Assembly: GCF_017302985.1 (NCBI RefSeq)
Contig: NZ_JAFIMU010000012.1
Coordinates: 124,001 to 188,000 of the forward strand
Direction: 5' to 3'
Length of the DNA: 64,000 nucleotides
DNA from: Corallococcus macrosporus
Lineage (GTDB): Bacteria > Myxococcota > Myxococcia > Myxococcales > Myxococcaceae
The number at the start of each line of letters is the position of its first letter. Position 1 is the first letter of the stretch. Positions 1 through 64,000 of this stretch are shown here, piece after piece. The position numbers and the translations under genes are program-made. A model generated the notes under the pieces. That model was not told where the DNA came from. It searched no databases and saw only the letters and a list, made by a program, of their open reading frames with translations.

Positions 1-1866
1 ACCCTCGTCACCGAAGCGACCGGCCGGCTTGCCGAAGCTACGGCCACGAGGAGCGTCGTCACCGCCACGCCCCGCACCGGCCGGCTTGCCGAAGCTACGG
101 CCACGAGGGGCACTGCCCTCTTCGCCACCGAAGCGGCTCGCGGGCTTGCCGAAGCTGCGTCCACGAGGCGCTTCGTCACCGCCACGACCCGCACCGGCCG
201 GCTTGCCGAAGCTACGGCCACGAGGGGCACTGCCCTCTTCGCCACCGAAGCGGCTCGCGGGCTTGCCGAAGCTACGGCCGCGAGGCGCTTCGTCACCGCC
301 ACGACCCGCACCGGCCGGCTTGCCGAACCGACCGCCGCCACGCGGCGCTCCACCTTCGTCACCGAAGCGGCCCGCGGGCTTGCCGAAGCGGCCCGCGCCG
401 CCCTCGGAACGACCGGCACCGGCAGGCTTGCCGAAGCTGCGGCCACCACGCGGCGCGCCGCCCTCTTCGCCACCGAAGCGGCTGCCACCGGCCGGCTTGC
501 CGAAGCTACGGCCGCGAGGAGCACCCCCCTCGTCACCGCCACGGCCCGCCGGCTTGCCGAAACGCCCGCGCGGTGCTTCGTCACCGCCACGGCCCGCGCC
601 AGCCGGCTTGCCGAAACGGCCGCCACCGCGCGACGCACCGCCCTCGGCACCGAAACGGCCGCCGCGCGACGCACCGCCCTCGCGGGCCGGCTTGCCGAAC
701 TTCGCGGCGCCCCGGGGTGCACGCTCACCGTCAGCCTTGCCCGTACGGCCCGCGCCTCGCGCGGCCTTGCCGTAGGTGGCGCCTTCCGCGGCGTCGGACT
801 CCGTCACTTCCTCACCGTCGTCGTCGAACGACGGCACGTCATCCAGGTCCAGGTCCGCGTCGCCGCCGTCCGTCTCCAGCGTCGCCCCGCGCTTCGCGAA
901 CTTCGGCGGACGCGTGCCACCGTCCTGCACGCCCTTCCACTCCTTGCGCTCCGGACGCGCCTCGCGGGTCTTCGGTCCCGTCGGCGCCTTCTTCTCCGTG
1001 CGCTCCGCCTTGCGAGGCGCCACCGGCGCGTCGTCGTCCATGGACAGCTCGACGTCGTCGTCATCCGGCCCGTTGAAGCCCGGCGCGGAGCGCCCGTGAC
1101 GGCGCGGCGGCAGCTTCAGCTCGGCGGCGTTCGGCTGCGCGCGGCCCTCCGCCACCTCCGTGAGCTGGTTCACCTCGGAGACCTTCAGCGGACGCAGCTC
1201 GCCGGGGCGCAAGCCCTCCACGCCCACGCCCGCGTAGTTCGGACGGAACAGGCGCACCACCGGGTGCCCCACCGCCGCGCACAGGCGCTTGATGAGGTGC
1301 GGACGGCCTTCCGCGACGACGATCTTCAGCCAGGTGTTGCGCTCGGCCTTCTCGAAGATGTCCACCGACACCGGCGTGGCCATGCCGTCTTCCAGCCGGA
1401 CACCGCCGCGCAGCTTCTCCAGCGTGGGCATGTCCGGCACGCCCTTCACCTTGGCCAGGTACGTGCGCGGCACCTGGAAGGACGGGTGCGTGAGCTTGTG
1501 CGCCAGCGCCCCGTCATCCGTGAAGAGCAGCGCCCCTTCGGCGTCGTAGTCCAGACGGCCCACGGGGAACAGGCGGCGGCCCGTCTCCTCCAGGTAGCTG
1601 GCCACCGTGGGCCGGCCCTGCGGATCCGACAGCGTCGTCACGACGCCCACGGGCTTGTAGAGCAGGTAGTACGACGATTCTTCCGGCGGCGTGACGAGCT
1701 TCCCATCCACGGTCACCAGGTCCACCCCGGGCTCCACCCGGCTGCCCAGCTCCGTCACCGTCTCGTTGTTCACTCCGACGCGACCGGAGGTGATGAGTTC
1801 TTCCGCGTGCCGGCGCGAAGCCACTCCCGCGCGAGCCAGGTACTTCTGCAAACGTTCCGCCGCCAT
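1..1866 (-). CDS. rluB: RluB-like 23S rRNA pseudouridine synthase with long RG-rich repeat tail (3' end outside window)
   Basis: This gene would isomerise a uridine in 23S rRNA to pseudouridine. From ATG at 1866 it stays open for 622 codons to base 1, so the C-terminus is missing. An S4 RNA-binding domain comes first (residues about 1-60, [16 protein letters not shown]). The RluB/RsuA catalytic domain follows, with [17 protein letters not shown] (the motif around the catalytic Asp) and a family-typical [13 protein letters not shown] stretch. After about residue 250 comes an acidic linker, then some 300 residues built of [13 protein letters not shown] and [12 protein letters not shown] repeats. 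E. coli RluB has a shorter basic tail, so the extension is unusual. It lies 27 bp after scpB, as in the common scpA-scpB-rluB order. The enzyme call is secure; the role of the tail is unknown. Confidence 0.9.
71..304 (-). repeat. Tandem 117-bp coding repeat in the rluB tail
   Basis: The phrase cccgcaccgg recurs at 71, 188 and 305, giving two full 117-bp periods (39 residues each). Shorter, more diverged versions of the same glycine/arginine/proline phrase continue to about base 720. The encoded unit alternates [13 protein letters not shown] with [16 protein letters not shown]. Repeats of this kind often vary in copy number and can be misassembled from short reads. Confidence 0.85.
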
Positions 1867-1893
1867 GCCTTGCCTTCTTCCAGTTGCCGCCCG

Positions 1894-2895
1894 TCACTCG
1901 GGCTTGGGCCCCTCGCTATCACCCTTCTCGGGCGATGGGGGGCTTTCCAGGATGCTGGAGCTGACCTTCTGGCTCCGCTCCGCGGCGGCCATGGCCTCCT
2001 CCAACTCCTCCAATGCGGCCTCGCTGGCCGCCTCGTTCTTCTCCATCCGCTTCGTGAAGTTCGGGTCCGACAGCGCCGCCACCGTGCCTTCCGCCTTCGG
2101 AGCCGGGGGCGCCGCCTCCTTCTCCACGATCTCCCGGTGCTCCTGGGTCAATTCATGGAATTCCCGGAGCGTGGGCAGCGCGGAGAGGTCCTTCAGCGCG
2201 AAGAACTCCAGGAACTCCTTGGTCGTTCCATAAAGGATGGGCCGGCCGACTTCTTCCCGCTTGCCCAGGATTTTCACCAGCTTGCGGTCCATCAGCGCCT
2301 TGAGCACCGCGCCGCAGTCCACGCCGCGGATGTCCTCCAGCTCCGGCCGGGTGACGGGCTGGCGGTACGCGATGATGGCCAGCGTCTCCACCGCCGCCCG
2401 GGTGAGCCGCTGCGGCTTCACCCGCAGGTAGCGCCGGACGTACTCCGCGGAGTGGGGGTCCGTGCGGAACTGCCACCCGCCCGCCACCTCGTAGAGCACC
2501 ACGCCGCTGATGCCCTCGCGGTGGATGCCGGAGAGCTGATCCAGCGCCTGGAGGATGGGCTCTCGCTGGATGCCGGTGGCCTGGTACAGCTCGTCCACGG
2601 ACAGGGGGCGCTCGGCGACGAAGAGCACGCTCTCCAGCACCGTGCGGATGCGGTCCGGGGAGAGGTTGCGGCTCTTGGCGAGCAGCTTCTCGAAGGAGGA
2701 CTGGAGGTCCGGGACGTTGTCGTCGTCGTCCGAGCCCTCTTCGATGGCGGCCGCCTCCACCCCGTCCAGCTCCGCGTCGTCGGGGCCGGGGCCGGTGACG
2801 GAGGCGATCTCCTCCTCGGAGAACTGTCCGGGGCCGCCGGGCGTGCCGGGGGCGGGCGTCTCGTCCGCGTCGTCGGGACCGTTACCGGTAGTCAC
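1894..2895 (-). CDS. scpB: Segregation and condensation protein B
   Basis: ScpB is the winged-helix kleisin partner that, with ScpA, loads on SMC to condense and segregate the chromosome. The conserved core runs from about residue 80 to 245 and includes VLESVLFVAERPLSVDEL, TLAIIAYRQPVTRPELEDIRG and the closing LYGTTKEFLEFF. At 333 residues it is longer than the usual 180-220. It has an acidic N-terminal extension (about 75 residues) and a Glu/Ala-rich C-terminal tail predicted to be disordered. The start is GTG and overlaps the end of scpA by 14 bp, implying translational coupling. Confidence 0.93.
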   Translation of the reverse strand: MTTGNGPDDADETPAPGTPGGPGQFSEEEIASVTGPGPDDAELDGVEAAAIEEGSDDDDNVPDLQSSFEKLLAKSRNLSPDRIRTVLESVLFVAERPLSVDELYQATGIQREPILQALDQLSGIHREGISGVVLYEVAGGWQFRTDPHSAEYVRRYLRVKPQRLTRAAVETLAIIAYRQPVTRPELEDIRGVDCGAVLKALMDRKLVKILGKREEVGRPILYGTTKEFLEFFALKDLSALPTLREFHELTQEHREIVEKEAAPPAPKAEGTVAALSDPNFTKRMEKNEAASEAALEELEEAMAAAERSQKVSSSILESPPSPEKGDSEGPKPE

Positions 2896-3757
2896 TCTCG
2901 TCGACCTCCGTGGGGACGAGCTTCTCCAGCGCGTCCCCGTTGGGCGTCACCTGGATGGGGCCCAGGGGCTCCTCCTGGAAGACCTTGATGAGGCGGCGCT
3001 TCACCATCTCCAGCATGGCGATGAAGGTGATGACCACCTCCTGGCGCGTGGCCGCCTCCGTGAACAGCGCCTCGAACACCACCTGCCCGTCCTTCTTCAC
3101 CCGCTCGGCCAGCCGGAGGATGGCCTCGGAGAGGCTGACGCGCTCCAGCACCACCTCGTGCTGCACCTTGGGCGTCAGCCGCTCGAGCACCCGGTCGAGC
3201 GCCTCCACCAGCTTGAGGACGCTGATCTCCTGGAGGCCCACCTCGTCCTCCGGGATGGGGACGGCCTCCACGGGCACCTTCCGGGCGAACACGTCCCGGT
3301 CCAGGATGTCCTGCATGGCCAGGTGCTCCGCGGCCTCCTTGTACTTCTGGTACTCCAGGAGCCGCCGCACCAGCTCCGCGCGAGGGTCCTGCGCCTCCTC
3401 GACCGCCGCGAGCACGTCCGCCCCTTCCGGCACCTGGGCCGCGTCCTGCCGGGGCAGGAGCATGCGGCTCTTCAGGTGGGCGAGCGTGGAGGCCATCACC
3501 AGGAACTCGCCGGCGATGTCCAGGTTCAGCTCCCGCATCCGCTCGATGTACTCGAGGTACTTGGCGGTGATCAGCGCCAGCGGGATGTCGAAGATGTCGA
3601 CCCGGTGCTCCTTGATGAGGTGGAGCAGCAGGTCCAGGGGACCCTCGAAGTTGGGCAGCGCCACCCGGAAGGCGTCTCCGGGCGTGCGCGGCAATCCCTC
3701 CCCGTCGGGGTCTGGCGGGAGGTCGTCGGGCGGTGGGGGCTTGCGACCTTCGCTCAC
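2882..3757 (-). CDS. scpA: Segregation and condensation protein A
   Basis: ScpA is the kleisin subunit that bridges the SMC heads. The N-terminal SMC-binding part is clear (VALPNFEGPLDLLLHLIKEH, about residues 32-52), followed by YLEYIERMRELNLDIAGEFL and a C-terminal winged-helix part (TFIAMLEMVKRRLIKVFQEE). At 291 residues the length is normal, apart from a proline-rich N-terminus. The start is GTG with AAGGA nine bases upstream. It is first in the scpA-scpB-rluB operon. Confidence 0.95.
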   Translation of the reverse strand: MSEGRKPPPPDDLPPDPDGEGLPRTPGDAFRVALPNFEGPLDLLLHLIKEHRVDIFDIPLALITAKYLEYIERMRELNLDIAGEFLVMASTLAHLKSRMLLPRQDAAQVPEGADVLAAVEEAQDPRAELVRRLLEYQKYKEAAEHLAMQDILDRDVFARKVPVEAVPIPEDEVGLQEISVLKLVEALDRVLERLTPKVQHEVVLERVSLSEAILRLAERVKKDGQVVFEALFTEAATRQEVVITFIAMLEMVKRRLIKVFQEEPLGPIQVTPNGDALEKLVPTEVDESDYR

Positions 3758-3845
3758 CGGCCGGCGTCCTTCTGGGGGGATGGGAACTTCGTCATGCGAA
3801 AGGGTCCGAATTTCCGGCCTTTAGCGCGCGCCGGGGGGACAGACC

Positions 3846-3874
3846 TCCTTAGCAATGCCTCCCAGGTGGGTCAA
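3846..3874 (-). promoter_or_regulatory. Candidate sigma-70 promoter for scpA-scpB-rluB
   Basis: On the minus strand TTGACC (3874-3869) is followed after exactly 17 bases by TAAGGA (3851-3846), about 90 bases before the scpA start. The -35 is good but the -10 is poor, so this is only a candidate. Confidence 0.3.
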
Positions 3875-3896
3875 ACATTTGAACAGGAACGGGTGT

Positions 3897-4910
3897 TCAG
3901 GGGATTCCCACGGCCCGTCTCACCTGGTCCATCAGGCGGGTGGCTTCCGCCCGGGCGCGCTCGGCGCCGGCGTGGAGGATGCGCTCCAGCTCACCGGGGT
4001 CGTTGAGCAGCTCCTGGCGGCGCTGGCGGGCGGGGCCGAAGGTGGTGTGGAAGGCCTCCAGCAGCTTCTTCTTGTAGTCGCCGTAGCCCTTGCCGCCGGC
4101 CTTCCAGGACGCGTCCACGTCGGAGAACTCGCCGGGCGGGAGCATCAGCTTGAGCAGGTCGTAGAGCGGCGCGTCCGTGGTGGGCTTGGGGGCCTCCACC
4201 GGCGTGGAGTCCGTCTTGATGGACATGATCCGCTTCTTGATGTCCTTCTCCTCGCCGAAGAGCTCCAGCGTGTTGCCGTAGGACTTGGACATCTTGCGCC
4301 CGTCGATGCCGGGCACCGTGGCGGCGCTCTCCTGCACGAAGGCGGCGGGCAGCTTGAGGATGCCGGGCGCGTGGCCCCGCTCCTTGCCTTCCGGATCCGC
4401 GGGGTCGTAGCCGGGGACGTACTGGGTGTTGAACTTCACGGCCCAGTCGCGCGCGAACTCGATGTGTTGGATCTGATCCTTGCCCACCGGGACCTGATCC
4501 GCGCTGTAGAGCAGGATGTCCGCCGCCATCAGCACCGGGTAGGCGAAGAGGCCGAAGTCCGGGCTGATGTTGTTGGCGACCTTGTCCTTGTAGCTGTGCG
4601 CGCGCTCCAGGTGCGCCTGGGGCACCACGGTGCCGAGGATCCAGTTGAGCTCCAGGACCTCCTTGACGTCGCTCTGGCGGAAGAGGACGGCCTTCTTCGG
4701 ATCCAGGCCCAGCGACAGGTACGTGAGGGCCGCGTCGCGCGTCAGGTCCAGGGCCAGCTTCGGATCCCGCACGGTGGTGAGCGCGTGGTAGTTGGCGATG
4801 AAGTAGTAGGCCTCGCCCTGATCCTGGAGCTGCACGAACTGCCGCATCGCCCCGTAATAGTTGCCGATGTGCAGCCTTCCGGACGACTGGACGCCTGAGA
4901 GAATCCGCAT
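3897..4910 (-). CDS. trpS: Tryptophanyl-tRNA synthetase
   Basis: This class I synthetase charges tRNA-Trp. The HIGH-type motif appears as GRLHIGNYYGAM near residue 14 and the KMSKS loop as DGRKMSKSYGN near residue 200. The 337-residue length fits bacterial TrpS. An in-frame extension to 4970 exists, but MRILSGVQSSGR is the family N-terminus and a GGAG lies about ten bases before ATG 4910, so I use that start. It is separated from scpA by about 140 bp and is probably transcribed from its own promoter in 4911-5153. Confidence 0.96.
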   Translation of the reverse strand: MRILSGVQSSGRLHIGNYYGAMRQFVQLQDQGEAYYFIANYHALTTVRDPKLALDLTRDAALTYLSLGLDPKKAVLFRQSDVKEVLELNWILGTVVPQAHLERAHSYKDKVANNISPDFGLFAYPVLMAADILLYSADQVPVGKDQIQHIEFARDWAVKFNTQYVPGYDPADPEGKERGHAPGILKLPAAFVQESAATVPGIDGRKMSKSYGNTLELFGEEKDIKKRIMSIKTDSTPVEAPKPTTDAPLYDLLKLMLPPGEFSDVDASWKAGGKGYGDYKKKLLEAFHTTFGPARQRRQELLNDPGELERILHAGAERARAEATRLMDQVRRAVGIP

Positions 4911-5153
4911 CGCGATTCGCGCTCCGAATGACGGGTGGAGGACACGGCTCGTTCGCACACCCGCCGTCATGCTGCAACCTTCCGTTGGGACAGGTGGGCC
5001 CTTTCAACGCCTGACATTCGCGCGCCCTGCCCTCCTGGAACATTTCGCCCTGGCAGGAAAAGCCCAGCAGTTTCGAGGGGTTGAGGGGTCTCGGGTCTCC
5101 CGCTACCCTGGCGGCCCACGCAGCATGCGGCCCGCCTTGGAGGGCGCCCACGG

Positions 5154-6341
5154 ATGGAAGCGTTCACGGGAAACCTGGCCAGCTACCGGCTCCAGTTGGT
5201 GTTGCCTCCGCTGTTCACGACGTCCGGGGTGGAGGGGACGCTGCGGGTGGAGCGGGGCGCGGTGCGCCGGGAGTTCTACCTGCGGGACGGGCACCTGGTG
5301 GGGGTGGCCTCCACGGATCCGAGGGAGCACCTGGCGCAGGTGCTGGTGAACCTGCGCATCCTGGACGCGCCCCGGGCGGCGGCGGCGTTCGAGGCGGCGG
5401 AAGGGGCGAACCTGCCCTACGGCACGTTCCTGGTGCAGCGCTGCTTCGTGGAGCTGTCGCAGCTGACGGAGGCGATGGAGCACAAGGCGCGCGAGGCGCT
5501 GTTCGACTGCTACGCGTGGGAGTCGGGCGAGGTGGAGTTCACACCGGGGCTGCCGTTGTCGGGGCGCGCGGTGGGGTTGCGGCTGCCGTTGAGCACGCTG
5601 CACCGGGACGCGGTGGCGAGGGTGCAGGAGTGGGCGCAGTTCCGGGACATCTTCCCGCGCCTGGACACGACGTTCCGCGTGTACCGCGAGTTCGCGGTGG
5701 AGACCTTCTCCGAGGAGGAGGACGTGCTGCTGGACCTGGCGGCGGGAGGCGCGACGCTGGGAGAGCTGCTGGCGAGCGCGAGGGAGGCCCCGCTGTTCGC
5801 GGCGCGCTGGGTGCTGCACCTGTACCGCCGAGGAGCGCTGGCGCCGCACCGGGCCACGGGGCTGACGGTGGGCGAGTCCACGGAGTTCACGGAGCTGCTG
5901 GCGCTGGTGCGAGCGTTCCTGTCGTCGCGCAAATACGACCTGGCGGTGGCGCTGGCGGCGCAGGTGCTGGAGCGGGGGCCGGTGCCGGAGGCGCACGCGC
6001 TGTACCGCGAGGCGGAGGTGGGGTTGACGCTGGCGTTGAGTGACGCGCTGTTCGCGTTGGACGGGAGGCTGGTGTTCGAGCCCATCCCCCGCCCTGCCCC
6101 ACCGGACCTGACGGCGGACGACCTGTATCTGTATTCGAAGCTGAGGGGCAGCCGGAGCATCCGTCAGGCCCTGCGCACGGCGGCCATGGGAGAGCTGGCC
6201 GCGTCCCGGTCCGTGGACAGGCTGAGGGCCGCGGGGCTGATCCGCGTGGCCCCGCTGGCACCCGGAGCCGTGGAGCCCGCGCCGAGGCGCACGACCACGG
6301 ATCCGTATGGGTTGAACCTGGCGGACCTGGGCGGTAGCTGA
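5154..6341 (+). CDS. DUF4388 domain protein
   Basis: The N-terminal ~150 residues match the DUF4388 (PATAN-like) fold. They show the usual GxLxxxxLxxLLPxLF-like opening (LASYRLQLVLPPLF), VEGTLRVERGAVRREFYLRDGHLVGVAS and the later ALFDCYAWESGEVEF. The rest is helical, without motifs I recognise. DUF4388 proteins are abundant in deltaproteobacteria and are thought to be adaptors in signalling or gliding, but this one has no attached receiver or kinase domain. No signal peptide or membrane segment is seen, so it is probably cytoplasmic. The next gene starts 4 bp after its stop, suggesting an operon. Confidence 0.7.
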   Translation: MEAFTGNLASYRLQLVLPPLFTTSGVEGTLRVERGAVRREFYLRDGHLVGVASTDPREHLAQVLVNLRILDAPRAAAAFEAAEGANLPYGTFLVQRCFVELSQLTEAMEHKAREALFDCYAWESGEVEFTPGLPLSGRAVGLRLPLSTLHRDAVARVQEWAQFRDIFPRLDTTFRVYREFAVETFSEEEDVLLDLAAGGATLGELLASAREAPLFAARWVLHLYRRGALAPHRATGLTVGESTEFTELLALVRAFLSSRKYDLAVALAAQVLERGPVPEAHALYREAEVGLTLALSDALFALDGRLVFEPIPRPAPPDLTADDLYLYSKLRGSRSIRQALRTAAMGELAASRSVDRLRAAGLIRVAPLAPGAVEPAPRRTTTDPYGLNLADLGGS

Positions 6342-6345
6342 GGCC

Positions 6346-7341
6346 ATGCGCTTCCGACCCTTCCTGAAGATGTCCTCCGCGGGTGATGCACGGGGGCAGG
6401 CCAGTCCTTCGGGGAGCTGGGTGGCGCTGGAGAAACTGCATGGTGCGCAACTCGTCCTGGGCGTGCAGGACGGGGCGGTGCACTTTGGCAAGCGCAAGGC
6501 GTGGCTTGAGGAGGGGGACTCCTTCTTTGGATGGCAGTTGTTGCGCCTGTCCTTGAGCAACGCGGCGCTGAGGGCGGTCCAGGCGCTGGGGCTCACCGAC
6601 GCGCGCGTCTATCTGTACGGAGAGTTGCTGGGAGGCCGCTATCCCCATCCGGACGTCCCCGCCGTGCCGGGAATGATGCCGGTCCAGACGGGCATCTGGT
6701 ACGCGCCGGACCTTCACTGGGTGCTGTTCGATATCCTCGTGGCCCGGTCGGACGAGGACGAAGGCGTGATGCTCGCGCATCGCGATGTGGAGACGGCCGC
6801 GAAGGCAGCCGGGGTGCTGACTCCTCCCATTGTGGCGCGAGGCGCCCGGGCGCAGATGGAAGCCGCCCCCACGCGGGCGCTGACGCGGCTCCCCGCGGTG
6901 CTGGGCCTGCCCCCGCTGGCGGACAACTGGGCGGAGGGGCTCGTCATCAAGAGCGAGCAACCCATGGCGCCCGGGCAGCGTGCGGCCTTCAAGCGGAAGA
7001 TCGAGGAGTTCGACGAGGCCCGCTTCGACGAGAGCACGGCCTGGGATGCCCACCAGCGCCTGTCCATCGCCGAGCTCCAGGGCTGGTCCTCACGGCTGGT
7101 GAATCCCGCGCGAATCGCCAGTGCCCTTTCGAAGTGCGGGCGCGCCGACGTGGAGGCCATCGTGAGCGAGGTGGAGTTGGATGTGCGGGTGGACCTGGAG
7201 CTGGCCTTCCCCTCCGCGTGTCAGTCCCTGGATCCGGCGAGCGAGGAGCGGCTGTCCGCGCACATTCGCGAGCTTGCCCAACCTCTCATCCAACAGGCCT
7301 TGGACGCCGCCAGCGGTCGGTCTCTGCTCAGGGGAACTTGA
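6346..7341 (+). CDS. Rnl2-family RNA ligase
   Basis: This ATP-dependent ligase would seal nicks in RNA through an enzyme-AMP intermediate. The nucleotidyltransferase motifs appear in order: motif I EKLHGAQL with Lys30 as the AMP acceptor, the strand FGKRKAWL, motif III YLYGELLGG (89-97), motif IIIa LHWVLFDILV (about 123-132), motif IV EGLVIKS (197-203) and motif V FKRK (215-218). T4 Rnl2 has the same KIHG-type motif I and a similar N-terminal segment, which supports the start at MRFRPF. The helical C-terminus (about 225-331) would be the Rnl2 C-terminal domain. It overlaps the end of the facing immunity gene by 14 bp. Confidence 0.85.
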   Translation: MRFRPFLKMSSAGDARGQASPSGSWVALEKLHGAQLVLGVQDGAVHFGKRKAWLEEGDSFFGWQLLRLSLSNAALRAVQALGLTDARVYLYGELLGGRYPHPDVPAVPGMMPVQTGIWYAPDLHWVLFDILVARSDEDEGVMLAHRDVETAAKAAGVLTPPIVARGARAQMEAAPTRALTRLPAVLGLPPLADNWAEGLVIKSEQPMAPGQRAAFKRKIEEFDEARFDESTAWDAHQRLSIAELQGWSSRLVNPARIASALSKCGRADVEAIVSEVELDVRVDLELAFPSACQSLDPASEERLSAHIRELAQPLIQQALDAASGRSLLRGT

Positions 7342-7690
7342 GCGTGCCCTCGCGCCAGGCCTTGAGCGCGTATTTCGCAGCGACCCCATTGATTCCCGGA
7401 CGCTTCTCGATCCAGAGCAGTACCGGCTCACCGAGTTCCGGAGCGAATTCCAGCGCGTGGGCTGCGACGTGGGAACGCACGGTTTCATCTTTGCTCTGAA
7501 GCAATGGAAGGAGCTGGGACGTCGCGCCACGACTCCGAAGCTCCCGGTACGCCCCCGAAATCTTATCGGCGGCGCGATTGGCGGACCGCGAGTCCGCAGC
7601 ATCCAGGGCCTGTCCGTATGCAATGGCACCCTCCTCGTACCACTGGACGAGTTCCTCAATGCTGGCCTTCTGGAACTTGCGAGTGCTCAT
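7328..7690 (-). CDS. DUF2019 immunity protein, copy 1 (SitI-like)
   Basis: This is a 120-residue, all-helical, HEAT-like DUF2019 protein (SIEELVQWY, SANRAADKISGAYRELRSRG, ALKAWREGTLKF). Its ATG overlaps the stop of the preceding toxin gene as ATGA, the usual toxin-immunity arrangement. In Myxococcus, SitI proteins neutralise their paired SitA toxin inside the recipient cell. About 70% of residues match copy 2 (12089-12451). A longer reading frame runs to 7765, but MSTRKFQK matches the start of copy 2. The immunity role is inferred from position and family. Confidence 0.8.
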   Translation of the reverse strand: MSTRKFQKASIEELVQWYEEGAIAYGQALDAADSRSANRAADKISGAYRELRSRGATSQLLPLLQSKDETVRSHVAAHALEFAPELGEPVLLWIEKRPGINGVAAKYALKAWREGTLKFP

Positions 7691-8913
7691 GGAAGAACTC
7701 CAAACCACCCGAGGACGGTCATGCCGAAGTCGCGTTGGGCCTGGAAGGATTGGCCGCTCAGCCATTGTCGCACGGTCTGCGTTGCTGAGAAGCGAGCGTC
7801 CTTGGACGAGTAGTACGCACTGATCCGTTGATGGACGACTTCATCCATCGCGATGACGTTCTCGGTGTTGTGCAGGGCCTGGGGACCGAAGCGCCGCACG
7901 TTGCCGTCCGTCTGTTCGACGATGTGGTGCCACTGCTTGCCTGGGCCCGCGGGTCCCCGTGCCCTCTTGAAGGCGCTGAAGGAGTTCCAGGAGCCTGGAG
8001 GTGCTCCACTCCCCTTCGCTACCATCGCGACCGCTGTGGATGGAAGCGCGAGCGTGATGACGCCTCCCGAGACGGACACGGCCCGCACCTGATCGAGGCT
8101 CGCGACCTGGACACCAATGCTCGAGGCTCCCGGGAAGTTCGGCAGCGTCGACAGCCGTGCCGCCAGCAACGACGCGCCACCGGTCATGCCGTGGCTCACC
8201 GCGACCGTGGTCGCGAGGACCAGCACCCTCGCGATGGACGGCCCCACCCGGGCCGCGAAGCGTTGACCGGACTCATCAAGTTCCTCCCACGTGGAGGCCC
8301 CATCCGTGGCGAGCTTCAGGTCCTGACTCGCGTCAATCAGCTCCAGGAACGTCTCTGCCCCCAGGTAGACCAGGAGCAGGGCTGACACGAGCGCGGCGCC
8401 CTTGGTGAAGGCAGGCTCGGGGTTGGCGGCCAGCGCCGCCCAGGTCACGAGGCCTGTGGCGATGACCGAGTAGAAGAGCTGCGGCGCCAGGGTGTCCTCC
8501 ACGGCCCTGGAGATGCTCGCCTTGAGGGGCTCAAGAGACAGCGCCAGCGCTACACCGAACTTGTCCCAGTCGCTCAGCCCCATCACGTCTTCGAGCAACG
8601 AGATGCAGTCGCCTCGACGCAGACCCGGCTCGCAGAAGCCCCCGAAGGCACGGTCCGCATCGCTCGTGGAATAGGAAGCGCGCACCCAACTGCCTGACCG
8701 CGATGCCCGGAGATGCAGCGGCGTGCCCAGCACCAGCTCGGTCAGCGCCTTCTCGAAGGCCCCCGCCCCTACCTCCACGGCCCGGACGGGAGACGGCGGG
8801 CTGTACTCGATGGGTGCCCCTTCGCCGGTATCCAGCCGCACCCTGCCCTTCGGGGCAGCGCATGCACTGAGCAATGCGACGAGCAGGACCGCGAAAGGAA
8901 CCCGAAAGGCCAT
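7687..8913 (-). CDS. SitA-like polymorphic lipoprotein toxin, copy 1
   Basis: This 408-residue protein begins with a lipoprotein signal (MAFRVPFAVLLVALLSAC, lipobox LSAC). The middle has hydrophobic stretches (residues about 150-280, e.g. LAPQLFYSVIATGLVTWAAL and GAALVSALLLVYLG). The C-terminus is HNH/AHH-like: KQWHHIVEQ, then FGPQALHNTENVIA and a further His (VVHQR), suggesting a nuclease. SitA toxins of myxobacteria are lipoproteins passed between kin by TraA/B-dependent outer-membrane exchange and poison cells lacking immunity. SitA membership is inferred from the lipobox, tail and neighbour; SitA5 is my best guess at family. Copy 2 lacks the 11 residues after GRV. Confidence 0.8.
   Translation of the reverse strand: MAFRVPFAVLLVALLSACAAPKGRVRLDTGEGAPIEYSPPSPVRAVEVGAGAFEKALTELVLGTPLHLRASRSGSWVRASYSTSDADRAFGGFCEPGLRRGDCISLLEDVMGLSDWDKFGVALALSLEPLKASISRAVEDTLAPQLFYSVIATGLVTWAALAANPEPAFTKGAALVSALLLVYLGAETFLELIDASQDLKLATDGASTWEELDESGQRFAARVGPSIARVLVLATTVAVSHGMTGGASLLAARLSTLPNFPGASSIGVQVASLDQVRAVSVSGGVITLALPSTAVAMVAKGSGAPPGSWNSFSAFKRARGPAGPGKQWHHIVEQTDGNVRRFGPQALHNTENVIAMDEVVHQRISAYYSSKDARFSATQTVRQWLSGQSFQAQRDFGMTVLGWFGVLP
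7863..8780. repeat. 918-bp direct repeat, copy 1
   Basis: This block inside the first toxin gene is repeated in the same orientation at 12627-13544, exactly 4764 bp away. By eye it is almost base-for-base identical; I noticed one difference near the left end (gcgccgcacg against gcgctgcacg). Identity breaks down at the toxin's C-terminal tail and again at its lipoprotein linker. Confidence 0.9.
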
Positions 8914-8958
8914 GAGGCTCTTTAGCCGCCTTTGCCCCGGATCCGCTCCCACACCTGC

Positions 8959-9915
8959 TCAACCCGTCAGGACCCTCGCGAGCGTGGCGATATGCCGCTC
9001 ATCGGTGCCACAGCATCCGCCGAGCAGGCGCGTGCCGAGCTCCACGCGCACGCGAGCCATCTCCCGCGCGAAGGCGTCCGGCGATTCGCTGTCGAGCTCC
9101 GCCCGTCCGTCGAGTTCCTCGGGTGCGAGGCGGGAGGTGTTGGCCTGCAATCCCACCACACGCTTACCGAGTCCGGGCCATGCCTCCAGTTGGCGCGCCA
9201 TTCCCTCGCGAAAGACGGAGGGATGGACGCAGTTCACCATGTACGCCGTCGGGCGTGCTCCGGGCAGGGCATCAATGCGCGCCACGGCCTCACCCAGCGG
9301 GGTTCCGTCGAGCAGCATCCCACTGGGACGCAAGACGAAGCTCAGGAGGAACGGCGCTCCCGTGCGTGCCATCGCGAGCGCCAGGCCCTCGGCCTCCGAG
9401 AGCGCCGGCAGCGCCTGGGCCACGAGGAAGTCCACACCAGCCTGCACGAGCGCCTCCACGTGCGGCGCGTGGAATGCCGCGGCCTCCTCGCGCGGCAGGG
9501 CCTCCGCGGGCTGGTACGCATCCCCGCGACACCCGACGAGCCCGCCGATGAAGACGCCTGTGCCCCGGTCGCCTACCTCGTCACGCAGGTCCGCCAGCAG
9601 ACCCACCGCCTCACCAAAGACGTCCCGGCCGGCGAGTCCCGCGCGCTCAAGCCGCTCCGCATTCGCGCGCCAGGTGGGCGTGAGGAGGACGGTAGGCAGC
9701 CCGTGCCGCAGGCCGATGTCCCGGTAGTCGCGGTAGATGTCGGCGAGCACAGCTCGTCCCTCCGGCCTGAAGAGGAGGCCCGCGTTCGCCACGTGCGGAT
9801 CCAGCAGTCCCGCAGTATGCCGACGCAGGCGCTCGACCACGGAGCCTTCCGCGAGCAGCAGCGGCGCCTCGTGCAAGGCACGAAGGAAGGGTGCGTATCT
9901 CGCCAGGACCGTCAT
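8959..9915 (-). CDS. Homocysteine S-methyltransferase family protein
   Basis: Enzymes of this family move a methyl group, usually from S-methylmethionine or a betaine, to homocysteine using a zinc-activated thiol. The 318-residue product has the zinc-ligand pair LGGCCGTDERHI near the C-terminus and the third cysteine in AYMVNCVHPS (about residue 225). The substrate cannot be told from sequence; MmuM-like is plausible. I start at ATG 9915 (MTVLARYAP) and ignore the longer frame to 10323, which overlaps the SDR gene. It lies 53 bp after that gene and 45 bp before toxin copy 1, on the same strand. Confidence 0.82.
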   Translation of the reverse strand: MTVLARYAPFLRALHEAPLLLAEGSVVERLRRHTAGLLDPHVANAGLLFRPEGRAVLADIYRDYRDIGLRHGLPTVLLTPTWRANAERLERAGLAGRDVFGEAVGLLADLRDEVGDRGTGVFIGGLVGCRGDAYQPAEALPREEAAAFHAPHVEALVQAGVDFLVAQALPALSEAEGLALAMARTGAPFLLSFVLRPSGMLLDGTPLGEAVARIDALPGARPTAYMVNCVHPSVFREGMARQLEAWPGLGKRVVGLQANTSRLAPEELDGRAELDSESPDAFAREMARVRVELGTRLLGGCCGTDERHIATLARVLTG

Positions 9916-9968
9916 CCGTGTTCCTCCCGCATCGTCAGCACCCTCCGGAACCTCGCCGCGTTGGCCGC

Positions 9969-10751
9969 TCAGTTGTACTTGTTGCGACCTGCCATGACAC
10001 CGCCGTCGACATCCCAGATGGCGCCGGTGACCCACGCGGTGTCGTTCGACAGCAGGTGGGCGATGGTCCGCGCGACGTCCTCCGCGCTTCCCACGCGGCC
10101 GATCGGATGGAAGCCGTTGAACCCCTGGAGCGTGCCGTGGACCTGCTCCTTGGGGATGAAGCCTTCGTAGATCGGGGTCTCGACGACCGCTGGCGAAACC
10201 GCGTTGACGCGGATGCCATGGCCGGACAGCTCCATCGCCAGGTGCTGGGTCAGCGAGTGCAGTCCTGCCTTGGCCATCGAATAGGCCGACGAGGGAGTGG
10301 CCTCGATGGCCTGCCGGGCCCACATCGATCCGATGTTGACGATGGCGCCCCCCTTGCGCAGCGCGACCATGGACCTGGCGACGGCCTGTGTGATGAAGAA
10401 GACGGCCTTGTTGAGGTCGAGGTACAGGTCGTAATCGCGTTCGTCGTGCTCCAGGAAGGGCTTCGGCACGAAGACGCCTGCCGCGTTGACCAGCAGCGTC
10501 GCGTCCGCGTGGTCCCTCTGAAGCCGGGCCACCAGGGCCTGTCGCTCGGGGCCGGAGGTGATGTCCGCGCGCAGGCCGTCCACGGGCCCGAACGCGGACA
10601 GCTCCGCGACCGCGGCCTGGAGCTTGTCGTCTCGATGCCCGATGACGACCGCCCTTCCGCCCTCTTCGAGGACAGTCCGGGCCACGGCCTTCCCCATGCC
10701 GCTCGTCCCGCCGACGACGATGAGCTTCTGCTCCGTGAATCGCGCACGCAT
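9969..10751 (-). CDS. Short-chain dehydrogenase/reductase
   Basis: This is a classical SDR of 260 residues. It has the nucleotide motif GGTSGMGK (residues 14-21), NAAG at about 89-92, and the catalytic Ser (NIGSMW) with YSMAK. The end, [10 protein letters not shown], is typical of the family. The substrate is unknown. Its ATG overlaps the stop of the upstream monooxygenase-like gene by one base, and both lie divergent from a LysR regulator that probably controls them. Confidence 0.88.
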
Positions 10752-11032
10752 CAGGCGGCCTCGTAGATGCGGACGTCCGGCGCGCCGTCGAGGAGCGGCT
10801 TCAGCGCGGTCACGACGTCGGTGTTGAACAGGTCGGTCTTGAGGTAGGCGCTGGCCTGCTGCGCCGTCTCGAAGCCGTGCAGCACCTGCACGTCCTCGTC
10901 ACGGACGAGGAGTTCCTTCGACTTCGCACCGGCGATGGTGTTGAGGAAGGGGGCCTTGTAGCGCTGGTACACGCCAGCGGCATCCGGGCGATTGGCGGGA
11001 GAAATCTTCAGGGTGATCTGCAGGTAGACCAT
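10751..11032 (-). CDS. Small ABM-like (dimeric alpha/beta barrel) protein
   Basis: This 93-residue protein has the alternating pattern of ABM-superfamily proteins such as quinol monooxygenases: [12 protein letters not shown], a helix, [25 protein letters not shown], then a final strand VRIYEAA. The function could be oxidation or degradation of a small aromatic, or a stand-alone stress protein. It has a clear GGAGG six bases before ATG and is the first gene of the SDR operon. Confidence 0.6.
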
Positions 11033-11125
11033 GGGTGTCCTCCGTCGTTGCGTTCGTGGTACGTGAAAGCTCAGCTATCCGACGCGAGATTCATCGTCCC
11101 GAACGCCCGCTGTCGCAAACGGGAG

Positions 11126-11149
11126 TTTCTTGGCCTGCGGCAAAGGAAA
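11126..11149. promoter_or_regulatory. Candidate LysR operator
   Basis: An imperfect inverted repeat, TTTC-TTGGCC followed by GGCAAAG-GAAA, lies 12 bases before the lysR start in the divergent gap 11033-11161. Its place and size suit a LysR binding site, but the symmetry is not perfect. Confidence 0.3.
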
Positions 11150-11161
11150 TCTTGACCGCTC

Positions 11162-12073
11162 ATGAGCGCACCCGAACACCTCAATGCCCTGCGTGCCTTC
11201 GAAGCAGCGGCCAGGCACGAGAGCTTCTCCGCCGCGGCCGCCGAGCTCCACGTGACGCCGGCGGCGGTGGGCCAGCTCGTGCGGAGCCTCGAGGAGGCGC
11301 TTGGCACGCCGCTGTTCCACCGGGGGACGAGCGGACACAAACGGCTCATCCCCACCGAGGCGGCCCAGCGGGCGTTGCCGGACATCCGCGCGGGGTTCGA
11401 GCGACTGAGCGCCGGCGTCGCACGGCTGAAGGATGTCTCGTCAACGGGCGTGCTGACCGTGACCGTCAGCTCCGCCTTCGCGGCCAAGTGGCTCCTGCCA
11501 CGGCTCGAACGGTTCCAGGCAGCGTGGCCGGAGCTGGACGTGCGGCTGGATGCGTCCACCGAGTTGCTCGACTTCGCCGCGCGTGGCATCGACATCGGCG
11601 TGCGCTACGGTGCCGGGGGCTGGCCCGGGCTGACCGCCGAGAAGCTCCTGGACGAGGAGGTCTTCCCCGTCTGCTCCCCCGCGCTCCTGCGACAGGGGCG
11701 CCGGATGCGCCGGCCCTCGGAGCTGGACGGGCTCCGGCTCATCCACGACCGGTCCGTGGATGCCCGCTCGGGATTCGCCACGTGGGAGGCCTGGCTCGAG
11801 AAGGCAGGTGCAAGCGACGTCGACACGAAGCGGGGCCTGCGCATCAACAACTCCGCGGCGGTGCTGCAGGCGGCCATCGACGGACAAGGTGTGGCCCTGG
11901 CCCGCAGCATCATGGCGCGCGACGACCTCGCGGCCGGCCGGCTGGTGCGCCTGTTCCCGGAGGTCGAGTTCGCTTCGGTGCTGGCCTACTACGTCGTCTA
12001 CCGGCCCGAGTGCGCCACGCTCCCGAAGGTGGTGGCGTTTCGTGACTGGCTGATGCGCGAGGCCTCCGGCTAG
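11162..12073 (+). CDS. LysR-family regulator (GcvA-like)
   Basis: The N-terminus is a LysR winged helix (LNALRAFEAAARHESFSAAAAELHVTPAAVGQLVRSLEEALG, given here in words as residues 7-49, with the recognition helix at TPAAVGQLV). The effector domain follows, with GVLTVTVSSAFAAKWLLPRL and the GcvA-type IDIGVRYGAG. The 303-residue length is normal. It points away from the ABM-SDR-HMT operon across a 129-bp gap, the standard layout for a LysR protein controlling its neighbour. The inducer is unknown. Confidence 0.9.
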   Translation: MSAPEHLNALRAFEAAARHESFSAAAAELHVTPAAVGQLVRSLEEALGTPLFHRGTSGHKRLIPTEAAQRALPDIRAGFERLSAGVARLKDVSSTGVLTVTVSSAFAAKWLLPRLERFQAAWPELDVRLDASTELLDFAARGIDIGVRYGAGGWPGLTAEKLLDEEVFPVCSPALLRQGRRMRRPSELDGLRLIHDRSVDARSGFATWEAWLEKAGASDVDTKRGLRINNSAAVLQAAIDGQGVALARSIMARDDLAAGRLVRLFPEVEFASVLAYYVVYRPECATLPKVVAFRDWLMREASG

Positions 12074-12088
12074 GTGATGCAGAGGGGC

Positions 12089-12451
12089 TCAGGAGAACTT
12101 GAGCGTGCCCTCACGCCAGGCCTTGAGGGCGTGCTCCGCACGGAACCCAACGAGCCCTGGACGCTTGGCGATCCAGAGCAAGACGGGTTCGCCAAGCTCG
12201 GGAGCGAACTCCAGGACATGCGAAGCGGCGTGAGTCCTGAGGGTTTCATCCTCACTCGTGAGGAGCGGGATGAGCCGCGACGTCGCATCCCGGTTCCGAA
12301 GCTCCTGGTAGGCCCCCCAGACCTTATCGTTGGCTCGATTGGCAGACCTCGAGTCCGCAGCCTCCAGCGCTTGTCCGTAGGCGATGGAGCCTTCCGAGTA
12401 CCACTGGATGAGCTCTTCGATGCTGGCCTTCTGAAACTTTCGGGGACTCAA
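12089..12451 (-). CDS. DUF2019 immunity protein, copy 2 (SitI-like)
   Basis: This is a paralogue of the immunity gene at 7328, also 120 residues and about 70% identical by eye. The alignable start is a TTG at 12451 (LSPRKFQKASIEELIQWY). This TTG overlaps the toxin stop as TTGA, in the same place as the ATGA of copy 1. The longer frame to 12697 runs antiparallel to nothing recognisable and overlaps the toxin, so I reject it. A weak start codon may lower the yield of immunity protein relative to copy 1. The function is inferred as for copy 1. Confidence 0.78.
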   Translation of the reverse strand: MSPRKFQKASIEELIQWYSEGSIAYGQALEAADSRSANRANDKVWGAYQELRNRDATSRLIPLLTSEDETLRTHAASHVLEFAPELGEPVLLWIAKRPGLVGFRAEHALKAWREGTLKFS

Positions 12452-13644
12452 GGGACAACTCCGTAGCGCCGGAGGATCATCATGCCGAAGTCCCGTTGGG
12501 CCTGGAACGACTGACTGCGCAACCATTGCCGCACGGTCATCTGCCCTCCCGTGGTGAGTCGGTCCGTCGATGAATAGTACGCACTGACTCGCTGGTGGAT
12601 GGTTTCGTCGATGGCGATCACGTTGTCGGTGTTGTGCAGGGCCTGGGGACCGAAGCGCTGCACGTTGCCGTCCGTCTGTTCGACGATGTGGTGCCACTGC
12701 TTGCCTGGGCCCGCGGGTCCCCGTGCCCTCTTGAAGGCGCTGAAGGAGTTCCAGGAGCCTGGAGGTGCTCCACTCCCCTTCGCTACCATCGCGACCGCTG
12801 TGGATGGAAGCGCGAGCGTGATGACGCCTCCCGAGACGGACACGGCCCGCACCTGATCGAGGCTCGCGACCTGGACACCAATGCTCGAGGCTCCCGGGAA
12901 GTTCGGCAGCGTCGACAGCCGTGCCGCCAGCAACGACGCGCCACCGGTCATGCCGTGGCTCACCGCGACCGTGGTCGCGAGGACCAGCACCCTCGCGATG
13001 GACGGCCCCACCCGGGCCGCGAAGCGTTGACCGGACTCATCAAGTTCCTCCCACGTGGAGGCCCCATCCGTGGCGAGCTTCAGGTCCTGACTCGCGTCAA
13101 TCAGCTCCAGGAACGTCTCTGCCCCCAGGTAGACCAGGAGCAGGGCTGACACGAGCGCGGCGCCCTTGGTGAAGGCAGGCTCGGGGTTGGCGGCCAGCGC
13201 CGCCCAGGTCACGAGGCCTGTGGCGATGACCGAGTAGAAGAGCTGCGGCGCCAGGGTGTCCTCCACGGCCCTGGAGATGCTCGCCTTGAGGGGCTCAAGA
13301 GACAGCGCCAGCGCTACACCGAACTTGTCCCAGTCGCTCAGCCCCATCACGTCTTCGAGCAACGAGATGCAGTCGCCTCGACGCAGACCCGGCTCGCAGA
13401 AGCCCCCGAAGGCACGGTCCGCATCGCTCGTGGAATAGGAAGCGCGCACCCAACTGCCTGACCGCGATGCCCGGAGATGCAGCGGCGTGCCCAGCACCAG
13501 CTCGGTCAGCGCCTTCTCGAAGGCCCCCGCCCCTACCTCCACGGGTCGGACGGAAGACGGCGGGCTGTACACCCTGCCCTTCGGGGCAGCGCACGCACTG
13601 AGCAAGGCGACGAGCAGGACCGCGAAAGGAACCCGAAAGGCCAT
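12448..13644 (-). CDS. SitA-like polymorphic lipoprotein toxin, copy 2
   Basis: This is a second toxin of 398 residues, with the same lipoprotein signal (LLSAC) and a body nearly identical to copy 1. It lacks the 11 residues RLDTGEGAPIE after the signal peptide. The tail keeps KQWHHIVEQ and LHNT but then differs in many places: TIHQRVSAYYSSTDRLTTGG in place of the copy 1 segment, and an ILRRYGVVP end. The changes fall where a nuclease domain would contact its immunity protein. A GGGAGG lies just before the ATG. The upstream gap faces the gene at 13755. Confidence 0.8.
   Translation of the reverse strand: MAFRVPFAVLLVALLSACAAPKGRVYSPPSSVRPVEVGAGAFEKALTELVLGTPLHLRASRSGSWVRASYSTSDADRAFGGFCEPGLRRGDCISLLEDVMGLSDWDKFGVALALSLEPLKASISRAVEDTLAPQLFYSVIATGLVTWAALAANPEPAFTKGAALVSALLLVYLGAETFLELIDASQDLKLATDGASTWEELDESGQRFAARVGPSIARVLVLATTVAVSHGMTGGASLLAARLSTLPNFPGASSIGVQVASLDQVRAVSVSGGVITLALPSTAVAMVAKGSGAPPGSWNSFSAFKRARGPAGPGKQWHHIVEQTDGNVQRFGPQALHNTDNVIAIDETIHQRVSAYYSSTDRLTTGGQMTVRQWLRSQSFQAQRDFGMMILRRYGVVP
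12627..13544. repeat. 918-bp direct repeat, copy 2
   Basis: This is the partner of the block at 7863-8780, in the same orientation. Recombination between the two would delete 4764 bp (HMT, SDR, ABM, LysR and one immunity gene) and leave a single hybrid toxin. Confidence 0.9.
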
Positions 13645-13754
13645 GAGCCCCCTCCCTAGCGCGTGGCTTGAGGCGAGGGGAAGCCAGGTTGCCCGGGCCG
13701 GCGGTTTCCTGAACCGCGGGCCATGGGTATCCCAAATGGGACTGGAGCGTGCGG

Positions 13755-14138
13755 ATGGAACAGGCAGCCCGTGAGCGGATCACCCTGGTGGAGGTGCTCG
13801 AACGGACGGCGCCCTACGACGTCTTCACCTCCACCCTCCAGGCTGCGGTTCAGCGGCTGGAAACAGAGGGCGTGAGCAGCCTGCTCAGCATCCAGTTCCA
13901 TGCCCGGCCGGAGGACACGGAGGTCGGCGCGGTCATCACGTTCGCGGACTCGCGCCGGGTCATGGAGCACATCCGGATGCTCTCCGGCTGGCCGGAGTTC
14001 AAGGCGCTCCTCGGCGTCGCGAGGCCCGTGGACGTGCGCGTCTACGGGCGGCTGGGCGAGGAGGCGCAGGCCTGGCTCCGGACGATGAACGTCGTGAGCA
14101 AGGTCTTCGAAAGCCCCGTGGCGGGCTTCGTGCGCTGA
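13755..14138 (+). CDS. Unrecognised small protein
   Basis: This 127-residue soluble protein matches no family I know. It reads as mixed alpha/beta: ITLVEVLERTAPYDVFTSTL, GVSSLLSIQFHA, TEVGAVITFADSRRVMEHIRMLSGWPEFKALL, VDVRVYGRLG. GGAG at 13744 is seven bases before ATG 13755, which I prefer to the GTG two codons earlier. It diverges from toxin copy 2 and converges on the PYP-like gene with a 6-bp gap. Confidence 0.6.
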   Translation: MEQAARERITLVEVLERTAPYDVFTSTLQAAVQRLETEGVSSLLSIQFHARPEDTEVGAVITFADSRRVMEHIRMLSGWPEFKALLGVARPVDVRVYGRLGEEAQAWLRTMNVVSKVFESPVAGFVR

Positions 14139-14144
14139 GGCGGT

Positions 14145-14588
14145 TCAGCGCTCGCCGGGCATCGCCTTGTCGGACACCAGGACCCAGACCGACTCCGTCT
14201 TGTCGCTGTAGAACAGCGTGATGGCCACGTGGCGCGCGCCGTGCGCGAAGCGGAAGACGAAGCCGAACGTCTGGTAGAGCTTCTTCGCCCGCACGCCCTC
14301 CTGGAACAGGCCGAAGAACTGCCGCACGCGCGTGCACGGCGCCACGTCGTAGAAGAAGTTCTTGCCGATCTGCTCGCGCGCCTGGATGCGCGCCAGCGAC
14401 GCCTCGGTCCGGTTGAACTTGAGGATCCGACCCTGCCCGTCCAGCTGGATCATCCCCAGGGGGAGGTGATCCAGTTCCACTTCCGACATGTTGTCGACCC
14501 GCTGGATGAGGTCATTGAGCGACTCCATCGTCGTCGCTTGAAGGGGAACTGGTTCACCAGAGGGGGGCGTGAAGGGGGTCGCGTTCAT
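14145..14588 (-). CDS. Photoactive-yellow-protein-like PAS protein
   Basis: The 147-residue product aligns well with photoactive yellow protein, a blue-light PAS sensor that binds p-coumaric acid through a thioester to one cysteine. The hallmark stretches are present: LPLGMIQLDGQGRILKFN and IGKNFFYDVAPCT, with Cys85 in the place of PYP Cys69. The Glu matching PYP E46 is kept (Glu62). The Tyr matching Y42 is Phe58, and the Thr and Arg matching T50 and R52 are not kept, which would shift the absorption or chemistry. No tyrosine ammonia lyase or coumarate ligase gene is seen nearby. It may instead sense another ligand. Confidence 0.8.
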   Translation of the reverse strand: MNATPFTPPSGEPVPLQATTMESLNDLIQRVDNMSEVELDHLPLGMIQLDGQGRILKFNRTEASLARIQAREQIGKNFFYDVAPCTRVRQFFGLFQEGVRAKKLYQTFGFVFRFAHGARHVAITLFYSDKTESVWVLVSDKAMPGER

Positions 14589-14730
14589 GCGCAAACCGTA
14601 AAGGAGGCAAGGACCGGCATGCCCGTGCGATGCGGGTGTCCAACGTTTGATCGTTGGGTGGTGTGCTCGGACGCGTGCGCAACCCTCCGCTATCGGACGG
14701 AAGCATTGGATGGGGGGCCCCCTCCCCGCC

Positions 14731-15474
14731 TCAGCTCGCGGCGCGCAGGGGCACGCTCGCGGTGCGGGTCGCCGCGTCCACCCGTCCCAGCCATGCGCTC
14801 AACCGCTCGCGCCGGTCCACCTCCGCGCCCTGCCAGGGCGTGAGCGGCGTACGCAGGCTGTGCAGCTGCGCGAACAGGGCCAGGTCCGCCACGCTCAGCG
14901 CTCCGGACAACCAGTAGCCCTGCTCCGGGGCTCGCGCGTCCAGTTGGTCCAGCAGCGCCCCGAACCGGCGCCAGCAGGCCTCCGGACCCGCGCGCCAGAC
15001 GTCTCGCGCCACCAGCCGCTCCACCTGCTTACGGCGGATCAGCGTCGGCACCAGCGCGCGCACCGGCGCCGGCATGAAGTGGAAGAACGCGGCGCGGGTC
15101 CGGGGCCAGTTGCGGTCATCCGCCCAGCGAGATGCGACCAGGAAGCCGTTGAGGGACGTGTCCGCCAGCTCCTCCCAGAGCAGCGCCTCCGGCGAGGCGT
15201 CGATGCGGCCCGGCGCCAACTGCTGGATGCGCGCGAGGATGGCCGTGGAGTCCGGCACCGCCTCCGCCCCCACCAGCAACACCGGCACCTGGCCGGTGGG
15301 GTTGTGCGCGCGGTGCGAGGCCGGGTTGTCCGCGCAGCTGCGCGCGTACGGCAGCCCCGCGTACCTCAGGGCGCGGTGGGCCTTGAGGCAGAAGGGAGAG
15401 TAGCTCTCCAGCCCGGGCAGGCCCGGGTCGGCGAGTTCCAGCAGGGTCAGGGGAGGCAGGGCGTTGACGTTCAT
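14731..15474 (-). CDS. Glutathione S-transferase family protein
   Basis: This 247-residue protein has a thioredoxin-like N-terminal GST domain (YSPFCLKAHRALRYAGLPY, then TGQVPVLLVG and PDSTAILARI, the glutathione-binding Asp-Ser turn). A helical C-terminal domain follows (YWLSGALSVADLALFAQLH). The N-terminal Cys suggests an omega-like or glutaredoxin-like chemistry, but the substrate is unknown. It lies 142 bp upstream of the PYP-like gene on the same strand. Confidence 0.78.
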   Translation of the reverse strand: MNVNALPPLTLLELADPGLPGLESYSPFCLKAHRALRYAGLPYARSCADNPASHRAHNPTGQVPVLLVGAEAVPDSTAILARIQQLAPGRIDASPEALLWEELADTSLNGFLVASRWADDRNWPRTRAAFFHFMPAPVRALVPTLIRRKQVERLVARDVWRAGPEACWRRFGALLDQLDARAPEQGYWLSGALSVADLALFAQLHSLRTPLTPWQGAEVDRRERLSAWLGRVDAATRTASVPLRAAS

Positions 15475-15528
15475 GGCGCCACCCTACCCCCGCCTTGTGA
15501 CAGCCTTCTGTCAGGATTGTGGCGCGGC

Positions 15529-17058
15529 CTACAGGCCGTTGTACTTGAGGTCGCGCGGGTTGACGGACGGCTTGCCGCGGACGTTGTCGGCGGCCTCGAA
15601 GGCCTTCATGCCGCTGTTGCCCTGGGTCGCCGCCTGCCACGCGGGCAGGGACTTGAAGGCGAACACCATGTCGAAGTCCATGGGCACCGTTCCGGGGTCC
15701 AGCGGCACATTGCCCGGGTTGTCCTGGAACCACTTCATCCAGGCCTGCGAACCCGGCTGCTCGAGGACCAGGATGTCGTTGTTCGGCCCCGTCGTCGTGG
15801 GAGGCATCGTGGTGGTGGGCAGGAGGAACGTCTTCATGGGCCACTCGGCCACGCTGTGGCAGCTCATGCACGACGAGGCCTGCACCGCCGGCACCGTCTG
15901 GCCGTTGATGGAGGCCGGCGCCACCACCGCGCCGTCGTTCGGCCCGGACAGGCGGCCACCCCACCCCAGCGTCGCCGTGGAGTACGCGGGCGCCGCCGGG
16001 TTGATGACCGTCTCCTGCAGCGGCTGGGTCGGGTTCAGCGTGGAGTTGACGTTCGGATCATCCCCCCACATCGCGCCCAGGGGGATCATCTTGTCCCACG
16101 GGCTGCCGGGCACGCGCATGTCGTAGACGAGCGTGGAGAACACCCAGCCCGTCTTGGGCGCCGTCTGGGTGTCCTTCACGATGATGTCGAACTGCATCAC
16201 CGATGCGTTCATCACCTGCGGCTTCGCGTTCGTGGGGCCGTTGGGCGGCGGGACGTAGACGGGCCACAGCGTCGCGCCCTGCATCACCGGCCAGTCCCTG
16301 GCCAGCGCGCTCGTCAACGCGACCTTGATGACGATGGAACCCTCCGGGAACTGCGCGGACGTGTTGGTGAGCGTGGGGTTCAGGGCCGTCTTGCCCCACA
16401 CCTGCCCCAACGCGTACGCCGCCACCTTGTCGTAGTAGGTCAGCACGTACGTCGTCATGTCGACCTTGAGGCCGGACGCGGCGAAGGTGCTCGCGGGGAA
16501 CTCGGAGCCCACGTAGGTGCCGTGGATGCTCTCCCGGATGGAGGCAAGCCACGGCTCGTTGTACCAGCCCGCCTTCGCCGCATCCCACTGGGGATAGTTG
16601 TAGAGCAGCGTCTGCATGGACGGCGCGATGTACGCCTTCAGCGCGTTGACGTACGCGAGCGCGTTGGCCTTCGAGATGGGCTGCCCCTTGAGCGCGGCGA
16701 TCCACGGCGGGTTGGCCGGCGGCGCCACGGGCGACTGCGGATAGTCATGGCTCAGGCTGAACAGCGGGCCCTGGTACTGCCAGGACGGCGGGATGCTGCC
16801 GTTGTTGTCCGCGAAGGGATTGGCGTTCACGGCGCTGCGCTCGAACGCCTCGCGGGCCGCGCCAAACGGCGTCCGCGCCTTCGTGTCCGAGGGCGCGGTG
16901 GCGGAGGCCGGCACCACGTTGGCGGTGGGCGCCTTCTTGGGCGGAGACTTCGCTTCGGCCGCGTCGGCCTCGGGCAGCTTGCAGGCGGAGAGCGACAGCG
17001 CCAGGCAGCCGGTGAGGCCCAGCGCGCCAGACATCAGGAGTTGGCGGGAACGCTTCAT
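15529..17058 (-). CDS. Single-haem c-type cytochrome lipoprotein
   Basis: The 509-residue protein starts with a lipoprotein signal (MKRSRQLLMSGALGLTGC; a second candidate lipobox LSAC follows). The body has one CxxCH haem motif, SSCMSCHSVAEWP, near residue 390. Otherwise it matches uncharacterised secreted proteins with PPSWQYQGPLFSLSHDYP and WFQDNPGNVPLDPG. It is probably anchored in the periplasm or outer membrane and handles electrons, though the partner is unknown. I start at 17058 rather than 17085 because the signal begins there. The 216-bp upstream gap shows no clear motif. Confidence 0.7.
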   Translation of the reverse strand: MKRSRQLLMSGALGLTGCLALSLSACKLPEADAAEAKSPPKKAPTANVVPASATAPSDTKARTPFGAAREAFERSAVNANPFADNNGSIPPSWQYQGPLFSLSHDYPQSPVAPPANPPWIAALKGQPISKANALAYVNALKAYIAPSMQTLLYNYPQWDAAKAGWYNEPWLASIRESIHGTYVGSEFPASTFAASGLKVDMTTYVLTYYDKVAAYALGQVWGKTALNPTLTNTSAQFPEGSIVIKVALTSALARDWPVMQGATLWPVYVPPPNGPTNAKPQVMNASVMQFDIIVKDTQTAPKTGWVFSTLVYDMRVPGSPWDKMIPLGAMWGDDPNVNSTLNPTQPLQETVINPAAPAYSTATLGWGGRLSGPNDGAVVAPASINGQTVPAVQASSCMSCHSVAEWPMKTFLLPTTTMPPTTTGPNNDILVLEQPGSQAWMKWFQDNPGNVPLDPGTVPMDFDMVFAFKSLPAWQAATQGNSGMKAFEAADNVRGKPSVNPRDLKYNGL

Positions 17059-17274
17059 GGACGAGCAGTCCTTCGTGGGCCGCACCGCGCCCGAGTGGGG
17101 TGGAACGCGCGGCGGTACTGCACGCGGCGATCCAATCCCCCGGAATGCCTCGCTTGCTCTGGGAATGGCTCGCGGTGTCGCGAGCGCGAGGCCTTCCGCG
17201 CGTCTTCACCGCAAGCGATTGCGTTCACCCGCGACGCACGCCCCTCGCCCCCTCCCCCAGGGTCAGGGTCCCGC

Positions 17275-18213
<939 letters not shown>

Positions 18214-18342
18214 GGTCCCCGGAGGGTACCGGACGCGCCCCCCGGGGCAACTCCCTGACGGGCCCACCCCCCACGGCGTTGCCTTCCACCGCGAAGAAGC
18301 GCCACCCTGCGTCCAGGTTCCCCAGGACAAGGAGCAGCGAAG

Positions 18343-18657
18343 ATGCGTGCACAGGCATGGATGTGGATGGCGGTCCTCACGCTGGGCAGCGTGGGCGCGA
18401 CAGCGCTGGCGCAGCAGCCCGCGCCCACGGCGACGGCGCAGAAGACGCGCGAGGGCAAGGTGAAGAGCGTCAGCCCTTCCAGCATCCAGCTGGAGGGCGC
18501 CACCGCTTCAGCGCCGCCGCTCACCTACGTGGTCGACACGTCGAAGCCCCAGCTCAAGGCCGCGCTCCAGGGCATCAAGGCCGGGGACTCCGTGAAGCTG
18601 ACCTACGCCCCCAACGAGGTGGGCGCGAAGGTCGTCACGAACGTGGAGAAGCGCTAG
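18343..18657 (+). CDS. Small secreted protein of unknown function
   Basis: This 104-residue protein has a Sec signal peptide (MRAQAWMWMAVLTLGSVGATALAQ). The mature part resembles an OB-like DUF5666 fold (GKVKSVSPSSIQLEG, LTYVVDTSKPQ, AGDSVKLTYAPN). AAGGAG lies eight bases before ATG. Its TAG stop abuts the stop of the facing membrane-protein gene with no gap. Periplasmic; function unknown. Confidence 0.7.
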   Translation: MRAQAWMWMAVLTLGSVGATALAQQPAPTATAQKTREGKVKSVSPSSIQLEGATASAPPLTYVVDTSKPQLKAALQGIKAGDSVKLTYAPNEVGAKVVTNVEKR

Positions 18658-19644
18658 TCACGCCTGCGGGCCGGTGGCGGCCTCTTGCGCGTGCGCGCGC
18701 TCCAGCGCCTCCACCACCCAGGGCCAGCCCACCAGGATGTTGCCCGGCGAGCGCAGGCACGCGTCCGCCACCGCCAGCACCTCCGCCGGACGCGAGCGCA
18801 CGGCCAGCGCCAGGTGCCGGCCCAGGAACGGGTGCGGCAGGTAGCTCAGGTTGTGGTGACGCACCGGCACCCAGCGCAGCGTGGGCTTCCCGGTGAAGCG
18901 CTCCACCGCGTACGCCACCGCCTGCGCCAGCACCTCCAGCGCGTAGAACGGCAGCCGGAACGCGCACATCAGGAAGGCCACCAGCGCGCTGGCCGCCACC
19001 GCGCCCGCGAAGGACACCGACGAGGCGCTGCTCCACACCAGCATGGGCACGAGGCTCATCGCGATGGCCGCCACCTGCACGTTGCGCACGGACGGACCGC
19101 GCCCGCTCGCGAGGCCGCCGATGCTCCCCGCGGACAGGCCGGACACGATGCCCAGGCACAGCCCCACCGTCACCGCCGCCGCGCCCCCGGACTCCGGACC
19201 GAACGCGCCGCCCGCCGTGGCGTGCAGTCCCGCCAGCATCGACACGCTCGCCAGCGAGCCCAGCAGCACCCCCGACGCGAGCCCCGATATCAGCGCCACC
19301 ACCAGCCCCACCGCGGTGCACAGCGCCGCGGAGACCAGGTACACGCCGCGCATCGGCACGCCCGCGAGCCGCAGCCCCAGCCCCACGAGCACCGTCAGGC
19401 TCGGCGACAGCACGACGAGCAGGAGCAGCATGCGCGACACGAAGGCCCCCGCGGCGCGGCCTCCTTCGGCCTGCTCCCGCCACAACTGCCCGATGCGGCC
19501 CGCGGGTGAGCGGATGCCCGCCTCGCGCAGCCGGTAGTGCAGATCAATGGGCCGAAACACCAGGAGGCCGAGCAGCGCGAGCGCGCCCGGAACCCGCTCC
19601 GGTGAGTCAACGACAGGCTTCGCGGATGGGTCGCCGTCGGCCAA
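18658..19644 (-). CDS. Polytopic membrane protein of unknown function
   Basis: This 328-residue protein has about six to eight hydrophobic segments between residues 20 and 235 (for example MLLLLVVLSPSLTVLVGLGL, GVYLVSAALCTAVGLVVALISG, AVAASALVAFLMCAF). The C-terminus is cytosolic and leucine/arginine-rich (HHNLSYLPHPFLGRHLALA). The protein begins with an unusual TTG (19644) behind a GGGGGAAG stretch. It may belong to an uncharacterised myxobacterial family. Confidence 0.6.
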   Translation of the reverse strand: MADGDPSAKPVVDSPERVPGALALLGLLVFRPIDLHYRLREAGIRSPAGRIGQLWREQAEGGRAAGAFVSRMLLLLVVLSPSLTVLVGLGLRLAGVPMRGVYLVSAALCTAVGLVVALISGLASGVLLGSLASVSMLAGLHATAGGAFGPESGGAAAVTVGLCLGIVSGLSAGSIGGLASGRGPSVRNVQVAAIAMSLVPMLVWSSASSVSFAGAVAASALVAFLMCAFRLPFYALEVLAQAVAYAVERFTGKPTLRWVPVRHHNLSYLPHPFLGRHLALAVRSRPAEVLAVADACLRSPGNILVGWPWVVEALERAHAQEAATGPQA

Positions 19645-19667
19645 GACTTCCCCCTCTGGAAAGGATT

Positions 19668-20288
19668 TCAGGACTCCAGACTACCCTTGCCTTGCCTCAG
19701 GATTTCAAGCGTATCGCCTATCAGTGAAACCACCGTGGACGGCTCGTTCAACGTCACGCCACCGTCAAGAATCAGGTCCAGTCCATGCCCCAGCGCCGTC
19801 TTGATATCCCGTGCGTCCGAGAGGACCGTACCGTCGGTATGGGTCGCGGAGGTGGTGATGAGCGGGCGGCCGAGCGCTTTCGCCAGCTCCCTCGGCAGGG
19901 CGGCGTCCGGCACGCGCAGGCCCACCTGCTTCTGCTTCGTCATCATCACCTCCGGCACCAGGCGCGTGGCCTCCAGGATGAAGGTGAAGGCGCCGGGAGT
20001 GAGCCCCTTCATGGCGCGGTAGGCGAAGTTGCTCACGTGCGCGTAACGCGCCACGTCCGACAGGTCCGGGCACAGCAGTGACAGGGGCTTCTTCTTGTCG
20101 CGGCCCTTGAGCTGGTACAGCCGCTCAATCGCTTTCTTGGAATTCAAATCACAGCCGAGCCCGTAGTACGTGTCCGTCGGGTAGGCGATGACGCCGCCCT
20201 TCTCCAGCACCTCCACCGCCCGTGCGACCTGGCGGGGCGAGGGATGATCCACGTCCACCTCGAGGATAGGAGCGGCGGCGGCGGGCAT
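19668..20288 (-). CDS. tsaC: Threonylcarbamoyl-AMP synthase (Sua5/YciO/YrdC)
   Basis: This 206-residue enzyme makes threonylcarbamoyl-AMP for the universal t6A tRNA modification. The YrdC core is clear: GGVIAYPTDTYYGLGCDLNSK, KGRDKKKPLSLLC, LRVPDAALPRELAKALGRPLITTSA and the closing GGVTLNEPSTVVSL. YciO-type proteins look similar and may act differently. I choose ATG 20288 (MPAAAAPILEVDV), which clears the antiporter gene 49 bp upstream; the frame runs on to 20378 within that gene. Confidence 0.88.
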   Translation of the reverse strand: MPAAAAPILEVDVDHPSPRQVARAVEVLEKGGVIAYPTDTYYGLGCDLNSKKAIERLYQLKGRDKKKPLSLLCPDLSDVARYAHVSNFAYRAMKGLTPGAFTFILEATRLVPEVMMTKQKQVGLRVPDAALPRELAKALGRPLITTSATHTDGTVLSDARDIKTALGHGLDLILDGGVTLNEPSTVVSLIGDTLEILRQGKGSLES

Positions 20289-20337
20289 GACGGGGAGCTC
20301 CTGGGGAGAGGCCACCCCGTGAGGGGTGTTGCCCCCA

Positions 20338-21636
20338 CTATGCGCCGCCGCCCGCCTCTTCCGCACGGATTTCGCCACTGCCCAGCAGGGCGCGGCGCGT
20401 GAGCACCGGGCCCACCAGTTCGTGCGCGGTGATCATCGCGACGATGAGCACCTCCACCTGCGGACCGAAGGACGGGAACGTGCGCGACACCAGCGCCGCC
20501 AGGCCGAACGTCACGCCCGCCTGCGAGATGAGGCCCATCCACAGGTAGCGCTTGAGGCGCGGATCCTCCGCGGGCGCGAACCTGCGGCACGCGCCCCAGA
20601 TGGCCAGGCCGCGCAGCGCCACGAGCAGCAGCGCGGCCGGCCCCACCGTCACCAGCGCGTCCAGCTTCAGCCCCGCCCCCGCCGCGGCGAAGAAGAGCGC
20701 GAACACGGGCAGGCCCGCCTGGTTGATGGCCTGGTGGATGCGGCGGCCCTCGCGCTCGTCCAGGTTGGCGATGAGCGCCCCGGCCGCCAGCGACACCAGG
20801 AGCGGCGACAGGTGCAGCCGCGCCCCGCCCTCGGCCGCCGCGAAGGACAGGCCCACGAGGAACAGCGGCAGCTCGCGGTTGACGCCCCGCATGTACAGGA
20901 GCATCGCCAGCGCCAGCAGGCAGCCCACCGCCACGGAGCCGAACAGCTCCCACCCCACCCCGCCCACCAGCGCGGGCACGTCCAGCCCGTTGCCGAACGT
21001 CGCGCGGGTGATGCCCGCCGCCAGGCCGAAGGCCACCATCACGAACAGGTCCCCGATGATGACCAGCGCCATCAGGAACTCCGTGAACGGACCGCGCGCG
21101 GACGTCTCCTGCACGATGGCGATGGTCACCGTCGGGGAGAACGACACCACCACCGTGGACAACAGCGCGCTCACCGCCAGCGCCTGCGGCACCGTCATGG
21201 GGGTGAGGAACGGCAGCACGGGCTTGAGCGCGAACGTGGCCGCGAAGCACACCGCGAACGTCACCCCGCACACCGCCGCGCAGAGCAGCGCCACGCGCGC
21301 GCCCACCCGGCGGATGAGCCCCAGGTGCAGCTCCGTCCCCGCCACGAGCGCGATGAGGCTCACCGCCAGCCCCTTCACCAGCTCCAGCCCCTTCACGCCC
21401 GCGTTGGGGATGAAGCCCAGCGCGTAGGGCCCCACCGCCACGCCCACCAGCAGGTAGCCGGTGAGGCGCGGGAGGCCCAGGCCCTTGGCCACCTTGCCCG
21501 CGAACAGGCCGCACAACAGCAGCGCGCCCGCCGCCAGCAGCACCGGGGTGCCCGCGTCCGCGCGCACCACCTGGGCCTGGGTGATGGCCGCGAGCAGCGC
21601 CATGAGCAGCAGCAACCGGAAGACGGACCCCTTCAC
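20338..21636 (-). CDS. CPA2-type cation/proton antiporter subunit
   Basis: This 432-residue membrane protein has about twelve helices of the Kef/Nha type. It shows GLPRLTGYLLVGVAVGPYALGF near the start, SFSPTVTIAIVQE in the middle, where the family has its discontinuous helix, and GLISQAGVTFGLAAL near the end. It should exchange Na+ or K+ for H+. The start is GTG and overlaps the preceding antiporter stop as GTGA. No TrkA-like RCK domain is present. Confidence 0.82.
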   Translation of the reverse strand: MKGSVFRLLLLMALLAAITQAQVVRADAGTPVLLAAGALLLCGLFAGKVAKGLGLPRLTGYLLVGVAVGPYALGFIPNAGVKGLELVKGLAVSLIALVAGTELHLGLIRRVGARVALLCAAVCGVTFAVCFAATFALKPVLPFLTPMTVPQALAVSALLSTVVVSFSPTVTIAIVQETSARGPFTEFLMALVIIGDLFVMVAFGLAAGITRATFGNGLDVPALVGGVGWELFGSVAVGCLLALAMLLYMRGVNRELPLFLVGLSFAAAEGGARLHLSPLLVSLAAGALIANLDEREGRRIHQAINQAGLPVFALFFAAAGAGLKLDALVTVGPAALLLVALRGLAIWGACRRFAPAEDPRLKRYLWMGLISQAGVTFGLAALVSRTFPSFGPQVEVLIVAMITAHELVGPVLTRRALLGSGEIRAEEAGGGA

Positions 21637-22868
21637 GCGGCCACCCCGGCGTCACCCGCGGAGGGCGTGTCCGTCGTGGACGTGGGTGGTGGCTCCGCGG
21701 CCAGCACATGCCGGAAGGCCCCGTGCGCGAGCATCTCGTTGACGACCGCGCCCACCGCCACCACGTCCAGCACCCGCTGCGACAGCGAGCCCGGCACCAG
21801 CAGCACGTACTCCGCCACCAGGCACAGCGCCAGGCCGCCCTGGGAGATGAGCGCGTAGCCAAAGCGCGGCGGCAGGTCCAACACGCCCTGCGTGAGCCGC
21901 TGCGCGAACGTGCCGCCCAGCACCTTGCCCAGGAAGCGCAGCCCCACGAACGCGGGCAGCAGCGCCCACGCGGACAGGTCGCGCGCGTGGATCTGACTGC
22001 CCACCAGGAACACCAGCACCAGGTACGTGGGCCGCTCCACGCGCCCCAGCGCCCGCGCCACCCGCTCCGCCGTGCGCCCGCCCATGAGCGCCAAGGTCGC
22101 GCCGCACGCCACGCCAGCCAGCAGCGACGACAGCCGCAGGTACGCCGCCGCGCCGCCCACCAGCGCCACCATGCCCAGCGTCACCGTGGTCTGCTCCGCC
22201 GGGTCCTTCAGCGCGTGCGTGAGGAACGCGAGCAGCGCGCCGCAGAGCACGCCCAGGAGCAGCGCCAGCCCCAGCAGGCCCAGCCCTTCCGCCACGTTGC
22301 CGGTGGCGCCCAGCACCAGCCCCAGCGCGAGCACGCCCAGGCCCACCGCGTCGTCCATCATCGTGAGCAGCGCGACACCCAGGCCGCGCGCGCGCTCCAG
22401 CCGCCCGTTGCGGTAGCCCAGCACCGCGAAGTGGCCGGAGGACAGGCTCGCCGCCGCGCCCAGGAGCGCCGCCGCGCCCACCGCCACCAGGGGCCTGAGG
22501 CCCATGGACAACAGCAGCGGGACGGACAGCGGGAGGGCGACGAAGAGGAAAGCGGTGCCCGCGTGCGCGACCGCCGCCGCGTAGACGGGCCGGGGGAGCA
22601 GCCGCAACAGGCGCGGCTCCAGGTTGAGCCCCAGGAGCACGCCGCCCGTCCCCAGCCCCAGCGCCACCAGCGGGCGGAGCGATTCCAGGTTGCGCGTCGT
22701 GAGCACGCCCAGCACGGACGGGCCGAGCAGGGCTCCGAAGATGAGGAACAACAGCCCGCTGGCCGCCAGCTGCGCCAGCGCCGGGAAGCGGCCCGGAGCC
22801 AGGAGCGACCGGCTGGACGCGAGCAGCGACAACGCCGCGACGATGAGGAAGACGAGCAGCGCTTGCAC
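21633..22868 (-). CDS. CPA2-type cation/proton antiporter subunit (partner gene)
   Basis: This 411-residue membrane protein has the same architecture as the next gene: ASGLLFLIFGALLGPSVLGVL, ALLGAAASLSSGHFAVLGY, LTMMDDAVGLGVLALGL (an Asp pair in the middle) and YALISQGGLALCLVAEY near the end. It starts with GTG. Because the two genes overlap and resemble each other, they may form a heteromeric exchanger or be the two halves of a diverged duplication. A small PII-like gene lies 36 bp upstream. Confidence 0.8.
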   Translation of the reverse strand: MQALLVFLIVAALSLLASSRSLLAPGRFPALAQLAASGLLFLIFGALLGPSVLGVLTTRNLESLRPLVALGLGTGGVLLGLNLEPRLLRLLPRPVYAAAVAHAGTAFLFVALPLSVPLLLSMGLRPLVAVGAAALLGAAASLSSGHFAVLGYRNGRLERARGLGVALLTMMDDAVGLGVLALGLVLGATGNVAEGLGLLGLALLLGVLCGALLAFLTHALKDPAEQTTVTLGMVALVGGAAAYLRLSSLLAGVACGATLALMGGRTAERVARALGRVERPTYLVLVFLVGSQIHARDLSAWALLPAFVGLRFLGKVLGGTFAQRLTQGVLDLPPRFGYALISQGGLALCLVAEYVLLVPGSLSQRVLDVVAVGAVVNEMLAHGAFRHVLAAEPPPTSTTDTPSAGDAGVAA

Positions 22869-22904
22869 GCGGACGTGCTTACACCCGTGCGCCCCCGCGC
22901 GTCA

Positions 22905-23240
22905 TCAACGCCGGTGCGTGGGCGCCGCCATCACCGGCAGGGCCACCAGGCGGCCCATGGGCGGGTCGTCCGCATCCATCTCCAGTTGCACGCGCTGGAG
23001 CATGCGATCCATCTCCTCCTGCGGCAGGGCAGGCAGCACGCTCACGAGCACGACGCGGTCTTCATCCGCGCCCAGGGCGAGACTGCGCAGACCGGCGAAC
23101 ACCGGCACCTCCGCGGACAGGGCCGCGGCGGCGCTGCGCGCCCGGATGACCAGCGGTTCCGGGATGCCAAACTCCCGGAGCCGGCGGATCGCCCGCTCGG
23201 TCGTCTCCACCTGCTCGAGGAACGTGATGACCAGGTACAC
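22905..23240 (-). CDS. Small PII-like protein beside antiporters
   Basis: This 111-residue protein opens like a ferredoxin-fold signalling protein, with YLVITFLEQVETTERAIRRLREFGIPEPLVI followed in words by an Ala-rich helix and the strand RVVLVSVLPALPQEEMDRMLQRVQ. PII and PII-like proteins often sit beside transporters and gate them. It is the first gene of the antiporter operon and starts with GTG. The fold assignment is a pattern guess, without the PII T-loop signature. Confidence 0.5.
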   Translation of the reverse strand: MYLVITFLEQVETTERAIRRLREFGIPEPLVIRARSAAAALSAEVPVFAGLRSLALGADEDRVVLVSVLPALPQEEMDRMLQRVQLEMDADDPPMGRLVALPVMAAPTHRR

Positions 23241-23279
23241 GCGGCCGTCATACCGGAAGACCGCGCATCCTGTCCCCCG

Positions 23280-23729
23280 TTACTCGTTGCCACCCGGCTG
23301 AGCGGGCTCTTCCGGCGTGGCGGCGGGCGCTGAAGTGCCCTCGGACGCGGGAGCGGTCCCCCCGGCCTGGGCATCCATGGCGGCGCGAGCGGCGCGCTTG
23401 CCCTCTTCAATCAGCTTCTTGACCTTCTGCCCGCCCTTGCGGCCGATCTCCTCGTAGAAGTTCGGACCGCGGGTGGCCTTGACGCGGTCGCCACCCTTCT
23501 TGCCGATCTCCTCGTAGAACTTGGCGCCGCGCTCGGCCTTCACGGTCTCGCCGCCCTTGCGGCCGATCTCCTCGTAGAAGGAGCGACCGCGCTCGGCCTT
23601 CACCGTGGCGCCGCCCTTGCGGCCGATGGTCTCGTAGAACTCGCGACCGCGCTCGTTGCGGACCGTCTCGCCGCCCTTACGCCCCGCCTCGGCCACCGTC
23701 ATGCTGCCCTTGTTGTCCTTGTCCGACAT
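23280..23729 (-). CDS. KGG-repeat hydrophilic stress protein
   Basis: This 149-residue protein has five 20-residue KGG units (GRKGGETVRNERGREFYETI and variants), the repeat found in GsiB-like and other general-stress proteins. A Lys/Glu linker and an Ala/Pro tail follow. Such hydrophilins are thought to protect cells in desiccation or heat. Four units are nearly identical, with period 60 bp in DNA. GGAG lies eight bases before ATG 23729. The function is inferred from the repeat only. Confidence 0.82.
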   Translation of the reverse strand: MSDKDNKGSMTVAEAGRKGGETVRNERGREFYETIGRKGGATVKAERGRSFYEEIGRKGGETVKAERGAKFYEEIGKKGGDRVKATRGPNFYEEIGRKGGQKVKKLIEEGKRAARAAMDAQAGGTAPASEGTSAPAATPEEPAQPGGNE

Positions 23730-24031
23730 GTCCGTGTCTCCTCTCATGACTGCCCAACCCCGTCCGCGCCTTGGTGTCCCTTGCCTGAAACCTTGGGACG
23801 GAAGCGCCCCGATGCAAGCAAGCTCCGTACACCGCCAGCCGTTCTCCCCTGACATTGCATGCATAATCCCCAAGGATTTCGCGCGCTTGTCAGGGCCGCT
23901 GGGCATCCGGACGGGACGGGTGATTGCCCGGCAGGACGCTCTCGTTGTTCACAACAATTCAGGTCACGTTGCCGATTCCCTGCTCGGTTCCCACCTTGTG
24001 CGCAACGCCTGACACAAGGGTTTCGCGGGCG
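23730..24031. other. Divergent gap between KGG gene and VTT gene
   Basis: The region has no convincing coding signal. It holds an 8-base palindrome TGCATGCA (23856-23863) and a short inverted repeat TTGTT-CAC-AACAA (23945-23957) that could be regulatory. Promoters for both divergent genes must lie here, but I cannot place them. Confidence 0.4.
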
Positions 24032-24787
24032 ATGGGGGAGGTTTGCTTGGCGAGCAGCAGCGGTCTGAAGACCTGGTTGCGGATCCTCGCGCCCATGGTC
24101 GTTTCCATTGGCGGTCTGGTGATGCTCCGGCTGTTGGGCCCGGACTTCATCGATCAGCGCACCATCCGGGAGCTGCTGCTCCCCTTGGGCGACTACGCCC
24201 CCCTTGCCTACGTGGCCTTCCTGGCCGTGCGGCCCCTGACGCTGTTGCCGGGTCAGGTGCTCACCGCGGTGGGAGGGATGATGTTCGGAACCCTCGCCGC
24301 GACCCTCTATTCACTAACGGGCAGCTTCCTGTCCGCCACCCTGCTCTACTTCGTTGCCCGCAAGCTGGGCACGCGGCCGATGCAGCGTCTGTGCGGCAGC
24401 AAGTACCCGGCGATCGCCAAGGCGGCGCGGCGGCACGACTTCCAGTTCACGTTCCTGGCGTGCCTCAACCCGCTGTGCCCCACGGACATCATGCTGATCG
24501 CCGGCGCGGCGTCTGGCGCGCGCTTCTGGCCGTCCGTGCTGGGCGTGGTGCTGGGCACCATCCCGGGAACCTTCCTGACCGCGCAGTTTGGCAGTGGCCT
24601 CGCGCAGGGCCGCACGGTGATGACCGCCGTGTCCGCGGTGGGCATGGTGGTGTCGCTGGTGCTGGGCGTCATCTTCGGCCGCCGGTTCTACAAGGAGGTC
24701 AACGAGGCGTCAGCGGAGGCCCCCGCGCCCGAGGCGGAGCCCACGCGCGGTCTGCCCGCCACGAAGGTCCCGCTCACCACGCCGTGA
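24032..24787 (+). CDS. TVP38/TMEM64-family (VTT domain) membrane protein
   Basis: The 251-residue protein carries a VTT (SNARE-associated, DedA-like) domain: PLAYVAFLAVRPLTLLPGQVLTAVGG, GTLAATLYSLTGSFLSATLLYFVARKLG in words through residue 115, then FTFLACLNPLCPTDIMLIAGAAS and GTIPGTF. These proteins sit in the inner membrane and may handle lipids or membrane integrity. I use ATG 24032 (MGEVCLA); an in-frame start at 23924 would add 36 unlikely residues. The end overlaps the facing lysR by 14 bp. Confidence 0.8.
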   Translation: MGEVCLASSSGLKTWLRILAPMVVSIGGLVMLRLLGPDFIDQRTIRELLLPLGDYAPLAYVAFLAVRPLTLLPGQVLTAVGGMMFGTLAATLYSLTGSFLSATLLYFVARKLGTRPMQRLCGSKYPAIAKAARRHDFQFTFLACLNPLCPTDIMLIAGAASGARFWPSVLGVVLGTIPGTFLTAQFGSGLAQGRTVMTAVSAVGMVVSLVLGVIFGRRFYKEVNEASAEAPAPEAEPTRGLPATKVPLTTP

Positions 24788-25676
24788 CGGCGCGCAGCTC
24801 CTCCACCAGGTGCTGGAGGAGCGCGCGGACGCGGGGCACGGACTGGCGCCCTGGCAGGCACAAGGCATGGACCGGCGGCCCTTCCGCCGCGTACTCCGCC
24901 AGCACCTCCACCAGGGCGCCCTCGCGCAGCCGGGCGTCGCTCATGAAGTCCAGCACCTGGCACAGCCCCGCTCCGGCGGCGGCCAGGTCCAGCAGCGCCG
25001 GGCCGTGATCCACGTCGATGGCCGCGCGCGTGCGCACCACCGTGGCGGGGCCACCGGGTGACTCCCGGAAGTGCCACTCGCGGGTGAGGCCGCGCGGATC
25101 CACGAACTTCAGGCACGCGTGGCGCTCCAGGCGCGACGGATGCTCGGGCGTCCCGTGCCGGGCCAGGTAGGCCGGCGACGCGAGCGTCATCCAGCGCGTG
25201 GAGAACAGCCGCCGCGCCACCAGGCTGGAGTCCTCCAAACCGCCCAGCCGGATGGCCACGTCGACCTGATCCTCCACCAGCTTGCTCAGCCGGTCGCTCA
25301 TGCGCACGTGCAGCGTGAGTTGTGGGTGCCGCGCCTGGAGTCGCGCCAGCCGGGGCAGGAGCACGGGGCCCAGGATGAACGGCAGCGACACCGTGAGCGG
25401 TCCCCTGGGCGCGCGGTGCGCCTGGGCCACCGTCTCGCGCGCGGCGCGGATCTGCGCCACGGCCTCGCGCGCCCGCTCCAGGAAGGCGGTGCCCTCGGAC
25501 GTGAGGGCCACCTGACGGCTGGTGCGCTCCAGGAGCCTCGCGCCCAGCTCCTCCTCCAGCTTCCGCACCGCCTTGCTCACCGCCGCCACGGTGACGCCCA
25601 GCCGCTCCGCCGCCTTGCGGAAGCTCCGCTCCTCCGCCACGTGGAGGAAGGGCAACACGCCCGTGAACAGGTCCAT
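24774..25676 (-). CDS. LysR-family regulator (second)
   Basis: This 300-residue protein has the LysR helix-turn-helix (VAEERSFRKAAERLGVTVAAVSKAVRKLEEELG, residues 13-45) and a substrate-binding domain with PLTVSLPFILGPVLLPRLARL and VDVAIRLGGLEDSSLVARRL. It diverges from the reductase gene at 25780. The gap between contains strongly LysR-like operators, so it probably controls that gene and itself. Confidence 0.9.
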   Translation of the reverse strand: MDLFTGVLPFLHVAEERSFRKAAERLGVTVAAVSKAVRKLEEELGARLLERTSRQVALTSEGTAFLERAREAVAQIRAARETVAQAHRAPRGPLTVSLPFILGPVLLPRLARLQARHPQLTLHVRMSDRLSKLVEDQVDVAIRLGGLEDSSLVARRLFSTRWMTLASPAYLARHGTPEHPSRLERHACLKFVDPRGLTREWHFRESPGGPATVVRTRAAIDVDHGPALLDLAAAGAGLCQVLDFMSDARLREGALVEVLAEYAAEGPPVHALCLPGRQSVPRVRALLQHLVEELRAVTAW

Positions 25677-25687
25677 GGCGCAGCATT

Positions 25688-25760
25688 GTCAACCCAGGGT
25701 TGACGATGGTTCAACCCGGACGTGCTGCCTGCCCATCCGGTTGACGATTAGGGTTCACCC
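25688..25760. promoter_or_regulatory. LysR operator cluster in divergent gap
   Basis: 25688-25704 is a perfect palindrome, GTCAACCC-A-GGGTTGAC. It runs into TTGACGATGGTTCAA (TGA-N7-TCA, a T-N11-A LysR box) and a related copy GGTTGACGATTAGGGTTCA lies at 25739-25757. Both are centred between lysR and the reductase gene. The reading as LysR sites is inferred from layout and pattern. Confidence 0.55.
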
Positions 25761-25779
25761 CACACGAAAGGGAGTCCTC

Positions 25780-26430
25780 ATGAAGATCGCGATCCTGGGC
25801 ACGGGCATGGTGGGTGAGACGCTGGGCGGCAAGCTGGTGGCGCTGGGCCACGAGGTGCGCATGGGCTCGCGCACGCCGGACAACGCGAAGGCCGCCGCGT
25901 GGGTGAAGAAGGCCGGGGGCAAGGCGTCGCAGGGCACGTTCCGGGACGCCGCGCAGTTCGCGGAGCTGCTCTTCAACTGCACGCTGGGCAACGCGTCGCT
26001 GGAGGTCCTGAAGTCCGCGGGCGAGGACGCCCTGCGCGGCAAGGTGCTGGTGGATGTCTCCAACCCGCTCGACTTCACCCGGGGGATGCCGCCGGTGCTC
26101 TCCACGCCCCCGGATGACTCGCTGGGTGAACAGCTCCAGCGCGCCTTCCCGTCGCTCAAGGTGGTGAAGACGCTCAACACGATGAACTGCGAGGTGATGG
26201 TGGAGCCCTCGCGCGTGCCCGGGGACCACGACGTCTTCGTGTCCGGCAACGACGTGGACGCCAAGGCCCGCGTGAAGCAGCTCCTCACGGAGGGCTTCGG
26301 CTGGAAGCACGTCATCGACCTGGGGGACATCACCACGGCGCGCGGCACCGAGGCCTTCCTCCCCCTCTGGCTGCGCCTGTGGGGCACCCTGCGCACCGGT
26401 GACTTCAACATCCACGTCGTGAAGCGCTGA
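25780..26430 (+). CDS. NADPH-dependent reductase (F420/dinucleotide-binding type)
   Basis: This 216-residue protein begins with the Rossmann motif MKIAILGTGMVGETLGGKL, residues 1-19, then GHEVRMGSRTPDNA, where the Arg would bind NADP phosphate. The later stretch VLVDVSNPLDF and TLNTMNCEVM resemble NADPH:F420 oxidoreductases and related STEAP-like reductases. The true electron partner is unknown. GGGAG precedes ATG 25780. The divergent LysR regulator suggests induction by a metabolite or oxidant. Confidence 0.8.
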   Translation: MKIAILGTGMVGETLGGKLVALGHEVRMGSRTPDNAKAAAWVKKAGGKASQGTFRDAAQFAELLFNCTLGNASLEVLKSAGEDALRGKVLVDVSNPLDFTRGMPPVLSTPPDDSLGEQLQRAFPSLKVVKTLNTMNCEVMVEPSRVPGDHDVFVSGNDVDAKARVKQLLTEGFGWKHVIDLGDITTARGTEAFLPLWLRLWGTLRTGDFNIHVVKR

Positions 26431-26517
26431 GAGTCCATGACGCGGGGGGACGCAACTTCCGGGGCCGGATGCGGATAACCTACCCAGACCCACTTCCCCC
26501 GGTGGTTGGAGGTTCTC

Positions 26518-27534
26518 GTGAGCACGATCGACCGCACCCGTTCCCTCGCCGTGCCGTCCACCGCCTCGAAGCCGGCCGCGGAGCCGCTGGCGAAGAAGCC
26601 GGCGCCGCACCCGCCCGCGTTCCAGAAGTCCTCCTTCGAGCAGGCCGCGCCCGCGCGGAAGAACACGCTGCTGGGCGGCCTCATCGACGCGGCGGTGGGC
26701 GGCATCAAGGACATCCCCCGCTTCGTGGAGATGGGCGCGAACGTCTTCAACGCCACCACGGTGCGCGAGATCACCAGCCTGTTCGGCGGCGCGAAGCCGG
26801 ACCGCGCGCAGGACGGCATGTTCGTGGGCGCGGGCGGCAAGGTGCTCCCGGCGACGACGAAGCTGGGCGACGTGCCGGGCGTCACGCCGAAGAACAACGC
26901 GAACCCGGACAAGACGATCCTCTACGTCAACGGCATCATGACGCCGACGGCGGGCCAGTTGGGCGAGATGCAGGCGCTGGCGGACAGCTCCGGCGCGAAG
27001 GTGGTGGGCATCCACAACGCGACCGAGGGCCTGGTGAAGGACCTGGCCCAGTGCGTGACGGACAAGCTGGACAAGGGCAAGAACCCCGCCGTGGACACGC
27101 TGGCGGACACGCTCTACTCGGAGCTGAAGGCCGGCCGCGACGTGCACCTCGTGGGCTACAGCCAGGGCGGGCTCATCACGGCGCGCGCGCTGAACGACGT
27201 GGCGAAGCGGCTGCGCGTGGAAGACGGGCTGTCCCCCGCGCAGGTGGAGGCGAAGCTGAGCCACCTGCAGGTGGAGACCTTCGGCGCCGCGTCCACGAAG
27301 TACCCGGACGGCCCCCAGTACGTGCACTACGTCAACAACGCGGACCCGGTGCCCACGCTCACGGGCCTGGGCGGCGACGTGGATCCGCTGGCCTTCCTCA
27401 AGGACGCGGGCAAGGGCGCGGTGGTGCACCGCTTCACCGACGGCAACCTGAACCCCATCAGCAACCACATGCTGGACACGCTGTACCTGAAGCACCGCGT
27501 GGACTTCGACCAGGCCCGGCAGAACCACTTCTAG
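26518..27534 (+). CDS. Alpha/beta-hydrolase-like protein (lipase fold), no signal peptide
   Basis: This 338-residue protein starts with a low-complexity Ala/Lys/Pro region (residues 1-55). It then has a lipase-like core: TILYVNGIMTP, VVGIHNATEG, the nucleophile elbow VGYSQGG (GxSxG, Ser near 220) and YVNNADPVPTL as the acid. The catalytic His may be in SNHMLDTLY. The start is GTG with GGAGG five bases upstream; the frame extends four codons further to a TTG. Substrate and export route are unknown. Confidence 0.7.
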   Translation: MSTIDRTRSLAVPSTASKPAAEPLAKKPAPHPPAFQKSSFEQAAPARKNTLLGGLIDAAVGGIKDIPRFVEMGANVFNATTVREITSLFGGAKPDRAQDGMFVGAGGKVLPATTKLGDVPGVTPKNNANPDKTILYVNGIMTPTAGQLGEMQALADSSGAKVVGIHNATEGLVKDLAQCVTDKLDKGKNPAVDTLADTLYSELKAGRDVHLVGYSQGGLITARALNDVAKRLRVEDGLSPAQVEAKLSHLQVETFGAASTKYPDGPQYVHYVNNADPVPTLTGLGGDVDPLAFLKDAGKGAVVHRFTDGNLNPISNHMLDTLYLKHRVDFDQARQNHF

Positions 27535-27578
27535 TTCCAGGGTTGCATGAGCCGGGGCGCGGCTAGGATGCCGCGCCC

Positions 27579-28388
27579 ATGAAGCCCTTCCCTGTCGCAA
27601 CCGCCCTCACCATCGCCGGCTCGGACAGCGGCGGTGGCGCCGGCATCCAGGCCGACCTCCGCACCTTCTCCTTCCACCGCGTCCACGGCACCAGCGCCGT
27701 GACGGCCATCACCGCGCAGAACACGCGCGGGGTGACGCGCGTGGACCTGCTGCCCCCGGAGTCCGTCACCGCGCAGGTGGACGCCGTCGCGTCGGACATG
27801 CGCGTGGACGCGGTCAAGGTGGGCATGCTCGCGCAGCGGGAGCTCATCGAGGCCGTGGCGGATCAGCTCGCCCGCGTGTCGCTGGGCCCCATCGTGGTGG
27901 ATCCGGTGATGGTGTCCCGCGCGGGCTCGCAGCTCATCGACGACGAGGCGGTGGGTGCGCTGCGCTCGCGCATGCTGCCCCTCGCGGCCATCCTCACGCC
28001 CAACCGTCACGAGGCGAAGCTGCTGGCGGGCATGGACATCCAGACGCTGGAGGACATGCGCGAGGCGGCCCGGCGCATCCACGCCCTGGGCTCGCGCGTG
28101 GTGCTCGTGAAGGGCGGAGGCATGCCGGGCGCGCTGCGAGGCACGGACGTGTGGTTCGACGGGACGCGGATGGAGACGCTGTCCGTCGCGCCCGTGGACA
28201 CGCCGAACACGCACGGCACCGGCTGCACGTTGTCCGCCGCCATCGCCGCGCGGCTCGCGCTGGGGACACCGCCGCTGGAAGCCGTGCGGCTGGCGAAGGA
28301 GTACGTCACCTCCGCCCTGCGCTACCCGCTCGCCGTGGGCCACGGCAACGGCCCGATCGGGCATTTCTTCCCGCTGATACATGACTGA
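27579..28388 (+). CDS. thiD: Hydroxymethylpyrimidine/phosphomethylpyrimidine kinase
   Basis: ThiD phosphorylates HMP and HMP-P on the thiamine pathway. The 269-residue protein shows [19 protein letters not shown] at the N-terminus, [33 protein letters not shown] and the anion-hole/base motif [15 protein letters not shown] (Asp/Gly-rich ribokinase signature). Length is typical. No other thiamine gene is in the window. Downstream lies the AT-rich palindrome patch. Confidence 0.94.
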
Positions 28389-28390
28389 CA

Positions 28391-28460
28391 ATGCAATTAA
28401 TTGCATACAATTACAGACAAACACAACAAACGAAACATGTATTTATTTGATACATGTTTC
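28391..28460. repeat. AT-rich palindromes after thiD
   Basis: 28391-28406 is a perfect 16-base palindrome (ATGCAATTAATTGCAT). 28432-28460 is a hairpin with 11-bp perfect arms GAAACATGTAT/ATACATGTTTC around TTATTTG. Both stand out against the 70% G+C surroundings and lie between two converging genes, so they may act as terminators or protein sites. No T-run follows the stem. Confidence 0.6.
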
Positions 28461-28494
28461 ATCTGGGTGGATGGCGACCCACTAAAATCATGAG

Positions 28495-28687
28495 CATGTA
28501 GGCATGGGGGTTCTGATCCCAGCACCTTCCTACCTGATCAGACCTTCATGTAGGTATGGCCGATCAGGAACCCAGGACTGCTCGACCGTTCAGTCAGGGT
28601 CCTCACGGAACTCTCTAAAAGTCTGTTCAGTGCCTGTTCAGGCGCAAGAACGGCCCGTCCAAAAACCACGGAAAGATTGTTCAGTGC
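28495..28687. repeat. Nested direct and inverted repeats before the SNF2 gene end
   Basis: CATGTAGGCATGG (28495-28507) recurs as CATGTAGGTATGG (28547-28559). GGGTTCTGATC (28508-28518) pairs with GATCAGGAACCC (28562-28573) with one bulge. GTTCAGTGC occurs at 28625 and 28679, and GTTCAGGCG at 28636. No reading frame is seen. It could be a structured RNA, an old attachment site or decayed mobile DNA. Confidence 0.5.
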
Positions 28688-31600
28688 TTCGTGGCGTCGG
28701 TTTCCAGGCCTTCGATGCCCGGCAGCCGTCGCGCGAGCAGCCCCAGCAGCTCCTGGGTGGACAGGCGCCCGGCGGCGTCCTTGCCCTCCAGGACGCCAGC
28801 CACCAGGGCCCGCTTCTGCTCATGGAGCGACAGCATCTGCTCCTCGATCGTCCCCCGGGACACCAGGCGGTAGACCGTGACCGGTCGCTGCTGCCCGATG
28901 CGGTGCGCGCGATCGGAGGCCTGATCCTCCACGGCCGGGTTCCACCAGGGGTCCAGGTGGATGACGCTGGTGGCGGCCGTCAGGTTGAGGCCGAAGCCGC
29001 CTGCCTTGAGCGAAATCAGGAACAGGGGCGCGTCGCCCTCCTGGAAGGCTCGCACGCGGTCGGCACGCGCCGCGGCGGGTGTCTGCCCATCCAGGTACTC
29101 GTACGCGATGCCCTGCGCGTCCAGCACCTCGCGCACCAGCGCCAGGTGGGACGTGAACTGGCTGAACACCAGTGCACGGTGTCCCTCCTCGCGCAGCTCC
29201 TGGATGAGCTCCAGGAAGCGCTCCAGCTTGGAGGACTCCAGCTTGGACGACTCGTCGTACAGCCGGGGGTGCGACGCCAGCAGCCGCAGGCGCGTCAGGG
29301 CCGCCAGCACCTCGATGCGGCGCTCCTGGTCCTTCATCTTCGACTTGCGCGTCTCCAGGTCGGACAGGGCCGCCAGGCGCGCGTCCTCGTAGAGAGTCCA
29401 CTCCGGTGGCGACAGCACGACGGGCACGTGCACGTCCGTGCGCGGCGGCAGTTGAGCCTCCACCTGGGACTTGGTGCGGCGCAGGAGGAAGGGCTGGAGC
29501 ACCCGGGCCAGCGCGGGCGCGGCCGTGGGGTCCACCTGCTTTTCAATCGGCGCGGCGAAGCGGTTGCGGAACGCCTCCAGGCTGCCCAGCAGCCCCGGGA
29601 AGACGACGGCGAAGAGGGCCCACAGCTCGCCCAGGTGGTTCTCCAGCGGCGTGCCGGACAGCGCGAACTTGAAGTCGCCCTGGAGCGCCCTCGCCGCGCG
29701 GAAGCGCTGCGTGGCCGCGTTCTTCAGTTGCTGGGCCTCGTCGAAGACGATGGTGGAGAAGCGCAGCGCGGCCAGCCGCTCGATGTCGCGCACGAGCAGG
29801 CCGTAGCTGAGCACTAGCACGTCGCGAGGCCCCAGCCGCTCCAGCGTGCCGCCCCGGTCCTCCGCGTCGGAGAAGATCGTCACCTTGAGGGACGGCGCGA
29901 AGCGCTTCGCCTCGTCGCGCCAGTTGAAGGCCACGGACGTGGGCGCCAGCACCAGCGCGGGCCCCTGCTTCGCGCGCTCCAGCAGCACGGCCAGGGCCTG
30001 CACCGTCTTGCCCAGGCCCATGTCGTCCGCCAGCACCCCACCCGCGTTCCACGACGCCAGCCGCGTGAGCCAGCGGAAGCCCTCCAACTGGTAGTCGCGC
30101 AGCTCCGTCTTGAGCGTCGCGGGCACCCGGGGCTTCAGCTCCTTCGCCGCGAAGATGCGCTCGACCAGCGACTTCCAGGACGCGTCCGCGTCGATGATGG
30201 CGCCCGCGGTGCCCAGCCCCGCCAGGGCCTCCGCGGCGGACGGGCCCACTTCCAATCCGTGGCGCGAGTGGTAGGCGTGATCCGCCAGCTTCTCCAACTG
30301 CTCGCGCAGCGCTGCTTCAATCTCCACCCAGGTGCGCGCGTCCACCTGGACGAAGCGCTCCTTGCGCCGGGCCGCGTCCAAGAGGCGCGCCAGCTCCACC
30401 CGCTCGCCCTCCACGGACAGGCTGCCCAGCACGCCGAACCACTCGCGCTTGCGCTCCAGGACGACCTTCAGGTCCCCCGCGCCGCGCTTCGGCACGAGCC
30501 GCATGGACGTGCCCACCCACTCCAGCTCCGGCCGGGGCTCCATCTCCGCGCACGCGGCCAGCACCGCCAGGCCGCCCTGCGCGCTGTGGAAGAGGAAGCA
30601 GAACGGCAGCTCCTGCGGCTCCGCCGTCTGCAAGGGCAGCCGGGCCTGGAGCGCCGTGGCCGCCGACAGCTCGCGCCCGAAGTCGCGCACCGCATGGAAG
30701 GAGCGCGTGTCCCGCCGCACGTAGACGTCTCGAGGCCCCTCGCCCGGCAGGAACGCCTGGCTGTCCGGCATCGCGCGCAGCCGCAGCTCCAGCCGCACCG
30801 CTCCTCCGGGCTGTCCCTCCAACCGGAGCACCGGGAGCTGCTGCGGCGCGATGGACTCGCCCATCACGCTGCGGGGCATGGCCACCGGCAGGCGCACGGA
30901 GAACTTCGACAGCTGCTCCAGGAGCGCGCCGTGGCTCTCCGGCGGAAACGCGTTGCCGTGCCGCTGGAGCACCGTGGCCAGCGCGCGCACCTCCGGGCTC
31001 ACGTCCAGCACCGTGAGCACGTGCGCGCCCTCATCCCAGAGGAACACCGCGTCCTCGGGCTTCGACTTGCGCACGCGCTCCAGGAGCGGCGCGGGCAGCA
31101 CGGCGCCGTCCACGCCCGCGTTCACCAGCACGGTGCCGCCGCGGTCCTCGGCGACCAGGCCCACCTTCTCGCGCTCGATGCGCACCGGGATGTCCTGCGT
31201 GCCCTCCAATGACAGACGCGGATGGTCGATCAGCTCGAACAGCAGCGCGCGCGACGCGGGGGCCGTGCCGTCGGGGAGCAGCGTGGCGATGCGCGAGTCC
31301 GCGGGGCCCAGCTGCGAGCCGTACTCCTGGAGCAGCTTGCGCCGGCCGACCTTCGCACCCGTCGTGCGCTGGCCCTTCTTCGTGCGCCGGTGCACGTACG
31401 GCGCGACCTCCACGCCGTACCCTTCGATGACGTCCAGGCGCCAGGAGATCTCCACGCCTCCGCCGCCGCCCGGACTCTCCTCCACCGCCCGCTCCAGCGC
31501 GCGCAGCGTCCGCGCCCACGCGGGCCGCACCAGCTCCTCCAGCGTCTCGCCGAAGGCCTCCGTCCAGCGCTGCCGCAGCCACAGGAGCGTGGTGTCCACC

Positions 31601-32247
31601 GCCGCCAGCTGGTGCACGCAGAACGTGGCGCCGCAGGAGCAGTCCACCGTCACGCCCGACGGACTGAACGTCAGCCGCGCGTCCGGCAGGATGAAGCCCG
31701 AGCCCGGCGGGGACACCGGCGCCTCGGAGATGCGCGTCTCCTTGAGGCGGAAGCCCGGCAGGTCCGGCTCCTCCACCAGCGCCTCCAGCGACAGCGCCCG
31801 CTCCGGACGCGGCGCGATGCCCGGCGGCACGCGGGCCCTCCAGGCGAGCAGCATCCCGTGGACCGTGTGCGTGCGCTTGTCGGACGGGGGCGCGAGCCGC
31901 TCCGCGATGGTTGCCCGCGCCTCGATGGCGCCCTGCCGCTCGTCCTCCACGTAGCGCCAGGCGAGCTTCGGCAGCAGGTCCCGCATGCGCGGCGTGGGCA
32001 GCACCTCCGCCGTCCAGCGGTCGAGCGTGTCCTGTGCCAGCACCTCCACCAGCCGGCGGCGCGAAATCACGGCGCGCACCTGCGGCAGGTACGCGGCCTC
32101 CACGCGCGGGGTGAGCAGCGCGAGGCTCAGGCGGGCCAGGTGCTCCAGCCCTTCGGCCCTCAGCCACGCGCGCAGGTCCGCCTCCGTCTGGAACGGGGGC
32201 TCGTGGGGGCTCTGCGCGGGCTTGGGTGGGGGGGACTGCTCGGCCAT
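28681..32247 (-). CDS. SNF2-family helicase with SWIM zinc finger
   Basis: This 1188-residue ATPase has a SWIM zinc finger near residue 205 (CSCGATFCVH, C-x-C...C-x-H). The SNF2 core includes Walker A DDMGLGKTVQ (about 739), the DEAQQLKN box (about 832), ALSGTPLENHLGELWALF and the C-terminal helicase part with IHLDPWWNPAVEDQASDRAHRIGQ. SWIM-SNF2 proteins in bacteria are often HepA/RapA-like or associated with repair; the target is unknown. It lies 20 bp after the amidase gene on the same strand. Confidence 0.88.
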   Translation of the reverse strand: MAEQSPPPKPAQSPHEPPFQTEADLRAWLRAEGLEHLARLSLALLTPRVEAAYLPQVRAVISRRRLVEVLAQDTLDRWTAEVLPTPRMRDLLPKLAWRYVEDERQGAIEARATIAERLAPPSDKRTHTVHGMLLAWRARVPPGIAPRPERALSLEALVEEPDLPGFRLKETRISEAPVSPPGSGFILPDARLTFSPSGVTVDCSCGATFCVHQLAAVDTTLLWLRQRWTEAFGETLEELVRPAWARTLRALERAVEESPGGGGGVEISWRLDVIEGYGVEVAPYVHRRTKKGQRTTGAKVGRRKLLQEYGSQLGPADSRIATLLPDGTAPASRALLFELIDHPRLSLEGTQDIPVRIEREKVGLVAEDRGGTVLVNAGVDGAVLPAPLLERVRKSKPEDAVFLWDEGAHVLTVLDVSPEVRALATVLQRHGNAFPPESHGALLEQLSKFSVRLPVAMPRSVMGESIAPQQLPVLRLEGQPGGAVRLELRLRAMPDSQAFLPGEGPRDVYVRRDTRSFHAVRDFGRELSAATALQARLPLQTAEPQELPFCFLFHSAQGGLAVLAACAEMEPRPELEWVGTSMRLVPKRGAGDLKVVLERKREWFGVLGSLSVEGERVELARLLDAARRKERFVQVDARTWVEIEAALREQLEKLADHAYHSRHGLEVGPSAAEALAGLGTAGAIIDADASWKSLVERIFAAKELKPRVPATLKTELRDYQLEGFRWLTRLASWNAGGVLADDMGLGKTVQALAVLLERAKQGPALVLAPTSVAFNWRDEAKRFAPSLKVTIFSDAEDRGGTLERLGPRDVLVLSYGLLVRDIERLAALRFSTIVFDEAQQLKNAATQRFRAARALQGDFKFALSGTPLENHLGELWALFAVVFPGLLGSLEAFRNRFAAPIEKQVDPTAAPALARVLQPFLLRRTKSQVEAQLPPRTDVHVPVVLSPPEWTLYEDARLAALSDLETRKSKMKDQERRIEVLAALTRLRLLASHPRLYDESSKLESSKLERFLELIQELREEGHRALVFSQFTSHLALVREVLDAQGIAYEYLDGQTPAAARADRVRAFQEGDAPLFLISLKAGGFGLNLTAATSVIHLDPWWNPAVEDQASDRAHRIGQQRPVTVYRLVSRGTIEEQMLSLHEQKRALVAGVLEGKDAAGRLSTQELLGLLARRLPGIEGLETDATKH

Positions 32248-32267
32248 GGGGACTGACGACGAAAGCG

Positions 32268-34049
32268 TCAGTCTACCTTGGCCATGCGGCGGCGATCACC
32301 GAGGAACTCTTCCACTCCCAGCACGATGTTCTTCGCCACCTCGTCCTGGTAGCGCTCGGACGCCAGGCGCTTCTCGTCCTCGGCGTGCGACAGGAAGGAC
32401 GTCTCCACCAGGATGGCGGGCATCTTCGCGCCCAGGAGCACGTAGAACAGCGCCTCCTTGTGGCCCAGGTCCTTGATGCCGTCGTACTGGGCGGACAGGC
32501 CCGTCACCAGGTTGTGCTGCACGGCGTTCGCCAGACGCGACGACTCCTCCGTGTTCGCCTTGGTGGCCAGGTCCGCCAGGATGAACTGGAGGTCGCTGAT
32601 GCCCTTCTCGGAGGACGCGTTCTCGCGCGCGGCCAGGCGGATGGAGTAGCGGTCCGCGGAGGTGTTGAGCGTGTACGTCTCGATGCCGCGCAGCTTGTGC
32701 GTCGCCGCCGAGTTGCAGTGCACCGAGATGAACAGGTCGCCGTGCGCCTCGTTGGCCAGCTTCGCGCGGTCCTCCAGGCGGATGAACGAGTCGTCGTCGC
32801 GGGTGAGCACCACCTCCAGGCCCTTCTCCCGCAGGCCGTCCGCGACCTTCTTGGAGATGGCCAGCGCCACGTCCTTCTCCTTCGTCCCCGCCTTGCCGAT
32901 GGCGCCGGAGTCGTGGCCACCGTGGCCCGCGTCGATGACCACGCGCCGCACCTTCAGCCCCAGCTGCTCCGCCAGCGTCAGCTCCGCGTGGCGCGACTGC
33001 TTCGCCACCGCCTTGAGCCGCGCCTGCGCCACCTGCGCGTCCACCGGCGCCGTCACCGGGCGCGGGGCCTCCTGCACCGGGCGCGTCTGCTTCGACGCCA
33101 CGGCCTCGGGCTGCACGGGCTTCACAGCCGGGGCCGGCTCCACCTGCGCGGGGGCCTTCGACGCCACGGCCGGGGTCTCCACGCGGGCCTCCGGCTTCGC
33201 GGGCTGCGACGTCCCGTTCGAGGACGCCACCGCCTCCGGAGCCTTCGTCTCGGCCTTCGCGCCGTCCTTGGGGCCGTCTTTCGTCTCAAGGGCCCGGTCG
33301 GCGACGGTGGGCGCGTCCACGATGGTGGCCGCCGGGGCCTTCGCGCTGTCCGAGCCGGAGGCAGCAGGGGCGCTCGGATCCAGGCGGGGCAGCACGGGGG
33401 ACGGCTCGCGCGCGAGCTTGCTGATGGCATCCACCAGCGGCGAGTTGGGGTTCGAGGCGGCGACGGCGGTGTCAGGCGTCGACTTCACCACCGGGGGCAG
33501 CGGCTTCACCGTGGGCTTCGCGGGCGGAGTCCGGTTGGACGGCGGCAGCGAGGCCAGCAGCGCGCGGAGCTCCTTGCCCTGGTCGCCCTTGGGGTTGGTG
33601 GCCAGCGACTCGTTGAGGATCTTCCGGGCCGCCTCCGGCTTGTCCAGGCGGTTGACGTGGATGCGCGCCAGCGCCAGCGCCGCGTCGTCCGCGAGCCGGT
33701 GCTTCGGGTGCGCCTCCACCAGCTTGGAGTAGTCCGTGATGGCCGCCTGCAGGTCCTCCTCGACGAAGGAGATGCGGCTGAGCTCCTGGAGCAGGTCTCC
33801 CGCGGTGAAGAGGGCGTCGGGGGCGCGGTCGCTCTTGGGGAAGCGCGTGGCCACGGCCTCGAAGCGGTGCACGACGTTGAGCCAGTGGTGGCGCAGCTTG
33901 CGGCGGGACGCGTCGTCCTTCAGCGCGTAGTAGGAGCGGCGGGCCTGCTGATACGCCTCCTCGGCTTCGTTGCGCTTGCTGGCTCCGACGGCGCTCGGGG
34001 CCGTGAGGAGCAGCACGGGCAGCACGAAGTGGGAGAAGCGTACGCGCAT
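32268..34049 (-). CDS. N-acetylmuramoyl-L-alanine amidase (AmiC-like)
   Basis: This 593-residue secreted enzyme cleaves the peptide from the glycan in peptidoglycan. After a signal peptide (RFSHFVLPVLLLTAPSAVGA) come TPR-like helices (residues about 25-175) and a long Ala/Pro/Val linker. The Amidase_3 domain starts near 370: VVIDAGHGGHDSGAIG, SVHCNS and VETSFLSH supply the zinc and catalytic residues. TPR-plus-linker forms are common in deltaproteobacteria. GGAGG precedes ATG 34049, and a palindrome CGTGTG-T-CACACG lies at 34078-34090. Confidence 0.9.
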   Translation of the reverse strand: MRVRFSHFVLPVLLLTAPSAVGASKRNEAEEAYQQARRSYYALKDDASRRKLRHHWLNVVHRFEAVATRFPKSDRAPDALFTAGDLLQELSRISFVEEDLQAAITDYSKLVEAHPKHRLADDAALALARIHVNRLDKPEAARKILNESLATNPKGDQGKELRALLASLPPSNRTPPAKPTVKPLPPVVKSTPDTAVAASNPNSPLVDAISKLAREPSPVLPRLDPSAPAASGSDSAKAPAATIVDAPTVADRALETKDGPKDGAKAETKAPEAVASSNGTSQPAKPEARVETPAVASKAPAQVEPAPAVKPVQPEAVASKQTRPVQEAPRPVTAPVDAQVAQARLKAVAKQSRHAELTLAEQLGLKVRRVVIDAGHGGHDSGAIGKAGTKEKDVALAISKKVADGLREKGLEVVLTRDDDSFIRLEDRAKLANEAHGDLFISVHCNSAATHKLRGIETYTLNTSADRYSIRLAARENASSEKGISDLQFILADLATKANTEESSRLANAVQHNLVTGLSAQYDGIKDLGHKEALFYVLLGAKMPAILVETSFLSHAEDEKRLASERYQDEVAKNIVLGVEEFLGDRRRMAKVD

Positions 34050-34133
34050 GGAAGCCTCCGGACGTTGCAGCTACAGGCGTGTGTCACACGGCCTCCGGGG
34101 GCCAGCAACTTTTCAACCCCACCTGTCCGTCCG

Positions 34134-34901
34134 TCAGCGCACCCAGCCCAGCGTCCGCGCCAGCTCCTCGTCGATGACCCGGCACCAGCCCGGCTCGCCA
34201 GGAACGACGGCCGCCAGCACCTTGCCGCCGTTGCGCACCGGGGCCCGCTGGGGGCGGCAGCGCGCCCGCACGGGGTGTTTCACGTCCTGGCGGAAGAAGT
34301 GCGCGGGGAACACCGCTTCGCCCTTCCCTTCCGGCAGGTAGCCGTCATCCGGGGTGAGCCACACCAGCGCGCCCAGGCGCAGGGGCACCACCTCCCGGCG
34401 CCACAGCCGCCGCACCTCCCATGCGAACCCGGCCAACGCCACCAGCAAGCCCAGGCCCAGGCCCCAGGGCAGGAGTCCCACCCGTGCCGCCCGCGCCCGA
34501 GCATGGGTCGCCTCGCGCGGACGTCCCGGCTGGGAGGGATCCACCAGCAACTGCACGCGAGCGCCATGGCCCAGGGAGGCCGCGTGGTCCGCGTCCGTGC
34601 GCACGCCCGACACGGAATGCTCCTCGCCCGCGAACGTGTAGAGGACGTCCAGCGTGCCCTCCGCGTCCTCGCGCTGGTTCCAGGGCGGCGCATGGCTTGC
34701 GCCCACCAGCGCGTCCACCAGCTCCGCGCGGGCCGTGAAGCGCTGCTCCTCCACGAAGTAGCGTCCCACGTAGCCGGCGCCCAGGCCGAGCACGGCGATG
34801 ACCACCAGGCCCAGCACCACGCCACGCACCAGCCGCGCCACCGCCCCAGGCACCTGGGCAAGTCGGACACGGCGGGGGGCATGGGGAATGGCGAGCTGCA
34901 T
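34134..34901 (-). CDS. DUF3592-like membrane protein
   Basis: This 255-residue protein has one strong N-terminal membrane helix (VVLGLVVIAVLGLGAGYVG) and a second near 150 (LLPWGLGLGLLVALAGFAW). The part between looks like DUF3592 (VLYTFAGEEHSVSGVRTD, GARVQLLVDPSQPGRPR). The cytoplasmic C-terminus is Arg/Pro-rich. Function unknown. Confidence 0.6.
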   Translation of the reverse strand: MQLAIPHAPRRVRLAQVPGAVARLVRGVVLGLVVIAVLGLGAGYVGRYFVEEQRFTARAELVDALVGASHAPPWNQREDAEGTLDVLYTFAGEEHSVSGVRTDADHAASLGHGARVQLLVDPSQPGRPREATHARARAARVGLLPWGLGLGLLVALAGFAWEVRRLWRREVVPLRLGALVWLTPDDGYLPEGKGEAVFPAHFFRQDVKHPVRARCRPQRAPVRNGGKVLAAVVPGEPGWCRVIDEELARTLGWVR

Positions 34902-35032
34902 GGCGGACGGAGACTACTTCACGACCGGTGCGCGCGCTCCATTCGTGCCCGGCTCAGCGCTCCGATGGCCCTATGTCAGATTGGGTCCTGATTCCACGAG
35001 CCTCCTAGCTCTCGCTTCAGCGCATTAAGGGG

Positions 35033-35995
35033 TCAGCGGAGGCGGAGTATCGTCATCTCGCCGTTGGAATGCTCAGCCGAGAACTCCCTTCCGCGTGGGA
35101 AAATGCCCTTTGGCAGTGGGTTACAAGCAAAGGGGTTATGGATGAGTACGAAGTCATCACCCCAATTACCGCCGCGCTCCGCTGCGTGACGACTCACAGT
35201 TGCATCCGAGTACAGGATGCCGCTGACGCCTGCATGCTCGTCATTTGCAAACAGGGTCGTTGGAACAATTGAGAGTGCCGCAAGTTCGCTCGACGGAACT
35301 TGCGTATTGGCGGGTGGATTTCGCTTCTTTGATATACCCATTCTAGACGTCCAGCCTGAGTTCTCGACCTCAAGCGACGCCGTGTTCACAGTGAAATACT
35401 GGTGTCCAATTGGGAACACGGCCCGCACTATGAGGGGATAGTCGCTCCGTGCGGCAAATGCATGCGGTACGGCTCCTGCATTGACTGCGATGACATAGGC
35501 ATCTTCCGCTTTTATGCGGCCACGCCCAATTCGCTTGGCGCGCTGTTTGATCTTGGATGCAATAACACCCGTGATGCGCAGAACCATCTGCTCTTCGGGC
35601 AAGTAGCCAACATGTACAGTGCCGGGCGCAAGCTCTGGTAGCGGAGGCACGCTATTAGGGTTGTCCTGATCGCCTGCGTCAGCAGCGACAGCCTCGAACC
35701 AGGCTGCGCTACCGTCCGGCAAGCGTACGAGTGCATCGGGGGCATCATCACGGAGCGGTTCCAGTTGGAGGCCAACATCCAGGAGTGCAGCGCAAAGGTA
35801 CATCTCCCAGAAGCGCCTATGCGTCTGTCGCGGAAACTCACTCTGCCAGTGGGAAGATGCGAGCGGTCGGAATCGCGACCACATTTCCTCCAGATGCGCC
35901 CGTAACTGCGCATGAAGTGGGATTTTCTCTAGAAGGGCCCTGTACTCCGGATCATCACCCAACTGGGCTTGGCGATTAAAAAGAGGCATATTCAT
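35033..35995 (-). CDS. Low-G+C protein with predicted PD-(D/E)XK-like fold
   Basis: This 320-residue protein reads visibly poorer in G+C than its neighbours, suggesting recent transfer. A widespread uncharacterised family has the same order of pieces: HRRFWEMYLCAALLDVG, then a PDALV...AWFEAVAAD stretch that could supply PD and E of a nuclease fold, a middle helix KIKQRAKRIG, and the ending DDFVLIHNPFACNPLP. A nuclease role is a guess; the catalytic Lys is not visible. No clear ribosome-binding site is seen; starts at 36034, 35995 and 35989 are possible. Confidence 0.5.
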   Translation of the reverse strand: MNMPLFNRQAQLGDDPEYRALLEKIPLHAQLRAHLEEMWSRFRPLASSHWQSEFPRQTHRRFWEMYLCAALLDVGLQLEPLRDDAPDALVRLPDGSAAWFEAVAADAGDQDNPNSVPPLPELAPGTVHVGYLPEEQMVLRITGVIASKIKQRAKRIGRGRIKAEDAYVIAVNAGAVPHAFAARSDYPLIVRAVFPIGHQYFTVNTASLEVENSGWTSRMGISKKRNPPANTQVPSSELAALSIVPTTLFANDEHAGVSGILYSDATVSRHAAERGGNWGDDFVLIHNPFACNPLPKGIFPRGREFSAEHSNGEMTILRLR

Positions 35996-36200
35996 GGTTG
36001 ATGAATTGACGATGCTTGCATGGAGACTACGCATTCACTGCGAGGGCTTTGACCGATCGAGGCTCGGGAAGTACATTGCAGTAACGAGCCTTGAAGCTGT
36101 ATGCGAATGCGGGCACGGAGGAAGAATAGCTCTCCACGATCGCCAATACGCACCTGCAACTCCTTAAGCCTTTGCTACGGCCCCGCGTCCGGCGGCCCGT

Positions 36201-36221
36201 CGCTCGTTATTGATACGAGCG
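36201..36221 (-). terminator. Hairpin right after the DUF2381 stop
   Basis: CGCTCGT (36201-36207) and ACGAGCG (36215-36221) form a perfect 7-bp stem with a TATTGAT loop, one base after the stop codon on the minus strand. There is no U-run, so termination is uncertain. Confidence 0.4.
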
Positions 36222-36222
36222 G

Positions 36223-37140
36223 TCAGGGGAATGTCACGTTACCGAGCGTGATGCTCCGGGGCCCATCTGCTTCCCAGAGCTTGAGCGAGAAGGGCCCTTG
36301 GTCGGCCGCCGCAGGGGCCTCGGCCTCGACGATCACGCGTCCTTTGGTTTTCCCTGGCAGTATTGGCGTGACTTGCCACACCCGGAGTACCGTCAAATCT
36401 TCGCCAAGCCTGCCTTTAAGCGTCGCACCCTCCGCCCTCCACGGCCGCGTTCCCGTCTTGAGTTCAATCCAGACATCCGCAGCCACCAGCTTATTGGCGC
36501 GGTAGCTGTTGACGATGGATGCCTCAAGTCCCTTGGACGCTGTTTGCTCGACGGCCCTGGTCAGGACATGCCCCGCCACGCCGTGTAGATCCAATCCGCC
36601 ATTGAACAGGAGCCCTGTCAATCCAGCAGGCGCCTCGCGCTCGGACGCCATGCGCGCCAGTTCTTCCTTGCACTGCAGGGCCTCCGCGCGGGTATCCCGG
36701 ATTTCTTGCTGATACGTTTCAATCGTCCGCCGCGCCCGGTAGACCTCGATGGTGGCCTCCGCTTTCGCCGGATGAACCTTCAGCACGAACACCGCGGTTG
36801 ATGGCGCCGCGCCGTCCCGAAAGCGCACCACCATCTTTAGCCGTTCACCTGGAGAGGCGCTCACTGACGGCACGAGTCTGAGGGTCGCCTGCCCTACGTC
36901 CACGAGAGAAAAACGCTGGCGGCTCTCTAGTTCGATGCTCTCGCGCTGAAGCTCTGAGTCGAAGAGGAGCATCGTGGAAAGGCCCGGGCTGACCACCACT
37001 TCACTCGCGCTCCCGGCTTCCTCTGGACTCAATTCAATGCGCCGTGCTCCCGGCACTGAGGATGAAACCGGCGGCTGTGCTGCAGCCGCGCTCCCAACCA
37101 GAAGCAGCCCCAACAGAACGACCAGCGATAAAGAGGGCAC
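36223..37140 (-). CDS. DUF2381 family protein
   Basis: This 305-residue secreted protein belongs to DUF2381 (TIGR02268), a family I know only from myxobacteria, where it is common and of unknown function. It has a signal peptide (SLVVLLGLLLVGSAAAA), RRIELSPEEAGSASEVVVSPGLSTMLLFDSEL in words through residue 65, a coiled helix (ETYQQEIRDTRAEALQCKEELARM) and GLTGLLFNGGLDLHGV. The start is GTG. It follows the kinase gene by 24 bp. Confidence 0.8.
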   Translation of the reverse strand: MPSLSLVVLLGLLLVGSAAAAQPPVSSSVPGARRIELSPEEAGSASEVVVSPGLSTMLLFDSELQRESIELESRQRFSLVDVGQATLRLVPSVSASPGERLKMVVRFRDGAAPSTAVFVLKVHPAKAEATIEVYRARRTIETYQQEIRDTRAEALQCKEELARMASEREAPAGLTGLLFNGGLDLHGVAGHVLTRAVEQTASKGLEASIVNSYRANKLVAADVWIELKTGTRPWRAEGATLKGRLGEDLTVLRVWQVTPILPGKTKGRVIVEAEAPAAADQGPFSLKLWEADGPRSITLGNVTFP

Positions 37141-37164
37141 TCGACAGTCTTTCCGTAAGAGTCG

Positions 37165-38982
37165 CTATTCAAACTCAGCAACCGCCTTCACATAAGCCGT
37201 CGTCCAGATGCGCGCTCGGGAGGGAGAATCGTCGCCTGCTTCCCGCGCCATTCCTCGCGGCCCCTCTTCGGCATAGACGTCAAAGCAAACAGGGAAGCTG
37301 TCGCCCTGTGACGTCGTAGCCCAGGTGAGGCGAGCATAGACACGGTCACGCACAATGCTCCGCCCAGACAGAACACTGTTGCCCGGCAGGCCTTCCCAGC
37401 CCCCAATGAGATGGACTTCAACGGGTCCCTCTCCTATTGAAATGATCCGAGGTCTTACCCGTGCGAATTCCGCCGGCTGCTTATCCCCAATGTCTATCCC
37501 CCGCTTCGCCATGGCCTTCACCGCTCCCACCGGACACGGCTCAGGCGGCGGTGGCGGACGCACCTGCGGCCCGGGACACGCGAGCGCGGTGCAAGCCGCC
37601 GCCGTGCTCACCGCACGGGCCATGACGCCCATCCCCTTCTTTGTGGGCTTCGAGGTGATTTGAAGGGGCTGCATCTGGTTCGGCTGCGTCGTCACGGTGG
37701 CTGAATCCTCCTGGAGCATCGCGGGGAGCGCGACGGCCGCGGCGGTGGCCTCCGGCCTGATGGGAGCTGCGGCGCGGTCAGCTTGTGGGGACTTGCCAGG
37801 GGTCGCTACTTCCTGACGGGGGATGAAAACGGGCCCCGCGAGTCCCCATCCTGCCCCTGCCAGGACGAGCACCCCGGCGAGAGCCGCCCAGGTGCGAAAG
37901 GCCCCGCGCTTCGCAGGAGCGACAAGCACTGTCGTCGTGGCAGGCGGCATCTCGTTCACCGCTGGCGCCCCTTTCTCGGGAAGGCGCTTGCCTCGGCGGG
38001 GACGACGCCGGGGCTGGTTCATCCACTGCTCGAAGCTGTCGAGGTCCTCCCCCTCCGTCGTCGCGGAGTCCCCGGCATAGGCGTCGCAGAGCGGCACGTC
38101 CCACGTCGTGTCCGAACCCTCCAGCGCCTGCTCCAGGGACTCACAAAGAACCTGTGCGCTCGGCGTCCGCGCCTCGGGCGTCTTCTCCAGAAGCCGCATG
38201 CACACGTCGCCCAGCGTCCGGGGCACGCGCTCGTTCTCCTCGTGCGGTGGCGTGGGGGCACTGGAGAGAATTGCCTCCGTCACGCTGGCCACGTCCGGCC
38301 CATCGAAAGGGAAGCGCCCCGTCAGCAGCCGGTAGGCGACGAGGCCCAACGCCCACAGGTCGTCCGCCGGGCCCGCCGTGTAACGGGCGTCCGGCGCCTC
38401 GCGGCGAGCCCGCAAGAAGCACCACGCCTCCGGGGACCGGTAGTCCACCGTCCCGGGCGGAAGAATGTCCGCCGTCAAGTCACGCGCGCCCGCGTAGTCG
38501 CCAATGCCGAAGTCCACCAGCTTGGCCAGGCCGTCCGAGGCGCGCACCATGACGTTGGCCTCCTTCACGTCCCGGTGCACCACCCCGTCCGCATGGGCGG
38601 CCGCGAGCGCGCGTGCCACGCCCAGCAGCACGCGCGCGGCCTTCCGCGCCGTGGGGTTCTCCGCGTCGGCCCAGGCATCCAGCTGAGACCCTTCCACGTA
38701 CTCCATGGCGATGACGGCGAACTGCGGCTGGGCCACTGGCCAGTAGCCATGACCCAGGATTCCCACCACGTTGGGGTGACGAAGCCGGGTGAGGATGGAG
38801 ACTTCGCGCTCCGCTCGCTCTCCCACGCGCGGCAGGTGCAGCAGCTTCAAGGCGAAGCGTTGGCCCTCGCAGCGAGCAAGGTAGACCGTACCGAAACCGC
38901 CCTGCCCCAACTGACGCTCCACCGTGTAGCCAAGCACCTGGGCTCCAGGCGACAGCACGGCTGGGGGTGGCCCCCGGATCAT
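37165..38982 (-). CDS. Membrane Ser/Thr protein kinase with secreted C-terminal domain
   Basis: This 605-residue Hanks-type kinase has the glycine loop GQGGFG (26-31), Lys46 (ALKLL), HRDVKEAN (136-143), VDFG (156-159) and SPEAW, so it should be active. A basic linker, a transmembrane helix (about 375-395, AALAGVLVLAGAGWGLAG) and a periplasmic region follow. The last part (EVHLIGGWEGLP, ARLTWATTSQGDSFPVCFDVYA) may sense or bind a signal. ATG 38982 is chosen because AAGGAG lies eight bases upstream; a frame to 39036 overlaps the divergent XRE region. It is probably cotranscribed with the DUF2381 gene. Confidence 0.88.
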   Translation of the reverse strand: MIRGPPPAVLSPGAQVLGYTVERQLGQGGFGTVYLARCEGQRFALKLLHLPRVGERAEREVSILTRLRHPNVVGILGHGYWPVAQPQFAVIAMEYVEGSQLDAWADAENPTARKAARVLLGVARALAAAHADGVVHRDVKEANVMVRASDGLAKLVDFGIGDYAGARDLTADILPPGTVDYRSPEAWCFLRARREAPDARYTAGPADDLWALGLVAYRLLTGRFPFDGPDVASVTEAILSSAPTPPHEENERVPRTLGDVCMRLLEKTPEARTPSAQVLCESLEQALEGSDTTWDVPLCDAYAGDSATTEGEDLDSFEQWMNQPRRRPRRGKRLPEKGAPAVNEMPPATTTVLVAPAKRGAFRTWAALAGVLVLAGAGWGLAGPVFIPRQEVATPGKSPQADRAAAPIRPEATAAAVALPAMLQEDSATVTTQPNQMQPLQITSKPTKKGMGVMARAVSTAAACTALACPGPQVRPPPPPEPCPVGAVKAMAKRGIDIGDKQPAEFARVRPRIISIGEGPVEVHLIGGWEGLPGNSVLSGRSIVRDRVYARLTWATTSQGDSFPVCFDVYAEEGPRGMAREAGDDSPSRARIWTTAYVKAVAEFE

Positions 38983-39074
38983 GGCTTGTCTCCTTAAACC
39001 CATAGGGTCCATTGAAACTCTTCCAACCTGCAGCATTCATCCTCTTCGCTGCCTCGGCTACATTGCATCAGGCC

Positions 39075-39434
39075 ATGAACGAAGAACTCGGCATCACCAT
39101 TGGCACGGAGGCCCGTGCCGCCCGCCAGCACCTGGGCTTGACGCAGGCCGAAGTCGCGGAGCGCATCGGGCTGGTGCACCCCGTCTACAACCGCCTGGAG
39201 CGCGGGAAGATGCTGCCCAGCGTCCCCTCCCTCTACCGCCTCTGCCGCGAGTTGAACGTCTCTCCCGAGAAGCTGCTGGGCCTCACCGCGACAGGCGACG
39301 TTCGCAAGGGCACGCGGCCTCAGTCCAAGGCAGAGGACCTTCCGGAACTGCGGCGCCTCCTCCACCTCGCGCGCAAGCTGGACGCGGAGAAGCTGGACGC
39401 GCTTCTCCATGTCGCCTCGGCGCTGGCGCGCTGA
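39075..39434 (+). CDS. XRE-family transcriptional regulator
   Basis: This 119-residue protein has a Cro/C1-type helix-turn-helix: IGTEARAARQHLGLTQAEVAERIGL, VYNRLERGKMLPSVPSLYRLCREL in words residues 8-65. A charged helical tail follows. It lies between two divergent/convergent kinase genes. It may regulate the kinase at 38982, whose promoter region it shares (gap 38983-39074, where a GTCCATT also occurs at 39007). Confidence 0.85.
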   Translation: MNEELGITIGTEARAARQHLGLTQAEVAERIGLVHPVYNRLERGKMLPSVPSLYRLCRELNVSPEKLLGLTATGDVRKGTRPQSKAEDLPELRRLLHLARKLDAEKLDALLHVASALAR

Positions 39435-39438
39435 CGGA

Positions 39439-40608
39439 TTACTCCCGCTTCAAGCCGTCCAGTTCGTGGGCCTCCAGCCCCTCACGGAAGAGGCCGCCCT
39501 CACCGAACTCCACCTCGTCGCGAAGGCCGCTGCCCTCCGCCAGCACCTGGGCCCATTCCGCCGCCGCTTCCTGCCGGCCGAAGCCCGGGTGCCGTCTCGC
39601 AAGGGCGACCCGCATGGCGTCGCGCATGTCCGCCGCCGTGCAGAACCGCTCCTCGGCGCTGGCGCGCAGCGCGACATGCAGCATGGCCTTCACGTCCGGG
39701 GAGAGTGAGGCCACGGCCCCTTCGACGTCCTCCGGGCCGAAGCGGGCGAGCAGCGCCTGCATCTGCGTCAGCGGCAGGGAGGGAAGGATCTCCGTGTAGA
39801 GCGAGGCCAGGCCCGTGGGCGTGCGCAGCACGTCCTCCACGTCGAAGAGGTGTTTGCCGGTGAAGAGCTCCACCAGCAGCACACCCAGGCCAAAGACGTC
39901 GGAGCGCGGTGAAAGCGGCTGCCGAGCCAGGTATTCCGGCGAGGCGTAGGCCACGTCTCCCCGCACGAGGTTGGCGGGTGATTCCTCGCGCCCCACCACC
40001 TGCGAGTACGCCGCGCCGAAGTTCGTCAGCTTCACCTGGCCTTGCGTCCCCACGTAGACGTGCCGTGGGTTGACGTCCCGGTGGATGACGCCCAGCGGCT
40101 GGCCGGCCGCGTCCAGCAGCGTATGTGCGTGGTGCAGCGCCTCCGCGATCTCCGCACCGACATAAAGGGCGAAGGCCTCGGAGACGGGCCGGCCGCGCGC
40201 GACCCCCGCACTCACCAGCGTCTCCAGCGAAGGGCCATCCACGGACTCCATGACGACGTGAAGCGCGCCCTGGTGCACCTTCCTGTGGAAGACCTGGGCA
40301 ATGGCCGGGTGGTGCAGGCGGAAGGCCAGCTGGATCTCCTCTCCCAGGCGCGCGCGCTGGAGGTACGTGGAGGGGTTCGCCAGCCGTCGCACGAAGCAGA
40401 AGCCGGGCAGCGAGGGGATCCGCTCCGGGTAGCGACGGGCCAGCAACAGCTGCTCGCCCGTCTGCATCAGCACCAATTCGCGGACAGCCTCGTAGCGGAT
40501 GCCTTCGATGGTGAAGAGGTGCAGAGGTCTGTCGGGCGTCGGTGGAAGTTGCCTGCGACGCCGAGAAGCTTCCGTGCGAGCCAGGTCATCGGTTGTTGTA
40601 GCGGGCAT
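39439..40608 (-). CDS. Degenerate Ser/Thr kinase (likely pseudokinase)
   Basis: This 389-residue protein has a protein-kinase fold but several catalytic residues are changed. No glycine loop is seen (ELVLMQTGEQLL), the beta-3 lysine is Arg (CFVRRL, near 74), HRDVNPRH (176-183) lacks the Lys and metal-binding Asn, and DFG is NFG (TNFG, 195-198). The HRD Asp and SPEYL motif remain. It ends with a long Arg/Glu-rich tail and has no membrane segment. It may act as a scaffold or allosteric partner of the neighbouring kinase. The ATG at 40608 has GGAG only two bases before it, so the start is uncertain. Confidence 0.75.
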   Translation of the reverse strand: MPATTTDDLARTEASRRRRQLPPTPDRPLHLFTIEGIRYEAVRELVLMQTGEQLLLARRYPERIPSLPGFCFVRRLANPSTYLQRARLGEEIQLAFRLHHPAIAQVFHRKVHQGALHVVMESVDGPSLETLVSAGVARGRPVSEAFALYVGAEIAEALHHAHTLLDAAGQPLGVIHRDVNPRHVYVGTQGQVKLTNFGAAYSQVVGREESPANLVRGDVAYASPEYLARQPLSPRSDVFGLGVLLVELFTGKHLFDVEDVLRTPTGLASLYTEILPSLPLTQMQALLARFGPEDVEGAVASLSPDVKAMLHVALRASAEERFCTAADMRDAMRVALARRHPGFGRQEAAAEWAQVLAEGSGLRDEVEFGEGGLFREGLEAHELDGLKRE

Positions 40609-40670
40609 GGCTCCTCGGGAGGCGGAAGAATGCGCAACGACGCCTCTTCGTGAGTTTGTGCGAACTTGCC

Positions 40671-40706
40671 TTTTAAAGTCCATGCCATTGGACCTTAAAA
40701 GTCCAT
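40671..40706. promoter_or_regulatory. Strong inverted and direct repeat operator candidate
   Basis: TTTTAAAGTCCA (40671-40682) and TGGACCTTAAAA (40689-40700) form a 12-bp inverted repeat with one mismatch. The half-site CTTAAAAGTCCAT (40694-40706) repeats the left arm TTTTAAAGTCCAT again. Three half-sites lie between the pseudokinase start and the DUF2019 gene, and stand out by low G+C. An XRE-type repressor site is plausible. Confidence 0.55.
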
Positions 40707-40734
40707 TTGTGCCTGCAAGCAAGGAACTCTGGTG

Positions 40735-41085
40735 ATGCGGTTGGAGGAACTGGTCGAGCAGTTCGCCGAGAACGTGGTCGCGCAGAACGAGGCCATCTTC
40801 CGGGGCGACGCCAAGACCGGAAACAAGCACGCCAGGAAGTACGGCGCCGCCGTCGATAAGCTTTTCGCGCACGGCGATGCCGGACGTGATGCCCTCACCG
40901 TGCTGCTCAAGCACGAGCGAATGGACGTGCGTGTGATGGCTGCCGCACATCTGCTCCGCTATCGAACGGCCGAAGCAAGAGCGGTCCTGGAGGAAGCTGC
41001 CAAGGGACAGGGACTGGTCCCGTTCGGAGCGCAGCAGGCATTGAAGCGCTGGGAAGAAGGCACCTGGGCACTCGATCCGGGATAG
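40735..41085 (+). CDS. Orphan DUF2019 protein
   Basis: This 116-residue helical protein aligns with the two immunity proteins of the SitA modules (LEELVEQFAENVVAQNEAI, NKHARKYGAAVDKLF, QALKRWEEGTW). No toxin gene is beside it. Orphan immunity genes may protect against toxins of other strains. ATG 40735 follows GTG 40732; AAGGA lies about nine bases before. Confidence 0.7.
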   Translation: MRLEELVEQFAENVVAQNEAIFRGDAKTGNKHARKYGAAVDKLFAHGDAGRDALTVLLKHERMDVRVMAAAHLLRYRTAEARAVLEEAAKGQGLVPFGAQQALKRWEEGTWALDPG

Positions 41086-41112
41086 CTCACCTTGAGTGGT
41101 GGACCCACGCCA

Positions 41113-41238
41113 TCACGGCGACGCCTTCCCGAGCAGCTCCTTGGCGCGCGTGATGGCGGACATGGCGTTGGGCCAGCCCACGTATGTGCAGGCTTGCGAG
41201 GCGTGCGTCAGCCGCGCGGCGTAGGATTCCGCGCGCAT
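41113..41238 (-). CDS. Possible 41-residue open reading frame or gene remnant
   Basis: This short frame begins with ATG 41238 (MRAESYAARLTHASQACTYV) and ends at 41113. About 37 of 40 codons end in G or C, the same bias as real genes here, and it faces away from the gene at 41266. It matches no family I know. It could be the tail of a lost gene. Confidence 0.3.
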   Translation of the reverse strand: MRAESYAARLTHASQACTYVGWPNAMSAITRAKELLGKASP

Positions 41239-41265
41239 CGGGTTGGACCCACGGAGGGGGAATTC

Positions 41266-42033
41266 ATGAAGGCGAGCGGATTCGTGTTGGTGGCGGCCGT
41301 ACTGGCATGGACAGGCGTGGCGGGGGCGGAACCCCAGCCGGCCCAGCTCGTCATCTGGGGTGGCGGCAAGGACGCCACCGAAGCCCAGGCGTCCCTGGAC
41401 CGGTGGCGGGCGCGCGAGAAGAAGAAGGTCTGGGAAGGCACGCTGAAGGTGGCCGAGGGCTACCCGCGCATCGTCCAGAGCGACACCGTGCCGGGGCTCA
41501 AGCCGGGGTTCGTGGTGGTGGTGCTCGGGGCCTGTGAGCCGGCCGCGGGTCCGAAGGTGATGGAGACGCTCAAGGCCTTCGAGCCGGCCGCGTACGCGCG
41601 CGACGTGACGTGGGCGGAGCCCCTGGCGTGCCCGCAGCTCGGCCCCGAGTGGCGCGTCATCCGTTCGAAGACGTGGAAGAAGAAGGACGGCACCCTGACG
41701 GCCGTCCTGCTGCAGACCCCGGAGACGCAGGCGCCAGACGCGTCCACCCGCCAGTCCCTGCGCGTGATGCTGCAAGCCCCCGACGGTCGGCTGCTCGGCT
41801 TCGACGAGCGCGATGGCTACACCGCCGTGAATGACTTCGCGATGGAGCCGGGGTTCGTCCCCAACCTGGACGGAGCGTGGCCGACGGTGACGTACCTCTC
41901 CCTCGGGGCCGGCTGCACGGCGGGCCCCAGCGTCTTCGAGACGCGGGTGAAGTACGCCATCGACGGCGACACGCTGTATCCCCAGGAGCGCAACCGGACC
42001 CTCGTGGACAACTCGCGCAACTGCGACCAGTGA
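41266..42033 (+). CDS. Secreted protein of unknown function
   Basis: This 255-residue protein has a signal peptide (MKASGFVLVAAVLAWTGVAGA). The mature part has pairs of cysteines (GACEPAAG, PLACPQLG, AGCTAGPS and NCDQ) and mixed alpha/beta segments. It matches nothing I recognise. GGAGG lies just before ATG 41266. Confidence 0.65.
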   Translation: MKASGFVLVAAVLAWTGVAGAEPQPAQLVIWGGGKDATEAQASLDRWRAREKKKVWEGTLKVAEGYPRIVQSDTVPGLKPGFVVVVLGACEPAAGPKVMETLKAFEPAAYARDVTWAEPLACPQLGPEWRVIRSKTWKKKDGTLTAVLLQTPETQAPDASTRQSLRVMLQAPDGRLLGFDERDGYTAVNDFAMEPGFVPNLDGAWPTVTYLSLGAGCTAGPSVFETRVKYAIDGDTLYPQERNRTLVDNSRNCDQ

Positions 42034-42051
42034 CGGGCCGCGGCCGCGCGC

Positions 42052-42951
42052 CTACGCGGGAGGCCGGACCACGAGGACGTCGCAGCCCGCCTCGCGAATC
42101 ACGTCCGTCGCCACGCTCCCCAGCAGGATGCGCGACACGCCGGAGCGCGCCTGGGTGCCGAGCGCGAGCAGGTCCGCCCGGTGCCGGCGCGCCTCCTTCA
42201 GGATGATGGAGTACGGGCTGCCGTGCTCCAGCGCCTGCCGGTAGCGCAGCCCCAGCGTGTCCAGGTGCCGGTGAAGTGGGCGGAGCTCGCGCAGCGCGGA
42301 CTCCTTGAACCGCTCCCGGTACCGCGCGCGTTCGTCGCGCGTCAGCCCGGGGAAGACCATGTACTCCAGCGGTGACTCATAGGCGTGGATGAGCCGCAGC
42401 GGCGTGCGCGGCTCCAGCAGCGCGGGCAGGAACTCCGCGGCGTGCCGCGACGTCTCCTCGGCGTCCACGGCCACCAGGGGCCGGTGGTACCGGTCCTCCA
42501 CGAGCCCGTGGACCACGAGCACCGGAGGCAGGCCGTACCGGATGACGTGCTCGGCGGTGGAGCCCAGGAACAAATCCCTGACGGGCCGGCGGCCATGCCG
42601 CCCCAGGACGACGAGGTCCGCGCTGGCCGCCTGGGCCTGGCTCACGAGCGTGGGCGCCGGCTTTCCGAAGACGATCCTCGCCTCGACGGAGGCGCTGGAG
42701 CCCGCGTCGTGGAGCGCGGCATGGAGCTCGTGCGCGACGACCGCCAGCGTCCTGGCCGCCCGCTCCCGGGCCTGCTCCACGAACTCCCGGGGCGCCCGGC
42801 CCGGCAGCGCGTGCACCAGGATGACGGCCGCCCCCGGGGCGAGCGGCAGGCGGGCCGTCCGCTCCACCGCGCGCGCCCCAGCGGGCGAGAAGTCGGTGGC
42901 GACAAGCACGGACCGGAGGAGGGGCGGCGTCGGGCTTCGCTGGGAGGTCAT
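42052..42951 (-). CDS. Tandem universal stress protein
   Basis: This 299-residue cytoplasmic protein has two UspA folds: SVLVATDFSPAGARAV to VLGRHGRRPVRDLFLGSTAEHVIR, then RPLVAVDAEETSRHA to LLALGTQARSGVSRILLGSVATDVIR. Both end in the GS-rich ATP-binding loop (G-2x-G-9x-G-S/T). Tandem forms such as UspE respond to starvation and stress. GGAGG precedes ATG 42951. Confidence 0.87.
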   Translation of the reverse strand: MTSQRSPTPPLLRSVLVATDFSPAGARAVERTARLPLAPGAAVILVHALPGRAPREFVEQARERAARTLAVVAHELHAALHDAGSSASVEARIVFGKPAPTLVSQAQAASADLVVLGRHGRRPVRDLFLGSTAEHVIRYGLPPVLVVHGLVEDRYHRPLVAVDAEETSRHAAEFLPALLEPRTPLRLIHAYESPLEYMVFPGLTRDERARYRERFKESALRELRPLHRHLDTLGLRYRQALEHGSPYSIILKEARRHRADLLALGTQARSGVSRILLGSVATDVIREAGCDVLVVRPPA

Positions 42952-43035
42952 CCCGTAGGATAGGCCCCCGCTGCCCGAGCCGCGCCAGCGAGCGCCCCCA
43001 TGCCTCCGGGCGGGGCGCCCTGCCCTCCGCCTGCC

Positions 43036-45312
43036 TCAGCGCTTCATCCGCTCCAGGAAGATGGCCGCGTTGCGGGGGCCCAGGCCGTCGTAGGAGCCCG
43101 TGCGGTTGCCCATCTCCCGCAGGAAGTGGATCCACTGGTCCTTCTTCGACAGGCCCTGCGGCATCGTGATGCCCACGGTGTTCTTCGGGTAGTTGCGCAC
43201 GGCCTCCGCGAACTTGTTCAGCGCGTGCGCGCTGCCCTTCGGGCGGCCGCCGGTCTCACCAATCGCAAGCAGCATCTTGTAGCGCTGATCCGGCGTGAGG
43301 CCGAAGTCATTGGCCACCGTGTCCAGCTGGGGCAGCGTCGACGCCGCGCCGGCGAAGAAGTCCGGGAACGTCTTGCCCAGGCTGAGCACCTGGTCTCGCG
43401 TCCAGCCCGTGGACTTCACCAGGGACTCCACCTGCTCCGGCGACGAGTACCGCTCCAGGTTGGTGACCTGCTCCGCGTCCGCTCCGGCGCGGCTCAGCAG
43501 CGTGCGCTGCTCGGCGCGCAGCTGCTCCGCGGCCTCGTACTCCTGCCGGGACAGGATGCTCAGGCTGACCAGCTCGCCCATGATGTAGACCGCCGCGCCC
43601 ACGGCCGCCAGCGGCGCGCCCACGCCCGTGGCGCCCGCCGCGACCAGGGCTCCGCCGACAAGGCCCATCACGTCCCCCGCGATGGACAGGCCGGTCCCCG
43701 CGTTGCCCTGCCCCGCGGCGATCTCCTTGCCCTGGACAATCAGGTCCAGCGCGGCCCCGAAGGCGCCCAGGCCGCCCGCGACCCGCGCGGCCACCAGCGC
43801 GCCGCCGGACTTGTTCGCCGCGTTCAGCGCGGCGCTCGTGAAGCTGGCGACCTGCTGGCCCGTGAAGGTCTTCGCCCACAGCGTGCCCAGCGCATCCTGC
43901 GCCTTCTCCGATTGGTTCGTCTGAAGGAAGCCCAGCACGATGCCCGCCGCCGCGAACGCCCCGCCCCAGTGCGACGAGCCGGACTCCAGCCCCTTCAGCG
44001 TGTTCAACCCCGCCTGGGTCCTCCCCGCCGCCAGCTCCCGCAGGCCGGAGAGCCCCGTGCGCATCGCCTGCGGCAGGTTGTTGACGTTGACGTCCACCTT
44101 CGCGCCGCCCAGCTGCTGCAACAGGTACCCGTCGGTCAGCAGCTTCTGGACGTGGTCCACCGCCTGCGTGGGCGTGGCCTGGGGGAACTTCTCGTAGAAG
44201 CTCACCAGCGCGCCGGAGACGGCCTTCTCGCGCAGGGTGTCCAGCGGCAGCGACTCCATGAAGGGCGCGAACGCGGAGCCGGGCGCCTCCATCTTCGCGG
44301 CCCACTTGAGCGCCTCGCCCGCGCCCTTGGACTGGGCCAGCGCGGTGTACGCGGCCTGGATGGACCGGGCGTGCTCGGAGCCATCCGGCCCACGCAGGGC
44401 CTGCTCCAGCTTGAGCGCGTTCCTCGCGAGTGCGTCCTCCAGCGTCTTCGCCTTCGTCTCGAACCGGGCGTAGTCGGGCCCGTGCAGCTTGCGGAACTGC
44501 TCGATGTACGCGCGCTGCTGCGTGTCGGTGAGGTACGGCCCGAAGGACGCGATGTCCCCCGCCAGCCGCTGCTCCAGCGCGTCGCGCTCCGCCAGGGCCG
44601 CCGTGTACGCCAGCTCCGCGGCGTGCACCTCGGCCACCGCCGAGTCCAGCTTCGCGTCCACGGCCGGGTTGCCCACGACGGACACCAGCACGTCGCGGTC
44701 CGCGGGCAGCAGGTGGCCGCGATTCGCCGCCGCCTCCAGCGCGGGCTTCATCGTCGCGGCGCTCCCCTGCTTCGCCACCGTCTCCAGCGCGCTGTTCGCC
44801 ACGCGCAGCGTGCCCACGGAGGTGATGCCCGGCGGACGGGGCGGCGGGTTGGGCACCGCCTCCTTCACGCCGTGGGCGAAGTCCTTCACCAGCGCGTCCT
44901 CGAGCGTGCTCGCGGGCGTCGCCTGCAACAAATCAATCAGCTTCGCCTGGAGCGCGGGGTTGCCCGCGGCCTTCTGCAGCGCCGCGTTCGCCGCGCCCGT
45001 GAGGGTCTTCGCCTGCGAATACCCCTGCGTCAGCAGCGACCACGCCTCCGCGACGTTGACCGTGGAAGCGCTGTCGCCCACGGCCTGCGTGGACGAAACG
45101 CTCGTGGCCGTGGAAGTGGCGGAAGCCGTGGTGCCGTAGCCCAGACCCAGCAGGTCCGGCCCCTTGCGCGGCGCGGCCGCCACGAAGGCATCCCGCGGCT
45201 CCTCGGGCGGAGGTGGAGGCGGCGGAGGCGGCGGAACATACGGCTCCGGCTCCCACGTCGTGTTCACCTGTGACACGCCAGACGACGAACCTGCATTCGA
45301 AATGGTGCTCAT
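43036..45312 (-). CDS. Large protein with polyproline stretch and glycine-rich hydrophobic region
   Basis: This 758-residue protein matches no family I recognise. It begins with a polar N-terminus and a run of proline (about residues 26-36), followed by Ala-rich helices with coiled-coil character. A hydrophobic glycine/alanine patch (about 555-600, GDVMGLVGGALVAAGATGVG, AVGAAVYIMGELV) is reminiscent of membrane-inserting or pore-forming segments. The C-terminus has a lysozyme- or peptidase-like flavour (MLLAIGETGGRPKGSAHALNKF) but no firm catalytic motif. No signal peptide is visible. An effector or structural role is possible. Confidence 0.55.
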   Translation of the reverse strand: MSTISNAGSSSGVSQVNTTWEPEPYVPPPPPPPPPPEEPRDAFVAAAPRKGPDLLGLGYGTTASATSTATSVSSTQAVGDSASTVNVAEAWSLLTQGYSQAKTLTGAANAALQKAAGNPALQAKLIDLLQATPASTLEDALVKDFAHGVKEAVPNPPPRPPGITSVGTLRVANSALETVAKQGSAATMKPALEAAANRGHLLPADRDVLVSVVGNPAVDAKLDSAVAEVHAAELAYTAALAERDALEQRLAGDIASFGPYLTDTQQRAYIEQFRKLHGPDYARFETKAKTLEDALARNALKLEQALRGPDGSEHARSIQAAYTALAQSKGAGEALKWAAKMEAPGSAFAPFMESLPLDTLREKAVSGALVSFYEKFPQATPTQAVDHVQKLLTDGYLLQQLGGAKVDVNVNNLPQAMRTGLSGLRELAAGRTQAGLNTLKGLESGSSHWGGAFAAAGIVLGFLQTNQSEKAQDALGTLWAKTFTGQQVASFTSAALNAANKSGGALVAARVAGGLGAFGAALDLIVQGKEIAAGQGNAGTGLSIAGDVMGLVGGALVAAGATGVGAPLAAVGAAVYIMGELVSLSILSRQEYEAAEQLRAEQRTLLSRAGADAEQVTNLERYSSPEQVESLVKSTGWTRDQVLSLGKTFPDFFAGAASTLPQLDTVANDFGLTPDQRYKMLLAIGETGGRPKGSAHALNKFAEAVRNYPKNTVGITMPQGLSKKDQWIHFLREMGNRTGSYDGLGPRNAAIFLERMKR

Positions 45313-45374
45313 GCGCAGCCCTTCCCCCAGGGCAAGCGGACGGAAGCACCGTTGTGGAAACAGCCCCCCCTTGC

Positions 45375-45409
45375 TTCCGTCCTGTCCACATTATCGAACC
45401 AGGACGGAA
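45375..45409. promoter_or_regulatory. Ten-base inverted repeat after mutS
   Basis: TTCCGTCCTG (45375-45384) and CAGGACGGAA (45400-45409) are perfect complements with a 15-base loop, lying between mutS and the next same-strand gene. It may be a terminator or operator. No U-tract is seen. Confidence 0.45.
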
Positions 45410-45435
45410 ACAATTGCGTGCGACCGCACCGCCCC

Positions 45436-48210
45436 TCAGGCCGAGCCCAGCTCCTGTTTCAACTTCGCCAGCAGGTTGAGCGCGTCCAGCGGGGTCATCC
45501 GGTCGATGCTTGCGGCGCGAAGCGTCTCCAGGACTTCCGCGTGCGCCGGAGGCATGGGCGGCGCGGCCACGGCGGCCGGGGCGGGCGCCGGGCCTCCGAA
45601 CAGGCCCAGCTGTCCCGCGTTCGCCGCCGCGCGCTTCGTGGAGCGCACCGCCACGCGGGGGCGGCCCGCGTCGTCCAGCTCACCGGACTCCAGGTTCTGG
45701 AGCAGCTCGCGGGCGCGCGACACCACCTCCGGCGGGAGGCCCGCGAGCTTCGCGACCTCGATGCCGTAGGAGCGGCTGGCCCCGCCGGGCACCAGCTTGC
45801 GCAGGAAGATGACCTTGCCGCCCTGCTCCTTCACCGCGATGCACAGGTTCTTCACCCGGGGCCGCTCGCGCGCCAGGTCCACCAGCTCGTGGTAGTGCGT
45901 GGCGAAGAGGGCCCGCGCGCCCACCTTGTCGTGGATGTGCTCCGCCACCGCCCACGCGATGGAGAGGCCGTCGAACGTGGACGTGCCACGGCCAATCTCA
46001 TCCAGGATGACCAGGCTCTTCCTCGTGGCGTGATGGAGGATGTGGCTGGTCTCCGTCATCTCCACCATGAACGTGGACTGCCCGCGCGCCAGGTTGTCCG
46101 CCGCGCCCACGCGCGTGAAGATGCGGTCGCACAGGCCGATGCGCGCCGCCTTCGCCGGCACGAACGAGCCCGCCTGCGCCATCAGCGCCGTCAGCGCCAC
46201 CTGCCGCATCACCGTGCTCTTGCCCGCCATGTTCGGGCCGGTGATGACCAACAGCTGCGCGTCCTCCGGATCCAACCGCACGTCGTTGGGGACGAAGGAC
46301 TCGCCCGAGCCCAGCATCCGCTCCACCACCGGGTGCCGGCCGCCGGTGATGGTCAGCCCCTCCCCTGCGTCCACCTGCGGCCGCGTGTAGCCGTACTCCG
46401 CCGCGCACCGCGCGAAGGACACCAGCGCGTCCGCCGTGGCCACCGCCTCCGCCGCGGAGCGGATGCCCGGCGCGGAGGCAATCACCTTCGTGCGCAGCTC
46501 CTCGAACAGCTGGAGCTCCAGCACCACGCGGCGCTCCTCCGCGGTGAGGACCTTCTCCTCGTACTCCTTCAGCTCCTCGGTGACGAAGCGCTCCGCGCCC
46601 ACCGTGGTCTGCTTGCGGATGTAGTCCTTGGGCACCGCGTGGAGGTTCGCCTTCGTCACCTCCAGGTAGTAGCCGAAGACCTTGTTGTAGCGGATCTTCA
46701 GCGAGGAGATGCCCGTGCGGTCCTTCTCCCGCTGCTCCAGCTTGAGCAGGTAGTCCTTGCCGGACGTGGACAGCGCCACCAGGTCGTCCAGCTCCGCGTG
46801 GAAGCCCGGCCGGATGAAGCCGCCCTCGCGGATGATCACCGGCGGCTCGTCCTGCACCGCGCGCATCAGCAGGTCCGCCAGTTGGGGCAGCGCGCCCAGC
46901 GGCCCCGCCAGCGACTTGAGCAGCGCCGAGTCACACCGCGCGAGCGCCGCGCCCAGCCTGGGCAGCTGCGACAGGGACAGCCCCAGCGCGCGCAAGTCCC
47001 TCGCGTTGCCCGCGCCCAGCGACAGCCGGCCGCACAGCCGCTCCAGGTCGCCGACCTCCTTGAGCGTGGCCACCAGCTCCTCGCGCCACACGCTCTTGCC
47101 GGACAGCTCCTCCACCGCGTCCAGCCGCGCTTCAATCTCTGGCAGCGAGCACAGCGGCGCGGACAGCCAGCGCGCCAGCTTCCGCGCGCCCAGGCCCGTG
47201 GCCGTGCGGTCCAGCACACCCAGGAGCGAGCCCTTGCGCCCGCCGTCGCGCAGGCTCTTGAGCACCTCCAGGTTGCCCCGCGAGGACTCGTCCATCACCA
47301 GGCAGCCCGCGCGCTCCTGGCGCGACAGCCGGTCCACGTGCGCCGCGGGCGTCTTCTGCGTGTCCTTGAGGTAGCGCAGCGCCGCCCCGGCCGCCCCGGT
47401 GGCCAGCGGCGAGCCGTCCAGCCCGAACGCGGACAGCGACTGCACGTTGAAGTGCGAGCGCAGGAACGCGGAGGCCCGGGTGTGCTCGAAGGCCGCGCCT
47501 TCCGCCTCCGCCACGGCCGGCACGCGCGACAGCCGCTGGCACACCTGCGCCACCTCCGGCGCGTCGCGCATGCCCTGCGGCACCAGCAGCTCGCGCGGCT
47601 CCACGCGCGACAGGCCCTCCACCAGCTCCGACAGGCCTTGCGCCTCGAAGGTGTAGAACTCGCCGGTGGACGCCTCCAGCAGCGCCGCGCCGAAGCCCGC
47701 CTCGCCCCAGCACACGGCCGCGAGGAAGTTGCTGGCCTGCGGCTCCAGCACCTCGTCGTCCAGCACCATGCCGGGGGTGATGACCCGCGTCACCTCGCGC
47801 TGCACGATGCCCGGCCCCGCGCCCGGCTCCGTCACCTGTTCGCAGATGGCGACCTTCAGGCCGTGCTCCACCAGCTTCGCGATGTACCGGCGCGAGGAGT
47901 GGTACGGCACCCCGCACATGGGAATCTTGTCCGCGCCCTTGGCCCGGGCCGTGAGGGTGATCTGCAGGAGCTCCGAGGCCTTCACCGCGTCCTCGAAGAA
48001 CATCTCGTAGAAGTCACCCAGCCGGAAGAAGAGCACCGTGTCCGGATGGAGCGCCTTCACCTCCAGGTACTGGCGCATCATCGGCGTCAGGGAGGCGATC
48101 TCCCGCGCACCCGCGGGCGCCTCACCCGTTCCGACTTCCGGAGTCGTGTCCTCGTCGGGCAGCACGACATCCGCCGCCTTGCCTGTCTTCGTCTGCTGCG
48201 TCACCGCCAT
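45436..48210 (-). CDS. mutS: DNA mismatch repair protein MutS
   Basis: MutS recognises mismatches and recruits MutL. The 924-residue protein has the mismatch-binding entry (LTPMMRQYLEVK and FFRLGDFYEMFFEDA with the Phe-x-Glu wedge), the core, and the ATPase domain with Walker A GPNMAGKST, the signature STFMVEMTETSHIL, Walker B LVILDEIGRGTSTFDG and FATHYHEL. Slightly longer than the usual 860 through an N-terminal acidic stretch. The start is ATG 48210. Confidence 0.97.
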   Translation of the reverse strand: MAVTQQTKTGKAADVVLPDEDTTPEVGTGEAPAGAREIASLTPMMRQYLEVKALHPDTVLFFRLGDFYEMFFEDAVKASELLQITLTARAKGADKIPMCGVPYHSSRRYIAKLVEHGLKVAICEQVTEPGAGPGIVQREVTRVITPGMVLDDEVLEPQASNFLAAVCWGEAGFGAALLEASTGEFYTFEAQGLSELVEGLSRVEPRELLVPQGMRDAPEVAQVCQRLSRVPAVAEAEGAAFEHTRASAFLRSHFNVQSLSAFGLDGSPLATGAAGAALRYLKDTQKTPAAHVDRLSRQERAGCLVMDESSRGNLEVLKSLRDGGRKGSLLGVLDRTATGLGARKLARWLSAPLCSLPEIEARLDAVEELSGKSVWREELVATLKEVGDLERLCGRLSLGAGNARDLRALGLSLSQLPRLGAALARCDSALLKSLAGPLGALPQLADLLMRAVQDEPPVIIREGGFIRPGFHAELDDLVALSTSGKDYLLKLEQREKDRTGISSLKIRYNKVFGYYLEVTKANLHAVPKDYIRKQTTVGAERFVTEELKEYEEKVLTAEERRVVLELQLFEELRTKVIASAPGIRSAAEAVATADALVSFARCAAEYGYTRPQVDAGEGLTITGGRHPVVERMLGSGESFVPNDVRLDPEDAQLLVITGPNMAGKSTVMRQVALTALMAQAGSFVPAKAARIGLCDRIFTRVGAADNLARGQSTFMVEMTETSHILHHATRKSLVILDEIGRGTSTFDGLSIAWAVAEHIHDKVGARALFATHYHELVDLARERPRVKNLCIAVKEQGGKVIFLRKLVPGGASRSYGIEVAKLAGLPPEVVSRARELLQNLESGELDDAGRPRVAVRSTKRAAANAGQLGLFGGPAPAPAAVAAPPMPPAHAEVLETLRAASIDRMTPLDALNLLAKLKQELGSA

Positions 48211-48361
48211 CCCCGACCTTCTCTCACGACCTTACCCCCGGATCAACGAACCGGATGCCCTACCTGCCGCGTATGCCTACCATCGCTGTCCGACATTTCG
48301 GCGGGCCCGTTTCCGAAAACGGTTTCCAGGCCCCCTGCCCCCCGGCAGGCTGCCCTCCGAC

Positions 48362-49714
48362 ATGGCGACCGCACCCAAGACGAACCGTCCTCCCGTCCCC
48401 GCCCTGTTCAAGGTGGCACTGGCCCCCGTGCAGGCCTTCTTCCGCCTGGAGGCCAGCAGCGGCATCCTCCTGGCCCTCTGCGCGGTGGCCGCGCTCGCGT
48501 GGGCCAACTCCCCGTGGGGCGCCTCCTACAGCGCCGTGTTCGACGCGCCCCTGCGCCTGGAAATCGTGGGCCACGGCGGCCACTTCACCTTCCGCGAGCT
48601 CATCAACGACGGGCTGATGACGCTCTTCTTCTTCGTCGTGGGGATGGAGATAAAACGCGAGCTGTCCTCGGGCGAGCTGCGCACCTTCTCGCGCGCCCTG
48701 CTCCCGCTCATCGCCGCGCTGGGCGGCATGGTGGTGCCCGCGGGGCTCTACCTGGCCTTCACCCGGGGCACGCCCGCGCAGGGCGGCTGGGCCATCCCCA
48801 TGGCCACGGACATCGCGTTCGCCATCGGCTGCCTCACGCTGGTGAAGGCGCGCGTGGGCCACGGGCTGGTGGTGTTCCTCACCGCGCTCGCCATCTTCGA
48901 CGACATCGGCGGCATCCTCGTCATCGCGCTGTTCTACGGCACCGGCCTGCACGTCGAATGGCTCGCGGTGGGCGCGGGCCTGGTCGCGGTGCTCTGGGGG
49001 CTCAACCGCTTCTACGTGCGCAACGGCCTGGCCTACGCGCTGGTGGGTGGGGCGCTCTGGTACGCCATGCACCACGGCGGCATCCACGCGACGCTGTCCG
49101 GCGTGGTGCTGGGGCTCTTCATCCCCGCGCTGCCCAGCCGTCCCGGGCGCGAGGTGCTGGAGGAGCTGGCGGCCTACGTGACGGCACTGGTGTCCCGGCC
49201 GGACGACGAGAGCGCGCGGGGCGCGCAGTTGTTGCACATCGAGGAGGCGCTGGAGGACATCGAGCCGCCCCTCAACCGCTTCGTGCACCTGTGGCACGGG
49301 TACGTGGCCTACGGCATCGTGCCCCTGTTCGCGCTGGCCAACTCCGGCGTGGACGTGTCCGGCATGTCCCTGTCGGACCTGCTCAAGCCCCTGCCCCTGG
49401 GCATCATCGTGGGGCTCTTCGTGGGCAAGCAGGTGGGCATCTTCCTCTTCACCTTCGCGGCGGTGAAGGTGGGCGTGTCCCCGCTGCCCGCGGGCGGCAG
49501 CGTCGCGCAGCTGCACGGCGTGTCGGTGGTGGCCGGCATCGGCTTCACGGTGGCCCTCTTCGTGGGCGGGCTGGCCTTCGCCGGACAGCCGGCCCTGCTG
49601 GCCGAGGCCAAGCTGGGCATCCTGACGGGCTCGCTGCTGTCCGCCGTCGTGGGCTACGTCCTCTTGCGCTACGTGGCCCGCCCGGCCCAGGCTGCCCTCC
49701 AGACCCCGTCATGA
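48362..49714 (+). CDS. nhaA: Na+/H+ antiporter NhaA
   Basis: This 450-residue membrane protein is a classic NhaA: MTLFFFVVGMEIKRELSSGEL, PMATDIAFAIGCLTL (with the assembled TM IV Asp), ALAIFDDIGGILVIALFY (Asp-Asp ion site) and the C-terminal VVAGIGFTVALFVGGLAF. It exports Na+ or Li+ in exchange for H+ at the inner membrane. The start is ATG 48362, with a small inverted repeat (CCTGCC/GGCAGG at 48334-48349) near the ribosome-binding region. It overlaps the next gene as ATGA. Confidence 0.95.
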   Translation: MATAPKTNRPPVPALFKVALAPVQAFFRLEASSGILLALCAVAALAWANSPWGASYSAVFDAPLRLEIVGHGGHFTFRELINDGLMTLFFFVVGMEIKRELSSGELRTFSRALLPLIAALGGMVVPAGLYLAFTRGTPAQGGWAIPMATDIAFAIGCLTLVKARVGHGLVVFLTALAIFDDIGGILVIALFYGTGLHVEWLAVGAGLVAVLWGLNRFYVRNGLAYALVGGALWYAMHHGGIHATLSGVVLGLFIPALPSRPGREVLEELAAYVTALVSRPDDESARGAQLLHIEEALEDIEPPLNRFVHLWHGYVAYGIVPLFALANSGVDVSGMSLSDLLKPLPLGIIVGLFVGKQVGIFLFTFAAVKVGVSPLPAGGSVAQLHGVSVVAGIGFTVALFVGGLAFAGQPALLAEAKLGILTGSLLSAVVGYVLLRYVARPAQAALQTPS

Positions 49715-51396
49715 ACCTCCAGGACCTCAACCGCATCCGGCAGATCGCCCTCATCGCCGCCCGTCACGGCTTCGGCGAGGTCACCGAGCGCGCGGGCGTC
49801 TGGCGCCTGCTCGGCGGGCGCAAGGAGAAGGTGGAGGTCTCCGACGAGGCCCGCCGTGAGTCCACCGCGCGCCGCTTCCGCCTCTTCCTGGCGGAGCTGG
49901 GCCCCACGTTCATCAAGCTGGGCCAGGTGCTCTCCACGCGCGCGGACCTGCTGCCCGCGGAGTTCGTGGACGAGCTGGCCACGCTCCAGGACAACGTGGA
50001 GGCCATCCCGCTGGAGGACGTCCACGCGCAGATCCGCGACGCGCTGGGCAAGGAGGTGCAGGAGCTGTTCGCCCAGGTGGATCCGGAGCCGCTGGCCGCC
50101 GCGTCCATCGCCCAGGTGCACCGCGCGGTGACGCTGGACGGGGAAGAGGTCGTCATCAAGGTCCAGCGCCCCGGCATCGCCCAGCGCATCGACGCGGACC
50201 TGGGCGTGCTGCGCTCGCTGGCGCGCCTGCTGGAGGCCGTGGTGGAGGAGACGGGCATCTACACGCCCTCCGGCATCGTGGACGAGTTCGACCGGGCCAT
50301 CCACGAGGAGCTGGACTTCATCAACGAGGCCACCAACATCCGCGCGTTCCTGGAGAACCACAAGGACCGCCCGTACCTCAAGATTCCGCGCGTGCACGCG
50401 GCGCTCTCCAGCCGCACCGTGCTCACCATGGAGTTCATCCGCGGGGAGAAGATCAACCCCGCCGCGCTGGCGGAGCCGGACCGCAAGCAGATTGCCCAGC
50501 ACATCCTGGAGGCCAGCTTCCGCCAGCTCTTCGACGACGGCCTCTTCCACGGCGACCCGCACCCCGGCAACGTGCTGCTCATGGAGGGCAACCGGCTGGC
50601 GCTCCTGGACTTCGGCGTGGTGGGCCGGCTCACCCGCCCCATGCAGGAGACGCTGGTGATGCTGTGCCTGGCGGTGGCGCTCAAGGACAGCGACTCCGTG
50701 GCCCGCATCCTCTACCGGGTGGGCGTGCCGGACGCGCGGGCCAACCTGATGGGCTTCCGCAACGACATCGAGTCCATCCTCGGCCAGCACCTGCCCACCA
50801 CGCTGGGCCAGGTGGACGCGCGCACGCTCCTGCGCGACCTCTTGGACCTGGCGGTGAAGTACCGCATCCGCATCCCCAAGGAGTACGCGCTCTTGTCGCG
50901 CGCCTCCATCTCCACGGAAGGCATGCTGCGCGGGCTCTACCCGGAGCTGAACATCCTGGAGGTCGCGCTGCCGTACGCGAAGGAGCTGATGGCGGGCCGG
51001 TATGACCCCACGCAGCTCCAGGGCGGCCTGATGCGCACGCTCTTGCGCTTCCAGTCCATGGCGCAGGACCTGCCCACGCAGCTGTCGCAGATTTTGCTGG
51101 ACCTGGAGACGGGCAAGTTCAGCGTCACGGTGCGCGCGGAGCAGTTCGACAAGCTCAACGAGAACCTGCGCAGCGTGGCCGTCATCGCCTTCCTGGGCCT
51201 GTGCGCGTGCGGCTTCATCGTGGGCGCCTTCATCGCGTTCGCGCCCCGGCCGCCCATGTACGGGAACACGCCGGTGCTGGGCATCGTGGGCATCGCGCTG
51301 GCGGCGGCCCTCTTTGGCGCGGTGCTCACCTGGTACCTGTTCGGCGGCCGCTTCGGGAAGGTCAGCGTGACCCGCTTCCTGAAGAAGCGCCGGTAG
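49711..51396 (+). CDS. ubiB: ABC1/UbiB-family atypical kinase
   Basis: This 561-residue ABC1 (UbiB/AarF) protein supports quinone biosynthesis as an atypical kinase/ATPase. It has the KxGQ motif (FIKLGQVLSTR), the Ala-rich loop AAASIAQVH, the Lys VVIKVQRPG, HGDPHPGNVLL and LLDFGVVG, and two C-terminal membrane helices (FLGLCACGFIVGAFIAFA and VGIALAAALFGAVLTWYL). It overlaps nhaA by 4 bp, implying translational coupling. Confidence 0.92.
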   Translation: MNLQDLNRIRQIALIAARHGFGEVTERAGVWRLLGGRKEKVEVSDEARRESTARRFRLFLAELGPTFIKLGQVLSTRADLLPAEFVDELATLQDNVEAIPLEDVHAQIRDALGKEVQELFAQVDPEPLAAASIAQVHRAVTLDGEEVVIKVQRPGIAQRIDADLGVLRSLARLLEAVVEETGIYTPSGIVDEFDRAIHEELDFINEATNIRAFLENHKDRPYLKIPRVHAALSSRTVLTMEFIRGEKINPAALAEPDRKQIAQHILEASFRQLFDDGLFHGDPHPGNVLLMEGNRLALLDFGVVGRLTRPMQETLVMLCLAVALKDSDSVARILYRVGVPDARANLMGFRNDIESILGQHLPTTLGQVDARTLLRDLLDLAVKYRIRIPKEYALLSRASISTEGMLRGLYPELNILEVALPYAKELMAGRYDPTQLQGGLMRTLLRFQSMAQDLPTQLSQILLDLETGKFSVTVRAEQFDKLNENLRSVAVIAFLGLCACGFIVGAFIAFAPRPPMYGNTPVLGIVGIALAAALFGAVLTWYLFGGRFGKVSVTRFLKKRR

Positions 51397-51403
51397 CCGG
51401 GGT

Positions 51404-51455
51404 ATGACACCGGCCCACCCGCCGACGGGCAGGCGGGCGCAGGGAGCGGGTGTCA
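51404..51455 (+). terminator. Two-tier hairpin after ubiB
   Basis: TGACACC (51404-51410) pairs with GGTGTCA (51449-51455), and inside CCCGCC (51418-51423) pairs with GGCGGG (51432-51437). It starts eight bases after the stop. No U-run follows, so it may slow or end transcription weakly. Confidence 0.4.
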
Positions 51456-51543
51456 CGCGAGCGAGAACGGATCCGTTGAGGGGTGCACAGTCGTGCCCGG
51501 GCCGGGTAATCTGCGGGGCTTGTCGTTCCCCCCTCTTGCCCCC

Positions 51544-52002
51544 GTGCTCGACTTGTTCGCGAACCCATCCGCCGCCCGTCGTCCGTACCGCGCCCCGCTG
51601 GCCACGCTGTTCGCGGCCGCGCTCCTCGCCACCACCGCCGGCTGTGCTGGCGGGCTTGATGAACCCGAGCGCTTCACCGGCGCCAGTTCCTGCGCCCCTG
51701 GCACCACCGCCTCCAGCATCATTCAGGCGCAGTGCTACTCGTGCCACTCCACGGAGACCAAGGCCTCGGGTGGGGGCTTCGACCTGCAGGCGGCCGGGCT
51801 CCCCGGGCGGCTCTACACCACCAACGCGACGTGCAACTCGCAGCCCCTGGCGGACAGCGCCAACCCGTCCCAGTCCTTCTTCCTGAAGAAGCTCACCCCG
51901 TCGCCAGGCTGCGGCGGGCAGATGCCGCTGGGCGGGTCGCTGAACGCCGCGGACACCGCGTGCCTCACCGAATGGCTCGTCGCCGGAAAGCCGAGCCCGT
52001 GA
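51544..52002 (+). CDS. Single-haem cytochrome-like lipoprotein
   Basis: This 152-residue protein has a signal with a lipobox (LATTAGC), one haem motif AQCYSCHST and a likely Met ligand (CGGQMPLGG). The start codon is unsure: GTG 51544 gives a sensible signal peptide, while the frame opens at 51493. It is coupled to the next gene by a one-base TGATG overlap. Confidence 0.65.
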   Translation: MLDLFANPSAARRPYRAPLATLFAAALLATTAGCAGGLDEPERFTGASSCAPGTTASSIIQAQCYSCHSTETKASGGGFDLQAAGLPGRLYTTNATCNSQPLADSANPSQSFFLKKLTPSPGCGGQMPLGGSLNAADTACLTEWLVAGKPSP

Positions 52003-53507
52003 TGACCCGCACCCGTCATGTCACCGCCGCCGCCTTCCTGGGCGCGGCCCTCCTGCTCGTCCCCGCCGCGTACGCCGCGCCGAAGAAGGCGTCCGCGAAG
52101 ACCGCGCAGTCCGCGGCGAAGAAGTCCAGGGCCGCGAAGGTGACGGAGGCGCGCCGCGTGGCGGTGCTCGCCTCCGGTCCGCACGCGGACGCCGCGCGCG
52201 ACGTGCTGGAGGCGGAGCTCAACCGCCGTCCGGCCCGCTACGAGGTGGTGCCCGAGTCCGCGGTGCGCTCCGCCGCTTCGCGCCTGGGCGTGGACCCCAC
52301 GCAGCCCGCCGGCGCCGCCGCCGTGGCGAGCGAGCTGGGCCTGAGCGCGGTGCTGGTGGCGGACACGGCCACCGTGGGCAAGAAGCAGCAGGTGCGCGTC
52401 ACCGTGCGCAACGGCCGGGACGGCAAGGCGCTGGCCTCGCCCGCCGCCGCGAAGCCCGCCACGGCGAAGCTGGTGCCCGTCGCGGTGAAGCGCCAGTGGA
52501 CGGCGCTGGAGCGCGGCCTGCAGAAGTCCCGCGCGCCGGACGCCGCCCCGGTGGCTCCCGCGCAGCCCGCCGCGCCGGTGGAGCCGGAGCCGGTGAAGCC
52601 CGCGACGCCCATCGCGGAGACGCCCCCGGCCAAGGTGCCGGAGACCAAGGCGCCGGAAGCGGAGCCCATCCGCAAGCCGGTGGCCGCCACGCCCAAGGAG
52701 GACAAGCGCCCGGCCCAGGACGAGGAGCCCGCCGTCACGCAGTCGGGTGTCCGCTCCTCGCCGCTCGTGGAGGGCGCGCTGGGCCTGAAGCTGTTTGGCC
52801 GGTCGCTGCGCTACAAGGACGACGTGTTCGGCGTGCTGCGGCCGTACACGCTGGGCAAGGACGTGGGCGGCGTCGCGCTGCCGGGCGCGCCCCAGTTCGC
52901 GGGCGACGTGACCGTGTATCCGCTCGCGCCCTTCCAGAAGGGGGCGCTGGCGCGGCTGGGCCTCACGGGCTCGATTGATCAGTCCTTCGGCCTGAAGTCC
53001 ACGGGCTCCACGGGGGCGGTCTCCTACCCCACCACCGCGCGCGAGTGGACGGCGGGCCTGCGCTACGTGATGCCCTTCGGTCAGGCGGACCGCTACGGCT
53101 TCGAGGTGACGGGCACGTACGGGATGAACACGTTCCGCATCGACGCGGTGGACGGCGAGCGGCCGTTGGACCTGCCCAACGTGGAGTACAAGACGGCGGG
53201 CCTGGGGCTGGGCCTGCGGGCGGCGCTGTCGGAGAAGTTCGACTTCAACTTCCGCCTGGGCTACCAGCACCCGCTGGACTCCGGAGAGCTGTCCTCGGAC
53301 ACGTGGTTCCCGCGCATGTCCGCGGGCGCCGTCACGGGCAGCGCGACGCTGGCATACCGGCTCAACCGCATCCTGGACGTGCGGCTGAAGGCGGACCTGC
53401 GCCGCTACTTCTTCAAGTTCAACCCCGAGCCGGGCGACCCCTACGTCGCCGGTGGCGCGGTGGACCAGTACCCCGGCCTGTCGCTCCAGCTGGGCTTCCG
53501 CTACTGA
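52002..53507 (+). CDS. Outer-membrane beta-barrel-like protein with Ala/Pro-rich linker
   Basis: This 501-residue protein has a signal peptide (AAAFLGAALLLVPAAYAA), a Lys/Ala stretch, a periplasmic alpha/beta module (ARRVAVLASGPHADAARDVLEAELN, SELGLSAVLVADTATVGKKQQVRVTV in words residues 47-145) and a Pro/Lys linker. The last ~230 residues alternate polar and hydrophobic as in beta-barrels and end in aromatic LQLGFRY, the outer-membrane C-terminal signature. It probably partners the cytochrome lipoprotein it overlaps. Confidence 0.6.
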   Translation: MTRTRHVTAAAFLGAALLLVPAAYAAPKKASAKTAQSAAKKSRAAKVTEARRVAVLASGPHADAARDVLEAELNRRPARYEVVPESAVRSAASRLGVDPTQPAGAAAVASELGLSAVLVADTATVGKKQQVRVTVRNGRDGKALASPAAAKPATAKLVPVAVKRQWTALERGLQKSRAPDAAPVAPAQPAAPVEPEPVKPATPIAETPPAKVPETKAPEAEPIRKPVAATPKEDKRPAQDEEPAVTQSGVRSSPLVEGALGLKLFGRSLRYKDDVFGVLRPYTLGKDVGGVALPGAPQFAGDVTVYPLAPFQKGALARLGLTGSIDQSFGLKSTGSTGAVSYPTTAREWTAGLRYVMPFGQADRYGFEVTGTYGMNTFRIDAVDGERPLDLPNVEYKTAGLGLGLRAALSEKFDFNFRLGYQHPLDSGELSSDTWFPRMSAGAVTGSATLAYRLNRILDVRLKADLRRYFFKFNPEPGDPYVAGGAVDQYPGLSLQLGFRY

Positions 53508-53567
53508 GCTGTCTTGGGGTTCCGCCGGTCCGTGCGTGACACGGACCGGCGGCCAGTCCCTGGCGGG

Positions 53568-53870
53568 TCAGAGCTCCGCGGTGGCGTCCGGGTTCTCCTC
53601 GCTGCACACCTGCGAGGCATCATCCGCCTGGCGGGCTTCGGCCTCGTTCACCGAGGCGCTGGGCTCAGAGGGCTCGGCCGCGACGCCCAGACACCAGTTG
53701 GGCGCGTATTGCCGGCACGTCGTCCACGTCTGGGCGCCAATGGCACACTCCGCGTCGCACCACTCGGACTCACAGATTTCGAAGCACTGTGGCGGATAGG
53801 CAAAGGCAGCCGCGGGCACGAGAGAAACAACAGCCGAGACAGTCAACAGTGACTTCATCAGCATGCGCAT
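53568..53870 (-). CDS. Small secreted cysteine-rich protein
   Basis: This 100-residue protein has a signal peptide (KSLLTVSAVVSLVPAAAFA) and seven cysteines in the mature part (PQCFEICESEWCDAEC, TTCRQYAPNWC and QVC). Proteins like this are common in myxobacteria and of unknown function. GGAG lies close before ATG 53870. Confidence 0.6.
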   Translation of the reverse strand: MRMLMKSLLTVSAVVSLVPAAAFAYPPQCFEICESEWCDAECAIGAQTWTTCRQYAPNWCLGVAAEPSEPSASVNEAEARQADDASQVCSEENPDATAEL

Positions 53871-53997
53871 GGGTTCTCCGTCTGGGTGGGACCGCGCTCT
53901 GGTGGAATCAGAGCCAGCGGAAGCCTGCCACACGGCGTTTCCGGAAACTCAAGGCCGTGTGAATGATTGCCAATCCATGACTGTCTGATGACAGTCG

Positions 53998-54870
53998 TCA
54001 GTCCACTCGCTCCGGAGCATGGCGGCGCAGCCAGTCAATCACTGTCGGCCAGAGCGTGGCGGCGTGGTGTTCGCGGAAGAAGCCCAGGTGGCAGATGCCC
54101 TGGCCGGCACTGTCCGCGGGGGAGAACTGCCGGCGCTCCACGGTGCAGCCGGTGAGGTGCTCGCAGACCAGGTCGATGGCCTCGGGCGGCGCCCAGGGGT
54201 CGTCATCCAGGCCGATGGCCAGCACCGGCATGTGGGGCCGGCCCAAGCGGGCCGCGGCGTCCACGTGCGGGTCGTCGAAGTAGAAGCGGGGCATCGACGC
54301 CCAGCGGCTCCACTGCAGCGTCGCTTGCGCGGGCACGTCCTCGCCCATCCCCAGCCGCGCATAGGGCATGTAGCCCAGGAACCGGGCGCACAGCGGCCCG
54401 ATGAACTTCAGGTACAGCGCGACCAGCATCCGCTCCCGAAAGGACCGGATGAACCGCATGCTCCCGGCCTGGGACGCCACCATCACCGCCGCGGTGAGGC
54501 GCTGGCTGCTCGCGCTCAACCCGATGGCGTGGCCCCCGAAGCTGTGTCCCACCGCCAGCAACGGCAGCCTCGGGTAGCGCTCCGCCGCCCAGCGGGTCAC
54601 CGCGTCCACGTCCTGGTCCGCCCAGGTGAGGAACCCGGCCCGCGTCCGCTTCGCCACGCCGGACGGGTGCACGCCCCGGTAGTTGTACGTCACCACCGCG
54701 AAGCCGTCGTCCGTCAGCCGAGCGGCGAACGCGAAATACATGCTCGCGGACATGGCGGTCGCGGGGTGCATCAGCACCACGCCCCGCACGGGGCCGTCGG
54801 GGGTGTGCAGCGTGGAATGCAACTCGAAGCCATCCGCGCAGGGGATGCGGTGCGGAGTCGTGCGTGCCAT
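53998..54870 (-). CDS. Alpha/beta hydrolase
   Basis: This 290-residue hydrolase has an HP motif (GVVLMHPATAM), NYRGVHPSG, the elbow VGHSFGG (Ser about 109), the Asp in IGLDDDPWAPPEA and the His in CHLGFFREHH. It belongs to the general serine hydrolase group; a substrate is not evident. Confidence 0.8.
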   Translation of the reverse strand: MARTTPHRIPCADGFELHSTLHTPDGPVRGVVLMHPATAMSASMYFAFAARLTDDGFAVVTYNYRGVHPSGVAKRTRAGFLTWADQDVDAVTRWAAERYPRLPLLAVGHSFGGHAIGLSASSQRLTAAVMVASQAGSMRFIRSFRERMLVALYLKFIGPLCARFLGYMPYARLGMGEDVPAQATLQWSRWASMPRFYFDDPHVDAAARLGRPHMPVLAIGLDDDPWAPPEAIDLVCEHLTGCTVERRQFSPADSAGQGICHLGFFREHHAATLWPTVIDWLRRHAPERVD

Positions 54871-54995
54871 GGCCCTCAGGAGTCGCTTCGCATGAAAAAC
54901 CTATCGGCTAACATTTGAATCCGGGCAGGGCAAGGCCGCGCATGACAGGCCCGGCTCGGATGAGACACTGCCCTCCCCCTTCCAGGAGGCAGCCC

Positions 54996-55400
54996 GTGTC
55001 CCAGCGTCGAGCGTCGTGCACCTGCGGTCAGCTCCGCGTCGAGTGCAAGGGAGACCCCATCCGGATCTCCATGTGCCACTGCTTCGCCTGTCAGCAGCGG
55101 ACCGGCAGCGTGTACGGCGTGCAGGCCCGCTTCCGGCGCCAGGACATCACCGCCATCGAGGGGCGCTCCACGAAGTTCCTCCGCAAGGGCGACGAGAGCG
55201 GCAACGTCACCACCTTCCACTTCTGTCCGGAGTGCGGCTCGACGGTCTACTACGAATCCCCGAACGACCCGGACCTCGTGGCCATCACCGTGGGCACCCT
55301 CATGGACCCGTCCTTCCCCGCGCCGTCCATCTCCGTCTGGGAGGAGCGCAGCCATGCCTGGGCCGTGCCCCGGGGCATCCCCCTGGAGCACATGAACTGA
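54996..55400 (+). CDS. GFA-family (glutathione-dependent formaldehyde-activating-like) protein
   Basis: This 134-residue zinc protein has the two-site GFA pattern: CTCGQLRVEC, CHCFACQQRTG and CPECGST. Members often act in thiol-linked detoxification, but few are tested. It starts with GTG 54996 behind a good AGGAGG; longer frames exist. It converges with the TetR gene. Confidence 0.82.
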   Translation: MSQRRASCTCGQLRVECKGDPIRISMCHCFACQQRTGSVYGVQARFRRQDITAIEGRSTKFLRKGDESGNVTTFHFCPECGSTVYYESPNDPDLVAITVGTLMDPSFPAPSISVWEERSHAWAVPRGIPLEHMN

Positions 55401-55407
55401 GCGCTGT

Positions 55408-56004
55408 TCACTTCGCACGCGGCCGCGCCTCCAGCAGTCCCCGCACGAACGCCGCCACCGGACCGGCCAGCTCCGAGAGCCGGTCCACACGGTCCTCCTC
55501 CACCGCCTCCAGGATGAGCTCGTTGATGCCGCCGACGAGCGCCATGGCCAGCGCGGGTGACAGCGTGTCCCCCGTGCCCGCCGCCTCGAACTCCCGCCGC
55601 ATCAGCTCCGCGAAGCGCCGCATCACCTGGCGGCGCAGCTCGAAGCCCTTCGGGCCGACGTGCAATATCTCCACGAGCAGCGTCCGCACGAGCCCCGGCC
55701 GGCTCTGGAGGCTCGCGAGGTAGACCGCCGCGCCGATGCTGGCCCGCATCTCTCCGGGCGGCGCGTGCTGGATGGCCGCCTGGATCTCCGCCAGCAGCCG
55801 CGCGCTCTGCGCCTCGTAGAGCGCCAGCAGGCACGCGTCCTTGTCCTCGAAGTGCTCGTAGAACGTGCGCTTCGACACGTGCGCGTGCCGCACGATGTCC
55901 GCGAGCGTCACCCGGGCGTAGCCCACCTCCAGGATGGCCTTCGCCAGGCCCGCGACAAGCCGCTCCCTCGGGCCTTCGCCTGCCTGTTCGGATGGGGCGG
56001 TCAT
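55408..56004 (-). CDS. TetR-family regulator
   Basis: This 198-residue protein has a TetR helix-turn-helix (VTLADIVRHAHVSKRTFYEHFEDKDACLLALYE, residues 32-64). The ligand domain has no clear relative. It is divergent from the monooxygenase gene across a gap with two matching palindromes, so it very probably represses that operon and itself. Confidence 0.9.
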   Translation of the reverse strand: MTAPSEQAGEGPRERLVAGLAKAILEVGYARVTLADIVRHAHVSKRTFYEHFEDKDACLLALYEAQSARLLAEIQAAIQHAPPGEMRASIGAAVYLASLQSRPGLVRTLLVEILHVGPKGFELRRQVMRRFAELMRREFEAAGTGDTLSPALAMALVGGINELILEAVEEDRVDRLSELAGPVAAFVRGLLEARPRAK

Positions 56005-56017
56005 GCGGCTCCCGGTG

Positions 56018-56037
56018 CTGGTACTTGACGGTACCAG
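56018..56037. promoter_or_regulatory. TetR operator 1
   Basis: CTGGTAC and GTACCAG flank TTGACG (56025-56030) in a perfect inverted repeat. TTGACG could be the -35 of the monooxygenase promoter, with a weak TACCTC 17 bases on, so binding would block RNA polymerase. Confidence 0.65.
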
Positions 56038-56075
56038 ACGTCACTGCTACCTCTCATCAACAGTCGCATAGGCTG

Positions 56076-56091
56076 GGTACCTTCCTGTACC
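56076..56091. promoter_or_regulatory. TetR operator 2
   Basis: GGTAC and GTACC flank CTTCCT with the same six-base spacing as operator 1. It lies just before the monooxygenase ribosome-binding site. Confidence 0.6.
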
Positions 56092-56106
56092 ACGAGGAGT
56101 CCCGTG

Positions 56107-57633
56107 ATGCCCCTGCCCTCCGCTGAAGCGCCCTCGCACGTGGATGTGTTGATCATCGGCGCGGGGCTGTCGGGCATCGGCGCCGCGTATCACCTGCAGG
56201 AGCGCTGCCCCACCCTGAGCTACGCCATCCTGGAGGGGCGCGGGGCCATGGGGGGCACGTGGGACCTGTTCCGCTATCCGGGCGTCCGCTCGGACTCGGA
56301 CATGTACACGCTCGGATACCGGTTCCGGCCGTGGCATGGCGGCAAGGCCATCGCGGATGGGCCGTCCATCAAGCAGTACATCGAGGAGACCGCGGCGGAG
56401 TACGGCATCGACCAGCGGATCCGCTATCACCACCGGGTGACGCGCGCCGAGTGGTCCTCCGCGCACGCGCGCTGGACCGTGGACGTGGAGGTCGGGCCCG
56501 AGCGCGTCCCCCACCGGATGACGTGTGGCTTCCTCTACACCTGCACCGGCTACTACGACTACGCGAACGGCTACACGCCCACGTGGCCCGGCACGGAGCG
56601 CTTCGGGGGCCGCATCGTGCACCCGCAGCACTGGCCCGAGGACCTGGACTACAGCGGCAAGCGCGTGGTCGTCATCGGCAGTGGCGCGACGGCGGTGACG
56701 CTGGTGCCCGCGATGGCCGGCCGCGCCGCGCACGTCACCATGTTGCAGCGCTCGCCCACGTACATCGCGGATCAGCCGTCGCAGGACGGCCTGGCCCGGG
56801 CGCTGGGGCACGTGCTCCCCCGGGGCGCGGCGTACGCGGTTTCGCGCTGGAAGAACGTGCTCCGCGGCATGTTCCTCTACAACCTCGCGCGCAGCCGGCC
56901 GGGCCTCATGAAGTGGCTCCTGCGCCTGGGCGTGCGCAAGGCGCTCGGCAAGGCGTTCGACGTCGATACGCACTTCGCGCCCCGCTACAACCCCTGGGAC
57001 GAGCGGCTGTGCGTCGCGCCGGACGGAGACCTCTTCCGCGCCCTTCGCGAGGGACACGCCTCCGTGGTGACGGACCACATCGAGTCCTTCACGGAGACCG
57101 GCCTCCAGCTGCGCTCGGGCAAGCACCTGGACGCGGACGTCGTGGTCACCGCGACGGGGCTGAACGTGAAGATTCTCAGCGGCCTCACGCTGGTGGTGGA
57201 CGGCGCGCCCGTCCAGATGTCACGGACGCTGGCGTACAAGGGAATGATGTTCAGCGACGTGCCCAACCTCGTCGCGGCCTTCGGGTACACCAACGCGTCG
57301 TGGACGCTGAAGTGCGACCTGGTGGCGGAGTACACCTGCCGGCTGCTCAACCACATGAAGCAGCACGGCTACGCGCGATGCGTGCCCCGCGTGCGCGACC
57401 CGGGAATGACGCCGGAGCCGGTGCTCGACTTCAGCTCCGGGTACGTGCAGCGCGCGCTGGACTCGCTGCCGCGTCAGGGCACGCGTGCGCCGTGGCGCCT
57501 GTACCAGAACTATGTGCGGGACCTGCTGATGATGCGCTACGGCCGCGTGGACGACGACGCCATGGAGTTCCGCGGGCAGGCGCTTCTTCCGGAAGGGAGC
57601 GCCGGCACCGGCGCGGAGGTGGCACGTGGCTGA
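56107..57633 (+). CDS. Baeyer-Villiger-type flavin monooxygenase
   Basis: This 508-residue flavoenzyme inserts one oxygen from O2 into ketones or oxidises heteroatoms using NADPH and FAD. It shows GAGLSGIGAAYHL, the second dinucleotide motif VIGSGATAVT, and FGGRIVHPQHWPED, close to the Baeyer-Villiger fingerprint FxGxxxHxxxWP. The start at ATG 56107 follows a GGAG. It is first in a two-gene unit with the next SDR and is controlled by the divergent TetR. Confidence 0.88.
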   Translation: MPLPSAEAPSHVDVLIIGAGLSGIGAAYHLQERCPTLSYAILEGRGAMGGTWDLFRYPGVRSDSDMYTLGYRFRPWHGGKAIADGPSIKQYIEETAAEYGIDQRIRYHHRVTRAEWSSAHARWTVDVEVGPERVPHRMTCGFLYTCTGYYDYANGYTPTWPGTERFGGRIVHPQHWPEDLDYSGKRVVVIGSGATAVTLVPAMAGRAAHVTMLQRSPTYIADQPSQDGLARALGHVLPRGAAYAVSRWKNVLRGMFLYNLARSRPGLMKWLLRLGVRKALGKAFDVDTHFAPRYNPWDERLCVAPDGDLFRALREGHASVVTDHIESFTETGLQLRSGKHLDADVVVTATGLNVKILSGLTLVVDGAPVQMSRTLAYKGMMFSDVPNLVAAFGYTNASWTLKCDLVAEYTCRLLNHMKQHGYARCVPRVRDPGMTPEPVLDFSSGYVQRALDSLPRQGTRAPWRLYQNYVRDLLMMRYGRVDDDAMEFRGQALLPEGSAGTGAEVARG

Positions 57634-58447
57634 GCGCATGCGGCTTCAGGGCAGGACGGCGGTCATCACCGGCGCGGCGAGCGGCATTGGCCGGGCCATC
57701 GCGGTCTCCCTGTCCCGGCGGGGCTGTCATCTGGCGCTGGCGGACGTGAACGAGGCCGGGCTCGCGGAGACGGCGGAGCTCGCGCGAGCGCCGGAGGTGC
57801 GCATCAGCCGGCACCGGCTCGACGTGTCCGACAAGGAAGCGGTGGACGCCTTCCCGGCGCGGGTGACGGCGGAGCATCCCGGGGTGGACCTGCTCTTCAA
57901 CAATGCGGGCGTCGCGCTCGGAGGCACCTTCGAACAGGTGAGCGCCGAGGACTTCGAGTGGCTGTTCGGCATCAACTTCTGGGGCGTGGTGCGCCTGAGC
58001 CGCGCCTTCCTGCCCCTCTTGCGCAAGAGCGACGACGCAAGGCTGGTGAACCTCTCCAGCGTCTTCGGCCTGGTGGCGCCACCGGGACAGGTGGCCTACG
58101 CGGCAAGCAAGTTCGCCGTCCGAGGCTTCTCCGAGGGGCTGCGCCACGAGCTGGAGGGCACCACCGTGGGCGTCACGGTGGTGCACCCGGGCGGCGTCGC
58201 GACGTCCATTGCCGCGAGCGCCCGGGTCCCCTCTGGAGCGACGGAGGAGGAAGTGAAGCGCCGCCGCAGGTCCTTCCAGAAGATGCTCCGTCTCCCAGCC
58301 GAGGTCGCGGGCGAGACCATCGTGAAGGGCGTCGAGAAGCGCGAGCAGCGGATCCTCGTCGGCATGGACGCCCAGGCGCTGGGACTGCTCGCCCGCCTCT
58401 TCCCGGTGTCGTACTGGAAGCTGCTCGCCTCGCGCCTGCGCGCGTGA
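57626..58447 (+). CDS. Short-chain dehydrogenase (with BVMO)
   Basis: This 273-residue SDR has TGAASGIGRAIA, NNAGVAL, the Ser in NLSSVFG and the YAASK active site. It starts with a GTG overlapping the monooxygenase by 8 bp (GGAGG six bases before). Acting with the monooxygenase it could oxidise an alcohol to the ketone substrate, or reduce a product. An ATG is also available 12 bases later. Confidence 0.88.
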   Translation: MAERMRLQGRTAVITGAASGIGRAIAVSLSRRGCHLALADVNEAGLAETAELARAPEVRISRHRLDVSDKEAVDAFPARVTAEHPGVDLLFNNAGVALGGTFEQVSAEDFEWLFGINFWGVVRLSRAFLPLLRKSDDARLVNLSSVFGLVAPPGQVAYAASKFAVRGFSEGLRHELEGTTVGVTVVHPGGVATSIAASARVPSGATEEEVKRRRRSFQKMLRLPAEVAGETIVKGVEKREQRILVGMDAQALGLLARLFPVSYWKLLASRLRA

Positions 58448-58453
58448 AGCCGG

Positions 58454-58912
58454 TCACACCGGTCTGCGGAAGAGGTCGCCCAGGTCGGCGGGGAGCTGTG
58501 AGGCGACGGCGGCGACCTCGTCCTCGGGGATGCGGTCTCGCACGGCGGTGAACACCGCGGTGACGACGCGGAAGGCCTGGTCGGGCTTGATGTTCAGGTG
58601 GTCCGCCACGTCGGTGATGAACTCATCGCGGCCGATCCGCTTCGCGCGCGAGGGGCCCCGGTGCACCGAGCAGGCACCCAGGATGGCGCCGATGCCGCCC
58701 TTCAGCGCCCGGAAGAGCTTCACGTCCTCGCCATCCGACAGCCGCCGGGCGAGCGAGCAGAACACCGCGCTGGCGGCCTCGCGGGCCTCCAGGCCCTGGG
58801 TGTGCATGACGGCGTCGCCCTGGATTTCGTCCAGGAAGGGTTGCAGCTCGAGCGACTCGTCGCGCTCCTTGACGGGCACGGCGTGGGTGTCGGGAGGAAC
58901 AGGCGAGGCCAT
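58454..58912 (-). CDS. DUF2267 domain protein
   Basis: This 152-residue cytoplasmic protein has the helical DUF2267 signature (EFITDVADHLNIKPDQAFRVV, VRDRIPEDEVAAVASQLPADLGDLF in words residues 95-148). The function is unknown; relatives often occur near stress genes. Its ribosome-binding GGAG lies within a 12-bp stem (see 58914-58969), so translation is probably regulated. Confidence 0.78.
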   Translation of the reverse strand: MASPVPPDTHAVPVKERDESLELQPFLDEIQGDAVMHTQGLEAREAASAVFCSLARRLSDGEDVKLFRALKGGIGAILGACSVHRGPSRAKRIGRDEFITDVADHLNIKPDQAFRVVTAVFTAVRDRIPEDEVAAVASQLPADLGDLFRRPV

Positions 58913-58913
58913 G

Positions 58914-58969
58914 GCAGCGTCTCCGAAGGTTCAGGGCCCTGCACAGGGCCGTGGTTCCGGAGACGCTGC
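58914..58969 (-). promoter_or_regulatory. 5' leader hairpin covering the DUF2267 ribosome-binding site
   Basis: Read on the minus strand, GCAGCGTCTCCG (58969-58958) pairs perfectly with CGGAGACGCTGC (58925-58914), and a second inner stem GGCCCTG/CAGGGCC sits within. The GGAG that should bind the ribosome is in the second arm, and the ATG follows one base after the stem. This could be an RNA switch or an accidental inverted repeat. Confidence 0.6.
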
Positions 58970-59055
58970 GCATGTGCCAATGCGCCTGCATCGTCCACCG
59001 GCGCCGGGAGCGCGCGGGCAGTCAGGCCACCGCCGCGCCTCCCCGGCTCCAGGCC

Positions 59056-62000
59056 CTACCCGTGCGGCACCGGCCGGGGCTCTTCATGGACGGCCCGCGC
59101 GTCGTCTCCGCCCTTCCCCTTGCCCAGCCGGTTGCCCAGCCGCGTCTTGATGCGGTCCGCGACGACGTAGAACGCGGGCACCACGAGCAGGCTGAGCACG
59201 GTGGACACGGACAGGCCGCCCAGCACCGCGATGGACATGGGGGCGCGCGTCTCGCTGCCCGCGCCCAGCGCCAGCGCCGCCGGCACCGCGGACATCATCG
59301 TCGCGGTGGACGTCATCAGGATGGGCCGCAGGCGCACCGGGCCCGCGCGCAGCATGGCCTGCATCGCGTCCGCGCCCTGCTCGCGCTGCTGGAGCGCGTA
59401 GTCCACCAGGATGATGGAGTTCTTCTTCACGATGCCCATCAGCAGCAGCAGGCCAATCATGCTGAAGATGTTCAGCGTGTTCCCCGTGACGAGCAGCGCG
59501 AACGACGCGCCCGCCACGGACAGGGGAAGAATCGTCAGCACCGTCACCGGGTGCAGGAACGAATTGAACTGCGCCCCCAGCACCATGTACGCGACGGCGA
59601 TGCCCAGGAAGAGCGCGAAGATGAGGCTGCTCATCGAGTCGCGGAACGCCACGCTCGCGCCGCCCGCCACCACGCGGATGCCGCCCGGCAGGTCCTTGCC
59701 CAGGGACTCCACCGTGGCCAGCGCCTCCTCCTGGTTCGACCCCGGCGCCACGTTGGCGAAGAGGCTGATGGCGCGCTCCCGGTCGCGCCGGGTGATGGCC
59801 TGCAGCGCGGGCAGCTCCTCCTGCGTCACCAGCGACGACAGCGGCACCAGCGAGTTGTTCGCCGTGCGGACCTTGAGCAGCGACAGGTCCTCCGGCCGCG
59901 AGCGCTGGCTCGCGAGCAGGCGCATGCGCACGTCGATGCGCCGCCCGCCGCTGCTGTACTTGCCCACGCGCACGCCGCCCACCAGCGCGTTCACCGTGGA
60001 CGCCACGGACTGGATGGGCACGCCCAGGTCCGCCGCGCGCGCCCGGTCCGGGGTGATGCGCAGCTCCGGCTGGCCCAGCTGGTAGTCCGTGTCCAGGTCC
60101 ACCACCTTGCCGGACGCCTGGAGCTGCTCGCGCAGCGACTGGCTCGCCTCCACCAGCTTGTTCCAGTCCGACCCGCGCACGCTGAACTCCACCGGGAAGC
60201 CGCGCTGCGCGGTGAAGCCCGCCTGTGACAGGTCCTGCACCACCGCACGCAGGCCCGGGTAGCTGTTGAGCTCCTTGCGCAGCACCTGCGCGAACTCCGC
60301 CTGCGACATGCGCTGATCCGCCGGCAGCAGCGTCAGGTTCATGTTCCCGGAGTTCACGGCGGAGCCGCTGCCGCCGCCGCCCACCACCACGAACACGCGC
60401 GTCACCTCCGGACGGCTGGCGACGAACGCCTCCGCGCGCTTGAAGAGGCGGTTGGTCTCCTCCAGGCTGCTGCCCACCGCCGTCTGGAGGCGCACGGACA
60501 TGCGGCCCTGGTCCTGCGACGGGACGAACTCACCCGGCAGCGCCTTGAACGCGAACGCGCTCAGGATGAGCATGGCCACCGCGACCAGCAGCACGCGCCA
60601 CGGCCGCACCAGCCCCCAGCCCAGCGCCCGCGCGTACAGCGCCTCCAGCTTGGAGAACGCCTTGTCCACCACCACGCCCACCCGGCCGCGGTGCTCGCGC
60701 GACGTCTTGAGCAGCTGCGCGCACCGCGCGGGCGCCAGGGTGATGGCCTCCACGTAGGACAGCAGCACCGCCACGCACAGCGTGACGCCGAACTGGAGGA
60801 AGAACCGGCCGATGATGCCCTTCATGAAGACGACGGGCAGGAAGATGGCCACCACCGCCAGCGTCGCCGCCAGGGCCGCGAAGGTGATCTCCGCGGTGCC
60901 CTCGCGCGCGGCGCTCACCCGGTCCTTCCCCTCCTCCGCGTGCCGGAAGATGTTCTCCAGCACCATGATGGCGTCGTCCACCACGATGCCCACGGCGAGC
61001 GCCAATCCCAGCAGCGTGAACGTGTTGAGCGTGAAGCCCAGGAAGTAGATGACGGCCACCGTCCCCAGCAGCGACATGGGGATGGCGAGCACCACGTTGA
61101 GCGTGCTGGACAGCGACCCCAGGAACACCCAGCACACGAACGCGGTGAGGATGCACGCGAGCAGCAGCTCGAATTCAATCTCGTGCACGCTCTCCTCGAT
61201 GAACTGCGTCGAGTCGAAGTTGATGGTCGCGCTCATGCCCTCCGGCAGCTCCTTCTGGAGCTCCGCGAGCTGGGCGCGCACCTCCTGGGCCACCGCCACC
61301 GCGTTCGCGCCGCGCTGCTTCTTGATGCCCATGGCCTGCGCGGGCTCGCCGTTCACGCGCGCGAGGCGGCGCTCGTCCTCGAAGCCGTCCTCCACGATGG
61401 CCACGTCGTGCAGGTACACCGTGCGCCCGTTCTCCTCGCGCACCGCCACGTTCGCCAGCGTCTCCAGGTCCAGCGCCTCGCCCATGAAGCGCACGTTCAC
61501 CTCGCGCCCCTGCGTCTCGATGCGGCCGGCGGGCAGCTCCACGTGCTCGCGCTGGAGCGCGGCGATGACGTCCGTGACCGTGAGCGCGTGCGCGTCCAGC
61601 TTCTGCGCGTCCACCCAGATGCGCACGTTGCGCTCCAGGAGGCCGCCCAGGATGACCTCGCCCACGCCGGGCACCGTCTGCAGGCGCTCCTTCACGCGGT
61701 AGCGGGCGAAGTCGCTCACCACCTGCTGGGAGAAGGGCCCGGACACGCCCAGCCACATGATGGGCTGGTCCTCCGGGTTGGACTTGGAGACCACCGGAGG
61801 GTCGATGTCCAGCGGCAGCCGGCGCTGCGCCTGGCTCACCTTGGTCTGCACGTCCTGCAGCGCCAGGTCCACGTTGCGCGACAGGTCCAGCTCGACGGTG
61901 ATGTTGGCGCTGCCCTGGCGCGCGGAGGACGTGATGCTCTTGACGCCCTCCACCTGCGTCACGGCCTCTTCGATGAACTCGACGACGTCCGACTCCACCG

Positions 62001-62172
62001 CCTCCGGGTTGGCGCCCTCCCACGACACGGAGATGTTGATGGTGGGGAAGTCCACGTCCGGGAACTGGCTGATGCCGATGCGCTGGGCCGCCACCAGTCC
62101 GAAGATGATGGTCGCCGCCATGATCATCCAGGCGAACACCGGCTTCTTGATGCAGACGTCGGTGATGCTCAT
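59056..62172 (-). CDS. RND efflux pump (AcrB/HAE1 type)
   Basis: This 1038-residue inner-membrane transporter exports drugs or other hydrophobic compounds using the proton gradient. It has the N-terminal ISQFPDVDFPTINI, the TM4 proton relay Asp pair in GIVVDDAIMVLENI (near 400), two large periplasmic loops and typical VLSYVEAITLAPARCAQLL. Length is normal for an HAE1 pump. It is last in the TolC-MFP-RND operon, overlapping the MFP gene by 4 bp. Confidence 0.93.
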   Translation of the reverse strand: MSITDVCIKKPVFAWMIMAATIIFGLVAAQRIGISQFPDVDFPTINISVSWEGANPEAVESDVVEFIEEAVTQVEGVKSITSSARQGSANITVELDLSRNVDLALQDVQTKVSQAQRRLPLDIDPPVVSKSNPEDQPIMWLGVSGPFSQQVVSDFARYRVKERLQTVPGVGEVILGGLLERNVRIWVDAQKLDAHALTVTDVIAALQREHVELPAGRIETQGREVNVRFMGEALDLETLANVAVREENGRTVYLHDVAIVEDGFEDERRLARVNGEPAQAMGIKKQRGANAVAVAQEVRAQLAELQKELPEGMSATINFDSTQFIEESVHEIEFELLLACILTAFVCWVFLGSLSSTLNVVLAIPMSLLGTVAVIYFLGFTLNTFTLLGLALAVGIVVDDAIMVLENIFRHAEEGKDRVSAAREGTAEITFAALAATLAVVAIFLPVVFMKGIIGRFFLQFGVTLCVAVLLSYVEAITLAPARCAQLLKTSREHRGRVGVVVDKAFSKLEALYARALGWGLVRPWRVLLVAVAMLILSAFAFKALPGEFVPSQDQGRMSVRLQTAVGSSLEETNRLFKRAEAFVASRPEVTRVFVVVGGGGSGSAVNSGNMNLTLLPADQRMSQAEFAQVLRKELNSYPGLRAVVQDLSQAGFTAQRGFPVEFSVRGSDWNKLVEASQSLREQLQASGKVVDLDTDYQLGQPELRITPDRARAADLGVPIQSVASTVNALVGGVRVGKYSSGGRRIDVRMRLLASQRSRPEDLSLLKVRTANNSLVPLSSLVTQEELPALQAITRRDRERAISLFANVAPGSNQEEALATVESLGKDLPGGIRVVAGGASVAFRDSMSSLIFALFLGIAVAYMVLGAQFNSFLHPVTVLTILPLSVAGASFALLVTGNTLNIFSMIGLLLLMGIVKKNSIILVDYALQQREQGADAMQAMLRAGPVRLRPILMTSTATMMSAVPAALALGAGSETRAPMSIAVLGGLSVSTVLSLLVVPAFYVVADRIKTRLGNRLGKGKGGDDARAVHEEPRPVPHG

Positions 62173-63359
62173 GGGCGGCCCTCCGTGCCCGTGCTCGTGC
62201 CGCTGCGGGCCTCGGTGGGGGGCTGCTCACCCACCACCTTCGGCTTCGGGCGCTCCTGCTCCACGCGCACGGCCACGCCGTCGCGCAGGGCCTCCGCGCC
62301 GCGCACCACCAGCGTCTCGCCGGGCTTGAGGCCTTCCTTCACCTCCACCTGTCCGTCCGGTGTGCGCAGCCCCAGCTCCAGGATGCGCTCGCGCGCCTTG
62401 TTGTCCGTCACCACGAACGCCAGGAAGCCGCGCTCGCTGGGGCGGATGGCCGTCTGCGGAATCACCGGGCTGCCCCCGCGCGACTCCACCGGCACGCTCA
62501 CCGTCGCGAACGCGCCGGGGCGCAGCTTCTTCGCGTCCTCGCCCGTCACCTCCGCGGTCACCGCCACCATGCGGCTCTGCGCGTCCGCGCTCGCGGACAC
62601 GTAGGTGATCTTCGCCGTGTACGAACCGCCCTCCGAGCGCACCGTGAAGCGCGCGGGCATCCCCGGGGTGATGCGCGTCACGTCCGCCGCGGGCACGTTG
62701 AAGCGCAGCAGCAGGGGCTCGCGGCGCAGGAGCGTGGCCAGCACCACGCCCGGCTGCACGTACTGGCCCGTCTGCACCGTGCGCGTCTGGAGGACGCCGT
62801 CCATGGGCGCCTTCACGTACGCGTCGCGCTGGTTGAGCTGCGCCTGATCCAACGCCGCCTTCGCGGCCGCCACGTCCGCCTGGGCGGTGGCGGCGCGGGC
62901 CTGGTACGTCTCCAGTTGTTCGGCGGGCAAGAGGCCCGGGCTCTGCGCGTTGACCTCCGCGCGGCGCTGGGCGCCGGCCTTCGCCTCCACCAGCGCGGCC
63001 TGGGCCTTCTGCAGCGTGGCCTCCGCGGCGCGCACGGCGATGGCGTAGCGCGCGGGTTCGATCTCCGCGAGCGTGTCGCCCTTCTTCACCACCTGGCCCT
63101 CGGAGAAGTTCACGCGCTCCAGGGCGCCCGGCACGCGCGCGGTGATCTGCACGCTCTCGAAGGCCTCCACCGCGCCCACGGCGCTGACCGCGTACTCCAC
63201 GTCGCGCGCCGCCACGGGCGCGACCTCCACAGGGAACTGGATGGGGCCCCGGCCCGCGCCCTTGCCGCCCTGCGCGGGCGCTTCCTTCTTGCAGCCAGGG
63301 GCCAGGGACAGCATGGCCAGCGACAGGGCCAGCACTCCAGTGCGTTGCATTGCCTTCAC
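62169..63359 (-). CDS. RND periplasmic adaptor (MFP), lipoprotein
   Basis: This 396-residue adaptor links the pump to the outer-membrane channel. It has a lipoprotein signal (LAMLSLAPGC), a biotinyl-like half (VVKKGDTLAEIEPARY), alpha-helical hairpin, and the opposite beta half (YVKAPMDGVLQTRTVQTGQYV). The start is GTG, overlapping the TolC-like stop as GTGA. Confidence 0.92.
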   Translation of the reverse strand: MKAMQRTGVLALSLAMLSLAPGCKKEAPAQGGKGAGRGPIQFPVEVAPVAARDVEYAVSAVGAVEAFESVQITARVPGALERVNFSEGQVVKKGDTLAEIEPARYAIAVRAAEATLQKAQAALVEAKAGAQRRAEVNAQSPGLLPAEQLETYQARAATAQADVAAAKAALDQAQLNQRDAYVKAPMDGVLQTRTVQTGQYVQPGVVLATLLRREPLLLRFNVPAADVTRITPGMPARFTVRSEGGSYTAKITYVSASADAQSRMVAVTAEVTGEDAKKLRPGAFATVSVPVESRGGSPVIPQTAIRPSERGFLAFVVTDNKARERILELGLRTPDGQVEVKEGLKPGETLVVRGAEALRDGVAVRVEQERPKPKVVGEQPPTEARSGTSTGTEGRP

Positions 63360-64000
63360 GGTTCCTTCCCGAGTGGATTCAGTCCGACCGCGGCCCGCAG
63401 GCCCAGGAGGGCCACGCCCAGCCCATAACGGTTCTGCGCCAGCGCGACCTCGGCCTCGAAGAGGCTCAGGGACGCGTCCGCCAGGGTGAGCGCGGTGGAC
63501 AGGCCCTGGCGGTAGAGGATGCCGGTCTCCGCGGCGTTCTTGCGCGCCGCCTTCGCCGCCTGCTCGCTCTGCGCGAGCGCGGCCCGCGCCGTCTCCAGGT
63601 TCACCCGCGCCTGCTCGATGTCCACCGGCACGCGGCGGCTGGCGGCCTGGGTGTTCAGCTCGGCGGCGTTGGCCAGCGCCACGCGCTCATCGCGATCCGC
63701 GTAGCGGGCGCCGCCGTCGAAGAGGGTCCAAGTGAGGTCCACCGCGAGGAAACCGTCGCCGACGTTGCCGTTGAGGCCCGCCTCGTTCGTCAGGCGGTAC
63801 TGGGCGCTCGCTCCCAGGGACGGCAGCAGGCGCGCCAGGGGCTCCTTCGCGCTCTCCCGCAGCGAGCGCACGCGCAGGCGCGCGGAGAGGATGTCCGGGC
63901 GGCGGTCCGTGGCGCCCTCGGTGAGCAGCTCCAGGGCCGGCGCGGGGCGCACGGCGTCCGCGAGCAGCGGCTCTGGCGGCGAGAGCTCCCCCTGCACGGG
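63356..64000 (-). CDS. TolC-like outer-membrane efflux protein (5' end outside window)
   Basis: Only the C-terminal 214 residues are present; the frame is open to base 64000. The OEP pattern is clear: TERRPDILSARLRVRS-like DRRPDILSARLRVRSLRESAK, FLAVDLTWTLFDGG, VPVDIEQARVNLETARAAL and a closing helix with GLSTALTLADASLSLFEAEVALAQ. It is the first gene of the efflux operon. Confidence 0.9.
   Translation of the reverse strand, partial: PVQGELSPPEPLLADAVRPAPALELLTEGATDRRPDILSARLRVRSLRESAKEPLARLLPSLGASAQYRLTNEAGLNGNVGDGFLAVDLTWTLFDGGARYADRDERVALANAAELNTQAASRRVPVDIEQARVNLETARAALAQSEQAAKAARKNAAETGILYRQGLSTALTLADASLSLFEAEVALAQNRYGLGVALLGLRAAVGLNPLGKEP

Follow-up and report, generated by a model that had tools for sequence, protein, structure and literature searches.

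The DUF2267 gene of Corallococcus macrosporus is located on the minus strand of a stretch of 64,000 nucleotides (hereafter, the window), and its ATG start codon occupies positions 58912-58910. It encodes a protein of 152 amino acids which, according to a Pfam search, belongs to a family without characterisation, and which shows a weak match to the structure 2ysk (hypothetical protein TTHA1432; E 0.0019, 35 residues). An RND efflux gene is encoded on the same strand at 59056-62172 and ends 143 nucleotides upstream of the DUF2267 gene. A literature search combining Corallococcus and DUF2267 returned no paper, the one paper found on DUF2267 concerns, in its available text, haloarchaeal annotation, and the top titles and abstracts of broader searches contained nothing on a DUF2267 leader. 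The gene and the features associated with its leader are as follows:

58454..58912, minus strand: gene for the DUF2267 protein, 152 amino acids, with a start codon predicted to be occluded (open reading frame list; Pfam PF10025, E 5.9e-24)
58907..58978, minus strand: full extent of the predicted hairpin, which takes in the start codon (minimum free energy and centroid folds; folds of homologous leaders)
58914..58925, minus strand: 3' arm of the 12-bp stem, with the GGAG at 58921-58924 (sequence; GGAG in 43 of 43 leaders)
58935..58950, minus strand: apical stem-loop GGCCC-loop-GGGCC, variable, part of the one helix in which both partners of a pair have changed
58958..58969, minus strand: 5' arm of the 12-bp stem (sequence; inverted-repeat scan)
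58961..58974, minus strand: conserved element CATGCGCAGCGTCT, which overlaps the 5' arm and has the family-wide pattern CRTGnnCAsCnTs (motif search of 43 leaders; cross-scan; exact in 37 of 43)
58988..58996, minus strand: second conserved block GGACGATGC, at a fixed distance upstream (ACGATG-N14-CRTGCGCAGCNTCT; alignment; spacing constant in 16 of 16 Corallococcus)

An earlier note on this DNA had described a perfect 12-bp stem with an inner 7-bp stem that ends one base before the start codon and contains the ribosome-binding site. The outer stem is as described: on the minus strand, GCAGCGTCTCCG (58969-58958) is complementary to CGGAGACGCTGC (58925-58914), a single base (58913) separates the stem from the ATG, and the GGAG is placed inside the 3' arm at 58924-58921, eight nucleotides from the ATG. 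The inner palindrome, GGCCCTG/CAGGGCC (58950-58944/58941-58935), is present in the sequence, but since pairing of all seven bases would leave a loop of two nucleotides, it is predicted to fold as six base pairs with a loop of four nucleotides. The predicted structure of the minus strand exceeds the 12-bp stem, in that it contains a 14-bp stem including one G-U pair and extends beyond single bulged bases via CAUG/CAUG and GGC/GCC, with the AUG itself paired. The minimum free energy is -61.1 kcal/mol over 111 nucleotides, compared to -38.58 (sd 3.6) for shuffled sequences (z -6.26), and none of 200 dinucleotide shuffles was as stable. The suggestion that the hairpin sequesters the ribosome-binding site is borne out as a prediction, with an unpaired probability of 0.00 for the Shine-Dalgarno sequence in the window leader.

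Perfect inverted repeats with arms of at least 12 nucleotides and a spacer of 3-60 nucleotides occur twice in the window, and one of them is the DUF2267 hairpin. The other, at 53522-53552, has 13-bp arms (CCGCCGGTCCGTG/CACGGACCGGCGG) and a loop of five nucleotides, and is the longest of its kind in the window. In a stability scan of both strands (75-nucleotide stretches, step 25), the hairpin came within the top 11 of 5114 stretches, albeit not first; the plus strand also folds, as any inverted repeat does. A covariance model searched against the whole genome identified one clear copy (E 1.6e-16) and three other matches with E-values of 3.9 to 7.9, and the 111-nucleotide hairpin DNA had a single match. 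A repeated element was rejected on these grounds. A terminator of the RND gene was also considered and rejected: there is no T run, and no terminator-like site, in which a T run would come directly after a GC stem, was found in 58450-59200. Moreover, where the RND gene was found in the relatives, the distance from its end to the DUF2267 gene ranged from approximately 0.11 to 4.5 kb, and in some homologous stretches it was not found upstream within the stretch examined. The hairpin remains at the DUF2267 gene irrespective of this distance, and thus belongs to that gene.

All 16 genomes of the window's genus contain the DUF2267 gene, and at an E-value of 1e-30 it was identified in 43 of the 96 genomes of the family that were searched, representing 3 of 26 genera. 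The corresponding 43 leaders, 16 from Corallococcus and 27 from two other genera (Myxococcus/Pyxidicoccus and Citreicoccus), were compared; they are related to each other, and counts over them do not represent independent events. Paralogues (L018-L031) and two genomes of the genus Myxococcus without a match at 1e-30 were left out, and named records (L046-L064) served for gene distances only. A GGAG is located 5-16 nucleotides before the ATG in all 43 leaders, and the start of the DUF2267 gene is thus well supported. Twelve of the 16 Corallococcus genomes have four DUF2267-like matches each and the other four have three; in the window's genome, one of three further matches (36% identity) lies roughly 13 kb outside the window, at G000:C12:196295-196624. 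Among the named records, BNCN01000004.1 (L064), titled Comamonas sp. KCTC 72670, has a DUF2267 gene that is 70% identical to that of the window and an upstream stretch that is 86% identical to the RND protein, in a Myxococcaceae-like arrangement. This record looks mislabelled or mixed.

In the gene tree, with the root set on one leader from the genus Myxococcus, the Corallococcus leaders formed one clade (support 0.997), which was divided into L002-L010 (0.82), including the window, and its sister group L011-L017 (0.72), with L003 basal in the former. For the region from -70 to +10, the mean z of L002-L010 was -5.7, with eight of the nine leaders between -4.66 and -6.92 and L003 at -1.64, compared to means of -0.7 (-0.67) for L011-L017 and -0.5 for the 27 leaders from other genera. 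A strong predicted hairpin is thus the mark of one Corallococcus clade (eight of nine members of L002-L010). The Shine-Dalgarno sequence was predicted to have an unpaired probability below 0.05 in 13 of 16 Corallococcus leaders, 2 of 27 from other genera (L070 and L071) and 1 of 13 other genes in the window, a baseline chosen via a GC3/GC2 filter and a Shine-Dalgarno-like motif. In the seven sister Corallococcus the Shine-Dalgarno sequence is predicted to be paired, yet the overall fold is no better than in the shuffles. Similarly, pairing of the 5' block with the start region gave a duplex that was better than shuffles (p<0.05) in all nine members of the clade, three of the seven sister leaders and 1 of 27 from other genera. 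Two distant leaders of the Citreicoccus type, L033 and L034, have strong folds (z -2.5 and -3.4), and their Shine-Dalgarno sequences are predicted to be half open (0.5).

RNA thermometers of the ROSE-like and FourU types contain a hairpin in the 5' leader that masks the ribosome-binding site. The DUF2267 hairpin resembles them in this respect, as both the GGAG and the AUG are hidden in the predicted fold, and the earlier note had suggested a temperature- or ion-sensitive switch. However, the GC-rich, near-perfect stem is predicted to be far too stable: the window leader remains closed from 20 to 85 °C, with an unpaired probability of 0.000 at 55 °C and 0.009 at 85 °C. Furthermore, no Rfam family matched at or above its gathering score in 57000-61000, and the loop is not conserved, being the most variable part of the hairpin in the 16 Corallococcus leaders. 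These results provide no support for a sensing role; a hairpin acting as a thermometer appears unlikely from the modelling, a switch that senses ions or a ligand is conceivable, and a response to temperature or ions, taken together, is in our judgement very improbable.

Covariation among relatives had been proposed as a check of the structure. In an alignment of the 16 Corallococcus leaders on which the structure of the window, itself one of the sequences, was imposed, none of the 21 pairs in the helix that contains the Shine-Dalgarno sequence had changed on both sides: eight were invariant, eight had changed on one side and five departed by unpaired cells only. Such changes were confined to the 8-pair apical helix, in which three pairs had changed on both sides, and RNAalifold recovered none among 15 pairs. 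The shuffle controls were mildly favourable, in that 12 of 500 shuffles reached the covariation score and 29 of 500 had as many pairs changed on both sides. However, a control structure slid by +1 column gave four such pairs compared to the three observed. The near clade is too similar for its covariation to be informative, and as support for a conserved RNA structure the covariation is weak at best.

These data bear on a true leader-RNA switch, in which the promoter would be located upstream (for example including GGACGATGC), every DUF2267 mRNA would carry the hairpin, and a factor acting in trans, such as RNase III cleavage, a helicase or RNA chaperone, a small RNA or a protein, would open it in response to a signal. 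Consistent with such a switch, the 21 outer pairs are intact in seven of the nine members of L002-L010, with one broken in L008 and four in L003, and three of the eight apical pairs have changed on both sides. The long helix also resembles leaders that are opened by RNase III: in the available text of PMC5371410, the ribosome-binding sites of the Escherichia coli adhE and lambda cIII leaders are described as occluded in an RNA structure that this enzyme opens. Occlusion is common to these leaders and, as a prediction, to that of DUF2267, while opening by RNase III is known for adhE and cIII. However, the Shine-Dalgarno helix lacks changes on both sides, Rfam gave no family match in the region, the loop varies, and the 5' arm is conserved also where the hairpin is absent. 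On balance, we consider a switch of this kind unlikely, although it deserves more weight than a sensor.

The conservation of the 5' arm has another candidate explanation. The block CRTGCGCAGCnTCT is invariant except for R and n in all 16 Corallococcus leaders, even where its pairing partner has changed. Without any information on the hairpin, a motif search selected the same block in Corallococcus and a similar one, CRTGnnCACCRTGA, in the other genera; the joint motif of all leaders was placed at -53 to -72. The search forces one site per leader, and the result was checked by cross-scans with plain shuffles and by an exact count. With the matrix from the other genera, the block was the highest-scoring position in all 16 Corallococcus leaders (mean 6.7 versus -3.3 +/- 3.9 in shuffles), and the Corallococcus matrix identified the block in 19 of the 27 leaders from other genera (1.3 versus -3.0 +/- 3.8). 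Exact matches to CRTGnnCAsCnTs at -75 to -50 were found in all 16 Corallococcus leaders and in 21 of 27 others (the misses are L070, L072 and L074-L077); the whole window has 12 matches on both strands. Since the element also occurs in genera where the hairpin is mostly absent, it is independent of the latter, and we infer from the sequence comparison that the 5' arm is part of a conserved promoter- or operator-like element. For the same reason, the conservation of the arm does not count as evidence of an RNA switch.

A second block upstream of the element, at a constant distance in all 16 Corallococcus leaders, gives the arrangement a resemblance to two-box promoters. In Corallococcus there are 13 nucleotides between GATGC and CRTG, and in 19 of the 27 other leaders the element follows 10 nucleotides after a TGAWGS-like block. 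The scan for promoters, which was limited to the sigma-70-like type, identified none in 58450-59200. The element itself has a partial dyad (TGnnCA), which suits the binding site of a regulator as well as a promoter box. In five genomes of the genus Myxococcus, the two-block pattern was matched, with at most two mismatches, 17 to 33 times per genome, compared to 1 to 6 times for a reversed control, and the DUF2267 site was the best match in four of these, while it tied with two other places in G063. The pattern was also more common than the reversed control in the 16 Corallococcus genomes, and among the matches listed, from 13 of these genomes, the DUF2267 leader was exact and the other places had one or two mismatches. 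The excess may be due to coding bias or to other true sites.

It could be argued that the site acts at the DNA level: a regulator would bind to both arms, as inverted copies of its target sequence on either side of the promoter, and the RNA hairpin would be incidental. The partial dyad symmetry of the conserved 5' block is consistent with this, as is the fact that the start region, when read as its reverse complement (CATGG-CAGCGTCT), comes close to the element CATGCGCAGCGTCT. However, the second copy overlaps the GGAG and the ATG, which are kept for another reason (the former in 43 of 43 leaders), and it is mostly missing in the other genera, where the element stays (a duplex with p<0.05 in 1 of 27, with partial pairing in L070 and L074). 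A DNA-level site also leaves the apical stem unexplained, and we regard it as improbable, slightly more so than the RNA switch.

Alternatively, the RTG of the element might serve as the start codon of a leader peptide or of a longer DUF2267 protein, translation of which would open the hairpin. The RTG occurs in the same place in all 16 Corallococcus leaders and is in frame with the DUF2267 gene in six of the seven sister genomes. The frame relative to the DUF2267 gene nevertheless differs between species: in all nine genomes of the near clade it is out of phase and runs at least 85 nucleotides past the DUF2267 start, and the variable positions do not coincide with third codon positions. An upstream reading frame was rejected, as the frame is not kept among the Corallococcus leaders, and translation from the RTG is thus a very improbable explanation.

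In the four members of L002-L010 that were tested, the position of the RNA 5' end has a strong effect on the predicted fold. Modelled at 30 °C with 5' ends between -120 and -52, L002, L005, L007 and L009 had a closed Shine-Dalgarno sequence (0.00-0.01), and a 5' end at -48 opened it to 0.26-0.42, compared to a mean of 0.48 for the 13 window genes. Position -48 lies just past the element, which ends at -49 in L002. Of three sister genomes tested for such a release, L013 was noisy and L015 and L017 showed no step, their longer RNAs (5' ends from -120 to -72) having unpaired probabilities of 0.05-0.28. Among six leaders from other genera, L070 and L033 were mostly closed at nearly all 5' ends, and the rest were mostly open with no matching step.

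A similar arrangement is known from phage T4, where the available text of PMC3014915 and PMC2988022 describes that the Shine-Dalgarno sequence, the AUG or both are sequestered by a hairpin in the long upstream transcripts of gene e, soc and I-TevI, and that the DNA for the 5' strand of the gene e hairpin contains the promoter of a short transcript that is translated. As in these read-through locks, the Shine-Dalgarno sequence and the AUG of the DUF2267 gene are predicted to be paired in the long RNA, and as in gene e, RNA without the 5' arm is predicted to be open in all four members of the near clade tested, with no clear step in the three sisters. At the place of the gene e promoter, the DUF2267 leader has the conserved element (exact in 37 of 43), with no sigma-70 match. 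Unlike the T4 genes, DUF2267 is a gene on a bacterial chromosome, and its promoter and short transcript are suggested by conservation and folding.

Taken together, the reading that we prefer, with a probability of roughly 0.4, is that the DUF2267 gene has a promoter- or operator-like element whose copy in the transcript locks read-through mRNA, as in T4 gene e. The upstream region holds a conserved two-block element, and in one Corallococcus clade the block that overlaps the 5' arm is the reverse complement of the stretch with the Shine-Dalgarno sequence and the start codon. RNA begun upstream of the element, for example by read-through from the RND gene or another upstream gene, would carry both arms and fold into the 21-pair helix, which would hide the GGAG and the AUG such that the DUF2267 protein is not made. 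RNA begun just downstream of the element would be without the 5' arm, and its start site would be about as open as that of an ordinary gene. The choice of transcription start would in this manner serve as a translational gate. The role of the element as promoter or operator, the transcription start site and the effect on translation are here inferred from conservation and predicted folds. Because the 5' arm is conserved as DNA also without the hairpin, the hairpin probably silences stray upstream transcripts and is unlikely to be a thermometer. The spacing between the two blocks, which differs between Corallococcus and the other genera, counts against the lock, as do the negative sigma-70-like scan of 58450-59200, the partial dyad, the missing release in the sister genomes and the mostly closed leaders L070 and L033.

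A more far-reaching and doubtful version of the read-through lock, which we nevertheless consider possible, is that the start region drifted to become the reverse complement of the pre-existing element, giving rise to a chromosomal lock born within the clade, in which only RNA begun at the element can be translated. If so, the choice of transcription start would become an on/off gate for translation, and present-day relatives would display the stages by which such a lock is made: an element that mostly has no hairpin in the other genera, weak pairing in the sister Corallococcus, an intermediate in L003 and the full lock in the clade of the window. The direction of change along these stages, gain or loss, is suggested by this comparison. 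More generally, the arm of a hairpin may owe its conservation to a role as DNA, and conservation of an arm is thus by itself no proof of an RNA switch.

L070 and L074, which belong to the Myxococcus/Pyxidicoccus group, carry CATGGCCATCGTCT, which likewise pairs with their own start regions. The pairing of the element with the start region is thus not strictly confined to one clade, and these two leaders possibly contain a parallel, weaker hairpin.
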